Assembly (NCBI GenBank): GCA_950295325.1
Contig: OX485804.1
Span: forward strand, 59,738,533 to 59,802,532
Reading direction: 5' to 3'
Source: Polytrichum commune
Taxonomy: Eukaryota; Streptophyta; Polytrichopsida; Polytrichales; Polytrichaceae
DNA length: 64,000 bases
The translations under genes and the position numbers were made by a program. This document shows positions 1 through 64,000 of this stretch, one piece after another (the first letter of the stretch is position 1; each line of letters starts with the position of its first letter). The notes below the pieces were generated by a model. It was not told where the DNA came from. It saw only the letters and a list, made by a program, of their open reading frames with translations, and did not search any database.

Positions 1-29
1 GATATGAAAAAAAATCCTTGCATTCTAAA

Positions 30-305
30 GAGATTGAACTCTGTGCACAAAATATGATAACCATTCTAGGCTCAATAGTCATCATAAACAGGGAAACCTA
101 TATGACCATTTTACAAGCTGGAGAATCTTCACTCCGATAATGAATAAGATTATCATATGAGCCTCAAAAACTATGAGGAAAGTGGCTACAGCCTCGAGTT
201 GGATTTGCTAACCATCTTGTACTAAATCGATCGCATGTTGCATGTCCTAGGAGAAGTGGGGTTAGCTGGGAAAAGAGTCACCGTTTATGACCCATCTACC
301 TCCTC
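30..305 (+). repeat. Dispersed repeat D, copy 1
   Basis: This stretch is recognisably similar to 15362-15690, 21056-21545, 41270-41640 and 60165-60490. Shared landmarks in order are an AAAGAGATTGAA-like block, ATGATAACCATTCTAGGCTCAAT, a TATGACCATT block, ATCTTCACT, TTTGCTAACCATCTTG and an AGAAGTGGG block near the end. The longest copies begin GGACACC. No coding sense is preserved. It could be a solo LTR or an uncharacterised interspersed repeat; I cannot define the ends here because the window edge cuts the copy. Confidence 0.6.
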
Positions 306-479
306 CAACAGTAGTTCCCTCTCCCACCGTATTGAAGTGGAGTGTTCACCACGGAAATTAAACTTGTCCTCCTACCTTGCTTATGGAAATCGAAATTATA
401 GGGAGGTTTCCTGTTCGGTTGACGTGGCACCCCAGGATGTTGGATGTGCCAGCATTGGATGCCTGATACAAATTGGTCG

Positions 480-1830
480 GTGATGGTCCACTTACTTACG
501 GTGAGTCATTGAAGCAAAAGCAGTGTTGATACTTTGAAAAGTATAATATAAAAACAAAGCTCGCGCTGGGATGATGACGCACAACAGTCCACCGGCACCT
601 CAAATGCTGTGTGTATAGTAAGTAGTACTGGCACGATTGCTGCGAGCCACATCTCATTTACGCTCCCGAAATTCTTGGTTTGATTGGCACCTACTAACTG
701 GGGTCCAAGGATTTATGTGAGCTCGGAGGGACTATTCAGGCGTATAAAACGTCACACTCCCAACTCCACATGCACTTTGGGCCATCGGATGGGAGTGTGT
801 CGAAATTACAGTCGTGTAGAGAGAGAGAGAGTGAGATGTAGAAATTGTAAGAGATCAAAGTGAAGATTCTTCTTTCTCTATCTATAAGCCATCACATAGG
901 CCCCTCTCCGAATATGAACTAGCTGCTGCTACAACAACGGAGTCCTTCGTTAAATTTTGAGCGTATATAATTCAGTCTCACTGGGACGTGTGTGTGTTTT
1001 TTGATATCTTATATAACCCCGCTACTCAAATATAGGCGTTTCCGGACGTCCGCCTGCATTAGAGTGGTGTTCAATTTAAGGCCCGCATACCTGAGCCATG
1101 ATGTGTTGGATTCTACAACAAATTTAAAGGCGTGAGCAACTTCGATGGCAGTCGGAATTCGGAGGCGTGAGAATATCTTGGAGAGCTGCCAATGGGTCGA
1201 TCGAACCGAACGAGTCCTGACTGCCTGCGATGTTGAACAAAGTTATTGCATCCCCAGGAGACTGAATGCATCATGTCTGTGCTGCGATTGGGTTGAATAG
1301 ATTTTGGCAAATCCCTCCTTCATATATATTATCGAGCGTGGAGTGGCGGAGTGATCTTGGTAGTTGAACTCTTCTTTTGTCGCCCTGGCGTGCGTCCACG
1401 ATGTCAGCAAGTCGTGAATCTGCCTCGAAAAGACGGAGGAGAATTTGCAGGTGTCTTCTAGTATGTATCTATGTATGTGTGTGTGAATCTAGGCTCTCGG
1501 TTTCTCAGCGCGCGCCTCGACTGAAGCACGCACACATTCATGTAAGCTGTTGCAAGACTTTCGACAACAAATTATCTACCACCTTTCGAGATGCGCGATG
1601 AATCAATTAACAACACACGGAAGAAATGGGCAGCAAATGCCTAGTACTCTAGAATAAAGGGCTATAGGTAGCACCTGTAGGCTTAATACAAGTTGGGGCA
1701 TCGAGAAACACCGAGGATGATGTTTGCACCACCTTCTCCGCTCCCTTGATTTAGGTCTTCGAGCCCAATTGAAGGTTCAGGTTATTTCACAAAAGCAAGC
1801 TTGACCGCGAGAGAACGGGGCCCGTGCCAT
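480..1830. other. Intergenic stretch, no gene supported
   Basis: The sequence is slightly GC-richer than its surroundings and contains a short (GA)n run near 821-835. Part of it, about 800-1010, resembles repeat H (AAGAGATCAAAGTGAAGATTCTT followed by an ATCACATAGGCCC block). Short open frames on both strands in 1113-1440 lack convincing homology or splice structure. I see nothing I can call as a gene. Confidence 0.5.
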
Positions 1831-1836
1831 TAATAT

Positions 1837-2230
1837 AGTAGAGGCACCTATTCCCAATCAATACCCCATCGGCAATGTATATAGGGTAAAGCCGAATTTC
1901 GATCAAGCTAGGATTGAATTTCGAGCAAGTTGAAACTGAATTTTGATCAAGCCACAACCAATAGTGGCATGACACATGTCATGGTTTTGAGTGTTGAAGT
2001 GAGGAGGAATAAGCGGTTATGACAGACTCTAGGCATTAGTAATATGTTCGGGGCCAACTTTTGGTTTTAAAAATTCACGGTATTTTCAATTTCAGGAATA
2101 AAATTATTAAGAAAAATTGCAATCCTCCTGATTTCTATCTTCCTACACGGGAGAAATTTGCACTACCTTATACTTCTCTACATCTGGCGCGAAACCTCTT
2201 CAGTGATCAGTTTTGGGCGCCTATACTCTA
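1837..2230 (+). mobile_element. TIR repeat E, copy 1
   Basis: One of three related copies (with 2297-2647 and 33373-33768). It starts AGTAGAGGCACC and ends with an inverted version of that motif (GGCGCCTATACTCTA). Shared internal landmarks are a CATGACACATGTCATGG palindrome-like block, GTGAGGAGGAAT and GGAATAAAATTA. No coding capacity. The inverted ends suggest a small non-autonomous DNA transposon; no TSD could be settled. Confidence 0.55.
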
Positions 2231-2296
2231 GAAGGAATTGCATAGACTTGCATAGAGAGTTGGAGGCTGGAAATTAAATGAACATGGTCCCAATAT

Positions 2297-2647
2297 AGTA
2301 GAGGTGCCTCTTCCCGATCAAGACTCCATCGGCAATCTACAGTGTACTAGAATTTTGATCAGGTTGACACTGAATTTTGATCATGCTAGAACCAATAGTG
2401 CCATGACACATGTCATGGTTGAGTGCTCAAGTGAGGAGGAATGAGCAATTGGACATTGGTACTATATTCAGGCCAACTGTTGGCTTCAAATTTTCATAAT
2501 AATTTTAAATTTAAGGAATAAAATTACCAAAAAAATTACAATCCTCCTAATTTTTATTTTACTACACAGGACAAGTTGCACTACCTTATACTTCTCCGAA
2601 TCTAGCGAAAAATCTCTTAAGTGATCGATTATGGACACCTCTACTCT
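2297..2647 (+). mobile_element. TIR repeat E, copy 2
   Basis: Second copy in the same orientation about 65 bp downstream of copy 1, so the pair sits almost head-to-tail. It begins AGTAGAGGTGCC and ends GGACACCTCTACT, the two ends being inverted repeats of each other for roughly 15 bp. The core matches copy 1 closely by eye, with scattered substitutions. No ORF is conserved. Confidence 0.6.
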
Positions 2648-2949
2648 GGTAGTAGGCCCATGATGCTTCCAATATGATATTCAATGGGAGTCCTCTTTCC
2701 AGTGATATTCAGTCTTCTTATTGAGCCTTATATGGTCACTCTTCTTAGTTAATGGACACCTACATTTTCTTTTAAATTTAGGGCACCAATGCAAGAATTT
2801 CACTGCAAGGAGAGGACAACAACTTGGGCCTGAGAGAGCTAGGAACTGACACCCATACCCATTACCACACCTCAATGTTTCCAAAGATATGGACGTCATA
2901 CCTAGTGCAAATACCATGTCTACCGTGATGGGTGTGTGTGTGTGTGTTT

Positions 2950-3389
2950 CAGAGCCCAACATTTTCCTTTCTAATTGCACCCATACCCAGACCATGCCCA
3001 TCAGCAACGACCTATGCCCACCCATAGCATGACATGTGCGCACCCATGCCCACCCATGCCCACACATAGCATGACATGTGCCCACCCATGCCCACCCATG
3101 CCCACCCATGTTATTCAAATTGCGCCCATGTATTCAAAAATTATGTAATGTGTATTGTGTAATTGTGTAATTGTGTAATTGTGCCCCACCCATGCCCACC
3201 CATGCCCACCCATGAACAATAATATCCCACCCATGCCCACCCATGCCCACCCATGAACAATAATAGCTCAGCCATGCCCAGCCATGCCCGCCCATGAACA
3301 ATAATATTGCACCCATGCCCACCCAAAACCCATGGGCATGGGTGGGTATGGGCATGGGCATGGGCATGGGCGCCCAATGTTGGGCTCTG
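2950..3389 (+). mobile_element. hAT-like MITE with internal CCCACCCATG minisatellite, copy 1
   Basis: The element begins CAGAGCCCAACATT and ends with its exact reverse complement AATGTTGGGCTCTG, giving a perfect 14-bp TIR. It is flanked by a perfect 8-bp duplication GTGTGTTT (2942-2949 and 3390-3397). An 8-bp TSD with CAGAG ends is characteristic of the hAT superfamily. The interior is a degenerate minisatellite of CCCACCCATG/GCCCACCCAT units with AACAATAATAT spacers and no coding capacity. The minus strand has many GGG runs in G-quadruplex spacing; a shorter G-rich block lies on the plus strand near the right end. Confidence 0.9.
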
Positions 3390-3399
3390 GTGTGTTTGT

Positions 3400-6300
3400 G
3401 AGATCATTAGTGTACAATTAATATCTAACCTTCTAAGCCCGGGGGTGACTTAAGAAATCTTAATTGGAATGGTGCGACTAAGGTTATGTTGTAGTTTATT
3501 ATTTGTATTTTGAAATTTTGAAAAGTAATATATGATGAATAAAATATGCCATGTTGTATTATAACTAATACATTGCCCCTAGATAACAGATCCGATTTAG
3601 TTCTCTAGATACAATATATTTTGTGGGATAAATTATCTTTATGTTGATAATGGAGCATTTGTGTGTTGTTTGTGCCATTGACTGTGTCATGGGTGAATTA
3701 TATTAAGTCGAGGTAAATAGTATATCGCATGTAGAGATAAATAAGGGTACACTATATACCCAAGGGCATAGTATAGTTAATAAGAGGGTGGGTGAAAAAG
3801 AAGTATATTTGGGAATTCGTAGAATAATTTAGGATCGTATTAAAGGGAAAAATATAGGATCACATTTGGTATGAATGTTGGATGAACATGGTTTTTGCAT
3901 GTATTGATCTTGTTGTGTTTGCTATGTATTCACTTTTGCATTTGCTATGTGTTGTTTGGTTGTCTGCCTTTTACATGTTGATGTTTTTATGTTGATGTAT
4001 TTTGTATGTTGCTTTAATGAGTAGAAAAAAAAATGAAGTACATATATATAAGGGTCCCATGAATGTATAAAATGAAAAATTTTAAGTACATGAGGCCTCC
4101 ATCTTAATCCACTCAGTAGAAATTTACCTACCTAAAGGATGCTAAATATTCCTAAAATCTAACCTAATAGCCCCCTTAGAAAGACCTTATTTTCTCCCAT
4201 GGTTCCTTAAAATACAAAGGAGTGACCTACCCCGGGCTATCATGCCCTTCTTATGCATTAAAGTTTCACTTGAATAAGAGAATGTGAACCGAAACACACA
4301 TTATAATTACCACATTCATATTATTTATTTATTTATTTATTTATTTATGAACTCCAAGCATGTCTTCATAAGGGTAAGGAAGTTTGATATGATAAGGGGT
4401 AAGTTGTACATCTAATTTATTGTGTTAGTAAAATGGTTTAGGGTCCAACCACAATAACATGTACCAGAATTGTGTCATGCGTTGTTATGTTTTCATAGTC
4501 CATGATACTCTTTTGAAATAGGCACCAAACTCCTATTTTTAACTCTACATAGGTTTATAATCCAGACATAATATAATTGTAATATTGGCCAACACATTTG
4601 ATCAATGATTGATAATTTTGATATGCTTACGATTGCCTCAAACATGAATCCTTATGAAATGTGACAACAACTCCTAGTTTAGTCCTTAGTGGTACACCTT
4701 ATTATGGTTGGACCCATTAATATGTCTGGTTAATTAGAATGGCCTTCATTAAGTGTAGCATTAAGTGTCCAATGTCACCCTTGATTACCACCAAATGATT
4801 GCAAAATATTTAACATGTAAATGTTTACAACCTGGCTTGAGTTGCAAAGCATTTTCTAAGATGTGTTTTAAATATCATTTCTAGGTGTTGTTTGAGAAAT
4901 ATTACTGAAATTTCAATAAAAGCTCATTACCAGCAAGATCCAATCATTTGGATTTAAGAGTCTTATTTTGAAAATTATAGCCTTTGAACACTTCAAGGTT
5001 TGAGAGGCCCATTGTGGGCCTTAAGATGTCAGGCGGATGTGTTTAGGTTACTTGTTGATATTCTTAATGATAAAGTATTTGCATTGACGTGAATGGGAGC
5101 CCATTCTTCCTCACCATGATCCCGTTTTATCATGTCTTAGGGTAAGTGTATTTCCTACCTTCCAGGAGGTGGGCTCCCTTAAATAATAGTTTCAAGAAAA
5201 TGCAATTTTATGAGTTTTTGGTGAATTAGGTGTGGGTATTTGGGTTCATGAGGGCAGATAATTGGGGTTTGGTTGTTGTCAAGCTTTTTATTATCTAGGA
5301 CAAGGTATGTGAGGTATTTTATGTCTATTTGATGTATGTGTTTCATGGGTTCAATATTTCTAATTGAAAATATCAAAACCAACCCCACCTAAAATTACCC
5401 CAGCTATCAATCGTATGGGGACTATGTTCTTTTCGTCATAGGATACATATATGTAAAACAAATATTTGAAGTGTCGGGCTTGTGTAAATGACCTAGATTC
5501 GAATACACATCATGTGTATCTTATCACGTTGTTACATAGGAGGATATTTTCACTGCCTCTTTGTAAACTATAGTAGTTTGTGTTCAATATATTTTAAGGT
5601 TCGATCTCACAGACCAAGTAAAATTTACTTTCATAATTGTTGGGGACTCGTATAAACTGTTGTGGGACCATATCTAACTCGGGGGGTGCGCTCTTCATTA
5701 GGATCAAAAAGAATGTGCATGCGTCACCTTCAAATTCACATATCCATGTGATCAAAACAACGCAAAATTGCAAGAAGAGCAAGAATATATAACACACAAC
5801 CTGAGATACATGCACCAATCCAAAATATATACACCCACTCAAGGGTTGACTCATGACATTTTCCACCTAGAAGATGTACATATTGTATCTTTACACATTA
5901 GAAACATCATAAAATAACCCAAAATATACATACAAACCTTACCTTCAACAATATCCTTCCTATATGGACTACGTAAGGGACATGTTAAAATAATACACCT
6001 TTTTATGCATTCACATGGGTAAGTACTGCAACGTGGAGTGCACCCCTTGAAATATCTAAAGCGTTCCATCAACTATAAAAGTTAAGGGTTAGGGCTTGGT
6101 GGGTCAACGATGAGTAGTATGGGCATCGCTAGATCAATTATAACCTAACCCTTTAAAGTCCAAGAGGCTCATAATGGGCCTCAAGTTGTAATTTGGACAT
6201 TTTAGAATTACATGTTTATATATTTAGCTAAAGAAGTCAAAATGGTGCTATCTAAAATCAACCCATTTATCAAATGTATCAGTCAAATCAAATTACACAT

Positions 6301-7260
6301 ATAGAATGAAACATAGATTAATTTGAGCTCATATAAATGATTTAGGACAAATACTTACCAATTATACATAATTACCTTTGTAAAATATGACTCTTCTTAA
6401 GAAGTTGTGCTAAATATGGATCAAATCGAAATAAATAGTGTTACCACAATTACTTGTTGGAAATTAGTACCACTATCATACTAGTATTTTATAGTTTTGG
6501 TATCATTCAGATATCTATAATGAGGATTTCATCAATTCTTGATACCATTAAAGTATGGGTATTTGACCCCCAAGTATTTTTGTTTGGGTACTTTTTGAGT
6601 CTATAGACCATACAAAAGCCTTCATATCTAGGTAAAATCTCCCTAATATCAATATGGTTTAGAATGGTATCGACCTAAATAATAACTCTTGTATACAAAG
6701 ATTCTCTCACCTTGACAAACCCACCAAATATTAACATGTGACTAGTAATATCCATGGGTAGGTTCCTTAATACCATTATTGATGTTGGTTATTGATACTA
6801 TGTATTCACCTATTTACTAGTCCAACATTGGGTAGTACAAATTGTCACATATTCTAAAGGATCTTCTTGCTTTGCCAGTGGCTAATGTAGGATCTAGCCC
6901 CTTAATGAGGCAATGTAACAAGTATTCCATGAAAGATGGACAACACCCCCATCTAATAGAAGGCATTTATACACTATAAGACTAGGTTGGAGAGGGTTTT
7001 CATGTAACAATCCAACATGAATGACAACCCCCCCTCCCCCCCATGTGTCCGGGGAGTGGAGTCTTCATACCGCATACGAACTAAAGTGAGTGTAGAAAAG
7101 GGTATTATTTGAGGCATTAGCGTACATAGTATACATAAGGGAGAGGCATTGTTTTTTTTCTCTAGTGTGTAAATATACATAGGCTATTAAAAATCTTGGA
7201 TTTTAGGTAGATGCACATAAGGGGGCCATGTTTAGAGTTTTTTATTTGACAATTGGTGTG
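3400..7260. other. Long AT-rich intergenic stretch, no gene
   Basis: Nearly 4 kb with no long open frame on either strand and no recognisable domain. The only clear structure is a (TTTA)n microsatellite at about 4321-4347 and a short poly-C/T interruption near 7028-7041. Likely old decayed repeats. Confidence 0.6.
4321..4347. repeat. (TTTA)n microsatellite
   Basis: About six and a half uninterrupted tetranucleotide units in AT-rich intergenic sequence. Confidence 0.9.
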
Positions 7261-7263
7261 CTA

Positions 7264-7598
7264 TACCAAATATGATATTTAGTGTCACTTACTACTTTGA
7301 ATTACGCAATGCTATATCTATTAATGTATATCTCATATTTTACCAACAAATGTGAAATTGGTGGTTTGGACATTATAGAACATTCACAACTTTACTTGAT
7401 AAAACATTCCATCAATATTAAAAAGACCTTTGCGCCTTTTTATCTTCCTAGCCTATCCGTTAATAGCATGAACAAAGATGAATTGGGTTGGAGATTAAAA
7501 GCCTATGAAGCTGAAAAAGACATCTCCTTTATTCCTGAGGCCAAGAAAGTGCCTATGTAAATCCAAATAGTAAGTGACACTAAATATCATATTTAGTG
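7264..7598 (+). mobile_element. Family B TIR element (Tc1/mariner-like MITE), copy 1
   Basis: Both ends carry the same block in opposite orientation: AAATATGATATTTAGTG followed inward by TCACTTACTA. The element is bounded by TA at 7262-7263 on the left and CA at 7599-7600 on the right, consistent with a TA duplication with one change. The interior matches 60905-61121 in reverse orientation (ATCTCATATTTTACCAACAAATGTG and TTTGGACATTATAGAACATT). An open frame spanning 7282-7560 follows the TIR sequence and has no recognisable product, so I treat it as chance. Confidence 0.75.
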
Positions 7599-7599
7599 C

Positions 7600-8225
7600 A
7601 GTACCATCCAATCTATTGTTTTCATCCATTATTTTCATATGGTAATCGTCCCCAACAAATTGTATATGTAATGAAGGCCTATTTATTTCATGAAATGTGT
7701 ATTATGTGTATGTAGTGGAGTCATATACCACATTAAACTGCAAAAAATTAATATAAATAGATGAGCCTTTTTCTCTTTAAACTCTCATGTATAGGGGGGT
7801 TTATTTCATAGTCACCCAAAGCACTTCATTTAGGCTTCTAATGAAGAGTCCACTTCAAGCCCAAGTAACACCAAAATCACCCAATGTTGCGGTACACTTT
7901 GAAATCATACTAGAAATCATAAAATAAAACTAATAGACTTATTTCTAACCATTTGCTAACCTATGGTAGCTCTCTTGCAAATCGGCAAGAAGGCCAAAAT
8001 CAGCAAAACCGTGGAGGTGTCACTTTGAGGCCTGCATCATGCCTCATAAACATGCACCAGTCCTTATTAGGTAAATTACTACCTAGCCTACTCAGTTCTC
8101 CGGCATGAGGGGCTAATCACACCGGCCAGTTCTAACACCATCCGACTACATCTCCGGCTGTAATAGTGTGAAAAGTGGTGGACCAACATCTACTTCTGAA
8201 TATAATCCCCACAATCTGGAACGGG
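7600..8225. other. Intergenic stretch, nothing recognised
   Basis: No long open frame, no TIR and no repeat shared with other parts of the window was found in this interval. Confidence 0.5.
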
Positions 8226-8470
8226 ACAGAAAGTTTGGTGTGATCGAGGCATGAGTTTGCCTACTAAATTAATTAGGTTTCAAGTGTCTGGGATTGATTT
8301 TGGACATATTCAGATCAACCAGTTACACGATGTGATGTTTTTGGTATTTCTTAATGAATTTCAGATGCGTTGCATAGATTCTTCCTCTAAAAGGATCGGC
8401 GGTTTTCCTGAAGTCTTGAACTTGAACCGGTTCATGTGTAAGTAGCGCTCGGTCGGTTTTCCTTCCTCGT
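8226..8470 (+). mobile_element. Diverged family A (hAT-like) copy, ends lost
   Basis: Blocks such as TTTCAAGTGTCTGGGATTGA, TTCAGATCAACCAGTTACA, AAAAGGATCGGCGGTTTTCCTGAAG and TTGAACCGGTTCAT occur in the same order as in the plus-oriented family A copies at 37810 and 42434. The terminal CAGTGTCCGG motif and TSD are no longer visible. It lies head-on to copy 1 (8539-8770), which is in the opposite orientation. Confidence 0.55.
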
Positions 8471-8538
8471 TGGTTTGGTTAGGTTTGCTTTTGTAAGGCA
8501 GTGAAAGTGAAGTATACAGAAGAACTACTGCTGCTACT

Positions 8539-8770
8539 CAATGATCAGGGAGAACTGGCAGTTAGTTACAAATGAACCGGTTGAGTTTGAGAAATAACCG
8601 GTTGAAGTTCAAGACTGTAGGAAAATTACCGATCATTTTAGAGGAATCTATAGAAGAATGTGCCCCAATTTAATAAAGAAAAACCGGAGGATGTCATCAA
8701 CATGGAACCGGTTGGACTTGCAAACACTCGGATCTCAACCGATTATGCCCAAAAATCTCCCCGATCACTG
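8539..8770 (-). mobile_element. Family A hAT-like MITE, copy 1
   Basis: Ends are CAATGATCAGGGAG and, inverted, CAGTGATCGGGGAG, flanked by a perfect 8-bp duplication CTGCTACT (8531-8538 and 8771-8778). CARTG ends and an 8-bp TSD place it in the hAT superfamily. It contains repeated ACCGGTT motifs (four or more), a hallmark of this family in the window. Non-coding, 232 bp. Confidence 0.88.
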
Positions 8771-8779
8771 CTGCTACTC

Positions 8780-8830
8780 CTACAACTACAACTACTACAA
8801 CAACAACAACAACAACATCATCATCATCTG
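8780..8830. repeat. (CAA)n/(CAT)n microsatellite
   Basis: Trinucleotide run starting just outside the family A element. It yields low-complexity Q/H frames that should not be taken as genes. Confidence 0.85.
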
Positions 8831-9060
8831 ACATCTCACAGTGTTGTGGCGTTGTGGGCATTGTAGGTGCAGCAGCAGGGTGATATTGAGAGCACGATCT
8901 CAAACTTTATGGCGCGGTGAGCTATGGGTGGGGTTTCCGATGCGGAGGCTATCTTGTCACACATACTCCATTAGGGATGAAAGAATCCAAGATGGATTGA
9001 AACTGTCTCCCCCACATTGCATGACGCAGACAACTCCATCAATGTAGCCGCTACCCTACA

Positions 9061-9125
9061 GATTCCTCTTCCTCCTCCCTCTTTCTCTTGCTCTTTCTCT
9101 TTCTCTTTCTCTTTCAATTCTCTCG
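9061..9125. repeat. Pyrimidine-rich (CTTTCT)n tract
   Basis: Short CT-rich low-complexity stretch, strand-asymmetric, between two intergenic segments. Confidence 0.7.
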
Positions 9126-9385
9126 TCTTCTCATGACCGAAGGAACAAATGGGTTGTATTCAAACCTAACTTAACTTAAGTGCACTTTATAGCTGACAAG
9201 TCCAATCGTCACTAGTACTTAGCTTAGCTTAGCTTAGGCCCCCTGGATATGTATGCTATGTATGTATCTAAGTTGGGGAAGTGATTTCTTTGCTTACATA
9301 ATCTACAATATGACGTAAAGTACTACGGAGTTTACGGGCATCCGATATCACGATACGATACTATAGTAGCAGTAAGTTTAGCTCC

Positions 9386-9633
9386 TACCATGCCCACACT
9401 AGGACCGTCGCGCGCGCTCGATCCACACCAATGGGAGTGCTCCCATCTTGATAGGAGTTCTTGTCTTGTGTGCACTGACGAAACTGCACTACGTCACCTC
9501 TAGTGAGCTTCTTCTAAGTAGGACGAAAAGTCTTTACTTGTTGCAGTAAATTCCGGAACAAGATGCACTTTCTTTATCAAGAAGGGCTCCCTACTACCCA
9601 GGACCGACGATTGGTCCCAGTGTGGGCATGGTA
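9386..9633 (+). mobile_element. TIR element, superfamily unassigned
   Basis: The left end reads TACCATGCCCACACTAGGAC and the right end is its near-perfect inverse (TGTGGGCATGGTA), giving a TIR of about 20 bp. The 248-bp interior is non-coding and includes a small GGGAGTGCTCCC palindrome. TTAG occurs next to both ends but a full TSD could not be established. Confidence 0.7.
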
Positions 9634-9639
9634 TTAGTT

Positions 9640-10900
9640 AGTATTCATCGAGGTTCCGGATTCATTGGGGTCGGTGGTTCGCTATTTTGATTCCTTGCAT
9701 CAAGCTTAGGGTTAGGACTTGGGAGGAGTCTTGGGTAGTTTTATTTGTTTTTTAGGGGGAAAGTAGTAGGTTGGCTACATGTTGAGTTCAAAAGTAGCCA
9801 AGATGGCGAGCTTGAGATTTTTGTGGAGTTCGGGGTGGCTAGATTTAGGTGGATTGAAGGGAGTATTTGGTGATTGCACGGAACCTATGTGTCAATTTGG
9901 GTGGCGACTTCTAATTATACATGGAAAATTATTCAAGGCGACATGTATGCTTTGCTAAGGTGATCAATGGCCCCACATATGAAATATTAAGCAAATAAGT
10001 GGCCCATGTTTATATTCACACTCTGGATGTGGCCCCATACACCAAAATCTAAAGGGGAAGTTGGCTGCATATTGAGATTGAACAAGCCCGTTGAAATTGG
10101 CTACATAAAAAAATTTGCACTAGCCCCTTAAACCTTTAGAGGCTTCCAAATTCAACTAGTTTGCAAACGTAAGAGGGCATCAACATGCACATATCATACA
10201 TTCAAGCACTTAGCAACATCTTAGGCCACCAACCCTTTATAACATCAATGTGCGCCCCATTTGAACTAATTTGCCCACATATAAGATGATCAATGTTGAA
10301 ACATCATACACTTGAAGTACTTAGTGCAATTCTACATCCAAGAAATCGGACCAACCCACTTAAATAAGAGAATACACCTAAAATGAACATCATTGCTCAA
10401 AAAGACCACTCATAAAATCATACATACAAGTACATATAAGTAGAGAGGGAGGTCGGCCTTTGCATTAACATAATTGCAGCATAAAGGTGCAATTGTAGTT
10501 TCAAAATATTATTCTACTAGTAGGTATCAAAATCTCCTACTATTCAAATTCAACACTCAATCCCACACCGTGGGCATTCCACTCCTCTTGTCCATGAATC
10601 AATAACCTTGTCATAAGGGAAACCAATAAGGTTGAATTGCCTTCAAGAATACATGCCCACTACAAGCCCCAAATGTGAATCTCCACAAGCTACCTTTAAG
10701 CATCAGCAATGTGCTCTACTATGGAACTTGAATTTTAATCCCCAAAATTCTTAAACTGCACTACAATCAAAAGGTCAGCACTACACAACCAAGGAGGCCA
10801 CAAGGTGCAAGTTGAGAGAGCAAAGAGGTTGGCAACCAAAAGGATGAAGAATGAAAGAGAAAGTGGTGACATCACTCACCCCACTCAACTAAACCCTAGG
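9640..10900. other. Intergenic stretch, no gene
   Basis: No coding pattern and no repeat with clear ends. Low-quality frames only. Confidence 0.5.
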
Positions 10901-10915
10901 TGAAGCGACCCTTGG

Positions 10916-11325
10916 ATGGGAGGATGGGCTCCATTCACAACTCACAATGAAGTGAATAGGAAATTAGTGAGGGTGAAAATTAGTGACGGTGATACTAACT
11001 TCCTTTATGCTATGAAATTAGTGCCACCAAAAGATCTAGAAAACATTGTTCATTCTAGCACTTGGCACTATTCATCGAAAGTACCAGCACTTGGCATTAT
11101 TCACTGAAAGTACCGGCAGTTGACACTATTCACTGACAAGCATGTGGCACGCACTAATCACAAGCATGCACCAATTTTCTTGAAATCTATAGTAAATGAG
11201 CATGTATTCATGAATTTAGTGTCACTTGGTGAAATTTTAGCCCTCAAAAACTTTGAGATTTGGTTGGACTATGCATGTGACTTGAATTAGTGCCACCCTC
11301 ACCAATTGGTATGTTTAGTGTAGTA
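10916..11325 (+). repeat. Dispersed repeat K, copy 1
   Basis: Similar along its length to 44040-44400. Shared landmarks are GAAATTAGTG, CACCAAAAGATCTAG, repeated GGCACTATTCAC units, TTTCTTGAAAT and a TTCATGAATTTAGTGTCA block. Inside, three GGCA(C/T)TATTCACTGA-like units form a small internal direct repeat. Non-coding. The TTTAGTG motifs near the right end resemble family B termini. Confidence 0.6.
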
Positions 11326-11329
11326 CCCA

Positions 11330-11404
11330 GAAAAGAAAAGAAAAGAAAAGAAACATAAGAAGAAGAAGAATTTTTAAGAAGTAGAATGAAAAAGAAAAAG
11401 AAAA
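11330..11404. repeat. Purine-rich AAGAA microsatellite
   Basis: AAAAG-type pentamers followed by GAA triplets and further AAAAG units. Confidence 0.8.
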
Positions 11405-11409
11405 GGTCT

Positions 11410-12100
11410 GGTCTTCGGCCATGTGGCCAGCAGTTCCTAAGATATGAATCCAAAATCTACCAAAAAATAAGATTATGTATTTTGATGAAGGCATATCTGG
11501 CATGGTGTTGGAGGCTTCTGTGTACCTACAACCTGGAGATAGACATCAGTATTAGAGAGCATAACTTATATATGGAATTTGCAATGAGAGCAGCCCATAA
11601 AAGACCATTGCTTACCCTTAGTCCTTTGTTGTCCCTTTGGGTGCATTCCAATGAACTTGGAACTTTCATATCACCCTTGATGTCAAGACAGTGGTTTGGA
11701 CAAGTGTTGTCCTAGTGCATTGCACCTTTACATATGAATCCAACCCCATACACCCATGCATTCATGCAGCCATTTGGTCATGCCTGAATCTGACACATGC
11801 ATTTATGTTCATGTCCATGTTCATAAGCCCCCCATGACCTATCACCATGCCCCATCAAGCACTTTAAGAAATGAATTGATTTTTTTTATTTTAAGAAAAT
11901 CAAACTATCCTATTTTATCCTATTGCCCATGTCATGTCCCTACCTTGGCTTCATGCCCAATACCTCCCCCAGATATCCCCCATCATGCTCACCTTTTGCA
12001 CTTGTAGTCTCCCCACCTTTCACATTTGTTTCTTCTTTCTTTTGTCACATATGTGTTTGAAGAAATAATCTTTGGCAGGTGGTCCTTTTTCTTTGAAAAG
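11410..12100. other. Intergenic stretch, no gene
   Basis: Open frames of up to about 110 codons occur but show no domain, no conserved partner in the window and no splice context. Nothing supported. Confidence 0.45.
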
Positions 12101-12103
12101 CTA

Positions 12104-12321
12104 CATTGTTTTGTCTAATAAATGTGGGTTACCATTTGAAGTTACACATTGCTATGACATTTTACTAATAGTATCAATTTAAACCCAAATAACATAAGTA
12201 GTTAGTATGTACACCGAAGAAATATAATGTAACTTAGTTGGTAAAAAATGATAATGTCAATACAAAGTTATAGAAACACATAACTTTGTATAGTAACCCA
12301 CGTTGATTAGACAAAACAATG
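12104..12321 (+). mobile_element. TA-flanked TIR MITE (Tc1/mariner-like)
   Basis: The left end is CATTGTTTTGTCTAAT... and the right end its inverse ...ATTAGACAAAACAATG, with inverted identity continuing to about 29 bp (AAYGTGGGTTAC) and few mismatches. TA flanks both ends (12102-12103 and 12322-12323). It is 218 bp and non-coding. The TA duplication suggests a Tc1/mariner-type integrase mobilised it. Confidence 0.8.
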
Positions 12322-12492
12322 TACTTGGACATCTGTCCATCTTTCATAAGATCCCACCACCATGAGCTTCATTGTATATAGTTTTCACTCCACTATCACC
12401 ACATTTTGCCATCTGCATGTGGAAACCAACTCCATTAAAGATTTTGGAAGAAAAATAGCTTTGTTTTACCAAATTTGAGAAGATCCAATGGT

Positions 12493-12493
<1 letters not shown>

Positions 12494-12555
<62 letters not shown>
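12494..12555. repeat. (GA)n microsatellite
   Basis: About 30 uninterrupted dinucleotide units, the longest simple repeat in the window. Confidence 0.95.
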
Positions 12556-12867
12556 ACGTATGTGCAAAATTTGCAAAATTTGGAATTTGGAGTTCATATG
12601 CTTAATCTAAGGGTGGTCAAAAAATACATTGACTGGATGGTGAGTGTCTCTCATAGTGAGCTTAAATGTCAATTTTAAACATGTTTGGTTTGGGTGTTGC
12701 CCACGCTACTAAAGGTTGTTGATCCTTACAATGGACAACAACCACATGCAAGAAAAGTCTCTTACTCTCTTATTCAAGTCTTAGTGACCTTCTATGAGCT
12801 TCAAGGCATGACTCGTGGCTCCACGGTGGCTTCTCTATTTGAGAGAGAGCATGTGGAGCTCTTGGAG

Positions 12868-13252
12868 CAGAGCCCAACATTTTCCTTTTTAATTGCACCC
12901 AGACCCAGACCATGCCCATCAGCAGTGACCTATGCCCACCCATGCCCACCCATAGCATGACATGTGCGCACCCATGCCCACCCATGCCCACACATAGCAT
13001 GACATGTGCCCACCCATGCCCACCCATGCTATTCAAATTGCGCCCATGTATTCAAAAATTGTGTAATGTGTATTGTGTAATTATGTAATGTGTCTTGTAT
13101 GATTGTGTAATTGTGCCCCACCCATGCCCACCCATGAACAATAATATCGCAACCATGCCCACCCATGCCCACCCATGAACAATAATATTGCACCCATGCC
13201 CACCCAAAACCCATGGGCATGGGTGGGTATGGGCACCCAATGTAGGGCTCTG
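12868..13252 (+). mobile_element. hAT-like MITE with internal CCCACCCATG minisatellite, copy 2
   Basis: Same family as 2950-3389. It starts CAGAGCCCAACATT and ends AATGTAGGGCTCTG (13 of 14 TIR positions), flanked by a perfect 8-bp duplication TCTTGGAG (12860-12867 and 13253-13260). Compared with copy 1 it has fewer minisatellite units and a shorter G-rich right block, so the two copies differ mainly by repeat-number change. Confidence 0.9.
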
Positions 13253-13481
13253 TCTTGGAGACAATAAAGGGTTAATCCATTCACCAAGTGCATTTGAAGA
13301 ACCAATTGAACACCTTAATGTCATTGAAGGCTTGAGTTCAAATCTTTACATCCAAATCATGATGGAACAACCAACAAGTCATGTTCTTTATAAAAAAATA
13401 AGAAATAAAATAAATACTTTTAATCGTACGAATGTGTTCATTTGATGTTGCCTCACAACTCTCCTTTGGTGATAATACTTA

Positions 13482-13957
13482 GGGGTTGTTTACATCATGG
13501 ACTATGAAGTCGTCCCTTGCTCCTTTAAAACATGTGATTGCAGTTGAACTCGTCCTAGGACCACTTTAATTTACATCAAGAAGAAAAAAATGTAAGAGTG
13601 ACCATGGAACTTGAGGTCCTCAAAAGGCCTAATTTCAAGCCTACATTATCCACTGTCATGGTCTAATGGGTTTTGTGGTGGGAGAGGCAAAAGAGTTTTT
13701 CTCGCTACAAATGTTAGGGAGCCATGGCAAAGAAATGTTGTTTTAATTTATTTTTAAATCCTTCTTTATTCCTTCTTTTTTTGGCCAAATGTTTCCATAG
13801 TTGCAAGGAAAGAAGGGGAGAAGGTTAAACATGAAGAAAATTCCCAAAACTACCCTTTTTGGTCATATATTTGAAAAAATCAACAATTGGAAGTGTGACA
13901 ATGGAAAAATGCCCTCTGACATGGGACAACTTCATGGTCCATGATGTAAACAACCCC
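13482..13957 (+). mobile_element. PIF/Harbinger-like MITE, copy 2
   Basis: Ends GGGGTTGTTTACATCATGG and its inverse, extended to about 35 bp with two or three mismatches. The interior resembles 19241-19754: a CATGGAACTTGAGGTCC block and the CATGGTC(T/C)AA(T/C)GGGTTTT block are in the same order. The right-hand trinucleotide is within a C-run, so the expected TAA-type TSD is not readable. Non-coding. Confidence 0.75.
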
Positions 13958-14034
13958 CCACGTTTGGAAATGTTATCCAAACACATTGTAGATGCTTTAC
14001 TCCTCATGTCTCCAACGGTCAAAAAGGACAAGGA

Positions 14035-14038
<4 letters not shown>

Positions 14039-14081
<43 letters not shown>
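14039..14081. repeat. (GA)n microsatellite
   Basis: About 20 dinucleotide units, just outside the Harbinger-like element. Confidence 0.95.
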
Positions 14082-14083
<2 letters not shown>

Positions 14084-14989
14084 ACCCTTTATCATAGCCA
14101 CAATTTTATATAAACTCACAGATTTCACAAGTATGGCTATGGACAAGTGGTTCACTTCATGTATAGATGTAGGGTTGAGGCATCTATAACCTATAAAATA
14201 GGAGAGTTTGCATCTATTGAGGAGGAGTAATAGAGGGGAATTGTTTTTCTTGCGTAGGGAAACAAATTCTAAGGGGAATGCAATTTTTTAAAAAAAAATG
14301 AATGTGGAAATTGCTACAAATTTCAAAGCATAAAACTTTAAGGTTACACATAGTCCAATTATAGGTTAACCCATAACTACTTATCTCAATGCTACTCCTC
14401 GGCTATGATAATTACCAAACCTCTTATGAGGGCAATCAATCACCAAGTGCCATCACATAAACTTTAACTTTGTTTGCCTAAAACATTATAAATCTCATCT
14501 ATCTCATCATTACATGACCCTAGTAAGCCATTAAACGGGTTTGGTCGACTATGGATGCCTCGACCTTAGTGTAAGCCGAAGGGTGCTTAATATCTCTCAC
14601 ACGTGGTGTCACTAGACCACTCTAAGAGGTGTAATAGGGGTCTTTGTTAGATTTGTGCCACTCAAGTAATAGGATCCAATATATTGTTACCCTAATAAGC
14701 CTTGATGGTTGATGCATCCCAACTCAATCTCACTAGAATGTTGATTTGAGATATGTAATGTCAATTCTAGGGTCCAATCTGCTTAAACAAATAAATCTTT
14801 GAGCTATAAAGAGTTTCCAATGTTTTCACCTTCAATTTACTTGAGTGGGATGAATCCTTCACCTTTATTTGCAACTTTGCATGTGCCATGCAAAAATTGC
14901 ATAATTCTACCCTCCCAAGCTAGAAGAGGAGATGAGACCGGTGTTTTTAACCAATCACTCATCGTATGGAAGCACAGCGGTGATTGGTC

Positions 14990-15190
14990 CTTAATGAACC
15001 AATATGAAATGTCCTTTGTTCAAACCTCCACATTGACTCCAAGCATGCACCCAAAACTTACCGAACATGGAAAGTTATGCATGCAAAACAACCAACTCCC
15101 TACTAAAATTCCAGATGAATTAATGGATAACTCTAATACCATGCTTGTAACTTTCCACCAATCCATAATATCAATCACACCAAGCTTTGT
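14990..15190 (+). repeat. Dispersed repeat pair member (with 39850-40070)
   Basis: Shares TTTGTTCAAACCTCCACA, an ACATGGAARGTT block, ATGCAAAACAMCCAACTCCC and GATAACTCTAAT-like blocks with 39850-40070. The first block also appears inverted near 17920-17945. No protein family recognised, although the two copies share a short frame. Confidence 0.5.
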
Positions 15191-15361
15191 ATTAGGGAAG
15201 TTTTGATGCCACTTGATATATTAGAGAGTTGATTACTCGTAAGAGCAATATGGACGGTCCTTTGGACGGACAAAGGTCCGGGGATGTGTCTACTAATGCA
15301 CAAACTTTGAGATTTGGGGTCTTCACCTTGTAGGTAAACATGCTTAAATGCAACAAAACAA

Positions 15362-15690
15362 AAACGTGGACACCAATACTTGAGTGGTATGTGGGTAAGT
15401 GCAGATCTATGAACTGGCATCAAAAAGATATATGTTTAAAAGAGATTAGACTACATGCTTAGACTATGTTAACCATTATGAGTTTAATAGTCAACATGAT
15501 TATATGATCACGAGAATCTTCATTTTGGTATAAATAAGATATTCGTATGAGCTATGAAAATCATGAGGGAAATGGCTGTGGGCACAATCTGGATTTGCTA
15601 ACTATCTCACACTAATCGCGTGTTTCATACCCTAGGGGAAGTGGGTGTAGGCTCGAATGCACATCTACCTTAGTTGTTTTCTACAAACTA
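15362..15690 (+). repeat. Dispersed repeat D, copy 2
   Basis: Begins TGGACACCAATACTTGAGTGG and runs through the same ordered landmarks as the other D copies (AAAGAGATTAGA, TATATGATCA, AATCTTCATTTTGG, TTTGCTAACTATCTC, CCCTAGGGGAAGTGGG). Non-coding. Confidence 0.65.
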
Positions 15691-15765
15691 GTGTACTGAT
15701 CTTGCACTTAAAAAATAAAAATAAAAATCTTGGAAATTTTTTTAACCCTCACGACGGTTTGGTTG

Positions 15766-15908
15766 CATAACGTTACTTAATTGATGAGTTGTGTTCGTGG
15801 GCAGTAGATTCGAGAATAGAGCCTTCGGATCTTGGAATCCTAGTGCTTTAGACTGAATTTGAAGTGAGTGGTAGCTTAAACACAACTCATCAAATGAGTA
15901 ATGTTATG
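15766..15908 (+). mobile_element. Family J hairpin MITE, copy 1
   Basis: Left end CATAACGTTACTTAATTGAT and right end inverted, sharing about 30 bp including GATGAGTTGTGTT, so the element can fold into a stem with a loop of about 80 nt. Related copies lie at 41491-41595 and 46974-47045 and share the ATAACATTACTCA terminus. Confidence 0.7.
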
Positions 15909-15960
15909 TAACTTTTGGTTTCAATATAAGCTTACTTGTTTGAAGCTCATCCTACAATGC

Positions 15961-16164
15961 CAATGAACGGGGAGAACTAGTGCTAGTTGCATATGAACCG
16001 GTTGAAGTTCAAAACTTCAAGAAACTACCATCATTTTAGAGGAATCTATGGAATACACCTCAAATTAGCAAAAAAACAAACCGAAAGATGGCAACATGTA
16101 ACCGGTTGGACTTGGAAGCACTAGGATATCGACCAATCATGCCCAAAAATCTCCCCGGACGCTA
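15961..16164 (-). mobile_element. Family A hAT-like MITE, copy 2
   Basis: Starts CAATGAACGGGGAG; the far end has decayed to CCCCGGACGCTA. The flanks TACAATGC (15953-15960) and TACAAGGC (16165-16172) match at 7 of 8 positions, so the original hAT-type TSD is still readable. ACCGGTT motifs are present. Confidence 0.82.
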
Positions 16165-16369
16165 TACAAGGCTCACAAAATTTATCCCATTTTTTGCCAT
16201 TAATTATCCGAGTTGCCGAACGTCCTATTTAGTGGACTCGGGCTTGAGGGGCTCAATGCACCCGAAGCCATGGGCTTCCATGTGATGAGCACGTGATATG
16301 GAATAATGGAGCGGGCCTCTAACATTTTGAGAAGGCATATTCCTTTATCCTTTTTCTCCTTCCTCGTGA

Positions 16370-16595
16370 CTCCCTCCGTCCCGAAATGATTGGCCTACCC
16401 CCAGAATTTTCTATACCCAAATGATTGTCCGAGTTCAAATGTTTATTGATTTTGTTGATCTATAATTTTTTGCCAAACAATATGGTGTACCAAACAATTT
16501 CTACATCAACATTATCTATAAACATTTGATCTCAGCCAATCATTTTGGGACACAATACTCAGAGGGTTAGGACACTCATCTTGGGACGGAGGGAG
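16370..16595. mobile_element. Stowaway MITE
   Basis: Classic Stowaway ends CTCCCTCCGTCCCGAAATGA and the inverse TTGGGACGGAGGGAG, 226 bp apart. The right flank is TA and the left flank GA, consistent with a TA duplication with one mutation. Internal ATGATTG(T/G)CC blocks are also inverted, so most of the element is self-complementary. Stowaways are known Tc1/mariner-dependent MITEs of plants. Confidence 0.9.
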
Positions 16596-16599
16596 TATG

Positions 16600-18640
16600 A
16601 TTCTAACTATAAGGGTTCCATCACTTCAATTGTCGAGTCCACGGATAGTCATCTAAACACTTGAGACCCTATCTAAGACCAAGTTTGAGTCATTATATGA
16701 GAGAGAATATGGACTACGTAATCCCCGGGGCCGGAGGCCATAGTGTGGTTGTGGGACACAAACATTAGGGCGTCCTCCATTACGTGTCCTCTAATAGACT
16801 GCAGGCATTGGAGGGAGTGTTGTAACTCTAAGGACGTCATCTCCTTTTCCAATACTGGCCCATTGCCATCTCAAATGCCAATTGATAATAGACCGCCGTC
16901 ATTGCTTACTAGTTTGGAAAGTGAAACCTTATATGAAGTACCATCATTATACAGTGGAAATGGTAAAGGGGTAGTCACACAATTTAGGCTCAAAGGGTGG
17001 GTTATTGGGCTTTGAAGTAACACAAAGATGGGGAATACTCGTGTTGCACAAGTAAAACATCATTGCCCGGAAATGTAATGGCCAAACCCTAGCAAAATGA
17101 ACCCACGTAGAAATGGAATGGGCCAAGTAGGATGTTCAATCGTGAAATGTGGGGTCATTGTCTCTAGATATATTGTCCCACCTTGCAATATCATATCGGT
17201 ATTTTTTTTTAAATTTAAATTTTTAAATTGGGGGGGGGGGGGTAAATCGGTGTTCCAGTAGAAACAAGGTGCTATAAAAGATAGGGTTATAATTAGCATT
17301 GGGCAGGTGTTAAAATTGGCACCAAATCCCCATCGGTTATTAGGATGGTTCTTTACATGTATACCCGTGGTTCTTAAATCCTCAAATAACCATACTTAAT
17401 TCTATACCGTGGTTTCAAAAAAATCAAACCCAATCAAATCACCTTCTAAAAAACCATCGGTTCTTTCATGAAAACCACCAGATCGTTGAATACTTTTCAA
17501 TAATCAGGACCAAATGCTCTTTCTTTGTAAAAACTCTCAAAACCCTGGAACGAAAGGTTCTTTGCTTCTAATGTGTCTTAAAAAACCGGAAACAAAGGTT
17601 AGTATCAAAATCAATTCCCGCCATCATTGGTCCTAATCCATGTTTGAAAGTAAAATTGACAAATGTCTTAGAAAGATTTCGGGTATTAAAATTTCAAATT
17701 GAAAATATAGATTAAGTATATTCTAAGAATATTTAGTAGATATGCAAAACATCTCATAAATATGTGCATTACTTCACAACCCCCCTTTAAAATATAAATT
17801 TGTATAAGGTGGTTCAAATCTCTACAAGACAATAGAGTTATCCTTTAACTCAAATGAGTTTGGTAGGGAGTTTCTTACAAAACCTTCCATGTTTGGCAAG
17901 CTTGAGGTGCATGCGTCGGAGGTCGTGTGGAGGTTTGAACCAATAACATTCTATATCAGGGAATTGAGGGTCAAACTCATTTTAGCAACGCATGCGGATG
18001 TCCAGACGTGAATTCCAGACAATACATACTTCCATATCCAAACTTCACAACACAACTGATAGAATTTACCACCTGCCACGATAAACTCCTCATTTAAAAT
18101 TACATTGAAGTCTCCATAAATATGGAACAATTGTGACAAATTCAAAAGACTTATGGGGACTAGAAGTCTCCATGATATGCGAGTTGAGACGTGGCTACTA
18201 AATTTTCATGAAATTGCACCCACTGTGTCATTCTTCACGTCTTGTATTAAACCTAAAGTGATTTTGCCAATGACAATTTGCCACGGTGGAGTCATGTGTT
18301 GACAATGACAAGTGAAGACCAAACCATCCCTACAATCTAATTGATCCAATCACCTACCTATAACTTTGAGGTTTGCAGAGTCATCATGTAAATTTATTCT
18401 AGAGTAATAACAATTGTGCTCACAAATAGAAGCGACATGCATTTCATGTGGGTTGAACCCATAATGGGCATTAGTAGCATTATTTACGAATTGGGTGGTT
18501 CATTGATCTTGTGAAATTTTTTCCCATACCATCATTCAACATTGTCTTGAAGTTTGTGGGCCCATGTTTACTTTGGACATAGTTTATTTTTTCAAATGTT
18601 TTGAGCATCAAATTTAAAGTTGAATGTGATAGTTTTAAAG
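16600..18640. other. Intergenic stretch with poly-G tract
   Basis: No gene. A 13-base G run occurs at 17230-17242. Part of 17880-17960 is the inverse of the block shared with 15010 and 39890, and its GAGGGTCAAACTCATTTTAGCA segment reappears near 39820. Confidence 0.5.
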
Positions 18641-18645
18641 CTCAT

Positions 18646-19790
18646 GGGGGTGGGGTGGGGCGCATTGGTAGGCACTACATGCGGGTAAATATAGGGTCTG
18701 ATATATTAATTGTGGGTAAATTGTGTAAAATAACTACATGTAGTATAGGGTGGTCTAGGCGTGTAAAATCTTATTATTTGTCCTATAGCATTTGACATAA
18801 CATAATAAATTTACCTAAGTGGTACATATAAAATACCATGGGAATAAGGGGCTAGATATGTAATATCATATGTCTTGCATTTCGGTTATGTAGACTAAAT
18901 GAATGATTATTGATATTCTATGAAGAGTCGAGGGATGGATGAAATCATTTGTGAAATCATCACCTCCAACAGCTTCTAGATCAAAGTTCTTTTTTCTTTT
19001 TTCTTTCAAATGACTAAGGCTTATAGTTCTATAATGCACTTTCATGACTTTAGGGGATTGGGGATTTTTTTACATATAAGTAACACAAGGTTCCATCAAA
19101 TCAATTAGTAAACAATTTATAATTACTCATAGGTGCTAATAATTTAACACTATTTTGAAAAGTAGCATGCCTTATAATCAACTCTAGTAGATAAAGAGCC
19201 CCCCATATACTACGTTATTGCAAGTGTATGCCTATTCTAAGGGGCGGTTTACACTATGGACCAAGAGCCATGACCATGAAATTCTAAAATCTGTGATTGG
19301 AGAGTAAAGTGCTCTTGGTCCCATTTGGCTTTACACTACCTTGAAAAAAGGAGAATGACCACTAACTTTGAGGTCCCAAAAAACTACTAAAATCTGCCAT
19401 TTGGATAATGTGCCATGGTCCAACGGGTTTTCCGTTGAGGCGAGGCAAAATGCTCGACTCAACGGAAATCAAGGGAGCCGTAAGGCTGAAAATCAGCCAT
19501 TGGCTGAATTTTGTTTTTTAATATTTTTTTCCCAGTTTTTTTTGGGCATGTATTAAAAAAATCAGCACCTTCACTTTTTGGTGTGTGGTCATTCCTCTTG
19601 GTCCACATTCGGTTTACACCTAGTGAAGGGCCCATGAACCATGAAAACTAATATTTTAGTAACTCGGACCATGGAAGTCGTCCCATGAAGTCGTCCCACG
19701 CAAAATAGGCCTCTTACGTGGGACGACTTCATGGTCCATAGTGTAAACCGCCCCTAAGAGGGAGTGCCCCCCACCCCCACCCCCCCCCCC
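18646..19790 (+). mobile_element. GC-tipped TIR element I, copy 1 (interrupted)
   Basis: Starts with a G-rich tip and GCATTGG and ends GAGTGCCCCCCACCCCC. It matches element I copy 2 (34058-34874) at both ends: ATAGGGTCTGATATA..., ATGTAGTATAGGGTGNTCT, TAGCATTTGACA, TTACCTAAGTGGTACATAT on the left and AATTTATAATTAC, GTGTATGC, AGGGAGTGCCCC on the right. A 514-bp Harbinger-like MITE (19241-19754) is nested in its right part. The middle 400 bp of copy 2 is not obviously present here. Confidence 0.7.
19241..19754 (+). mobile_element. PIF/Harbinger-like MITE, copy 1 (nested)
   Basis: Perfect terminal inverted repeats GGGGCGGTTTACACTATGG (continuing to ACCA) flanked by TAA on both sides (19238-19240 and 19755-19757), the TSD expected for PIF/Harbinger/Tourist elements. 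It sits inside element I copy 1. The uninterrupted copy 2 (near 34835-34860) keeps the same 10-bp spacing between GTGTATGC and AGGGAGTG that results from removing this element and one TAA. Non-coding. Confidence 0.9.
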
Positions 19791-19829
19791 CCTTTTATAC
19801 TATATAGTACTAGGAGTCTAGGTATTATC

Positions 19830-20690
19830 GGAGCCACATGTAGGGAACTCAAATCACATCTGTTCAAGGCTTGGTGCTTGCAACTTTCACATATGGCAAT
19901 GAAATTTGGGGAGGCAACTTGAAAAACCCTCGCTGGAAAGGTTTTTGAGAAGAGCATGAAGATGCATATGATGTCTCATGTCAAAGTGCATTCTTCGACG
20001 ACCTATCATATTTTGTTGGTCGGATTTGGAGAACTTCCCATATTATTATACACGCTCAAACTCACTCTAGGCTTTCAACAACGGCTTGACCACCTATCCC
20101 TCTCTTGGTTAGTCCATATAGCAACCTCACTTTCCCGACACTTGGCCGAACAAGGATTTAACACCTGGCACAAATTGACATCCATTTAGAAAACATCATA
20201 GGATCTATCTCATTGGGAAACCCCGTGACAACCCAACCACATCAAAAATAGCATATGATGACATCAACGAGGCTTTTCTTGCTAAAGAGTGGAACTCTTT
20301 CCATTTTTCATGGAAGAAACTAGATTACCTCACCTCAAGGATTTTCTTGAATACAAATGGGAATTGTACTTCACGCAACCATTGACTCCACCACATTGCA
20401 AGATCATTGATGCCTACTGCACCTTGAACCTTAGACTTGCCATTGAAATTGGACAATGAACAACTATCCCTATCTCTACTAATACTTGACTATGCCACTT
20501 TTGCTCCTATAATGTAGTTCACAATGAGGCACATTTCGTGTTGGAATGTCCCATGTATAACTCCATTCGAGATAAGTTCCATCACTATTTGAGAATGTAG
20601 TCCCAAGGAGCCTCAAGTATTTCTTTCAATTGGACCATCAAGTTGACATTAGCCTCTATCTCACGAAGGCTAAAGCACTCCATCACTCTA
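19830..20690 (+). pseudogene. LINE retrotransposon 3'-end fragment (reverse transcriptase C-terminal/zinc-binding region)
   Basis: Translation in shifting plus-strand frames gives segments typical of the C-terminal part of plant LINE ORF2: FEKSMKMHMMSHVKVHSST, then GELPILLYTLKLTLGFQQRL (about 19920-20190), and further on CHFCSYNVVHNEAHFVLECP followed by a basic tail. The last is the C-x2-C-x-H-x-C style reverse-transcriptase-associated zinc-binding motif. Several stops and frame changes break it, and nothing of the endonuclease or RT palm is visible. It begins right after the poly-C end of element I. The boundaries are approximate and no poly-A tail or TSD was found. Confidence 0.65.
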
Positions 20691-20774
20691 GAGAATTAGT
20701 TGGTCTGAAACCATTTTCAGTCCTATTAGCCTTTTGGGCTTCCCGGACTTAAACCAATTTCATGTCAATATCAC

Positions 20775-20990
20775 ACACGTGCATATTTCTCATTCATCAA
20801 GCATAAAAGTCTGAAGTAATATGCAATATGTGTATTTCTATATTTAGTTAGTTTGACACCATTATCAATTTCAAAGACTTTGAATTAGTGTAGTCCAAGT
20901 CATTTGAGATGAATATCCCACAAACCTATAGGGGTCAAGTTTGTATATTGGATTGATGGGAGGTATGCTCGTATGCAATAACTCTCTCTA
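20775..20990 (+). repeat. Dispersed repeat L, copy 1
   Basis: Similar to 41755-41985: TCTCATTCATC, GAAATAATATG-like, CATTTGAGATGAATC, CACAAACCTA(T/G)AGGGG, GAGAAGTATGCTC(A/G)TATGC. Both copies lie within a few hundred bp of a repeat D copy, in different order. Confidence 0.5.
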
Positions 20991-21055
20991 GACTATAGTT
21001 AGAAGTGATGTAATAGGTTTGCCAGATGTGTCTAATTCAATTACTCATCTTGATC

Positions 21056-21545
21056 GGACACCTATATTTGAGTGGTACGTGGTTAGGTGTGCCTCCAAGA
21101 ATGGACACCGAAAAGGCATGTGTTGAAAAGAAGTTGGAGTGCATGCTCAAAATATGATAATCATTCTAGATTCAATAATCAACTATAATTGAGCGGACCT
21201 ATATGACCATTCAACATGATAACCTTCACTTTGAGATATTGATTAGATCTCCAAGAATCATGAGAAAAGTGATTATGGCTTCGATTTGGATGTGCTAACC
21301 AGAGAGAAAGAAAGTAAAAAAGACGTCAACTTCAGACAATGTGAAGCTAGTCCGCTGGCCATCTTCATTACATTTCCACCAACACATGTAAGAGGGAGAT
21401 GGTGTAATGCCCATTTTTCAACAAGTGGGCATGTGGTCAATTTCCTAACCATCTTCTACTAATTGCGTGTTTCATATCCTACGAGATGTGGGCTAGTTGG
21501 AAAGAGTGTCCATTTAAGACCCATCTACGTTAGTATACTAAGTTA
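21056..21545 (+). repeat. Dispersed repeat D, copy 3, split by a 150-bp insertion
   Basis: The D landmarks begin at GGACACCTATATTTGAGTGG and end near GACCCATCTACGTTAG. After TGTGCTAACC an extra segment 21301-21450 interrupts the repeat and ends in a second CTAACC, after which the D sequence resumes (ATCTTCTACTAATTGCGTG). Other copies read TTGCTAACCATCTTG without interruption. Confidence 0.65.
21301..21450. mobile_element. Short insertion inside repeat D with 6-bp direct repeats
   Basis: A 150-bp segment absent from the other D copies, flanked by CTAACC at 21295-21300 and 21445-21450. No TIR or poly-A tail is obvious; the family is unknown. Confidence 0.55.
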
Positions 21546-21549
21546 GGTG

Positions 21550-22490
21550 TTGTGTCACAACGCGTTGGGCAATGCAATTGTGAGGTGATGTCACGCTTCA
21601 CTTATAAGTTATCCTACTTATTATACGGTTGTCTGTGTCTCCATCATGTATCACAAAACAAAACAATGAGGAAAAGTGGTGGGCATGATGTGGCATACGG
21701 ACAAGGCTTGAAGGAGGTGGCACATATTCCAATGCCCGGGTATGACACCCAGGCATTACTCCGAAAAAGCCCAAGAATTTTTGTCCCATGTGGTTTGCAA
21801 ATATAGAAGAAGATCCATCTTGTTAACAACAACATTCAATATAAAAGGATGACAATCATTTTTGTTTCCTTTTGAAGATTAAACCAAATAAAATTAGGTA
21901 TATAGGGTCATGGTATTGCTTTGATATTTTTATGGGCAATGCCTATCATTGATATCCACGAAATTCCAAAATTCCAAGTACTTCTTTTAGAGTTTAATAA
22001 ACCTTTGATAATCATGGGCCAAAATCTCTTGGGATCTGGTTTGATTGGCTAACAACATGAGATGGTGGAGAATGGCAAAGACTATATAATATGGGAAATT
22101 AATGATTGTTATTGAAATATGGCTAATTTTAGAGCAAAGGAAATTGTAGGCACACCTAATGCAGAGGACCATGACATCAATTGGTGTTGCTCAACATGTT
22201 CTTGCCCTAAATGTTATCAAAAAATTACACCTTCTTTTGTTGCAACGAGGTTGCAACGACTTCGATAAGCTTGGATGGTTGATTGGTTATGAGGTGGACC
22301 GTGACTTGACATGCTTTCCATCCGTACAATTATGGTAAAAGCATCCAAGACTGATATGGTCCTTTACCTGTTTCTTGTAATCGATATTTCATTGTCCACT
22401 TCTTGGTCATCATGCTTTTTGGGTCCTTATCACATTGGCTTGTCGATCCCGGCTCACCACCTGGACCTATAACTATAATGTCCAGGTGGA
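21550..22490. other. Intergenic stretch, no gene
   Basis: Short frames on both strands around 21552-21835 overlap each other and show no domain. Nothing recognised. Confidence 0.45.
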
Positions 22491-22499
22491 ACAACTCTC

Positions 22500-23040
22500 A
22501 GAGTACCATTGTGGGCCTTCTATGCTTAATTTGGAGGATCAAAGGGTCTCAAAACTTTCAGGGGCACTCTATTATAGGGGAGAATAGCATGGCACCTTTA
22601 TACTTGAAAAGTTCCAATGATCACACAAGATCTTCATAAAGCATTCTTTGTTCTTTACTCAACGTTGTTTCCGTGTTGTTCCCAAGGTCATCATAATTAG
22701 CTAAAGGCCCAACTCTACATTGTGATCTCATATTTCAACAAACACTCCATCATGTGCAAGACAAGATGTTAGATGATTTTGATGTTGATATAAACCTCCG
22801 ACTATGTATTTGTGGGGTGTGGTGGTGGTCCCATTGCCCTACCCCTTGCTTGTCCACAATGGACCCTTCCACCTTGGCATTCGTAATGACAAGCAAGTGA
22901 ACTAGGTGCCCTTGGAGCATAACTTCAAGCCCTCCATACCTAATTTGGATGGTCAAAGGGTATGAAAAACCTCCCACCCTAAAATTCTGAGGATAGCACA
23001 ACACCTCTATAAGATGAAGGGTCCTTAAACTGACCATTTA
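22500..23040 (+). repeat. Two related direct segments beside the long inverted repeat
   Basis: The segment 22510-22640 (GGCCTTCTATGCTTAATTTGG, GATCAAAGGGTCT, then an AGCATGGCACCTTTATA block) recurs in modified form at 22925-23030 (GCCCTCCATACCTAATTTGG, GGTCAAAGGGTAT, AGCACAACACCTCTATA). The CACAAGATCTTCATAAAGCA block at 22625 recurs at 23275, at the outer edge of the inverted repeat. Together these suggest rearranged pieces of one larger repeat. Confidence 0.45.
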
Positions 23041-23304
23041 AGGGCTAAGGCCACTTTTTGGGCTCAAAATTTTATGGAAATATTTGTATTGTAAAGATAA
23101 AAGAAATATAAAGAATATAAAATTTGGAATATGTTAATTATTTATGGATTTTGAAGTCAGAATAGCACATGATTCTGAAACCAACCAAAATCATGCAAAA
23201 TCTATAGGGCCGGTTTTAGAAAGGGGTTAGTTTTAGAAGTGTCTACATACCTTAATTGAAAACTTTCGACACACGCACAAGATCTTCTTAAAGCACTCTC
23301 CAAC

Positions 23305-24268
23305 CTCACACTCAAGGCCCATGACAATTGTACTTCAAGCACTCTTATTGGTGGAAAAGGTAGAGTTGGTCCAAGTTCTCTTCGCACTATGCTTGAGGGA
23401 CCAACGGAGTAAGTGAATGCAAGATGGATGTAAAGTCTATGTGGATTCTTACATGGCATCAAATGGATCATCTTTCATGTTCACTTGGACTATTCTCAAA
23501 AATCACCTCTTGGAGGTAGGCCTAACACAAAACCACGAGATCATGGCACTCCAAAATCTCACCACCGTTGATTTATTATATTTTATCATGTGCGAGGACC
23601 CTGCATAAATAGAAATTCATTGAAATAACATTCGGTTGAGGGCCCGGTCACAATGGACTTCACACTACACTTGAGGGCCCATGACCACACTACATGATTT
23701 TGGAGGTGTGTTGGGATAGCCTTTGGACGTTTTCTTTTGGGCTCTCACAATTTCATGGTGACGGCTCTTGGCTCGTGTGTGAAGTGGCCCTTCACACACG
23801 AGCCAATAGCCATCATGATGAAATTGCGAGAGCCCAAAAGAAAGTGTCCAAAGCTTGTTGCAACACACCTCCAAAATCATGTAGTGCGGTCACGGACCCT
23901 CAAGTGCAGTGTGAAGTCATATGTGATGGGCCTTTAATCAAATGCTACTTCAATGAATTTCTATTCATGCAGGGTCCTCGCACATGATAAAACATAATAA
24001 ATCAACAGTTGTGAGCATTCAGAGTGCCTTAGTCTCCCAATGGTTTTGTGTTAGGCCTACCTCCAAGAGGTGGTTTTTGAAAATAATCCAAGTGACCATG
24101 AAACATGATCCATTCAATGCCATGTAGGAATCCATGTAGATTTTACATCCATCTTGCATTCACATACTCCGTTGGTCCCTCAAGCATAGTGTGAAGTGAA
24201 CTTGGACCGGCTCCGCCTTTTCCACCAATGAGAGTGCTTGAAGTACAATAGTCATGGGCTCTCAGTCT
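23305..24268. repeat. Long inverted repeat, two arms of about 480 bp with a 5-bp spacer
   Basis: The centre is at about 23787: GTGTGTGAAG, spacer TGGCC, CTTCACACAC. The left arm (23305-23784) and right arm (23790-24268) are reverse complements along their length, including TTTTGGAGGTGTGTTG, the GAGGACCCTGCAT block, the CCTCTTGGAGGTAGGCC block and GAGTGCTTGAAGTACAAT at the outer ends. Substitutions and small indels are scattered, so identity is high but not perfect. Transcription would give a long double-stranded hairpin. It could be a foldback element or an inverted duplication; no outer TSD was identified. Confidence 0.85.
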
Positions 24269-24515
24269 CGTGTGTGAAGTGGCCCTCAGTGTACAGAAGC
24301 CACTTGACCTGTGGACCTCCATCAATGCCTAACGACCTGCCTTCATTGATGGTTGATGTCAGGCGCCAACTCATTGTAGCTTATAATGTATGTGATGCCT
24401 GAAAAGAGAAGATTTCCTTTTAATTTAATTGAAACCAAGTTTCTCTGAAGACGATCAATGCACCTGCATGTTAGGGTCCCTGCCTGGAATTTGAGGTAAG
24501 TTAAGGCATGTGGGC

Positions 24516-24731
24516 CAGTGTCCGGGGAGGTTTTTGGGCATAGTCGGTCAAAATTCTAGTGTTTCCAAGTCCAATGGTTACACGTTGTGACCATTTGATA
24601 TTTCTTTATTGATTTAAAGCACATTCTATAGGCTCTCATAAAATGATTGGTAAAGTCTTGGATTTCAAGCGGTTATTTATTCAAAGTCAACCGGTTAATC
24701 TATAACTAGCGGTTGATTCTCTTGGTTTAAT
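24516..24731 (+). mobile_element. Family A hAT-like MITE, copy 3 (right end decayed)
   Basis: Starts CAGTGTCCGGGGAG and follows family A (TTGGGCATAGTCGGTC, CTAGTGTTTCCAAGTCCAA, CAACCGGTTAATCT). The right terminus is no longer recognisable, so no TSD can be read and the end coordinate is approximate. Confidence 0.7.
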
Positions 24732-24734
24732 TGG

Positions 24735-25670
24735 ACACCTATAATTGAGTGTTAGAAAGGTTTGTAGTCAAGGACACAGGGCGCAAGCACGGTCAAGTAC
24801 ATAACTCCATGACCTTGCATAGGTTTGGGTGAAAGTGATTCAAAACAATATACTAACTTTGAGTTGTGTGAAGGAGAGAATCATAAACATTTGAGAAAGA
24901 CATTGATCTACAAAGACATGCAATTTATGTTGACAAAAAAGATTCCAAGAAAAGTCTATACATATTTTCAAAGACGGTGCAAGTTGTGTGCAAGTAGATA
25001 TATTGAACACGTAATTGTCTGGAATTTGTTTAAATCATGATAAAATTACATTAAGTTGATGTTTTGTAATGATGCCCTCAAGTTTAAAGTGAATTCAAGG
25101 AATATGATTAAAATCCAACTTCAAAATATTTAAGGTCATGAAATCTACATCCAAAATCATATTTAGCCACTACCTTTTGAGCAATACTTTTAGTGATAAG
25201 TTTTGAAGATCTCATCTTGATATTTTATATTTAAGTACCTTACACAACAATAGAGGGCATCATGAAAATAAATCCAATTTGAATAACACTTTGCTACTAC
25301 TTTTAGACCTTTGACCAATATTTTTATGGTTTTAGTATACTGGAGCACGTTTTTCCATGTACTTGACAATGCTTGCTCCCCACACACCAAAAAAGACACA
25401 TTTTATGATAATAACGGAGTATGTACTCAAGATGTAGGCACTATTTTAGGTTCAATAATAAACATCACAATTGGGAAGGCCTATGTGATCACTCAAAGAG
25501 AGTGAGAATGGCACTTTGACCTCTTTAAAATGATGCATCTCAACTCCGATTTTGAAACATGAAATGACAATCTTCTTTATTTACAGTTGCTGACTAAATG
25601 AGATAATTTCCAATCCAATCACTAAAAGGATCACGAGGACTAAAACACTACATTGATTATGATAATTACT
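24735..25670. other. Intergenic stretch, no gene
   Basis: No coding evidence. A short D-like segment (GGACACCTATAATTGAGTG) is at about 24743, and a D-like middle portion (TTTTAGGTTCAATAATAAACATCA) at about 25440-25505. Confidence 0.45.
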
Positions 25671-25674
25671 GTCA

Positions 25675-25812
25675 CCTACTAATTGGATTTAAATAGTGCT
25701 ATATATTTTGATTGTATATCTCATGTTTTACCAAAAAAATGTCAAATTGGTTGTTTGGACATTATAGAACAATAAAAACTTTACTTGGTAGAAAAACTAC
25801 ATCAATCGAGAG
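25675..25812 (+). mobile_element. Family B fragment
   Basis: Matches the inner part of family B (GTGCTATATATTTTGATTG..., ATCTCATGTTTTACCAA, AATTGGTTGTTTGGACATTATAGAACA, CTTTACTTGGTA). The terminal TTTAGTG blocks are missing. Confidence 0.6.
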
Positions 25813-25937
25813 TAAAACTCACACACATCCATCCACAATCTCTTCGGAATGAATTCAATTCAGAATGTAAATCTAGGAAACATTGTTAATGGATAACTAG
25901 CTCATGTTGAAGAAAAGTGCATTTTTTAGAACATGCT

Positions 25938-25961
25938 CCCCCCCCCCCCCCCCACCCCCCA
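25938..25961. repeat. Poly-C tract
   Basis: Sixteen C, one A, then six C. One of several long G/C homopolymers in the window (also 17230, about 19780, about 32398 and 34860). Confidence 0.9.
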
Positions 25962-26281
25962 AAACTAAAAACCAACACCCTAAAACCTAGCACAATATGT
26001 GGATGTTGATTATAAGAATGACCACCACCTTGACATCGGACTCGCGTGTTGGTTTTGCATCATCTATCAGTTAAACTTTGAATGCTTAAAACTTTTGCAT
26101 ACATAGTTCAAAAAGGGCATGCTTTGGTGCGTTGGAACCCTTTCCAACTACTAATAAGAAACATCTAAAACTTGATCAGTGCTTATTCCCTCAAACTCCA
26201 CAGGTGATGGTTTTAGCAGCTTCTAGGACCTTACAAGATTGAAAGTTGAAATTACAACTTACCAACTTAATTGTGCAGAAC

Positions 26282-26518
26282 CTAGCTACTTATTAGATCT
26301 TCAAGTTGAAACAGCCCACCAACCACTGAGCAGATCTTATTGCATTCCTGGAGTGGATTCAAGCCAGCTTGAAAATTTGCAATGATCTGGTGATGGGCAA
26401 GGGCCCCGATACTCTTGATAGGTGAGCCGCTAACCAGCGTTGTGGGCTCTGGATTCATTCTAAGGCACTCCTCACTCTCTTCTTCGTCTCTTTCAAAAAT
26501 CACAGCATGACTTAATAC
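26282..26518 (-). CDS. Unrecognised open frame, possible exon
   Basis: The frame is open on the minus strand from 26518 to a stop at 26282 and has balanced, coding-like composition. It begins with an acidic stretch (FERDEEESEECLR) and continues PTTLVSGSPIKSIGALAHHQ and LQECNKICSVVGGLFQLEDL. There is no in-frame ATG at the 5' end, so it would have to be an internal exon, but I cannot point to a convincing acceptor. I do not recognise the family. It lies upstream of, and divergent from, the tandem array and ORF at 26.9-28.8 kb. Chance is a real possibility. Confidence 0.25.
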   Translation of the reverse strand, partial: VLSHAVIFERDEEESEECLRMNPEPTTLVSGSPIKSIGALAHHQIIANFQAGLNPLQECNKICSVVGGLFQLEDLISS

Positions 26519-26519
26519 T

Positions 26520-26980
26520 CACACACATCCATCCACACTTCGATTACAAAAAAGTCCCCATGTTTCTGTGCCGACTTGCTAAATATAGGGGTTAACTTAC
26601 CCCACCACATTCAATGGGGAAGTAGGCTTTATCACGCAGAACCTGGCAACTTTGGCGGCGATCCTTGTAGCTGGAAGAAGATCATCAGCTAGCTAAGCCT
26701 TGTAGCTAGCCCATGATCTGTCTGGTTGGGTGATGACTCGAATCTTCACCTGGCAATTTATATTTTTTCCCATGGATTCGTTGCTCATGGTCTGCCTGAG
26801 CCCCAGTTGTGGTAGTTATAAGTAGCACACCATGTCTCGGCAGTTTACCACCTTGCTCGCTTGCTTGCGTTCTTCATTCCCAACGAGTTTTTGAGCTTGC
26901 TTCGCTTCCCAGCTCCCAGATATCCATCATCAGCTAGCTACGAAGTTAACTTAACTTATCAAGCTGTGATTTCCATCCTC
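26520..26980. promoter_or_regulatory. Possible promoter region with TATA-like box
   Basis: A TTATAAGTA motif at 26817-26825 is followed about 30 bp later by a pyrimidine-rich stretch (CACCTTGCTCGCTTGCTTGCG). If transcription runs to the right it would include the tandem array and the ORF at 28538. Several AGCTAGCT motifs occur nearby. This is inference from motifs only. Confidence 0.3.
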
Positions 26981-26984
26981 TCTT

Positions 26985-28480
26985 CTAGTAGTGTCTCTGA
27001 GAGCCTGGAGGTGTTGCAGTGATCCCACAGTAGTACTCATTAGAAATCTTAGAGCTCTGAGGTATCTAGCTCACCAGTTTCCAGAATTGCGATTGATCTT
27101 CCAGCTCCTGCAGAGCTTGGAGACAGAATTAGAAGCTTTAGCTATCCACCCTCTATTAGAACTCAGTGTGCTCTGAGAGCCTGGAGGTATTGCAGTGTCG
27201 TTGGCACGCAGTTAAGTAGACAGGATTGGGGCCACTCATTCAGGATCCACACCAGTACTCAATAGGTCACCGGTCTCAAAATTGTGATTGATTGTGATTT
27301 CAGCTGCTGCAGATTTTGGGATACAGAATAACAAGTGTTAGCTCACCTTGAAGAATCCACCCTCTTCCAGAACTGAGTTTCAGCGACTGATATTCCAGCT
27401 GCTGCGGGGTTCGGCAGACATAAGGTGAGCTCTCCTTGAATCTACCCTCTTCCAGTACTCAGTGTCTTGAGAGCTGGAGGTATTGCAGTCTGGTTTGTAT
27501 ATAGCTAAGTAAGCGGTATTGGTAGCGCCCATTAGGGCTCCATAATACTACTCAATAGGGGTTTCTGCTCAAGGACATAAGTATCAGAATGGTGATTGAT
27601 ATTCTAGCTGCTGCAGGGTTTGTAAGAGAGAAAAAGCTTAGGTCTGCTTGAATCCACCTACTTCCAGTTCTCCGTCTCTGAGAGCCTGGAGGTATTAGTA
27701 CTGTCGTTTTGCACCCAGCTAAGTAGACAGGATTGGGGTAACCCGTTCAGGATCCAAACTAGTAGTCAGTAGGTTTCCGCACAAGGTCACTAGCTTCACA
27801 ATTGTGATTGGAATTTAGCTGCTGCAGCTGGGTTTAGGAGACCTCAGGAGGAGGTTAGCTAGCTCTCCTTGGCTCCACCCTCTCTAGCACTGAAGTGTCT
27901 TAAATCCTTGAGATATTGCAGTATCACCCATTCAGGATGCACAATACTACTCAACAGGTTTTCTGCGCGAGCTCCAGAGCTCTGTAGCTCACCACTTTCA
28001 GAATTGTGATTGATATTCCAGCTGCTGCAGAGTTTAGAAGACAGTATTAGAAGCTACAACTGTCCTGGAATCCACCCTCTTCCAGTGATCAGTATCTCTG
28101 AGAGGCTGGAGGTATTTCAGTGTCGTTTTGCACACAGCTAAGTAGGCAGGATTTGTGTCACCCATTCAGTATCCACACTAGTACTCAATAGGGTTTCTGC
28201 ACAAGGTCACCAATTTCACAACTGGTGATTGCTATTCCAGCTTCTGCAGCAGGGCTTGGAAGACAGAAGAAACTAAATAACTCTCTTTGAATCCACCCTT
28301 TTCCAGTACTCTGTCTTAAATTCTACAGGTGTACCAGTGTCATTTGTCCACAGCTAATTAAGTAGAGAGGGTGGTTTCGCGCATGATTCCATCAGAATTC
28401 TTTACACTACTACTCATAGATCTCTCTATCTCACCAGGTTCAAAATTGTGATTGCTATTGCAGCTGCTGCAGCAGAGTTT
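26985..28480 (+). repeat. Degenerate tandem array, about seven units of roughly 180-295 bp
   Basis: Each unit contains, in order, GAGAGCCTGGAGGTATTGCAG, a TGTCGTTTTGCACACAGCTAAGTAG block, CAGGAT...ACTCAATAGG, GGTCACC...TCACAATTGTGATTG, ATTCCAGCTGCTGCAG, and GAATCCACCCTCTTCCAGT. Unit starts are near 26999, 27175, 27469, 27680, 27906, 28100 and 28320. Units differ by substitutions and missing blocks, so the array is old. It has no continuous ORF. The repeated ATATTCCAGCTGCTGCAG strings look like splice acceptors. The last unit merges directly into the start of the ORF at 28538. Confidence 0.8.
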
Positions 28481-28537
28481 CCGAGACAGAAGGAGGTGCT
28501 TAAAAACTTATTCATACTTACATCGATCTTCTGCAGA

Positions 28538-28762
28538 ATGGGGCTACTGAGTGCCATCTCCATGGGGCCACGGTGTTACAACCACCCTAACCCACCTCCC
28601 AACAGCAATCGGCCGGCTCCCAGCCCACCAGTTCGCAATCCCCCCAGCGGACCTACACCACACCCTTACCCTCCTCCTCCCCACAACTACAATGGATATC
28701 CCAACTTTGGCCGAATTGGCAACTCCTCCTATGTTCATATGGGCGATTGTCCTGCCATCTAA
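28538..28762 (+). CDS. Small proline-rich protein, unrecognised
   Basis: A 74-residue ORF with ATG in good context (A at -3, G at +4), lying directly after the tandem array. The N-terminus MGLLSAIS is short and hydrophobic with glycine at position 2. Residues 17-47 are proline-rich (PNPPPNS, PSPPVRNPP, HPYPPPPH). The C-terminus is CPAI, so the last four residues have the form of a CaaX-like tail. GC content is well above the flanks. N-myristoylation or prenylation is conceivable but neither motif is canonical. No signal peptide or membrane segment is seen. Another frame (28551-28841) stays open over the same DNA and crosses a good splice-donor-like CTG/GTGAGA at 28806/28807, so the true reading frame is uncertain. 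I do not recognise a family. Confidence 0.4.
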   Translation: MGLLSAISMGPRCYNHPNPPPNSNRPAPSPPVRNPPSGPTPHPYPPPPHNYNGYPNFGRIGNSSYVHMGDCPAI

Positions 28763-29660
28763 GCTGCATCGACTGCATCACAACATCATCAGTCTGGTTG
28801 ACACTGGTGAGAGATCCATATATCTCCTTTTCCTTCTATAATTCTTTGTTTTTTGAGACAATTGAAACAAGATTTTATTCCAATGCCCAAAAAAATACAA
28901 GGCCACCTGGCACGGGGACCCAAACAGAGAGTGATCTCTTTCATCTTCAGTTCAACTTTGCTTGGAACCAATATTATGGTGTTGTCAGAAGTTCAAACAA
29001 ACTGCAGTTTCAATTTTGCATATTAATGAGACGATCACAACAACTATCAACATGTAGAAGTCTCTGCAGTTTCAGCTTCTGAAATGTTTTGATCATTCTT
29101 TTTGTGTGGAGTTCACCGACCCATTGTGGTTTAACTTCTATACTTTATTTCCAAGACATGAATGATGTGGCCAAGTCAAGGAACCCCTGGTGGAAAATAA
29201 AACTGTATGCCTTGCTTTCATCATCTGCGAGTGGGCTGTTCTGGATCTGGAACTTGCTCTGAGCATTAATGAGGATAAGTAATTTAGTGGTACCTGCTTG
29301 GAGTAATTGCATGAGTATGTGGGATAGTATTATAGAATATCCCAAATGGCAGGAATGCCTTTAAAGCCTACTTTTCAAGGCCATGGGGTTGTGCAAGAGT
29401 TGTGATGAATTCAAACGACTTAATTCTCATCTCATGTATGTACTCTTGTGATGTGCAGATCAGTCATAGTTGAAGGACATTGCAATGCAAAATGCAAAAT
29501 GCAGCCCCGGAGAGCCCATTTTTGTACCACCGTAGCATGTATATGCCGGAGTAGTGAGAACTTAATGCTGCAGTATCTTGATGAGCTACTGACACGTAAT
29601 GAATTAGTAGATACTGATATGTTCGGCAGTTTCAGTGACACCTGAGCTATGTAGGTGTAT
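28763..29660 (+). other. Possible downstream transcript region of the small ORF
   Basis: A donor-like CTG/GTGAGA at 28806/28807 and an acceptor-like GATGTGCAG ending at 29460 could remove a 654-bp intron. After the acceptor a cysteine-containing frame runs to a stop at 29645 (CNAKC, FCTTVACICR, LQYLDELLTRNEL). Joining phases do not give a single continuous protein with any upstream frame, so I leave this as a possibility only. Confidence 0.25.
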
Positions 29661-31395
29661 GGACACACAATTTTGGGAGAAGCAGATACTAGTGTCAGCT
29701 TCTAATTTGCTCAGGTATAGAACTATAGGGGAATGTAATAAATTAATGATAGAGCTTCTGCAGCTCTAACCTCAGGTGATGTATAGTTGAACAGGATTCT
29801 TCAGTGTGCACCAAACATTATTATAATTATACGCTTCGGTGAATCACTTTTATACATATTTGCGTCACACAATGGTTTCAAGTCTATTCCAACCTGAGAA
29901 TAACTGAGAGAGTCGAACTTCTGCTTCTTAATGGGTGTCAAGGTTGATTCCCGAATCTGGGAAATGAGACTCCTCATTATATTGTTCCAAAACTTGAACA
30001 ATATAATGCTCAAAGTTTGATCTCCAATGTTCATATGTGAAAGAATAGCAATCCAAAGTTGAGGTTTTGGGTTTTCAAACTGTGATTCTGATAAGTGTAC
30101 ATTAATAAGATAACATAAATTTACAAAGATGAATTGATTCATTTTACATATAGAGCATATCATTTTTCAAATGATTTGCAATGAGTTCTACATTCCTGTT
30201 TAGAACTGACATCTTTTCTGACGTTGACAAAGTTAGGCCCTTGCGAGGACAATCAAGCTGATAAATTGAATCTGGTGGAACAAATCTGTTGACAGTCAAG
30301 CCTGTTGGAACTAGGGTTAATCATAGCAAACAGTTGGACCAGCTTTGATATGTTGCAGTCAATATCCAGAGCAGCTGCAAAGTCACTATCAAGTTTTTCA
30401 ACGTCATAATGGAAAATGATTGTAGTTGGCAGCTTGTAACAAATATGTGTTTCCTACATCTCCACATTTTCTGGACCTGTCAATCAAGATCTTACCAAAC
30501 GGTAGAAATATACCTCTTTCTCAGGTTTGCAATTACGTCATCTTGTATATCTCACTTGAACCCATATGTCGAAGTAAATTCCTAGTTATAAACAGGAGAA
30601 ATTATATCTTTACAGAAGGTCACTAATCAATAGAATTTTTAATTTTTAATGGCACCGACATTATGTGACACGTATACAATTATGTCAGTGTAGATAATTT
30701 TATTCCCAGTATCCTTTAGGCAACAACATTCTTGCAGGAACATTCTTTCCGGCCCAAAAGGTAGAGAGGTTCTGTTGGGCAGATACTTCAGAGGAAAGAC
30801 ATGCTGAACAAAAAACCCTGAGCAGGGACCCTATTCTCTGTATGTCTACCAAATTTGCAGGGTACAAACCAGACATTCTGCACTTTCACGATGTTTGTGT
30901 TCACGGACACACCATGACATTCCTGAGAAGGAGAAAAAAAAAATCGTCTCACCTGTAAGCTAGCCGCATGCAGGAAACTGAAGCGGCACATTTGTTAAGA
31001 TGCTTCATGTCTGAAAGCTGAAGATCAGTCCGCAACTTGCTATAAGTTCTAGATGTACCTTTTAGAAGAATGAGATTTAGAGGTGGCACACACTGCAAGA
31101 ATATTGATTTATGAGCTGACCCATGACATGATGACTGCAACTCGAAGTTGAAAACCAAAACCTGATCAACATTGGGAACAGGAGAAATTTCCAAAGATCC
31201 CTGAGATATAAATACATACCTAGCTGACTGATGTGGCAGTTGGACAAGTGGGTGCTCATGGATGAGTTGACTGAAAATCCACTGGTTGGCACCTCACTCC
31301 TAGTAGATACTAATTACCAGTAAATCATTTCCCTCATACTTGGACGATTCTGCAACTTGCTGAGGTTGCAGGCAAACCTCAGTGCCTATCACTAT
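29661..31395. other. Intergenic stretch, no gene supported
   Basis: Several short frames on both strands (for example minus 29801-30163 and minus 30788-31292) without domains or conserved partners. Confidence 0.4.
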
Positions 31396-31399
31396 GCAT

Positions 31400-32090
31400 T
31401 AAGGATTGTGGCCCTATTGTGGATGCTTCCAACTCCACAGATTTTTCTGGCTGTCACATTGGCTCGGGAATTGAGTAATCAGGTTAACAGTTGTAATGAA
31501 TCACGTAGATTGTCATGTCAAGTTTTGTCAGAGTCGGAGTCCAGATGTAAAAGTTGTAAGAGATCGAAATGAAGGTGTTCTTACTCTTTGCGTTATCACA
31601 TAGGACCTATCAATTGTATTCATGAGTGTTGAGCCTAGAATGTTGTCTATGTTATGAGCATATAGTCCAATCTCATTGTAACATGGTATATTTTTTATGT
31701 TTGTATTGGAGTTGAGATGCAGAGGTTATAAAATATCAAAGTGAAGATGTTCATACTCTTTAAGTGATGATCACAAAGACCCTTCCAATTGTATTTAGCC
31801 TAGAATAGTGTATTTATTTTGAGCACATTGTCCAATCTCATTGTAACATGGTGTCTTTTTGTTGTTTGGATTGGGGTTGGGGTGCAAAAGTTGTAAGAGA
31901 CCACAGTGAAGATTATCTCACTCTTTAAGTGATGATCACATAAGCCCTCCCAATTGTGTTCAATGTTGAATATAGAATAGTGTCAATATTTTGAACACAT
32001 ACTTCAATTTCATTATAACACGTGTATGCCTCTTCTTAATTAACAACTAGTCTTTCCATGTACCATTCAAATATAGGTGTCCGGTGGAGG
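31400..32090 (+). repeat. Repeat H, three tandem copies
   Basis: Three successive units share TTGTAAGAGATC(G/A)AA/ACAGTGAAG, a TTACTCTTT block, ATCACATAGRCC, CAATTGTATTCA and CCAATCTCATTGTAACATGG. They start near 31545, 31720 and 31885. The first is preceded by CCCTATTGTGGATGCTTCCAACTCCACAG, also found at 38515. Related copies are at 800-1010, 38505-38830, 39480-39590 and about 59300-59400. Non-coding. Confidence 0.6.
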
Positions 32091-32099
32091 AGAGAGGCC

Positions 32100-33365
32100 C
32101 ATATAACTTACATGTTTTGATGATCCTGTGAAAAGACGAATTGCCTCAATGTGCAGTATGTTGTCAAACAATTGAATGCTTCGTCAATTAGGATTTTGCA
32201 ATGTAAAAGCTTGTTGGTGAATTGAAAGGGAGAATAGCTAGACATAGCTGGTAAATGTCCAACATCACTTGAAAATAAGGGCACACTTACATGTGTTGGC
32301 CATTCCAACAAAGCAAACTAGAGTTTGCCAACATCAGCAAAGCTTTCGCTAGTATCTTCAAGCATCTTGATGGTTGAGCACTTTCATGTGGAATTTGGGG
32401 GGGGGGGGAGGAGCAACATATGAGAGGGTAGATTTACCTTGTTGTCCAACAATCTTTGCACTTACCCATTTTGAATGTTGCATGTTTGAATTGATTGAAC
32501 TCTATGATGCTATAAAAATGACAACAAATCAAATTTCATGAATACTCTGTGCAAGGGTTGCATATCAAAAATATGGCATCATGAAAGAAAATATTGTAAT
32601 TAAAATACAACGATGTTGAATCCACACTAACATGTTTATAGAACTCAAAATTTTCCTGCTCAAATGAAAATCAATTTTCAAGATTTGGAAAAGAGAGGCG
32701 ATCAAGTCCCTTCCTCAAACTTCAACTCTCCCCTACAATTGTGCGAGATGTTGACTTTTTTTTTCCTAAAACAATTAGCACATAGTTCCATGTGTAGGAG
32801 GACCCAATTTTTTCTGGTCTACACTAATTATTGTATTTAGTGTCCCCAATTCTATTTGTCTTCCTCAAAACCAATTGTAAACCACCCGTGTAGTGGCACC
32901 AACACTACTTATGTGAACCTTCCATTATTTGTCATTTCTTGTAAAAGCATCTGGACATTATAGAATGATGATGTTGCAATTATTGTCACCTCTGAGTGAT
33001 CTTTCATCCAAATTTCAATCATTCATGACAATGTTCTTTAAAAGAAATTGTTAAGGTGCAAATTATACCAACCTTTGGTTCAATGAAAGTAAGCTGGAAT
33101 GACAATACTTGTAAACTTATTATTCATAAGAAGTGTCATTAGAAAGGTTACCACAATGACATATAAAATACATATGACATTAAATACAATATTTAGTGGG
33201 GTGGTTTCACTGACTTCGCTGGCACATGGAAGTGTGTCCTAAGAGTTGGGTCCCACATGACTATCTAGTTGTTTAATGTTGACAAAATTATGTAATTAAG
33301 TATGCATGTCTTAGTGCATGTGTATATAATGCCATGCAAGTGCACATCATAACTTCACTTTTTAA
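32100..33365. other. Intergenic stretch with poly-G tract
   Basis: No gene. A run of about 13 G lies near 32397-32409. Around 32945-33215, fragments such as GGACATTATAGAA and AATATTTAGTG resemble family B. Confidence 0.45.
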
Positions 33366-33372
33366 GATGTAT

Positions 33373-33768
33373 AGTAGAGGTGCCTATTCCCGATCGGGAC
33401 CCCATTGGTAATCTATAGGGTACCTCAATTTCAATCAAGCCGATACTCAATTTCAATAAGGTTGGGACTCAATTTCGATCAGGGTGGAACCAATAATGCC
33501 ATGACACATGTCCAAAGTTTTGAGTTCTAAAGTGAGGAGGAATGAGCAGTTTTAATAGACTCAAGACATTTGTTAATATGTTCAGGCCAACTTTTGGCTT
33601 CCAAATTTGACCATAATTTCTTCTTGAGGAATAAAATTACCAAAAAAATCTACAATCCTTCTTATTTATGTCTTCCTACATAAGGAATATTTGCACCGCC
33701 TTATACTTCTCCAGAGCTTGAGCAAAATTTCTTAAGTGATTGGTTATGGGAGCCTCTAGATACTCTAG
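33373..33768 (+). mobile_element. TIR repeat E, copy 3
   Basis: Starts AGTAGAGGTGCCTATTCCC and ends with the inverse type GGGAGCCTCTAGATACTCTA. It contains the ATGCCATGACACATGTCC, GTGAGGAGGAATGAGCAGTT and AGGAATAAAATTACCAAAA landmarks of copies 1 and 2. Confidence 0.6.
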
Positions 33769-34057
33769 GTACCTATTCAAGTGGACATGACATTCAATGA
33801 AGATCCACATTACAATCACACTATGCAAATATCGTCACGCCCATGCATTAAGGATCTATAGTAGCTTTGAGAAATTATCATATCAAATCTAAGGAGGGAA
33901 CATTCACTAATGGTACCAGTGAGCAAAAGGTATGCAACCACTGGGACCTTGTAATAATTGTTGATGCATTCCAAAGCAACAATGTTGGAGAATTCGGACC
34001 ATCATGGTATCTTGGGGGGTGCACTACAATATCCTGTATGGAACCACGTGAGTGAAC

Positions 34058-34874
34058 CTCGGGGGGGGCACTGGCAAAAAACGTAGGAACTATGTGCGAT
34101 AAAATATAGGGTCTTGTATAAAAATTTGGCGTAAAATTTGTAAAATTATTAGATGTAGTATAGGGTGCTCTGGGGTTGTGAAACATGATTATATGTAATA
34201 TAGCATTTGACAAAACATGATTAAATTACCTAAGTGGTACATATAAAATAGCATGGAGAAAAAGCGATAGTTTCAAAAATTAAATACTTTGCCACCAAAA
34301 TATAAAACCGGCCCCACTTTAGACCTTTCGGAAATTGCATAAATGAAAAAATAATGCTGGCTAATTGCCTAAGTACATTAGGAAATGGGGGCTATCAACC
34401 GATAAATTTTGCACTCTCTAGGCCCACTCTCGGGTAAAAATTGAAAAATCCGAGCTACCTCCAGAAAGCTCGGCAATTAGCCGTTTCCTCTACAAAACTC
34501 CCCGGACTCTGCTCCCGCCCTCTCTCGCCCCCGCCTCCGTCAACCCTAGTTGGCAGACCTCAACTTGGTGCAAGAGTGGCACTCTGCTTCTCCGAGGCCC
34601 TGGAACAATCGGAGGATTCAGCTTCCAAACAATCGAAAACAATCAAGCAATCACCACCGGAAGCCTAGACATATAAGTAATATAGGGTACCATAAAATCA
34701 ACCATCCAAGAATTTATAATTACCAATAGGGTGCAAATAATCACAACAATTTACCATTATTTCAAAAATTAGCATCCCTTATAATCCTTTCTCATAGGTA
34801 AATAGCCCCCATTTTAATAGGTCATTATCGCAGGTGTATGCAAAATATACAAGGGAGTGCCCCCCCCCCCCGAG
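34058..34874 (+). mobile_element. GC-tipped TIR element I, copy 2
   Basis: The ends are CTC-G8-CACT and the inverse AGTG-C12-GAG. They are flanked by a perfect 8-bp duplication GAGTGAAC (34050-34057 and 34875-34882), which points to a hAT-like or other 8-bp-TSD superfamily. At 817 bp it has no transposase. Its middle (about 34440-34670) is GC-richer, with CCCGCCCTCTCTCGCCCCCG and a frame running through it, and may be a captured host fragment. Both flanks of the interior match element I copy 1. Confidence 0.8.
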
Positions 34875-34884
34875 GAGTGAACAA

Positions 34885-35600
34885 AAGGGGTGTTAATTAT
34901 GGGGTAGGATTACAAAATATACAAGAGCTTAGGGTATTACTTTGGTCAATTTTGTAAGTATACATAGCCCATTTTTAATGTGATAAGAATTGTAAATTCA
35001 CATATAAGTAGATCATGGATCACTATGGGCTTATGACTTGACAGATCATATCATGATAGACTTAGAAACTATTATTGCACTAGCTATAATAACTTTTGTA
35101 GTAGAAAGAAGCTTGTATGAGTTACATCCTACTCATGAAAAAGTGTTTAATGATTCTATCAATGATAAATAAGTACTTTTAAAGTGAAAAAATTTCAAGC
35201 CTATTTTTTAGACCATATTTTTTTATTGTATATGTATGTTAGGCTTTTGCTTTTTTTAATTTTCTTTGAACATGCATACATATGTTAGGCTCTTTTTTTG
35301 TTATATATATTTATGTATATAAAATTTTTAATGAAAGAAAAAACATATACAAGGGTATTAAATTGGAGGTGACACACGCATGTTATACATGACTTTTAAC
35401 ACTTAGTGCACTCCCCGGGCATGGTATGATTTCTGTATACCTCGTTTTGACTCAAATAATATCTACTATAAGAAATAATTAACACCCTATTAGTTCATGA
35501 CTCGTCAATAAGAATATGGAAATTGGCATGATGTTGAGAAATTGAGTGATCATATCATCACCTAGCATGTTTCAGCAAACAATCTCCATTTAGGATTGTT
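34885..35600. other. AT-rich intergenic stretch, no gene
   Basis: Nothing beyond AT-rich low-complexity sequence was recognised. Confidence 0.5.
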
Positions 35601-35604
35601 GCAT

Positions 35605-36419
35605 ACCTTGGACAGCTAACCAAGTGGGCAACTATTAGCTAGCCAAAAGCTCCAACTAGCTAAAGCTATGCAGGAATTCGGTGCCTCAAAAGAATAACTA
35701 GCTAAAACTAAGTGCCATAATCCGGGCAAGGAAAGTTAGCTAATAACTAGCTGGAATCTGAATTTGATCTTGGTGGAATGAATGATGCCATTGCACTCAA
35801 ACGGTCATCTCTCATACCCGGACTTGTTAAAGTGACTATGTTAAACTTTTTGAAATTGAACATGAGCCCAATTCTAAATAATCCAACAAATGTCATGGAA
35901 TCTCCAATTTGGAACACCTTGATTCCATCTTGTCCTAAACTGCTAGATGACATTGACGATTCCGATGATAATAAAAATGAAGAAGATAATGATGATGATC
36001 AAGAAGAAGATGATGATGAAGAAGACAATGATGATGATGATGATGATGATGATGAAGAAGAAGATGATCTATCACCAATGCTAGTCGAAACTGAGGAAGC
36101 GGTCTATACGTGTTGATTTTAAGCCTTTCAAATTCCTTATGCAACAACATGAAAATATAAAGTCAAGTGAGAGTAATACAACCAAATATATATTGTTTGG
36201 TTTCATTTGAATGGAATTCTTTATGCTTTAGAATGAATATGCATGTCCCACAACTTTTTAGCTAGTTGAAGTTAAGTGAAAATGAGAGTTCCAAAAAAGT
36301 TAACTAGCTAAAGTTAAGTAAGAATCCTAGGCTCTGTGAACCTAACTAGCTAAAGCTAAGTGACAAATAGGGCCCGGAAAATTTAACTAGGTGTTGCTAG
36401 TTGGCCAACTATCCAAGGT
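35605..36419. mobile_element. TIR element with subterminal AACTAGCTAAAG repeats
   Basis: Left end ACCTTGGACAGCTAACCAA and right end the inverse of ACCTTGGATAGTTGGCCAA (about 15 of 19 matching). Inside each end are several copies of (A)ACTAGCTAAAGCTAAGT-like motifs, in direct and near-palindromic arrangement. TIRs plus clustered subterminal repeats are typical of class II elements where transposase binds the repeats. No TSD was readable, so the superfamily is open. Confidence 0.6.
35778..36116 (+). CDS. Acidic low-complexity ORF inside TIR element, unrecognised
   Basis: A 112-codon frame with an ATG start. Residues 1-56 are ordinary in composition (including MSPILNNPTN and WNTLIPSCPKLL), and residues 57-100 are almost only D and E from a GAT/GAA microsatellite. 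An acidic C-terminal tail is seen in many proteins, so no family can be named. It may be a remnant of a transposon protein or a capture, or chance extension through a microsatellite. Confidence 0.3.
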   Translation: MNDAIALKRSSLIPGLVKVTMLNFLKLNMSPILNNPTNVMESPIWNTLIPSCPKLLDDIDDSDDNKNEEDNDDDQEEDDDEEDNDDDDDDDDEEEDDLSPMLVETEEAVYTC

Positions 36420-36812
36420 TTGAATTGTTGGTACAGCTACTGAGAAGCACTGCATTAATTGATCCCACTTGCACCTCTTCTCGCTCTATCTAAAATAAAA
36501 GTGAAGATAATTACAGGATCGAAAGGAAAACTGCAAGATAAAGTAGAATTGAAGCTAATTAATCTGCATAGAGGCCGCAGTGTTGACTTATTTAAATTGT
36601 TGACGTCAATAATTCTCTGCGACCAAAAGAGGTGTAACTGTGTTCTGCCTTTCGGTCACATTCAAGACAATGTTTATGGAATTACTTGATGTCTTACAGC
36701 TTAGTGACAGCATCATGTAATGAATTAAGTTGCTGATGAGAGGTTGTAGAATGAAAAATTTGATGTCGTGCTTATTTCTGTGTTCAGTAAGACGTCAAAT
36801 GATTCCTTAGTG

Positions 36813-36872
36813 ATTTAACAGTGAAAGAATTAAAGACGCCAGCTTAGTGATTTGATTCTTTCACTGTTAAAT
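36813..36872. repeat. Perfect 18-bp stem hairpin
   Basis: ATTTAACAGTGAAAGAAT (36813-36830) is matched by its exact reverse complement at 36855-36872, with a 24-nt loop. It could be a foldback remnant or a small-RNA hairpin, but the stem is short for a plant miRNA precursor. Confidence 0.75.
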
Positions 36873-36982
36873 GAATACAAATGCAGACATAACATTGCTA
36901 CCCTCCATCTGTCACTTACCTTATGCAGGTGGATAGTTCAACCAAGGGTTTGGAATAAACATGTCGTGATTTTTAAAATAAC

Positions 36983-37070
36983 ATCTTTAGTCTTAGTGTT
37001 GCAGCAAGGTTCGCCTCAAACATGGCATCTTTAGTCTTAGTTTTGCAGCAAGGTTCGCCTCAAACATGGC
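36983..37070. repeat. 44-bp tandem duplication
   Basis: Two units of 44 bp beginning ATCTTTAGTCTTAG and ending CTCAAACATGGC, with a single G/T difference seen by eye. This is a recent local duplication. Confidence 0.9.
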
Positions 37071-37809
37071 ATCTTTTTTATTTAGAATGAGTGAGGGAGC
37101 ATGAGGTTTAGTAATGCCATGAAAGCAATCCCCAAAAAAATTTAGTGTTCTCAGAATGTCCTTGGTCGGAAGGAATCCTCAATGAATTGGCTCCCATACC
37201 TCTTGTCCTTACTACATTGTCTTTTAAATACCGTGTATCTCCTTTGAAATTTATAAGGCAGTATCACTAAGATCTATACAATTGATGAGAACATGAACTT
37301 TAGTTTGAAGTCCACAAAAAAATGCATCAAGCCAAGGAAAGACACTCAAAATACATTCTGATTTTTATGAACTATATAATGGATGTGAGGAGCACTCATG
37401 CCACATATTGTAATTGGTGCCCAACCTACTCAACTACAGTACTGACAAGATAGATTTTGGGTGCGTAAGACTAATATAACATGTAGCAAGTCGAAATGTG
37501 TCCATTATCAGACAAAGTGGTCATTGTTAGCACAGGGTTATCAATTACATGTGATACTGTGCCTCCTTGTATCCAATAAGGAGCAGACATGTTAGCAAAG
37601 CCGTTTGGCCTGATCAGTACGACTCGTAATGCAAGCTCATAAGCTGATGTTTGCCTATCAATCTGGGAACCTCCTGATATATGATTGTCATACACAGTTC
37701 AAGAAGTTTTTGCTACAAGCCCACATATATTGATGGGGGTTTTGGTTTGTTTCTGTTCCTGACATCAAAGTTCAACAGTTAAATAAGCGACTCCTTCACA
37801 TCTTTTGGT

Positions 37810-38012
37810 CAGTGTCCGGGGAGATTTTCGGGCGTAATCAGTCGAGATCCTAGTGTTTCCAAGATCAACCAGTTGCATGTTGACATCTTTCAGTTTTTCT
37901 TTATTAGATTGATAAATTTTCCGTAAATTTCCTGAGGCCTTGAATGTGAACCGGATATTTCTCAAACTCAACCGGATCATCTGTAACTAGCAGTTGGCTC
38001 TCCCTGTCATTG
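37810..38012 (+). mobile_element. Family A hAT-like MITE, copy 4
   Basis: Starts CAGTGTCCGGGGAG and ends CTCCCTGTCATTG. The flanks CTTTTGGT (37802-37809) and CTTTGGGT (38013-38020) agree at 7 of 8 positions. It lies about 1 kb downstream of the dioxygenase stop codon. Confidence 0.85.
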
Positions 38013-38504
38013 CTTTGGGTGTACACTTACCTGGAGAGAGTTGTGGCAATCGCCAGACTTGAGTGCATGTATTTCTCAACACCAAACACTCAATTAACCG
38101 CCTCTGAAGGGCAGGGACAAATCCCATATAACTAAAATCCATCTTGCTTCATTTAAAGATCCCCACGCACATATTAATTACACTGTCAACTGAGCTTACA
38201 AAACGTCTATGTTGAATACATGAGAGCCACACCACTTAGGTTATAGTGGTTGAGAAAGGTCTTCTATACCATGCTATACAATGATAGGCACAACCAGAAA
38301 TTCAGCCAAGCATCAGACAATTGGGTTCAATCTGTGAACTGCTGTGAACTTATAAAGTAGATATTCATAATTCCAGACTGATTCGGTTTCCAAGAAGCAC
38401 CTAATCTTGGCATCGTCCTCGATCACGATGACCCAAAAGTATGCATGAAAAACTCATTTCATGCATTACTGAGAGGCATTACTGTATCTATTACAAAGAG
38501 TACC

Positions 38505-38830
38505 CGGATGTGTGGCCCTATTGTGGGTACTTCCAACTCCACAGACAATATTGGCCATTGGATCGAATCGGGAATGTGCCTCATCCTGTTAGCAACTTCA
38601 AATGGCTCACAAAAATTATAATTTTCAAGCTTCAGAATCCAAGTATCACAAGATGCAAATTCTTTCAGAGATCAAAGAGAAGTCCGCTTTCCCTTTAAAT
38701 GATCACATAGGCCCTCCCAATTTTGTAATTTTGACTATTATATTGATGTATAATGGTGACTATATTTTGAGCACATACTCCAATCTCATCATGACACATG
38801 TATGTCTTTCTGGTATCGGTTCTAAACTAC
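38505..38830 (+). repeat. Repeat H copy
   Basis: Begins GTGGCCCTATTGTGGGTACTTCCAAC and includes AGAGATCAAAGAGAAG, ATCACATAGGCCCTCCCAATT and CCAATCTCATCATGACACATG, colinear with 31405-31690. Confidence 0.55.
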
Positions 38831-38998
38831 AAGCCTTGCCATATACCAATGAAATATATGCGTCTAATCAAGAAGAGTGACCACAGCTTATTACTGTGAT
38901 ACATTTAGATGCCTCCGAGACTGAACACGAGGATGTTGTGAGAAATTGGAGTGGTTTGACACACTCTTGGGTACCTCACGATCATATTATTCCATGCT

Positions 38999-41900
38999 CT
39001 AGGAGGGAATGCGTTTGTGCTGAAAATAGGGGAGAGCACTTTCGAAGCGATGGGCCCCTTTATGAACCTCCACAAATTCAGTCCAAGTGAAAGGTCGATA
39101 CAATGCAGGGTGAGAAATGTCCACTAGCTCCGGAGCAGACACGAGCTCGATCGACTCCAGAGGCTTCAGAAAGTATCCAACAGAAAGTCGAGGTTTGGTC
39201 TTGGGCACCACCGCCCGGTGTTGCACGCTCTTGAATCGGCCATTGGTGAGAACCTGTAAAGACACACAATTCACCAAAGCTTAAGGCATGGGGGTGTTAC
39301 TCGGATTGGTTTTCATGTTGTCCAACTTCTACCAAATAGATTACCACAACCAAAGTTGTGTCACATTAGCAAATCAAATCTACGATGAAGGATCAACAGA
39401 ACTTAGATCTAGAAAATCGGCCCTCCCCTGTTTAAGTTATGGTTATTGGAAGGGTGCAAATTTCTTGATTCCTTAACTGAATATGTATGTCCTCCCAAGT
39501 GTGTTCATTGTTCAGTGTTAGTTGAGTAGTTATTGGAATTTGAAGGCATAGTCCAATCTCATTTAAATATGTGTCTTTGTGGTGATTGTTATTCGGTTCT
39601 CACATGACCACACACCAATCAAATATTAGGGGTTCCGATTAAGGAAAGTAACTGAATAATAGCCACGTACTTAACAATATAATAGACTAAAGAATAAAGA
39701 TACGTTATAATTCGAGATGACTTTTTGTTGGGAGCCGGTCTCCTGTGATTTCCCATTGCTTGTTTTACATATAAAATCAACAGTTTTTTTTTTTCTTTTT
39801 TTTCTTTTACATTTGAGGGTTAAACTCATTTTAGCACCTCTTGGCATATCATGAGTTTGATATCATTAAACCGATATAGTATGTTCTTCGTTCAAACCTC
39901 CACACTACCTCGGATAGGAATGCACTACAAATTTGACATACATGGAAGGTGTTGTATGCAAAACACCCAACTCCCAACTAGAAGTCATGTTGAGTTAGAG
40001 GATAAGTCTAATAGGTCCAATATACTTAATATTTCCTTCATTGCTCATCAATTGCCCTCAGCCAAATGAAGTTTAGGTACTCCTCACATCTCAAGAATCC
40101 AATTTCCTTAATGTGTGCCTAGGTGTAATTTGACTTATAATGAGGTGCAAAAACTTGCACATTGCCAATATCAAGTGTTGAAATGAGGTCAAGCATTTAC
40201 GTAGCATTCTTAACCATGTGCAAGGACGCTCTCTTTCTATTCTCGCTTTAACAATGAATTTCAAGAATCAAGGTCCTTGAGTACATGCATGAATGTTGCT
40301 GAGCATAGTCAAGTGATGAGTTCTCATTAGTTGACACCTCATTGTGGATGGTCTATCTTCAGACACAAAGCCTTCTTCCATCTACCAAGATTCAACTGAA
40401 GAGGTGCTTCCCCAATGGAATCATTCTTGGGCTATCCAGATGACCTTAGATTTGTTTCATTTGCATTGGAATTTGGAACCTATCAAACAGGCTACTTAAG
40501 AAATGAGATTGTTAGTGCAGATTACTGGATTGGGCAGTTGTTTTTTTCTTAATGACGTAACAATTTACCTGCAAGATGTCAGCGACATTGACGCAAAACG
40601 CGTCCGTTTGAGGAGCCACTTGGACCCATCTCCCATCCTTAAGCACTTCAAGACCACTCACATCTTGTTGGTGTAAGATAGTGAGAAGGTTGCCGTCAAC
40701 GTGCGACTTGAGGCCGATATGAACTTCATCTTTGGAATTAGAAGGGTGGTAGTAATTTGCACGAAGTTGTCCCTGGGCCTCTCTTTTGTGAGCCTCAAAG
40801 TGATGGGCATCCACTCCCAAAGCCTCTGTTACAAGCTCCAGAATCTCCATGGCCAGCTTCCGGAAGGCCGCATTTGCTTCCTCGAATACAGCACTGCAAT
40901 TTAAAGAAGGCAATTTCAGAACCATTTTCGCCTAAGTTTGTGCGTATCATTATTCAGCTTCTAAGCAATGATCCGGGAGAACTGACAGTTGATTACAGAT
41001 GAACCGGTTGAGGTTGAGAAATAACCGATTGAAGTTCAAGACTTCAGGAGAATTAAAGAACACTTTAGAGGAATTTATGGAATTTACCTCAAATTAATAT
41101 AGAAAAACCGAAGGATGTCAGCATGTAACCGGTTGGACTTGCAAAGACTAGGATCTCAACCAATTATGCCCAAAAACCTCCGCGGACACTGCTTCTAAGT
41201 ATCAGGAGTTCTTTTTTCCAAAGCAAGGTGCGCTTTAGGTAGGTATACCTAAATTGTACACAACAATAGTCTGGACACCTATATTTGAGTGGTATGTGGT
41301 TAGTTGTGGATCTAAGAACATGTGTTTACAAGAAATTGGTAAATGTGTGAGTAATGACAACTTAATGAGCACAAGAATCTTCACTTTCACAATAAACAAG
41401 ATTTTCATATGAGCTCAAAGAATTATGTGGCAAATGGTTACAAGCATGATTTAGCGTTGCTGATGATCTTGCAGTAATTGTTTCATATCCATAACATCAC
41501 TCAGCTTAGTCATGGTGTTTTGTGGGCTATGGACAAATATTCGAGAATCTTAGTCATGGCCCACATAACACCATGGCTAAGTTGAGTAATGTTATGTCCT
41601 ACAAGAAGTGGGAGCAAAGAGAAAAGCATCCATCTAAGGCATGTTTAGTGTCCCAAGCCAATCAACATAGGTGGTTGTGGTATCACTAGCATGGGGTGGG
41701 GATTTTCAAGCTAAATCTGCAGTCTTGTTGTATACATGGAAGAGACAATTATCACCTATGAGTGTACATCTCATTCATCCAACATAAATGCCTTGAAATA
41801 ATATGTAGTTCCCATGTTACAAGTTTTAGGTGATTTGACATTGAAACAAGTCCAAAAAACCACAAATTAACGCAGTCCTAGCCATTTGAGATGAATCAGC

Positions 41901-44900
41901 ACAAACCTAGAGGGGGTCGAGTTTTTATGTTGGTTGAATGAGAAGTATGCTCATATGCGATACTTCCCTTTCTCTCATATACAGCTATATATTTCAGCAC
42001 AAACCCCAACAAACAATGTGATTAATGAGGCTGAACGATGTGATTGACTCCACATCAATAGGAACTCTGTCCTCCCCAACTAGCATTCAGAAGGAACCAT
42101 TATTGCATCCTCGACGAGTGTTGTAAGGGGCTAGGGCACTTCCTTTCTATTCTAGCTTTAAAAGTCAATTTTCAAGAATCAGGCTCCTTGATTGCTTGAT
42201 TCCATGAATGAATGAATGCCGAATTGTCAGGTGGCAGTCATTCATTTTACCAAGATTAATTCAGTTAAAATTGAGTGCCTCAAATGGAATAAGGTCATCC
42301 GGTTAACATAAAGATTATTCCATTTGCATTGGGAAGCTGGTACAAATGTCTCTCAAGAATGTTATGACTAGAACAAGACCAATACTAGTCACAGGGACAA
42401 ATTTTTGGTGCAATCTTGTCACCACCGACCCAGCAGTGTTCAGGGAGATTGTTGGGCACAATCGGTCGAGATCCTAGTGTTTCCAAGTCCAACCAGTTAC
42501 ATGTTGACTTCTTTTGGGTTTTCTGTAATAAATTAGGATATATTCTCTAGATTCCCCCAAAATGATCGGTAATTTTCCTGAAGTTTTGCTTCAACCGATT
42601 ATTTCTCAAACTCAACCAGTTCATCTGTAACTAGCAGTCAGTTCTCCCCATTCATTGCTCCAGCCGATATTCAATGTAGAGATTAAAAGGGAGATATATA
42701 GAGTACAGATGATTGTGTTCAAAATCTATACTGTGAATATGGAATGAAATTAAATGTGACTCTTATCCCGCAATTTCTTACCAAGAATGAGGAAAACTCC
42801 ATGAAGAGCTCACAGAGTAGACCCTAAAACTGAACAACTCAATGCTGTAAGAGAGAGCCCATGGGATCAGCAGGCAAATTTTCTCACTACCATCACTACT
42901 ACAGAACGTGAGATTCTTAAGCGCACAGCTGTTAAATGGATTGTGTCCTATGTGATTTTAAAGTGGTGTTTCAGCCTCATTAACGCAAAATGAACCAATT
43001 TTTTTTTGACATGGCCATTCAAAGTAACATAGGACACATTCCATTTAATGGAGCTGCATTTAAGAATCCCACATTATCTAGTATTGCAGATCGGCTATTG
43101 AAGCTTTTCAAAGTATGACAACAAAGTGCTTGTCTCCATTTATAGCTAAATTTGTTCATTTTCCAACAAATAGGTAGTATGTTTTTCACTTGATCATGTT
43201 ATAAAGGGTCTCTCTTCAAATTACTTTCACTGGGTAATTATTCTCATATTTGTACTGCCAAAGCTTCCAAAAGGAAGCTCACAAAGTTGGTGGATAATGA
43301 ACGTTTTTGGTAATAACTGTCAGGATAAGCATGGGCATGCTCAAAGAAATTAAATGAATTCTTCGGATATATTAACTCTACTAAATCGTACCTAATTTTT
43401 TGTGTAAGTGCTATCCAAGGTGTACCATGTTCACCTTGGAGGCACTTCTCTTTCACCAAGAGTTCTAAGACACTTAGTGGGACAGCCATTGACAACCACT
43501 AGCCCTAGTACCGTGGGCGCCAATAGAGTTGAAATTGCAAAGTACAAATGAAATGATGTCCTACACAAGGCAAGTATCCTTTGTTGCTTGCATTCCCATA
43601 CCATAATTCAACTTGCTAAGCTTGTTCTCTTCCTAGACCTAGTAGACCATATTCTGTTTCGTCTATTTTTAGATTTGGGTTTAAATTGAATCAAGATTAT
43701 GCATCCTACGTTTTAATTCTAGAATCAAAGTGCAACCAACTAAGCTTATTTACGATAGGAAAAGAGAATAGGGCCTCCCCACTTAGTAATGTTATGGGTA
43801 GAAGACCTCATATTATGATGATATATATAGTACTTGTTGCCCCTCTAGAAATTTGATGCATTAGTACCCCTCTTCCATGGCAAAGATGTTTAGCAAAAGG
43901 AAACTACGAACCAAAAATAAGGGATCCACATCATGACAAAGTTGTAGCACTCCAAGCCCTCATGGATCAAGTGCAAACTTCATTGAGTCGTTGAGTCGAT
44001 GATTGCACTTCACCGATTAACCTAATTAGTGAAGGAGGCTAATAGTGCGTGTGGGAAATTAGTGAAGTTGATATTAAACTACTTTACACTAGGAAATTAG
44101 TGCTACCAAAAGATCTAGGAAGCATTGTTCATCCAAACACTATTCATAGCAGCACTATTCACTGGAAATATTGGCACTATTCATTGGGAAGCATGTCTTT
44201 GCATTTTATTTTATTTTATCGCTCTACAAGCACCTTAGAGCATGCACTAAATTTCTTGAAATGTATGGTAAATGAACATTTATTCATGAATTTAGTATCA
44301 TTCAACACAAATTTCAACCCTTGTTGACTTTGAGACTTGGCAAAATAATGTGTGTTTCAAGCATTAGTTCCACATGCACTAAGTGGGATAATCAATGCAG
44401 TGCAAAGGAGAAGTCCTCTAAAATAAGTGTGTTCTCTTTTACATGTGTAAACAACATTTGCCCTCCATTCTCCTCCCCATGATTAAGATACATAAATGAA
44501 CCAACGGCCACTAGGAGGTTAATCATAGATTTTTATTTATTTTTAAATTACTTCTAGTAGTGTACCCATCTCACACTGGAACCCCCTATACCTAGTCCCT
44601 ACTCCAAGATGCATTACAACTTGTGCTAGCCATTGCAAGAATCATGTAGCCATTTGCAACACTAGGGTTTCTTGATTTTGTAGAAACTACTATAGAGGGT
44701 GCTCTATTGCATCTTTTCGTGTGCCAGAATGTAGTTCCCACGTAAGATTTAAGTGAATTTCAACCAATTTAAGAATGTCACGTGGCATAATTCAAGAACG
44801 TATTTATTTTTTCTCATCAAAGTAGAGAGAGGGCTTTATGATATTCAACCAACAACAACCCCAACATATGAATCTTAGGCAACCATCCTACGACGATAAA

Positions 44901-46157
44901 AGAACAATGCAAATCTACCACTGCAATTGATAGATTTACACATTTTCCAGTGACACGAGACAATTTTGCCCAAGACTCATATGCTTATCGTGCAAAGCAT
45001 CATCACATGAGCAGTTCCATGATATGATGCGGTTGGGGGTTAGGGTTGGATACCAGAAATCCCGAGCAGTGTCCGGGAACAGCTTGTTGCCATAGTCAGC
45101 CATTGTCAGTGCATCCCACGCAGCCACCTGGAAAACCTCCATGGGGCCAGAATCCGGTCGAAATTGGTAACCCAAAATCGAGCCCTCTGGTCTTCCGGCC
45201 TTCTCTTTCTGCTGTAAAGGAAGGGCAAACAGATCCAGACTCTGCTTCCGGAGCCTTTGCACCAACTCCATTGACACCCCATGGTTAATAACCTGAAGAA
45301 TCATCACAACCAGAATATAGGACCACAGCCCACGTTATCAATACTTGGTATGTTAGTTAGCAGTAGGGCCTAGTACCCCCCCTCTCCCAGGAACATAAAT
45401 TCTAAGGGATTTTCCACGTCATAAGAAAATTGAAGTACTCCGCCCGTGGCCACATGGCTCGCGTTTTTGCAGACTTAGTTGATATTGATGATTGCATGCG
45501 TGCAAAGAGGAAGTCTTCGAGCTTCTTTTAACCTATACGTGTGCACACAGTTGCCTTTCGTCCATTTCTCAAGCATCTAAGTGTTGCGGTGCCTAACCTA
45601 TTTCATAGCAACTGCCATTCATTCTTGACCATAGGAATATTGTGCATGGTGGTACCTAACTTACTTGCAAATCAACTTCTTTACCTGCTACGGGCAATTA
45701 TACACAATTCAGTTCAGATTCACCTGCAAGTGGTGCTTCCTGCATCAATGAACCGACAACCAATAGGAGATTGTTCATTTCTCTGCTCCTTTTGCCCCCA
45801 TTTTTCTTTTCAAACCATCCCATCTCACATTGAGAATCCCTACCACGAGGAATGCAATCATGCTGAACCGTCTTCTTCTTCTTCCTCCAAAACAAAGTCG
45901 TGTGTTCAGTTTTTAAAGGAACCCATCATCTCTGGTAATTCCCCCACAAAAGAAACCCAAACCTCAGTCAAGATTGTGGAATTCAAAGACAAGATTCCAA
46001 CCTGGAAGAAGCCCCAGTCTGTGCAGGCAGCTGCAAGGGCCTCCTTTGCATGGCCGAGGTCTGCAAGATCCACGACAGGAACACTGAGCTTGGCAGTTGA
46101 ATTGTGCAAGTCGTTGACAACTCCGATGGGACCATCAGTGCTGGAATAATCAGCCAT
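38999..46157 (-). CDS. 2-oxoglutarate/Fe(II)-dependent dioxygenase (plant DOXC type, gibberellin-oxidase-like), four exons
   Basis: Exons by splice-site and homology reading: 46157..46002, 45292..45054, 40893..40569, 39253..38999 (TAG stop), giving 324 residues. All introns are GT-AG: donors CAG/GTTGGA, CTG/GTATCC, CAG/GTAAAT; acceptors end TTCAG, TGCAG, TACAG. The start at 46157 has context GCCATGGCT; an in-frame ATG at 46178 is an alternative. The N-terminal DIOX_N region is about residues 24-120 (VPVVDLADL, TDWGFFQVINHGV). The C-terminal 2OG-FeII_Oxy domain carries RANYYHP (176-182), iron ligands H196 and D198 (SHVDGN) and H252 (SVQHRAVV), and the 2-oxoglutarate-binding R262/S264 (PRLSVGYF). 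LYRPFTWTEF near 291-300 resembles gibberellin 2-oxidases. Length is normal for these soluble cytosolic enzymes, which hydroxylate hormones or specialised metabolites. The substrate cannot be told. Intron 2 is 4.2 kb and full of repeats. Confidence 0.88.
39480..39590 (+). repeat. Short repeat H copy in dioxygenase intron 3
   Basis: TATGTCCTCCCAAGTGTGTTCATTGTTCAGTG and the CATAGTCCAATCTCAT block match repeat H. It lies within the 1.3-kb third intron (40568..39254). Confidence 0.45.
39850..40070 (+). repeat. Dispersed repeat pair member (with 14990-15190)
   Basis: TTCGTTCAAACCTCCACA, ACATGGAAGGTG and ATGCAAAACACCCAACTCCC match 15015-15100. It lies in intron 3 of the dioxygenase gene. Confidence 0.5.
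40966..41191 (-). mobile_element. Family A hAT-like MITE, copy 5 (in intron 2)
   Basis: Starts CAATGATCCGGGAG and ends CCGCGGACACTG, flanked by a perfect 8-bp duplication CTTCTAAG (40958-40965 and 41192-41199). It has several ACCGGTT motifs and is 226 bp. Because the gene runs on the minus strand, the element lies just upstream of the exon 3 acceptor at 40894-40895. Confidence 0.9.
41270..41640 (+). repeat. Dispersed repeat D, copy 4, with nested hairpin
   Basis: Begins TGGACACCTATATTTGAGTGG and follows the D order (AAATTGG, AAGAATCTTCACTTTCA, GTTTCATATCC). The last block is interrupted after TTTCATATCC by the family J hairpin and resumes at TCCTACAAGAAGTGGG. Confidence 0.6.
41491..41595. 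mobile_element. Family J hairpin MITE, copy 2 (nested in repeat D)
   Basis: Left arm ATAACATCACTCAGCTTAG... and right arm inverted (...CTAAGTTGAGTAATGTTAT), about 37 bp each with few mismatches and a short loop. TCC borders both sides. Uninterrupted D copies (near 240, 15630 and 21475) lack it. Confidence 0.75.
41755..41985 (+). repeat. Dispersed repeat L, copy 2
   Basis: Matches 20775-20990 (TCTCATTCATC, CATTTGAGATGAATC, AGAAGTATGCTCATATGCGA). It is in intron 2 of the dioxygenase gene. Confidence 0.5.
42434..42657 (+). mobile_element. Family A hAT-like MITE, copy 6 (in intron 2)
   Basis: Starts CAGTGTTCAGGGAG and ends CTCCCCATTCATTG. The family core is well kept (TCGGTCGAGATCCTAGTGTT, AATGATCGGTAATTTTCCTG). 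The flanking octamers no longer match, so the TSD is lost. It is inverted relative to copy 5, 1.2 kb away in the same intron. Confidence 0.75.
44040..44400 (+). repeat. Dispersed repeat K, copy 2 (in intron 2)
   Basis: Matches 10916-11325 (GGAAATTAGTGAAG, CAAAAGATCTAGGAA, CACTATTCACTGGAAA, TTTCTTGAAAT, TTCATGAATTTAGTATCA). Confidence 0.6.
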
Positions 46158-46286
46158 GGCTGTCTCTGCTCCGGTCATTCCAGCAGATTCACATGTAGAT
46201 CGATCGTTCGACAGACAAACAGACAGACAGATACATAAGCTGGCTTTGAGTCCTGAAGAAGCAAGCGTAAATGGTCCAGGAGGAGG

Positions 46287-46294
46287 CTTATAGG
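46287..46294 (-). promoter_or_regulatory. TATA-like box of the dioxygenase gene
   Basis: On the minus strand this reads CTATAAGC, about 130 bp upstream of the chosen ATG. The leader between them contains a (CTGT)n run. Motif-based inference only. Confidence 0.35.
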
Positions 46295-46834
46295 CCTTTC
46301 CCCAAATGCCACCCTATGAGGCGGCCACATCACTTTCTAGGGTTCTTCCTACATTCCTTCCTCGAATACCTCCATGCTTCCTTTCGTCGCTCCTCTCCTC
46401 CTCGAAATGCATTCTTTAGTCATGTAGTCAATTAAAATTAAGTGGGTAATTTACAAGAGGTCCAAACAAAGACGTTTCATTGCATTGACTATAATGACTT
46501 ATATTGTAGAAACAAATTTGTATGAGTTACATCAAATGGATGAATGAGTGTGCAATGTTCTCATCAGTGATAAATAAATATGTCTTGGTCAGAGTATTTT
46601 AGACATATTTTTCACATGATATTTTATATTAATAATTGATTTATTACTTGTGTGTGTATTCGAGGGATTTCCTAGCTATTTATTTGTATGTACATCATTT
46701 TAAGGTATAATCTAATCAGTGGAAGTTGGAGAACATGAAAAACAAACCAAATAACTTCCACATACCTTAGATATAATGGCTTCTCAAGGGAGGCAAACAT
46801 AAACTGTGGATCTTCTTCAATTCCTCCAACATAT

Positions 46835-46885
46835 AAAGAAAGAAAGAAAGAAAGAAAGAAAAAAGAAAAAAGAAAAAAACCCGGA
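46835..46885. repeat. (AAAG)n microsatellite
   Basis: Six AAAG-type tetramers followed by imperfect AAAAAGA units. Confidence 0.85.
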
Positions 46886-46973
46886 GGAATTAAGCACAAA
46901 CAAATGAAATTGATCCAACCTGCAGTCACTCCAACAGATGCAAATACATAGATACATAGTTATGCCAGCTTTA

Positions 46974-47045
46974 GATCACTACTCAACACCTACTGTTTGT
47001 TTAGTGGACCCTCGGAATATAACAATAGGTGTTGAGTAATGTTAT
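46974..47045. mobile_element. Family J hairpin MITE, short copy 3
   Basis: TCACTACTCAACACCTACTG is matched inverted by CAATAGGTGTTGAGTAATG, with a loop of about 25 nt. The ends share ATAACATTACTCAAC with the other J copies. Confidence 0.6.
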
Positions 47046-48400
47046 ATTCTTGAGGAAGTAAAAAACAATGTTTGAATTTGTCCAATCACTTCATCAGATA
47101 GATAGATAGTATTCTCCCTCTTTAGTATGGCACGTTTGTAAACTATGAGGAAAATGGCTCTAGGCATTATTTGCATTTCTTAATCATGTCAAGCTAATCG
47201 CATGATTCACATCCGTTGAGAAATGGGTGTCGAGAGAAATGTGTCGGTTTAAGGCCCACATACCTTAGATTGATGAAACAGCTCCCTGAGGAAACAAGCA
47301 TATACATGATTGAATTAACCCCAGTCACTCCAATAGATGCAGATAGATGTGTTGGCTTCTTGAGAAAGCAAGTATAAATGGAGACTCGTCCCCCGCATGC
47401 TCAGCAAATGCAAATGAGTGCCAAAATTTGGATTGCAAACTCAATGCATTTATATGAGATTAAGATTCTTCGATCTAGCTAATCCCAAGTGTTTCATCTG
47501 GACAGTTTTGTCCAAATGAGACATTGTGGAAGAGTGGATGGTATGCAGATGAATTCATTTCCGCTCAAGTATTTTTGGTGGGACTACTGGGCTAGAACCT
47601 CACTGACTTGTGTTGCTCAAACCATAACCCAGGGTTGTGGCCGCAACTTGGCTACGTCCAAAGCTAATCTCATTGCCAGAAGAAAAACGAAAATTCTTAT
47701 TTGCCATGTTCTGATTTGTGGATACTGACTTCATTTGAGCAAAAGCATAAAATATGGCATAATGCACCATGTTGAAGGTTTGTGTTGTGGGGAGCAGAAG
47801 GAAGATGTACATGACACTATTATATCAGGCAAAGGCCGGTTGTTTATCTTGTCTAAAGGTGCTTCTTTTTGTAACCCACTCGTGTTTTGCACTCTAAGTA
47901 AGTTGGACTGATCTGTCCCTCTGCTTACATTTTGTCTTAAGATTTTCTGATTGTTATCTATTTGCTTTGTTTTACGTGTCTAATAGGTGGAAAAAAATCA
48001 AACAAATTAACTTTGTGCCTTCTGATCTGTGTCTTCCCTTCATTTCACTAGGGATTTTGACATCACTTGAACAATCCTTAAACATTATAAATTGTCAAAA
48101 TTGGGGAGAACTTCTCTAGCATAACATGAATTTTTGAGAGACTTTAAGGATAATTCTCTTGTGAATGAACTTTGACCCAATGTCTTTGCTCTTTACATAG
48201 CATGAAACTTGGAATAATTAAGGATCATACAAGATGCTTATCATTCTGCCACGACAATTACTAGACAAGCTCGGGCATGTGTACAAACTATGTTGAAATG
48301 ACACTTGTCACCAGTGTTCCTATGTCCTTTCTTCTTGCCCAAGGCCAAGGTATCAAGGTGCTATGAAATACATTGTGGTTTACTCTGCTAGCTGAAGACT

Positions 48401-48661
48401 TATTGGAGGTCAATAGGACTAGAGATGAGATTGCACAAGCAAGAACACATACACAAAGACATATGAATAATGTTTAGAATAAGATGGTCATCCTCACCCC
48501 CTTGCTTTGCCTTTTATTGCTCATTGTAAACTTGGTTCTCACAAACAATATGGGTTAACTCTTCTCCCACTACGGACCAACCTTGTAGGCTTATTACAAC
48601 TTCATTCTTTTTAGTATTACAATTCTATGACTACAAACAATCTATTGTTCCACCTTCAACA
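48401..48661 (-). repeat. copia 3' LTR
   Basis: 261 bp, starting TGTTGAAGGTGG on the minus strand and ending CCTCCAATA. It is colinear with 53143-53402 and 61203-61462. Confidence 0.88.
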
Positions 48662-48671
48662 CTCCCACTTT
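48662..48671 (-). other. Polypurine tract of the copia element
   Basis: Minus strand AAAGTGGGAG immediately abutting the TGTTG start of the 3' LTR, as expected for the plus-strand primer. Confidence 0.8.
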
Positions 48672-49362
48672 GAGAGTGGTCAAAGACATGTGATACTATT
48701 GAATTTCTTAGTTTCTCAATCCTATATAGAGAGTTTCTAACATTGCCTATAAGTTTCTCCATATTATGCCTAATTGCTTCAATCCAATTCAAAAGACCTT
48801 CAATTATTGCCACATTGGCGCGTTCATCACCATGTTGAGGCAAAATGTGGACCTTCCACCATTCTCCAAGTGGTCGCCGCTCCTCACCAAATCCTACAAC
48901 AATAATGTCATCGTTTGCGGATCCTTCTTATGGCTCTTCAATTACAACTTCATTACCTCCCACTTGCTCATTATAATCCATGAATTTTCCGCCGCCATAA
49001 TACCAAGGTGATTTGGAAGATTCGTCCACCACCACCAACGTAGGGCCTTTGTTTCTCCCACTCGGACACATCCTCAAATCATTTCTAATGCTCCTATTAT
49101 CTTCCATAAACACAACATCTCTATTTTTATGATTCACATTGTTTCCAAACACATCAGCCTATATGCCTTCATACATTTGCAATATCCAAGATACATGCAT
49201 TTGATTTTTTTCGCATCAAATTAACCCTTCTTCTCGTCCAAAACCATTGCATAAGCAATGCTTCTGAACACACATATGTGTACAACGTAAGGCCTCCTCC
49301 CGCTCCACGTTTCTTCGAATGTAATGAAAAGCAAGGCCCTCGTCGAATAGCAGTTTAGTGTA
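48672..49362 (-). pseudogene. copia integrase C-terminus and pre-RT linker, RT/RNase H deleted
   Basis: Reading from the insertion point, the minus frame gives the end of the integrase core and post-core region (TFEETWSGRRPYVVHICVF, SIAYAMVLDEKK), then NHKNRDVVFMEDNRS, CPSGRNKGPTLVVVDESSKS and RPLGEWWKVHILPQHGDERA. This is the usual copia order up to the start of reverse transcriptase. After NWIEAI the sequence passes straight to the 3' untranslated end and polypurine tract. No RT palm (YVDD) or RNase H is present in the interval. Several frame changes occur. Confidence 0.75.
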
Positions 49363-50382
49363 TGTCACAACTCTTGCTAGCTCACCTTAACTTATATTCA
49401 CCGTTTCACAACTCTAACAAGTGTCACGAACACTAGCCCTGCACATCTCATACACACGCATGGTTAGCTCCCCATTACAAACCTCCAAACTTGTAGCTTG
49501 ATTACCAAACCCTCCTACACATGCATTCGGGATTTTCCCCTTTGTAGGTAGCCAATGGTTAGTTGCGGACTTCTATTCATGTCCATCCAATCTTGAGTTG
49601 ATCATTAAATCGCCGGAGCAACACTACAATAATCCAAAACATATATGACAACTTCACCACCAAATTGAACCAACCCCCATAGGAGCCAAGCACATGTGGA
49701 GGCCTCTTTGTTCTGCAGTGAGCATGGTTGGTCAATAGATTCGCCTCCCCATGTAAGCTTGTAGGACTCCACACATGGCCCCTACCCTACCATTAAGTAA
49801 ATTTTTGTCTCTCTCTAAAGAGTTGGAGTCATGTAAACGTTTTCTCTTAGCCGTTGGGGTTAGAGCCCCCCAACACTTTCAAACCTCCATAACTTTGTTA
49901 TTTAACCTTTGATTCTATCAAACGACCAATCCGTCAACATTTACTTGTTGCGTAAATGCTGATAGATTTCTCACTTGCCCCATTTGGACAAGTATTGCGG
50001 GAGTTATAACTGTTATAACCTCAGCGGTCTTGGGCGTCCCTCTCGGGTCACTAATGTCCCACCACATCGCTCCCTTAAGTATTGGGAACTATGCCTAGGC
50101 ACCACTCCACTCAAATTGCCATATCTCCTAGTTCATATCTCCGATTAGAGATTTCTTGAGCATTCTAGAATTCGGACACCATAAGCTACCCAATGCTCAT
50201 GGCCATACTCTTATGACTCCTACTCTTTGTGGGTGGGAGGTGTTCTCAATGCTTGGGGCCCTCACCCACATTATGATTACTTGGGGCCTCTCACCTATGG
50301 CGCCACAAGTCTCGGTTGTCACTCCGGGGTCCCCCTTGTGCCCATGGTATTGTGGGCACTCCTCATGGAGAGGTGCGCGACA
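49363..50382. mobile_element. Solo LTR (probably Ty3/gypsy-type) nested in the copia integrase
   Basis: A 1,020-bp segment beginning TGTCACAACTC and ending GCGCGACA on the plus strand, the TG...CA form of an LTR. It is flanked by GTGTA (49358-49362) and ATGTA (50383-50387), a 5-bp TSD with one change. It contains no gene. Taking out the segment and one TSD copy leaves the integrase frame continuous across the junction. The 1-kb length and the TGTCAC/GTGACA-style tips favour a gypsy origin; that assignment is inferred. Confidence 0.8.
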
Positions 50383-50960
50383 ATGTATAAACCGCATTTG
50401 CCACTGCTTCTACTCAAAGCAATTTCTCGAGCTTTTGAGCTTCTAGCATACACTTTGCCATTGCGATAACGAACCAATTTGCACATTGTTTTGGTCCAAT
50501 GTCTTAAGGTGTGCTCTCAATGTCGTGCTTCAAAATCTTTTGAAATGGAGCCTCCTCCATTTATCTACCAAAACGCCTTATTTTGGTGTTCCGATTGCGT
50601 TTCTACAAATCCTCATAACTCCTTAAATCTCTCAGACCATTATCCTTTGGATTTCATCGTGTAAATTCACGGCTTCCTTGAAAAATTATTAACAAAAGTA
50701 ACAAAATACTTTGCCCCTCCCACATACATGTTCCCCATGAGGCCACAAATATCCGAATGCACAACCTCCAAAGGTTTTGTTGCTTGTATCTCCATATCAT
50801 TGCCCACTTCACCGCACATTGTTTACCCTCTGTGCATATTTTACAAACCAATGAAGAGGTGGGACAAGAGGTTTTACCTAGGTTCATGTCCCTCACCATG
50901 CTTTGTATTGCATACATGTTCTTTACATCCTAATGTCCAAATTCGCGGTACCCAAGCTTA
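50383..50960 (-). pseudogene. copia GAG-pre-integrase and integrase fragment
   Basis: The minus frame gives MYAIQSMVRDMNLGKTSCP, then SSLVCKICTEGKQ (the CxxC half of the integrase zinc-binding region), KWAMIW, and after frame shifts KCMLEAQKLEKLL and VANAVYTL, which belong to the end of the rve core. Stop codons and frameshifts are frequent and the catalytic acidic residues cannot all be traced. The fragment ends at the nested solo LTR. Confidence 0.78.
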
Positions 50961-51112
50961 TCCGAACCGCCTCCCGTACGTGAAATTATAAAGTTGGCCA
51001 CATCTGCACTACATGCCTCCGTGAAGGTCATTTGGTAAATTTTTCCTTCATATTGAGCTAATGCAATCACATCGCCATTTGCACCTCCCGCAATGCATTC
51101 ATTTATGTGAAA

Positions 51113-51367
51113 TTACACCTTCAACCCGTTGGACAAAAGATTGCTCACCAAAAGCAAGTTGGTTTGCAACTTGGGATCGTAAAACTCATCCATGATACAA
51201 ATTCTATTCATTTTGCCTCTCGTTTCAACTCTAACAATAATGAACCTCATTCCAATAGTGTCAACCACACTTTCATCACCCAAGCACACATGGCATTGAG
51301 AAATTACTTTGTAGGTGTCGAATGACGCCCCATGCATAGTCATGTGCTTTGTGGCTTCTAAATCCAT
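51113..51367 (-). pseudogene. copia aspartic protease fragment
   Basis: The translation ATKHMTMHGASFDTYKVISQ, then CHVCLGDESVVDTIGM and DPKLQTNLLLVSNLLSNG matches the retropepsin region of copia elements. The canonical active-site DSGA appears as DLEA, so the catalytic aspartate context is degraded. Confidence 0.8.
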
Positions 51368-51489
51368 GATCCATTTGCAAACGCTCCTTGAACGCGCTAT
51401 GTGGTGTGTTGCAAATACACATGGGTCCTAGTTGTTCACATTTTTGGCATTATCCCTCTCCTTGTTATTTTCTTTGTAGCAAAATCATC

Positions 51490-52233
51490 TAGTTTGATTT
51501 AGTTTGCCACAACAAAAGCACATCCTCACGCCTTGCCGCAAAGATATATAACCCGCTTTGATTTGGAGTGATACATTCGTTGTATCTTCACATTGGGGCT
51601 CCTTCTCTTTGCAACTTGAAATCTCGGTCATCAAATGTGTCATCATGTATTCCATCATCAACTCCTTCATCGGCATCATCTCTAAGGCGGTGATCAAGTA
51701 TTCGTACAATGTCAACAAGCTCTTGAGCAAAGTCATGATGATGTCTTCTTCCAAGATAGGTAGCTTAACATACGCAAGTTGATCCGCAAGCGCTTTGACC
51801 TTGTTGATGTGGACAACAAATTGTCACCCTCTTGTATCTTGCACATGAAAAACTTACGGCGAACAAAGATGGTGTTTGACAAATTTTTGGTCTCGTAAAT
51901 GTTACAAAATGTCTTTCACACTTATGTTGGTCATTTGCAACTCTTAATATACGCGAGTTGGTTGTCCATCAAATTCAAGCTTGTGATGGACATAACCTTC
52001 TTGACAAGCCTTTGGTACCCCTTCAATACTTTGGAATTTGTGTTGGAAGGTGGAGCCTTCTTGAATCTGTCGACAATATCCCAAAGGTTCATGGATGCAA
52101 AACCATCTCCATTTCGAACTTCCAAAGGCTGAATCTATTTCCATGGAACTTTTTCCTAGATTCTAGGCCCTTCGCTTTTAGGATATACCATCTTCCGCTT
52201 GAAGAATGGGTTTGTACGCTCGAAAACTTGTAA
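51490..52233 (-). pseudogene. copia gag fragment
   Basis: Broken frames give FASMNLWDIVDRFKKAPPSN, KGYQRLVKKVMSITSLNLMD, FFMCKIQEGDNLL, LLKSLLTLYEYLITALEMMP and, at the end, MCFCCGKLNQTR, a damaged CCHC zinc knuckle lacking the last His and Cys. The order and wording are those of the copia gag-polypeptide (UBN2/RVT-associated) family. Stops and shifts rule out a product. Confidence 0.8.
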
Positions 52234-52239
52234 ATCCAA

Positions 52240-52980
52240 TCTTCTCCATCTCAAAGGAAACTTAGGATACTCAAATCATTCAAATAAAATCTAATTTATC
52301 TCAAATATGCCTTACACACTCAAATACCTCAGATTAGATCTTCTCCACTTGAAGAGAAATCTTAATACATTCACACCATTCAAACAAGATTTTCTTTACT
52401 TCAAACATATCTTACACTTTCAAATACCTCAAGTCAAAACTTCTTCACCTCAAAAAAAATCTTAAAACACTCAAATCACTCAAACAAAGCCTCTCCTCAA
52501 ATGATTACCTTATATGTCAAATATTCTTTTCAACATTCAAATAACTCAAAACACTCATGTATGCTCATCTTAAACCCTAAACCTCTCAAGTAAGCTTTTT
52601 GACATTCAACACACTCAAGTCATATACTTTTGAAATCTAAACACCTCCAAACCTCTTAAATAAGCCTCTCAACACCCTAAACACTCAAGTTAGATGTTTT
52701 TGAGCTCTAAACACCTCCAAACCTCTCAAATAAGTTTTTTAACACTCAAAATATTCAAGTCATATGCTTTTGAAGTCTAAACACCTCTCAAATAAGCTTC
52801 TTAATACTCACAACACTCAAGCCAGATCTTGTTGAATTCTAAATACCTTCAAACCTCTCAAATAAGCTTCTCAACACTCAAAACATTCAAATCAAATCTT
52901 TTTGAAATTTAAACACCTCCAAACCTCCCAAATAAGTTCTCAACACTCACAACACTCAAGTCCTCACTCTTTGCATTAAA
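52240..52980 (-). repeat. Degenerate 70-80-bp tandem repeat in the copia leader
   Basis: Units contain CTCAAATAAGCTT, CAACACTCAAAACACTCAAGT and CTAAACACCTCCAAACCTCT, clearest at 52560-52960 (about five to six units). Looser CTCAAATA/CTTACA-type repeats extend to 52240. They lie between the primer-binding site and gag, that is in the 5' untranslated leader of the element. Confidence 0.75.
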
Positions 52981-53130
52981 CAAACATTTAAGCAAAATCA
53001 AACATAAAGCAACATTTTTAACAATTAAATGTGTCATTTCCACGCTCCGAAGCTCCAAAGCCCCAACTTCTCAAGATCCATTCTACAACTTCAAAGCAAT
53101 CAAATCTCTAGACTCTTCACTTACATGCAT

Positions 53131-53142
53131 GGGCCCATAACC
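53131..53142 (-). other. Primer-binding site complementary to initiator tRNA-Met anticodon arm
   Basis: The minus strand reads GGTTATGGGCCC directly after the 5' LTR. The plus strand GGGCCCATAACC is identical to the anticodon stem-loop of plant initiator tRNA-Met (anticodon CAU), not its 3' acceptor end. This is the arrangement known from Drosophila copia and yeast Ty5, where a tRNA cut in the anticodon arm primes reverse transcription. Confidence 0.82.
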
Positions 53143-53402
53143 TATTGGAAGTCAATAAGACTAAACATGAGATTGCACAAGCAAGGACACATACACAAAG
53201 GCATATGAATAATGTTTGGAGTAAGATGGTCATTCTCACCCCTTGCCTTGCCCTTTATTGCTCATTTTCAACTTGTTTCTCACAAACAAGATGGGTCAAC
53301 TCTTCTCCCACTATGGACCAACCTCGTAGGCTTATTACAACCTTATTCCTTCTAGTATTACATTTTTATGATTACAAGCAATCTAATGCTCCACCTTCAA
53401 CA
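53143..53402 (-). repeat. copia 5' LTR
   Basis: 260 bp, starting TGTTGAAGGTGG and ending CTTCCAATA on the minus strand. The primer-binding site follows without a gap. Confidence 0.88.
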
Positions 53403-53561
53403 TACAATGTTCTTCCACTAGGTCCATATGTGGAATAGTGGCATGTCTTGCTTTGGCATAAGGCATACATTCCTCTTATTAAAGTCGAGCCCCTTTCAAC
53501 CAAGGTTCTAAACTACGTTTTTTTAACAGCCGGAGTTTCGTTGTCACATGTGTGTTGTATA

Positions 53562-55599
53562 CAGTCTAACCTTGATAATATCACACCATCCGTTTCACCA
53601 TAAAGTGTGATATAAACAAGGTGTGACATATTTGATAATGTCACATTTTGAAGATTTGTGCATAATGTGATATTATCAAAAAAAAAAAGGTAGAAAATCA
53701 AAATGAAATTACAATGTAAAAATTTAAAAAAAACAAAAAAAAAAAACAAACACAAGACTTCAATGTTTTTGAATGTAAAATATAATTCAAAATTGTGAAT
53801 AACAACATGAGCACATCACAATGTGTCATTGAGATCAGGTAAAGACCTCTCACTAGAGACAAAGAAGCTTCTAATGTCACATTGTTTTAGTGATGTTAAA
53901 TGTCCAACACCAATTCTAATGAGTTTGTCATGGATGTTTTCCATTCCTAACAACTCATGAGTGTTGAAAATCTGAGAACCTTGGCTAGCCATAAAATTCA
54001 AAACATCTTTAGCATATTTTTGTGCATTGCTTAGCTTCACTACTTTAGACTCATCATCATTGCTATTAACAATCAATGGGTCTTCTTCCATGGAATCAAG
54101 TACATGTTCGCCATCTTGCACTAATTGCACAAGCTCCTCAGTAGAATATTCCACCTCAAAATCATCTTCACCTTCCATGTTTATGTACTCTAAAGGACTA
54201 AGCTTTTCTATAGGCTTGCCTTCAACATCCAAACCCAAATTCAATGCGGCGATGAGATTGCCCAATTCCAAAGCTGCTTCCTCCATTTTGGACTTCATAC
54301 GTTCATCAGAATTGTTGATATCTGCATTCCACGCTGCAGGCAATATGGTAGACTTTCTCCAACAATTTCTAATGGTTTGATCATCTAATTCATGCCATGC
54401 CGCCACACACCATAGCATTGCTTGAAATAGATCAACATTCAGTTTCCCCAAATCTTCATTTGAGTTATCAATTTGTTGCAAAGTCCAGGCAACAAGCTTG
54501 CGTTTATAGCACATTTTGAATGCTGCAATCACTCCTTGATCCAAAGGCTGAACAACTGAAGTCACATTTGGTGGAAGAAACAATATAGTGATATGGGAGA
54601 GTACAAAAGCATTAAATCCATCTATAACTTTTTTGACCTCACCATGAATATCATGGCTTCCTGCATTATCCATAATAATGCAAATTTTTCTATCTTGCAA
54701 TGCCATTCTTTGGTTCTCACTCTTCACCCAATGTGTAAAAGCATCACCATTCATCCAGGCTGAATTGTTAGAATAATAGTGTACTATACTATTTGGATCA
54801 AACTTCCGAGGAAAGCATCTGGGACGTGTTGATTTGTGAATGAAAACAAGCTTCAATCGCTCCTTCCCTGAGATATTAGTGCAAAGCCCCAATGTCACAC
54901 GGTCCTTCTTCTTTTTATTTCCTTTTGCCTTCCCAATATTCAAAGTCTTGCAAGGAGAGGCTTTATAATACAAACCTGTCTCATCAAAATTGAAGATGTC
55001 TTCAGGATCTTACTAGATTCTCCTATGCGACTATTGACTATAGAAACAGTGAAGACCGTGCCACATATCTTGAGATTTCTACATTGCAAACCAATTGAAC
55101 TAATTTAGCTTAAGTCGACACTACTCTGTACCAACTCAGCTAAACCGTAGAACTTAACATCCTAAATTACTTCACACAAGCTGAAACCCTCAAAGACACA
55201 TAGGTGAACACATGTGACGGAAGGTGGGGTGCATAGAGGCCAAGAAGTCTTGGCAGCGCCGTCAAAGACAACACCTTTGAGTGCCGTGTATAGACAGCAC
55301 CGTTCAGGGTTGGTGCACAGAGGCGGCTCATGACCCTTTGAATAACATTGCATTTATCACAGGGGTGGCTCATGACCCTTTTGGCTACTACAATATGTCC
55401 ATCCAACCATCACATACAATCCATCCATATTTGATATTATCACATTTACACTACGGATTTTGGAAAAAAATAGTGACATTAACAAGGGTGATAGGGATAA
55501 TAACGAGGGAGTTTTACACTAAGAAAATCGGATTCAAACTTTTAGGTGACAGTATCAAGGTGTCCCATTAACAAGGGTGACATTATCAAGGTTAGACTG
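53562..55599 (-). mobile_element. pogo/Tigger-type (Tc1/mariner superfamily) transposon
   Basis: The ends CAGTCTAACCTTGATAAT...  and the inverse match over about 23 of 24 bp and are flanked by TA (53560-53561 and 55600-55601). Inside each end, further TGTCACA/TTATCAA motifs recur as subterminal repeats. CAGT tips, TA target and a DDE_1/Jerky-like transposase on the minus strand identify a pogo/Tigger element. At 2,038 bp it is shorter than complete relatives because the 5' coding part is missing: 55010-55560 is non-coding and contains a short direct repeat (GGCTCATGACCCTTT twice). Confidence 0.9.
53816..55009 (-). pseudogene. Tigger/pogo transposase, 5'-truncated, DDD catalytic domain intact
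   Basis: A frame of 397 codons, open from just after two stops at 55010-55015 to a stop at 53816. No ATG lies near its beginning. The catalytic triad is complete: D in NFDETGLYYKA (about residue 9), D in IIMDNAGSHD, D in VVQPLDQGVIAAF. Downstream follow the usual AWHELDDQTIRNCWRKS segment and an acidic C-terminal tail. The N-terminal CENP-B/psq helix-turn-helix DNA-binding domains of this family are absent from the upstream DNA. The long uninterrupted frame in an otherwise decayed neighbourhood suggests a recent insertion or loss. Confidence 0.85.
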
Positions 55600-55602
55600 T
55601 AG

Positions 55603-58600
55603 ATGAGTTCATTTTATATTGTGTTGTGCAATGTATTTGGTAATTGCCATTTTGTGTCTTCACTTTCTTCTCTAATAAATTTCCATAGTGTTTTGTATAG
55701 ATATGTTCACAATGAAGTGCTTGCAAAACTAGTCATTAATCCACAAAGGTTGCCAAAAAATTTCAATGCTTGGATTGATAGGTCTCACAAATTATGTATA
55801 CAATGGCTCAAGCACATGCGTGGGAGTACAACGTGTTGCAAGCATGTCCTTGGTTTGAAGATTGTCTGATGGGTTTTTTTTCTTCGGAGGAGGAGAAAAA
55901 GTTTAAGGTCATTGGCAAACTCCTTGAAGTTTTAGGATGTTTTAGGTGAAACCCATGCCTTCTCATCACAAATTGGTAAAAGAAAGCTAAGAGGTAAGAA
56001 TGTCTTGATGCCACCTCATCAACTTGCTGATACTCCCACAAATGCAACTAGTGCTCCTACTACTCAAGTGAATCTTGAAACATCCATCCTTTCCCCCCAT
56101 GTCTCCCAACAAGTTCCACATTAGGTTAGACAAACTCAAGAATTGCATGTGAAGAATATGTTGGAGGTCAACTCCATCCTTAACATTATCAATACACCAT
56201 CTCATCCATTGTTGTTCAAGACACATGAATTTGTCAAATAAGTAAGCACTTTGCTCCAGTTTTGATAAATCTACCATAGTAAGTCTAGCTTTCAATGTAC
56301 AACATTTAAATGCATATTGATTATATGCAAATGTTCTCATATTTCTTCTCCTTATGTTTGGGCTTTGCTTGTGTGTGGCACTCACGGAGATTCCAAATCA
56401 TGTTGTTTTGTTGCGAGAATAATGCGCATGTGAAAGTATCCTTCAATAAAAGTATTGAGTTTGAAAATCAAGGTGTATGTGTTGGCCATGATAATACCCA
56501 TTTTAACTACGCTAGAAAGAAGATCAACTATTGAATTCATCCATGCCTTGCCGAGGCGCTCGTGAGAGACATCCTATCCTAGTGCAAATGTTTGTCGAGG
56601 GTTAATGTAAGCATGAAGCGGTCATGTTGATGTCACGGTTTCTACTGGTGAGTTTATAATCTTTAACTCTACCTTTGTCATTTAGTAGCTCTACCATAAG
56701 GTTTTAATAGTCTTCCCACCATTGTAATGCTTTTGCAACACATATTTCAATTTGTTGGTTTTTTTTCCGTTGATTCAAGTGTCCACACATGTCATCAAAG
56801 TGGACGCAATCTTGTTGCTTATAAGGCAATTGATTTCAACTTCAATAAGATACTTCAACCGATTCGGGAGTCTTCATCTCAAAACCTTGTAGTTGGTCCA
56901 TAATCACAACCACTTTCATTGGAGGATGATGATGAACCTCCTCACAAAGTGGTGAGAAATTCGTGTTTGAGTATGTGAGTTTTACCCAACTAATTGAATT
57001 GATTGATTTTTGGTGTTGGTTATGGCCATAGTAGTTAACCTTAATGACATTCTTATATATGCAATGTTGACAAGGTGGTGGAAAAACTTTCATTGCCTCC
57101 TAGGTCATTGTTGCTTCCCGCGTATGTAAAGAACCTTGTTTGTGCACAGGCAACCACATCAACACATGTACCGCACCCAAAGTCTCGCAACTTTAATCCC
57201 AATGTGGAGATGTTGTTCCATTTAGACATCAGAAGACAATGGAGGAATTTTAAATAGTTGAGAATACCATCCACTATATGTTTGATTGGATGGCATATGT
57301 TTGGATTTGATATGGTTGGTTAAGAACACGGAAGTTATTGGTTTTGGCGTTCTAATAAAACAAATAATTTTAGCCCAACTACTTAGGATTCGTAGCACAT
57401 TGTTTGTAACTTTTGCCTTGCTTTTTAATAACAACGACTATCGGACATTGGTTTTGTGGGGGAAATTTCCTCTTGTTTTTAAACACGTGCCCCAAAACCC
57501 TTACTTTCTTTCATCCGCTATGCCTATATCATCTCATTTCCAAAACCTACATGATTTATAGAAATATAGCATGAAGCACGTTCAAGACTTGGAATGTGAT
57601 ATGTTTTTAAAGTTGAATATAACAACATTGTTGATATTCATGATGCCATCATTGCAATTACTGATTTGAGATTAGAGTAAGGTATTTATTTGGTAAAAAA
57701 AAGGGGGAGGGGCACAACCCCACTCATATCACCATAAACAACATGTAACCAATTGTGCCAAAACAAGACAATTATAAGATAATAATGGGTGGCATTTCTA
57801 AACATTTTTCATCCTTCGCTACTCGCAAGTTACCCGCCCACATAATAGCACTCCCTCATACCTTAGTGTTCAATTTGAAGTACGAAGCTACCCATTTTGA
57901 GACTAAGAAAACAAAAGAGGGTTGTCCGAATCAGGCGCTTTTACCTTATACGTCATTAAAGGACATGCACCATATAAGCCTATCATGACTTGGTAATCTA
58001 GTGACAGTTGAGAATCAAGTGACATCGTTAACGTCCTCCGTGTCACCCATAAGTACTTACCTTCAGGCTTGTGATGGCGAACCCAACACCATAGCTCATG
58101 ATGGGAAACATTTGGTATAGCTCTACACAAAATATGATATTTAGTGTTTGCTTATATTTAGTGTTTCAATTCTTTGACAATTAGTGTTAGATATAAATGT
58201 GCCACTACCTTCCCTAATGTCACCTCCCTTATTATATCCCTTTTTTTCCATATCCTTACTAACACTAAATTCAAACATGTAACTTCCACATATTACCCAC
58301 GGGTAGGTCACTTAGTGCATTTTAAAAACGACGTGCGGCATAATATAGAGAGGATTAAAATCATTTGAAATAAAAATTACAAAGGAATTCCAAATAATGA
58401 AGGGGCCATTAAATGTAGACAATCCCATTATAAGTAAGTTAGATGGACATAAAATGTGGGCCATTATTTTTTTGTAAAATTAATATAGGGTTGAAGATAA
58501 GGATCCTAGAAGGTATGTTTAGTATGTTTGCTATGGTCTCCTATGTGTTTTCTTCATAACTTTGTTTGCAATGATATTACTGTTTGCACCCTTCTTTGTT

Positions 58601-60160
58601 TCCATGGTTTCCCTTAACACTCGTCAATGCGTTAGGAAGTAGATTAGCTTTTATAACTTAAAAGGAATATAGAGTACAAAAAATTGCAGTGACTTGGACA
58701 ATATAAGTAATGGAAGGGTGCAAACAAATGGGCCATTTTTGAAATTTAAGTAATTATAGGGAGGCTTTAATTCAGCCCTTGAAGGTAAATAGCCCCAAAA
58801 CAAAAAACCCCTAGCCGCACGTGGTGCACAAAAATGCCTTAGAGTGACCTACCCGTGATATTACCATAGTTGATATTTAGTGTTTGAGTTTACATTTTTA
58901 ATGTTACTTACTTTCATAGGGTTATTGATATTTAGTGTATGCGTTTGTATTTAGTGTATCAAACACTAAATATCATACTTTGCGTAGCGAGTGCATGTTG
59001 GGATTGTGAGATCATTGTGGTGTGCATAATGCTTATCTCTTCTATTAATTACAAAGTGCCACCATTTCATCCATGTCACACTTGCATGTCACTTTTTCCC
59101 CAAACATGCATTTTTTTCCCCAAATATGTGGGTGTTCTTCGGTTCATATTTCATGTTCTCTAACTTCTATGGATTAGATTTTATAGATGAAACTTGTGTC
59201 GCATTAGCAATGAAGCATTAGCAACAACTAGACTGAAATATATGAAATCTCCCCTTATTTATTCAATGTTTTACAAAAGTGCATGATTGATAATTCCTTA
59301 GTTAAATACACAGGTCATCCCAATCATGTTCACTATTGAGTGTGAAGCAATTAATAAAACTTGAAGATGTAGTCCATTCTCCTTCAACCATCTGTCTTTT
59401 TGTTAATAGATTTGGACTAAAAATATAGACATCATTCTAGGCAGAATGATTTGCACAAACCCCCCAACAAGTATTGTTACAGTTTTTAAATATCTATGAA
59501 ATTATACTTAGAGCAACCTAGTAGTACAAGGAAGTGCATATAAAGTCATATGTGACAATGGTAATTAGATGTACATGGAACGTATTTTAGAGTAGGTCAT
59601 GTGTATGAGCTCAAACCTTCATTTTGCCCTCTTAAACCTTTTCAAAAACTCAACAACCTCCATGATTCACAATTGCTACTTGGATGAGATGTTTCCCAAT
59701 CCATTCCAACAGCCACACACCTTATACGTATGTGCATACAAAAGCTCTACATTGATTATCCAATTAGTGCGTGTTTCTATCTGGAGTTACGCAGTGCTAT
59801 AACTATTTAGTGAGAATGTAATATTTTACCAAGCAAATTCATTTATGTTCTACAATGTTCAAACAACTTATTGAACTTTCATTAGTAAAAATTGATCTCA
59901 TACGTAAGATGTTATTGCATTTCGTAACTACGAATAGTAACATGCACTAATTGGGATAATCAACGTAGTCATGCTTCAGTGTGAAATAAAATCGTATTTG
60001 ATAATGGTGGTTAGATATACGTGATGTGTATTTTAGTGTAGGTCATTTCTAGGAGCTCAATCTGCACTTTGACCTCTTCTATTTTTTCATCTCAACAATC
60101 TTGACTTGCAACTGCTAATTGGATGAGACTAAGGGAGACATGCCTAATTATCTTGGTTGT
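55603..60160. other. Intergenic stretch, no gene supported
   Basis: Scattered plus-strand frames (55603-55869, 56310-56534, 57075-57257, 57755-57988) contain protein-like strings but no domain I recognise and no linking splice sites. Fragments of family B termini (ATATTTAGTGT) cluster at 58120-58195, 58860-58985 and 59750-59900, and a repeat H fragment lies near 59300-59400. Confidence 0.4.
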
Positions 60161-60164
60161 CTTC

Positions 60165-60490
60165 ATTGAACACCCATATTTAGGGTGTATGTGGTATGGT
60201 ATGGCTTCAAGAATGGACACCAAAAAGATGTGTGTTCAAAAGAGATTGAATTGTATGCTCAATCTATAATAACCATTATAGGCTCAATAGCCAACATATT
60301 TGAGGGTAGGGGGTAGTTTTATGATCATTCAATGAGCAAGTTAATCTTCACTTTGATAAGGAAATACATGTTCATTTGAGCTTTAAAAATGATGAGGACA
60401 GTGGCCACAACCTCGACGTGGATTTGGTAATCATCTTGCACTAATTGAATGTTTCATATCCCATGATAAGTGGGCTACATTGTTTATGAT
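60165..60490 (+). repeat. Dispersed repeat D, copy 5
   Basis: Colinear with the other copies: CACCCATATTTAGGGTGTATG, AATGGACACCAAAAAGATG, AAAAGAGATTGAATTG, ATAACCATTATAGGCTCAATAGC, TTAATCTTCACTTTG, AATCATCTTGCACTAATTG. Confidence 0.65.
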
Positions 60491-60904
60491 ATTTAGTGTC
60501 ACGTGCGTAATAGTGCCACTTACCCTATTTTGAGGTGTATGCTAGATTACATTAATGATCAACAACTTCACCATTAGTATCACCTCGTGACAGTTGTCGT
60601 TCAAGTGTGCTTACTAGCATATTGGCACAAGTATCTTCAATAGTGTTGTGAGCTACATATGCCTATGTTACATAATGGTCTACAAGTTGACTAAAGTGTA
60701 CACAAATGACACTTGGCGTAAATATGTTGCAAAACATTTTCCTCTCGCATACTAAAATGCAAAACTATCGTCTCAAGTATTCCAATGTGCTACGCTACAT
60801 GTCATAATGTAAATATTTTTTTACTTTAAAATTTTACTTATGTTGAAAAATAATACCATATTGGCAATCCGTGGACGTGATAGTTCAAGACCTCCAGGCA
60901 TCTA

Positions 60905-61121
60905 CACTAACCATGATATTTAGTGTCACTTACTATCTAGGTTTACACAATGCTATATCTTTTTAACATCGATGCAAATTCTTACCACGTAAAGTTGTTA
61001 ATGTTCCATAACATCCAAACTACCAATTTCACATTTGTCGGTAGAATATGAGATACACAATAGATAGATATAGCATTGCAGGATCCCAAATAATAAGTGA
61101 CACTACATATCATATTTAGTG
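60905..61121 (-). mobile_element. Family B TIR element, copy 2
   Basis: TA flanks both sides (60903-60904, 61122-61123). The ends read CACTAACCATGATATTTAGTG and, inverted, CACTAAATATGATATGTAGTG, and inverted identity continues inward for about 60 bp (TCACTTACTA, CAATGCTATATCT). The core is the reverse of copy 1. Each tip is itself palindromic (CACTAAATAT and its complement around one central base). Confidence 0.82.
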
Positions 61122-61202
61122 TAGTTTAGGCACTTTGCAAACAATGTACACGACACTAAACACCATAAGTAGTGTAGTTGGGAAAAGTGACCATTTACGA
61201 CC

Positions 61203-61462
61203 TACTAGAACTAAATAGGACTCGAATCAGAATGCACGCGCATATCACACATACACAAAGGCATATGAACAATGCTTGGAATGAGATGGTCATCCTTACC
61301 CCTTGCCTTGCCCTTTATTGCTCATTCTCAACTCGATTCTCAAAAACAATATGGGGAAATTCTTCTCCCATTCCGGACCAGCCATGTATGCTTATTACAA
61401 CCTTATTCCTTCTGGTATTACATTTTTATGACTACGAACAATCTAATGCTCCACCTCCAACA
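61203..61462 (-). mobile_element. Solo LTR of the copia family
   Basis: Matches the two LTRs at 48401 and 53143 end to end (CACATACACAAAGGCATATGAA, GGTCATCCTTACCCC, TTATTGCTCATT, GCTTATTACAACCTTATTCC, TCTAATGCTCCACC). The flanks CGACC (61198-61202) and AGACC (61463-61467) agree at 4 of 5 positions, consistent with an LTR-LTR recombination product. Confidence 0.82.
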
Positions 61463-61469
61463 AGACCAT

Positions 61470-61790
61470 CTGCATTACTTACTCCCGATCTCATCCAACG
61501 GCCACAATAAGGCCACATCTTATATGTATGTATGTCATACAAAAGCTCGACGTAGTTCCGGTGCGGTGTGAAAAGGGACGTATGCAATGGTGGATGGCCA
61601 TTGAGAGATTTGGGATGAGGTAGAAAGCCTGTGGTATAAGTTAAGTCGACTGGGATGGCAGGCGGACTTGCGTAAGGACGTGGACTGATACATACTTACA
61701 GCCCACCACCCAGACCTGCAGTGCTGTACTTTAGCTTATCTTATTACTTGAGGGCGAGGGAGAAGGGAAGGGGTACCGGTTTTAGGGAAT
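61470..61790. other. Intergenic stretch, nothing recognised
   Basis: Somewhat GC-richer (AGGCGGACTTGCG and similar) but without a gene or repeat partner in the window. Confidence 0.45.
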
Positions 61791-61794
61791 ACAA

Positions 61795-62837
61795 TAAATG
61801 CACGCTTTACGATTCTCACATGTTCGTCAAGAGCACATGAAAGTTACATGTGTTTTTATCACGTGTCGTCCATGCTAAACTACACTCTAAACTCCGTAGT
61901 ATCACACCCGTGGCAACCAAAGTGCATGTGATATTACGGAGTTTCGTAGTGTTGACATGGATGCGTGGTATTGTAGAAGTAGTGTAGTATGTGACATTAT
62001 GGAATAACATAAAGGAGATTTGACGACAATTTGAATTCATTCTCTCGTCATCTAGTACGCTAGTGTGGTCCACTCCACTTGGCCTTCCTGGGCGATGTGG
62101 CAGGTGCATGCACCAGCATTCAACAAGTGGCATTAGAAGAAGAATAAAAATAAGACGGTGACACTCCACATGTTGATACATGGCGCAATGCGAGGACGTG
62201 GGTTGACTTCTTTGGTGGATTGCATTGATGACAAATTCTGTGATATAAGGGAAAGAAATGTGACGATAAGGAGTGAGATTAGAATTACGAACATCCGTTC
62301 TCTAGGGTTTCATGATATTAGAGAGTGTGTGACATTATGAGGGTTGATATTATGAAGTTTAGGGTGTACATGTCACCTATGTTAAATCGTAAGTTCCATG
62401 TCTCAAACCATAGGTGTCTTATGCTAAACTATAGGCGTCCTACGTTTGACTATAATTGTTGTCCTATGTTTTACCATGTCACACCTTTCAAACTCAACAT
62501 GGATGTGTTTCATCCTCCTAGTCACAGTTGCATTCGTCCATTATGGAATACAATGAGTGCACGCTTTCCAAGTTCACATGTTTGTCAACAACATATGAAA
62601 GTTACATGTGCTTTACCATAGGTCATCTATGTTAAATTGTAGGCTCCTTGTGGCAACCCATAGGTGTCTTATGCTAAACTATAGGTGTCCGCTAAACTAT
62701 AGGTGTCCTATGTTTAACTATAATTGTCGTCCTATGCTTCATCACGTGACACCTTTCAAACTCAACATGGATATGTTTTGTTCTACTAGTCCCACTTGCT
62801 TTTATCCATTACAAAATACGATAAGTGCACGCTTTGC
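61795..62837 (+). repeat. Degenerate tandem duplication, about 250-bp unit
   Basis: Units share GTGCACGCTTT, CACATGTTTGTCAA, CATATGAAAGTTACATGTG, CATAGGTGTCTTATGCTAAAC, CTATAATTGTYGTCCTATG and CACCTTTCAAACTCAACATGG. Two full units are about 62355-62580 and 62585-62837, and a partial one is at 61795-61890. The second unit has an extra CTAAACTATAGGTGTCC internal repeat. Frames in it (62325-62970) simply follow the repeat. Confidence 0.7.
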
Positions 62838-62873
62838 AAGAAAAAAGGAAAAAAGGAAAAAAGGAAAAAAAAG
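62838..62873. repeat. (GGAAAAAA)n-type purine microsatellite
   Basis: Four AAAAAGG-type units after the tandem duplication. Confidence 0.85.
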
Positions 62874-63334
62874 TCAATTTGTTTTACATTGGTATACAAA
62901 TGTCCGTTTGCCAACTCCGGGCCATGCTTGCGTGGGTATGGTGTTAGAGTTGGTTTATTGCCTACATTAATAGGTGGCCCTTGGGCTACTTGTTACTATG
63001 TTTGTTAGTATTTTTAATTATTCTATTTTAATTTAAAATTTGTGTGGAGGTGTTGTGCGAGGGGTTTAGGATGATGTGTGTTAGATATCTGATAGATGTT
63101 TGTGAGAATCTTTCCATTAAGTTGTGTTTTTGGGGTGTTAATGGATTTTCACACTTCTTCCTCACTCCATTAACTAGTTCGATGCTAGTCACATCCAAGC
63201 CTTAAAAAATTTAAATTTAAATTTTTTTTTTTAAAACTCCCAAGCTAGTCCTTCATCCCTAGAATGCTCCTTCCACATATAATACCCTAAAACTTATGTT
63301 CAAGGCTTTGAAATTCGCTATGAACACTACCTAC

Positions 63335-63735
63335 CAACTCACGTTTTGGGCCCGATCGGCCAACTTCTAGAGGTTGTTTCCACAAAAATAAGCTTGCATA
63401 TGACATCTCTAACCTTCTACCAACCCATGGTAGAGTTTTCAAGTCATTTTGAAGAGTTACATATCTATGACCAGCTAACGTTTTTTGGTCAAATCGGCCA
63501 ACTTCCAAAGGTGGTTTTTGCAAGCCAAGTCCAAATGTGCCCTCTCTTACCTTCTACCAACCTATGATAGAGTTTTTGCCCTAAACCCTAACCACTTTCA
63601 TGTTGCCAATCAGCTAGCATTTTTGGTTAATTCAACCAACTTCCGGGAATGGTTTTCGCAAACTAAGTCTGGATCTAACATCTCTAACATTCTACCAACC
63701 TATGGTACAATTTTCGGGTCATTCTGACCACTTGC
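63335..63735 (+). repeat. Three tandem units of about 135 bp
   Basis: Units start near 63343, 63476 and 63613 and share (AGCTAR)CGTTTTTTGGTC, AATCGGCCAACTTC, GGTTTTYGCAA, CTCTAACCTTCTACCAACC and ATGGTAGAGTTTTC. The frames seen here repeat the same peptide in each unit, but no function is recognised. Confidence 0.7.
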
Positions 63736-64000
63736 TCTGGACATCCTCCCATGAGCGTCACATCCGTGCATACCCACCCTCTCTACTTCCTAATGTATTT
63801 TTAGGTAATACATCACGTGTTGTCCAATGCACACGTTTAGTAACACATTCAACACCTTTGTCTTGTCAACAGTAACAACTATGTAAGCTTACCCATACCC
63901 AAAAAAAAGGATAATAAAGAGAAAACCAACCATGAGTATACTCTTCAAATCCTTCTTTCAGCACTTTACTACTTGTTTTCTAGGATTGTTGTCCGTCTGG
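63736..64000. other. Window end, nothing recognised
   Basis: No gene or repeat with a partner inside the window. Confidence 0.4.

What the first reader, a model, noticed from the sequence alone, without database searches (positions are those of the whole stretch)
53131..53402. Plant copia element with a half-tRNA (initiator Met anticodon-arm) primer-binding site
The 12 bases after the 5' LTR equal the complement of the anticodon arm of initiator tRNA-Met. Most described plant copia elements pair with the tRNA 3' end (TGGTATCAGAGC type). Half-tRNA priming is established for Drosophila copia and yeast Ty5, so a plant family using it, with LTRs starting TGTTG and the same GGTTATGGGCCC as copia, is worth defining.
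Basis: partly seen in the sequence, partly recalled or inferred. Interest (0 to 1): 0.75.

Follow-up and report, generated by a model that had tools for sequence, protein, structure and literature searches.

The report
Half-tRNA-primed plant copia retrotransposon

Summary
Confirmed, but not new in kind. On the minus strand a decayed Ty1/copia element (5' LTR 53402-53143, 3' LTR 48661-48401) carries GGTTATGGGCCC (53142-53131) directly against the LTR end, complementary to nucleotides 28-39 of the genome's initiator tRNA-Met. The genome holds 247 exact LTR-end/PBS junctions (reversed control 0), behind at least three LTR groups; the CAATA LTR end is followed by a standard PBS at one place only. 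On a reverse-transcriptase tree, PBS type changes once among 12 elements whose PBS was read. The novelty premise fails: Neumann et al. 2019 (PMC6317226) report half-tRNA-Met PBSs in plant Osser, Bryco and part of Gymco-II. The more interesting part lies outside the window: family B (about 192-bp LTRs, TATTG..CAATA, long open frames, 6 of 13 LTR pairs identical) forms one dense cluster on each of seven chromosomes, as described for the Bryco element RLC5 in mosses, where such clusters are taken as centromeres. Best filing: new families of half-tRNA-primed plant copia; Bryco in a moss is the likeliest lineage, but its phylogeny could not be tested and target duplications are 5 bp, not the 4 bp reported as commonest in Bryco. 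The cut tRNA itself was not shown.

The parts
53143..53402 (-). 5' LTR, 260 bp, TGTTG...CAATA (TG..TA ends)
   Evidence: many genome alignments of the LTR+PBS query end at query position 260, the LTR end; solo-like copies L015 and L022 have perfect 5-bp target duplications at these ends
53131..53142 (-). primer-binding site GGTTATGGGCCC, complementary to nt 28-39 of initiator tRNA-Met (13 nt with the following A, 53130)
51485..51823 (-). remnant of gag (copia type)
   Evidence: Pfam PF14223 Retrotran_gag_2, 27.1 bits, cut-off 27, a marginal hit
51113..51427 (-). remnant of pol, PF22936 Pol_BBD region
   Evidence: 47.5 bits, cut-off 27
48662..48672 (-). polypurine tract CAAAGTGGGAG
   Evidence: the same tract or a one-base variant precedes 3' LTRs of groups A and B
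48401..48661 (-). 3' LTR, 261 bp, 232 of 261 aligned positions identical to the 5' LTR; flanks give no target duplication (TTGTA / AGTCT)
61203..61462 (-). solo LTR of the same family (220 of 261 aligned positions identical), flanks GGTCT / GGTCG

Best explanation
The feature is the start of a dead Ty1/copia retrotransposon of a large plant clade that primes reverse transcription with the 5' half of initiator tRNA-Met. Shown: the PBS abuts the LTR, is complementary to tRNA nt 28-39, recurs behind unlike LTRs, and keeps to one side of the RT tree. Inferred: the initiator tRNA is cleaved in the anticodon stem after nt 39 (position 40 in standard numbering), the 3'-OH of the fragment pairs with the PBS, and minus-strand DNA starts at the last base of the LTR, so the cDNA end is the LTR end itself and the integrase would need no trimming there. 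The clade most likely is Bryco; its family B builds one cluster per chromosome, probably the centromere.
For: 247 exact LTR-end/PBS junctions, control 0. 12 places with the matching tRNA arm, 4 of 4 tested are tRNA-Met. Three LTR groups share the PBS. RT tree: A+B rows form one group (92/82); PBS type changes once among 12 rows with a PBS read. On C1 0-37.2 Mb, of 22 listed RVT_2 hits 13 have a half PBS 2.3-6.2 kb upstream, 4 a standard one, 5 neither, 0 both. CAATA followed within 5 bp by a standard PBS: 1 place. Family B: 10 of 13 LTR pairs with a 5-bp target duplication, 6 of 13 identical. Gag, integrase and RT domains. One cluster on each of 7 chromosomes. Literature passages.
Against: No cDNA, small-RNA or cleaved-tRNA data were available. 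No Bryco reference sequence could be compared. PMC6911290 (passage) found 4-bp target duplications most common in Bryco; here they are 5 bp. The host being a moss is inferred; the rRNA linkage test did not decide. The window copy has no detectable RT and no target duplication. Group A is represented in the tree by two rows, L105 and L108, and only L105 had its PBS read. Joining family C with A+B has support 42/0, i.e. not shown. 5 of 22 RT hits on C1 had neither PBS.
Confidence: 0.85

Rival explanations
1. The element primes itself from its own transcript, as predicted for TAR and Tcn1 elements, and the tRNA match is incidental.
For: Self-priming is predicted for some plant copia (PMC6317226 passages).
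Against: The longest stretch of the window LTR complementary to the 30 bases after it is 5 nt, below the mean of 200 shuffled LTRs, 5.85. The tRNA match recurs behind three LTR groups.
Confidence: 0.03
2. The primer is a whole tRNA and the standard PBS lies a little further in; GGTTATGGGCCC is just conserved leader.
For: Standard PBSs are common in this genome: TGGTATCAGAGC 1127 times, control 21.
Against: Best match to the standard PBS 0-5 bases after the LTR is 6-8 mismatches of 12 in each of the 20 A-family loci. One CAATA + standard PBS place in the genome.
Confidence: 0.03
3. The half-tRNA PBS is real but the clade is not Bryco: it is another lineage (Osser, Gymco-II or an unnamed one).
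For: Half-tRNA-Met PBSs also occur in Osser and Gymco-II; target duplications here are 5 bp, not the 4 bp reported as most common in Bryco; family C stands on a long branch.
Against: RLC5 of Physcomitrium, described as Bryco, clusters once per chromosome, as family B does here.
Confidence: 0.25

Closest known systems
Bryco lineage, RLC5 of Physcomitrium patens (PMC6317226, PMC7466625, PMC12885004; passages read)
   Same: Copia; half-tRNA-Met PBS reported for Bryco; one cluster per chromosome taken as centromere
   Different: 5-bp target duplications here against 4 bp as commonest in Bryco (PMC6911290 passage); LTRs ending in TA here; sequence relation untested
RLC5 clusters in Sphagnum (PMC9946827, passages)
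   Same: each chromosome has at least one dense copia cluster, there generally with reduced recombination
   Different: PBS of the Sphagnum element is not stated in the passages read; no recombination data here
Drosophila copia and yeast Ty5 (Hemivirus)
   Same: primer is a half initiator tRNA-Met; PMC1181622 (passages) gives the start as the 3'-OH of nucleotide 40, the register found here
   Different: animal and fungal hosts; their PBS letters were not compared here, the copia match is recalled
Osser of Volvox (PMC6317226, PMC1181622; passages)
   Same: green-lineage copia listed among half-tRNA-primed elements
   Different: alga (host recalled); relation to families A, B, C untested

Membership tests
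Ty1/copia LTR retrotransposon | copia-type gag and pol domains, LTRs, PPT | tested here: met
   Pfam hits gag, CCHC knuckle, Pol_BBD, gag_pre-integrs, rve, SH3, RVT_2 in relatives; LTRs and PPT. In the window copy only gag (marginal) and Pol_BBD are recognisable
Half-tRNA-primed copia (Hemivirus-like) | PBS complementary to the anticodon arm of initiator tRNA-Met, adjacent to the 5' LTR | tested here: met
Half-tRNA-primed copia (Hemivirus-like) | cDNA starts on a cleaved tRNA half | not testable with these tools
   needs cDNA or small RNA
Bryco | half-tRNA-Met PBS | tested here: met
   feature taken
Bryco | RT/RH/INT phylogeny with REXdb Bryco (the defining criterion) | not testable with these tools
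   no reference sequences held
Bryco | moss host | tested here: inconclusive
   TTTAGGG telomere, seven large contigs; rRNA linkage undecided
Bryco | reported tendency, not a definition: 4-bp target duplications most common (PMC6911290) | tested here: not met
   family B: 5 bp in 10 of 13 pairs, none found in 3 of 13. For this reason, and for want of a phylogeny, Bryco is named as likeliest and not as a filing
RLC5-type centromeric copia | one dense cluster per chromosome | tested here: met
   7 of 7 large contigs, 68 of 150 listed RVT_2 hits; per chromosome 0 of 2000 random trials reach the observed count
RLC5-type centromeric copia | centromere function (CENH3) | not testable with these tools
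   no chromatin data

The most novel reading that the evidence does not exclude
In this plant the centromere-like cluster of each of the seven large chromosomes is built by a still-young copia family whose copying depends on cleaved initiator tRNA-Met, and the half-primed families as a group have also moved to TA-type LTR ends (TG..TA, TA..TA, TA..CA) with the PBS flush against the LTR. Primer choice, LTR-end recognition by integrase and centromere targeting would then have travelled together.
Probability: 0.4. Interest if true: 0.5.

Novelty: new member of a known kind. Interest (0 to 1): 0.3.

Why it matters
It gives a within-genome contrast: two priming modes on opposite sides of one RT tree, with near-identical copies on the half-tRNA side. 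That makes half-tRNA priming in a plant testable, and links it to elements that probably form centromeres. It does not open a new class.

Tried and rejected
Self-priming: rejected by the complementarity check. Standard PBS further in: rejected. PBS as chance: rejected. Host identity by 5S/45S rRNA linkage: undecided; the 5S hits are scattered, only 47 of 15,430 candidates were scored, and the fetched 45S stretch on C22 holds only the first third or so of the large rRNA. Paper searches on a Polytrichum genome and on TGTA/TACA LTR ends returned nothing. tblastn of RTs found no RT in the window. PBS search upstream of RTs L085 and L089 found neither type, apart from a two-mismatch half-PBS-like string far inside L116. 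In the tree rows L040 and L074 were labelled 'half' although the PBS seen near them belongs to another element; they were dropped and the count repeated on 12 rows. The first version of the C1 table used 15 of the 100 standard-PBS places listed; repeated with all 100 it gave the same counts. The first random control gave a maximum of 5 over all chromosomes, equal to the count on C6; a control per chromosome was therefore run.

No paper was found that joins half-tRNA priming with centromere-like clusters, or that describes these families; searches: best-ranked listings only, in the held open-access library only. PMC5371799 was seen as a listing only.

Full report
Observation. The window's minus strand carries an LTR of 260 bp (53402 down to 53143; TGTTG...CAATA) followed without a gap by GGTTATGGGCCC (53142-53131). 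A second LTR lies at 48661-48401, preceded by the purine tract CAAAGTGGGAG, so this is one element of about 5 kb read leftwards. The two LTRs agree at 232 of 261 aligned positions and the flanks give no target duplication, so the copy is old. A marginal gag remnant and the Pol_BBD part of pol are recognisable; no RT was found in it. A solo LTR of the family lies at 61462-61203.

Is it more than chance? Within the window the 12-mer alone is weak evidence: 8 matches with up to two mismatches against 3.2 expected, though only one is exact. In the whole genome (407.8 Mb) the LTR end plus PBS, CAAYAGGTTATGGGCCC, is found 247 times, reversed control 0. A pattern for the tRNA arm finds 12 places; the 4 of them cut out as loci are all called tRNA-Met (cat) by ARAGORN. 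In L029, GGGCCCATAACC is nucleotides 28-39. PMC1181622 (passages) states that half-tRNA elements start from the 3'-OH of nucleotide 40. The tRNA lacks a base at standard position 17 (recalled numbering), so linear nt 39 is standard 40: the same register. The exact match to the tRNA is 13 nt in the window copy; among 52 fetched exact PBSs (some loci fetched twice) it is 14 nt in 43, 12-13 in 6, 16 in 2 and 18 in 1.

Family-wide test. The LTR search scored 40 of 964 candidates. I fetched 20 of those 40, leaving out the window's own. Directly after the LTR, 12 of 20 show the PBS (5 exact, 7 with one mismatch) and 8 of 20 unrelated flank; none comes closer than 6 mismatches to the standard PBS. 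The choice leans towards copies whose match ran into the PBS. Of the five solo-like copies, two (L015, L022) have perfect 5-bp duplications and three none, which fixes the LTR ends as TG..TA.

Other families with the same PBS. Grouping 44 pre-PBS stretches (39 distinct loci of the 247, not a random sample) gave three LTR groups of 27, 15 and 2 stretches. A holds the window's relatives and is broad (pairwise identity 70-100%). B has LTRs of 190-193 bp with TATTG...CAATA ends; its PPT-LTR pattern gives 114 matches, at least one place counted twice, reversed control 0. C has a 340-bp LTR, TATTAG...CAACA, and the target duplication ACTAC; an LTR search finds that element and two part-LTR matches at one place on C4. 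In 13 family-B LTR pairs, chosen because both ends could be paired and so leaning to intact copies, 10 have a 5-bp duplication and 3 none; 6 pairs are identical, the lowest is 95.3%. By my count 48 of the 150 listed RVT_2 hits lie in open frames of 1363, 1364 or 1373 codons.

Link to the RT. Of 39 RT rows (34 picked from the 150 listed RVT_2 hits, 5 from fetched elements), A and B form one group of 17 (92/82, not starred; A is only L105 and L108) and 15 others a group (100/100) in which four had a standard PBS read or listed upstream. L105 has an exact half PBS; L084, L086 and L093 have standard PBSs; L085 and L089 showed neither. Among 12 rows with a PBS, type changes once on the tree. C sits on a very long branch; its union with A+B is in the best tree but with support 42/0, so it is undecided. 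On C1 0-37.2 Mb, 22 listed RT hits have upstream PBSs as follows: 13 half, 4 standard, 5 neither, 0 both. CAATA followed within five bases by the standard PBS is found once in the genome, although the standard PBS string itself is found 1127 times, control 21.

Clusters. The 150 listed RVT_2 hits show one dense 200-kb region on each of C1-C7 (12, 9, 7, 11, 10, 5 and 14 hits; 68 of 150), with at most 2 in any 200 kb elsewhere once the cluster and about 0.5 Mb on either side are set aside. In 2000 random placements per chromosome none reached the observed count; the weakest is C6, 5 of 13 against a random maximum of 3. The list holds the best-scoring hits only (150 of 1204 candidates), so it is weighted to young family-B copies; the B PPT-LTR pattern falls in the same regions on C1-C6 and begins to on C7, where its list is cut. 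This is the pattern described for RLC5 in Physcomitrium (PMC7466625 passages) and Sphagnum (PMC9946827 passages), read there as centromeres; PMC12885004 (passages) calls RLC5 a Bryco element.

What is known. Neumann et al. 2019 (PMC6317226; abstract and passages) state that half-tRNA-Met PBSs were found in plant Osser, Bryco and part of Gymco-II elements. What remains is new families in what is probably a moss, a clear PBS/RT association within one genome, and the LTR ends. Against Bryco: PMC6911290 (passages) reports 4-bp duplications as most common there; here they are 5 bp. Host as moss is inference from the plant telomere repeat, seven large contigs and the clusters; rRNA linkage did not decide.

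Mechanism. Shown: PBS sequence, position, conservation, tRNA complementarity. Inferred: tRNA cleavage after nt 39, priming, and blunt cDNA ends because no base lies between PBS and LTR. Not shown: any cDNA.

Noticed in passing
C1:33.41-33.59, C2:47.27-47.32, C3:33.16-33.20, C4:35.45-35.52, C5:46.55-46.61, C6:25.46-25.49, C7:13.58-13.68 Mb of G000: One dense cluster of young copia elements, mostly family B, per large chromosome, centromere-like.
   Followed up: partly
L042:37-4524 (C2:5352636 onwards); also C4:18951628-18957429: Low-copy family C: half-tRNA PBS with an 18-nt match, LTR TA..CA, RT on a very long branch; may be a second half-primed lineage.
   Followed up: partly
families A, B, C: LTR ends are TG..TA, TA..TA and TA..CA, none the usual TG..CA, in the half-tRNA-primed families whose ends were fixed by target duplications.
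   Followed up: partly
window 53562-55599: DNA transposon next to the element: DDE_1 endonuclease frame at 53816-55009 minus (124 bits), inverted ends CAGTCTAACCTTGATAAT and TA flanks read; looks like a pogo/Tigger-type element (name recalled).
   Followed up: partly
L035: A-group copy in which only the last part of RT (residues 200-245 of the query) matches, as if RT were mostly deleted.
   Followed up: no
window 62372-62840 and 63345-63714: Short diverged direct repeats, not studied.
   Followed up: no
L113, L116: Copia RT lineages L085/L092 and L089 for which neither an exact half nor an exact standard tRNA-Met PBS was found in about 4.2 kb upstream.
   Followed up: no
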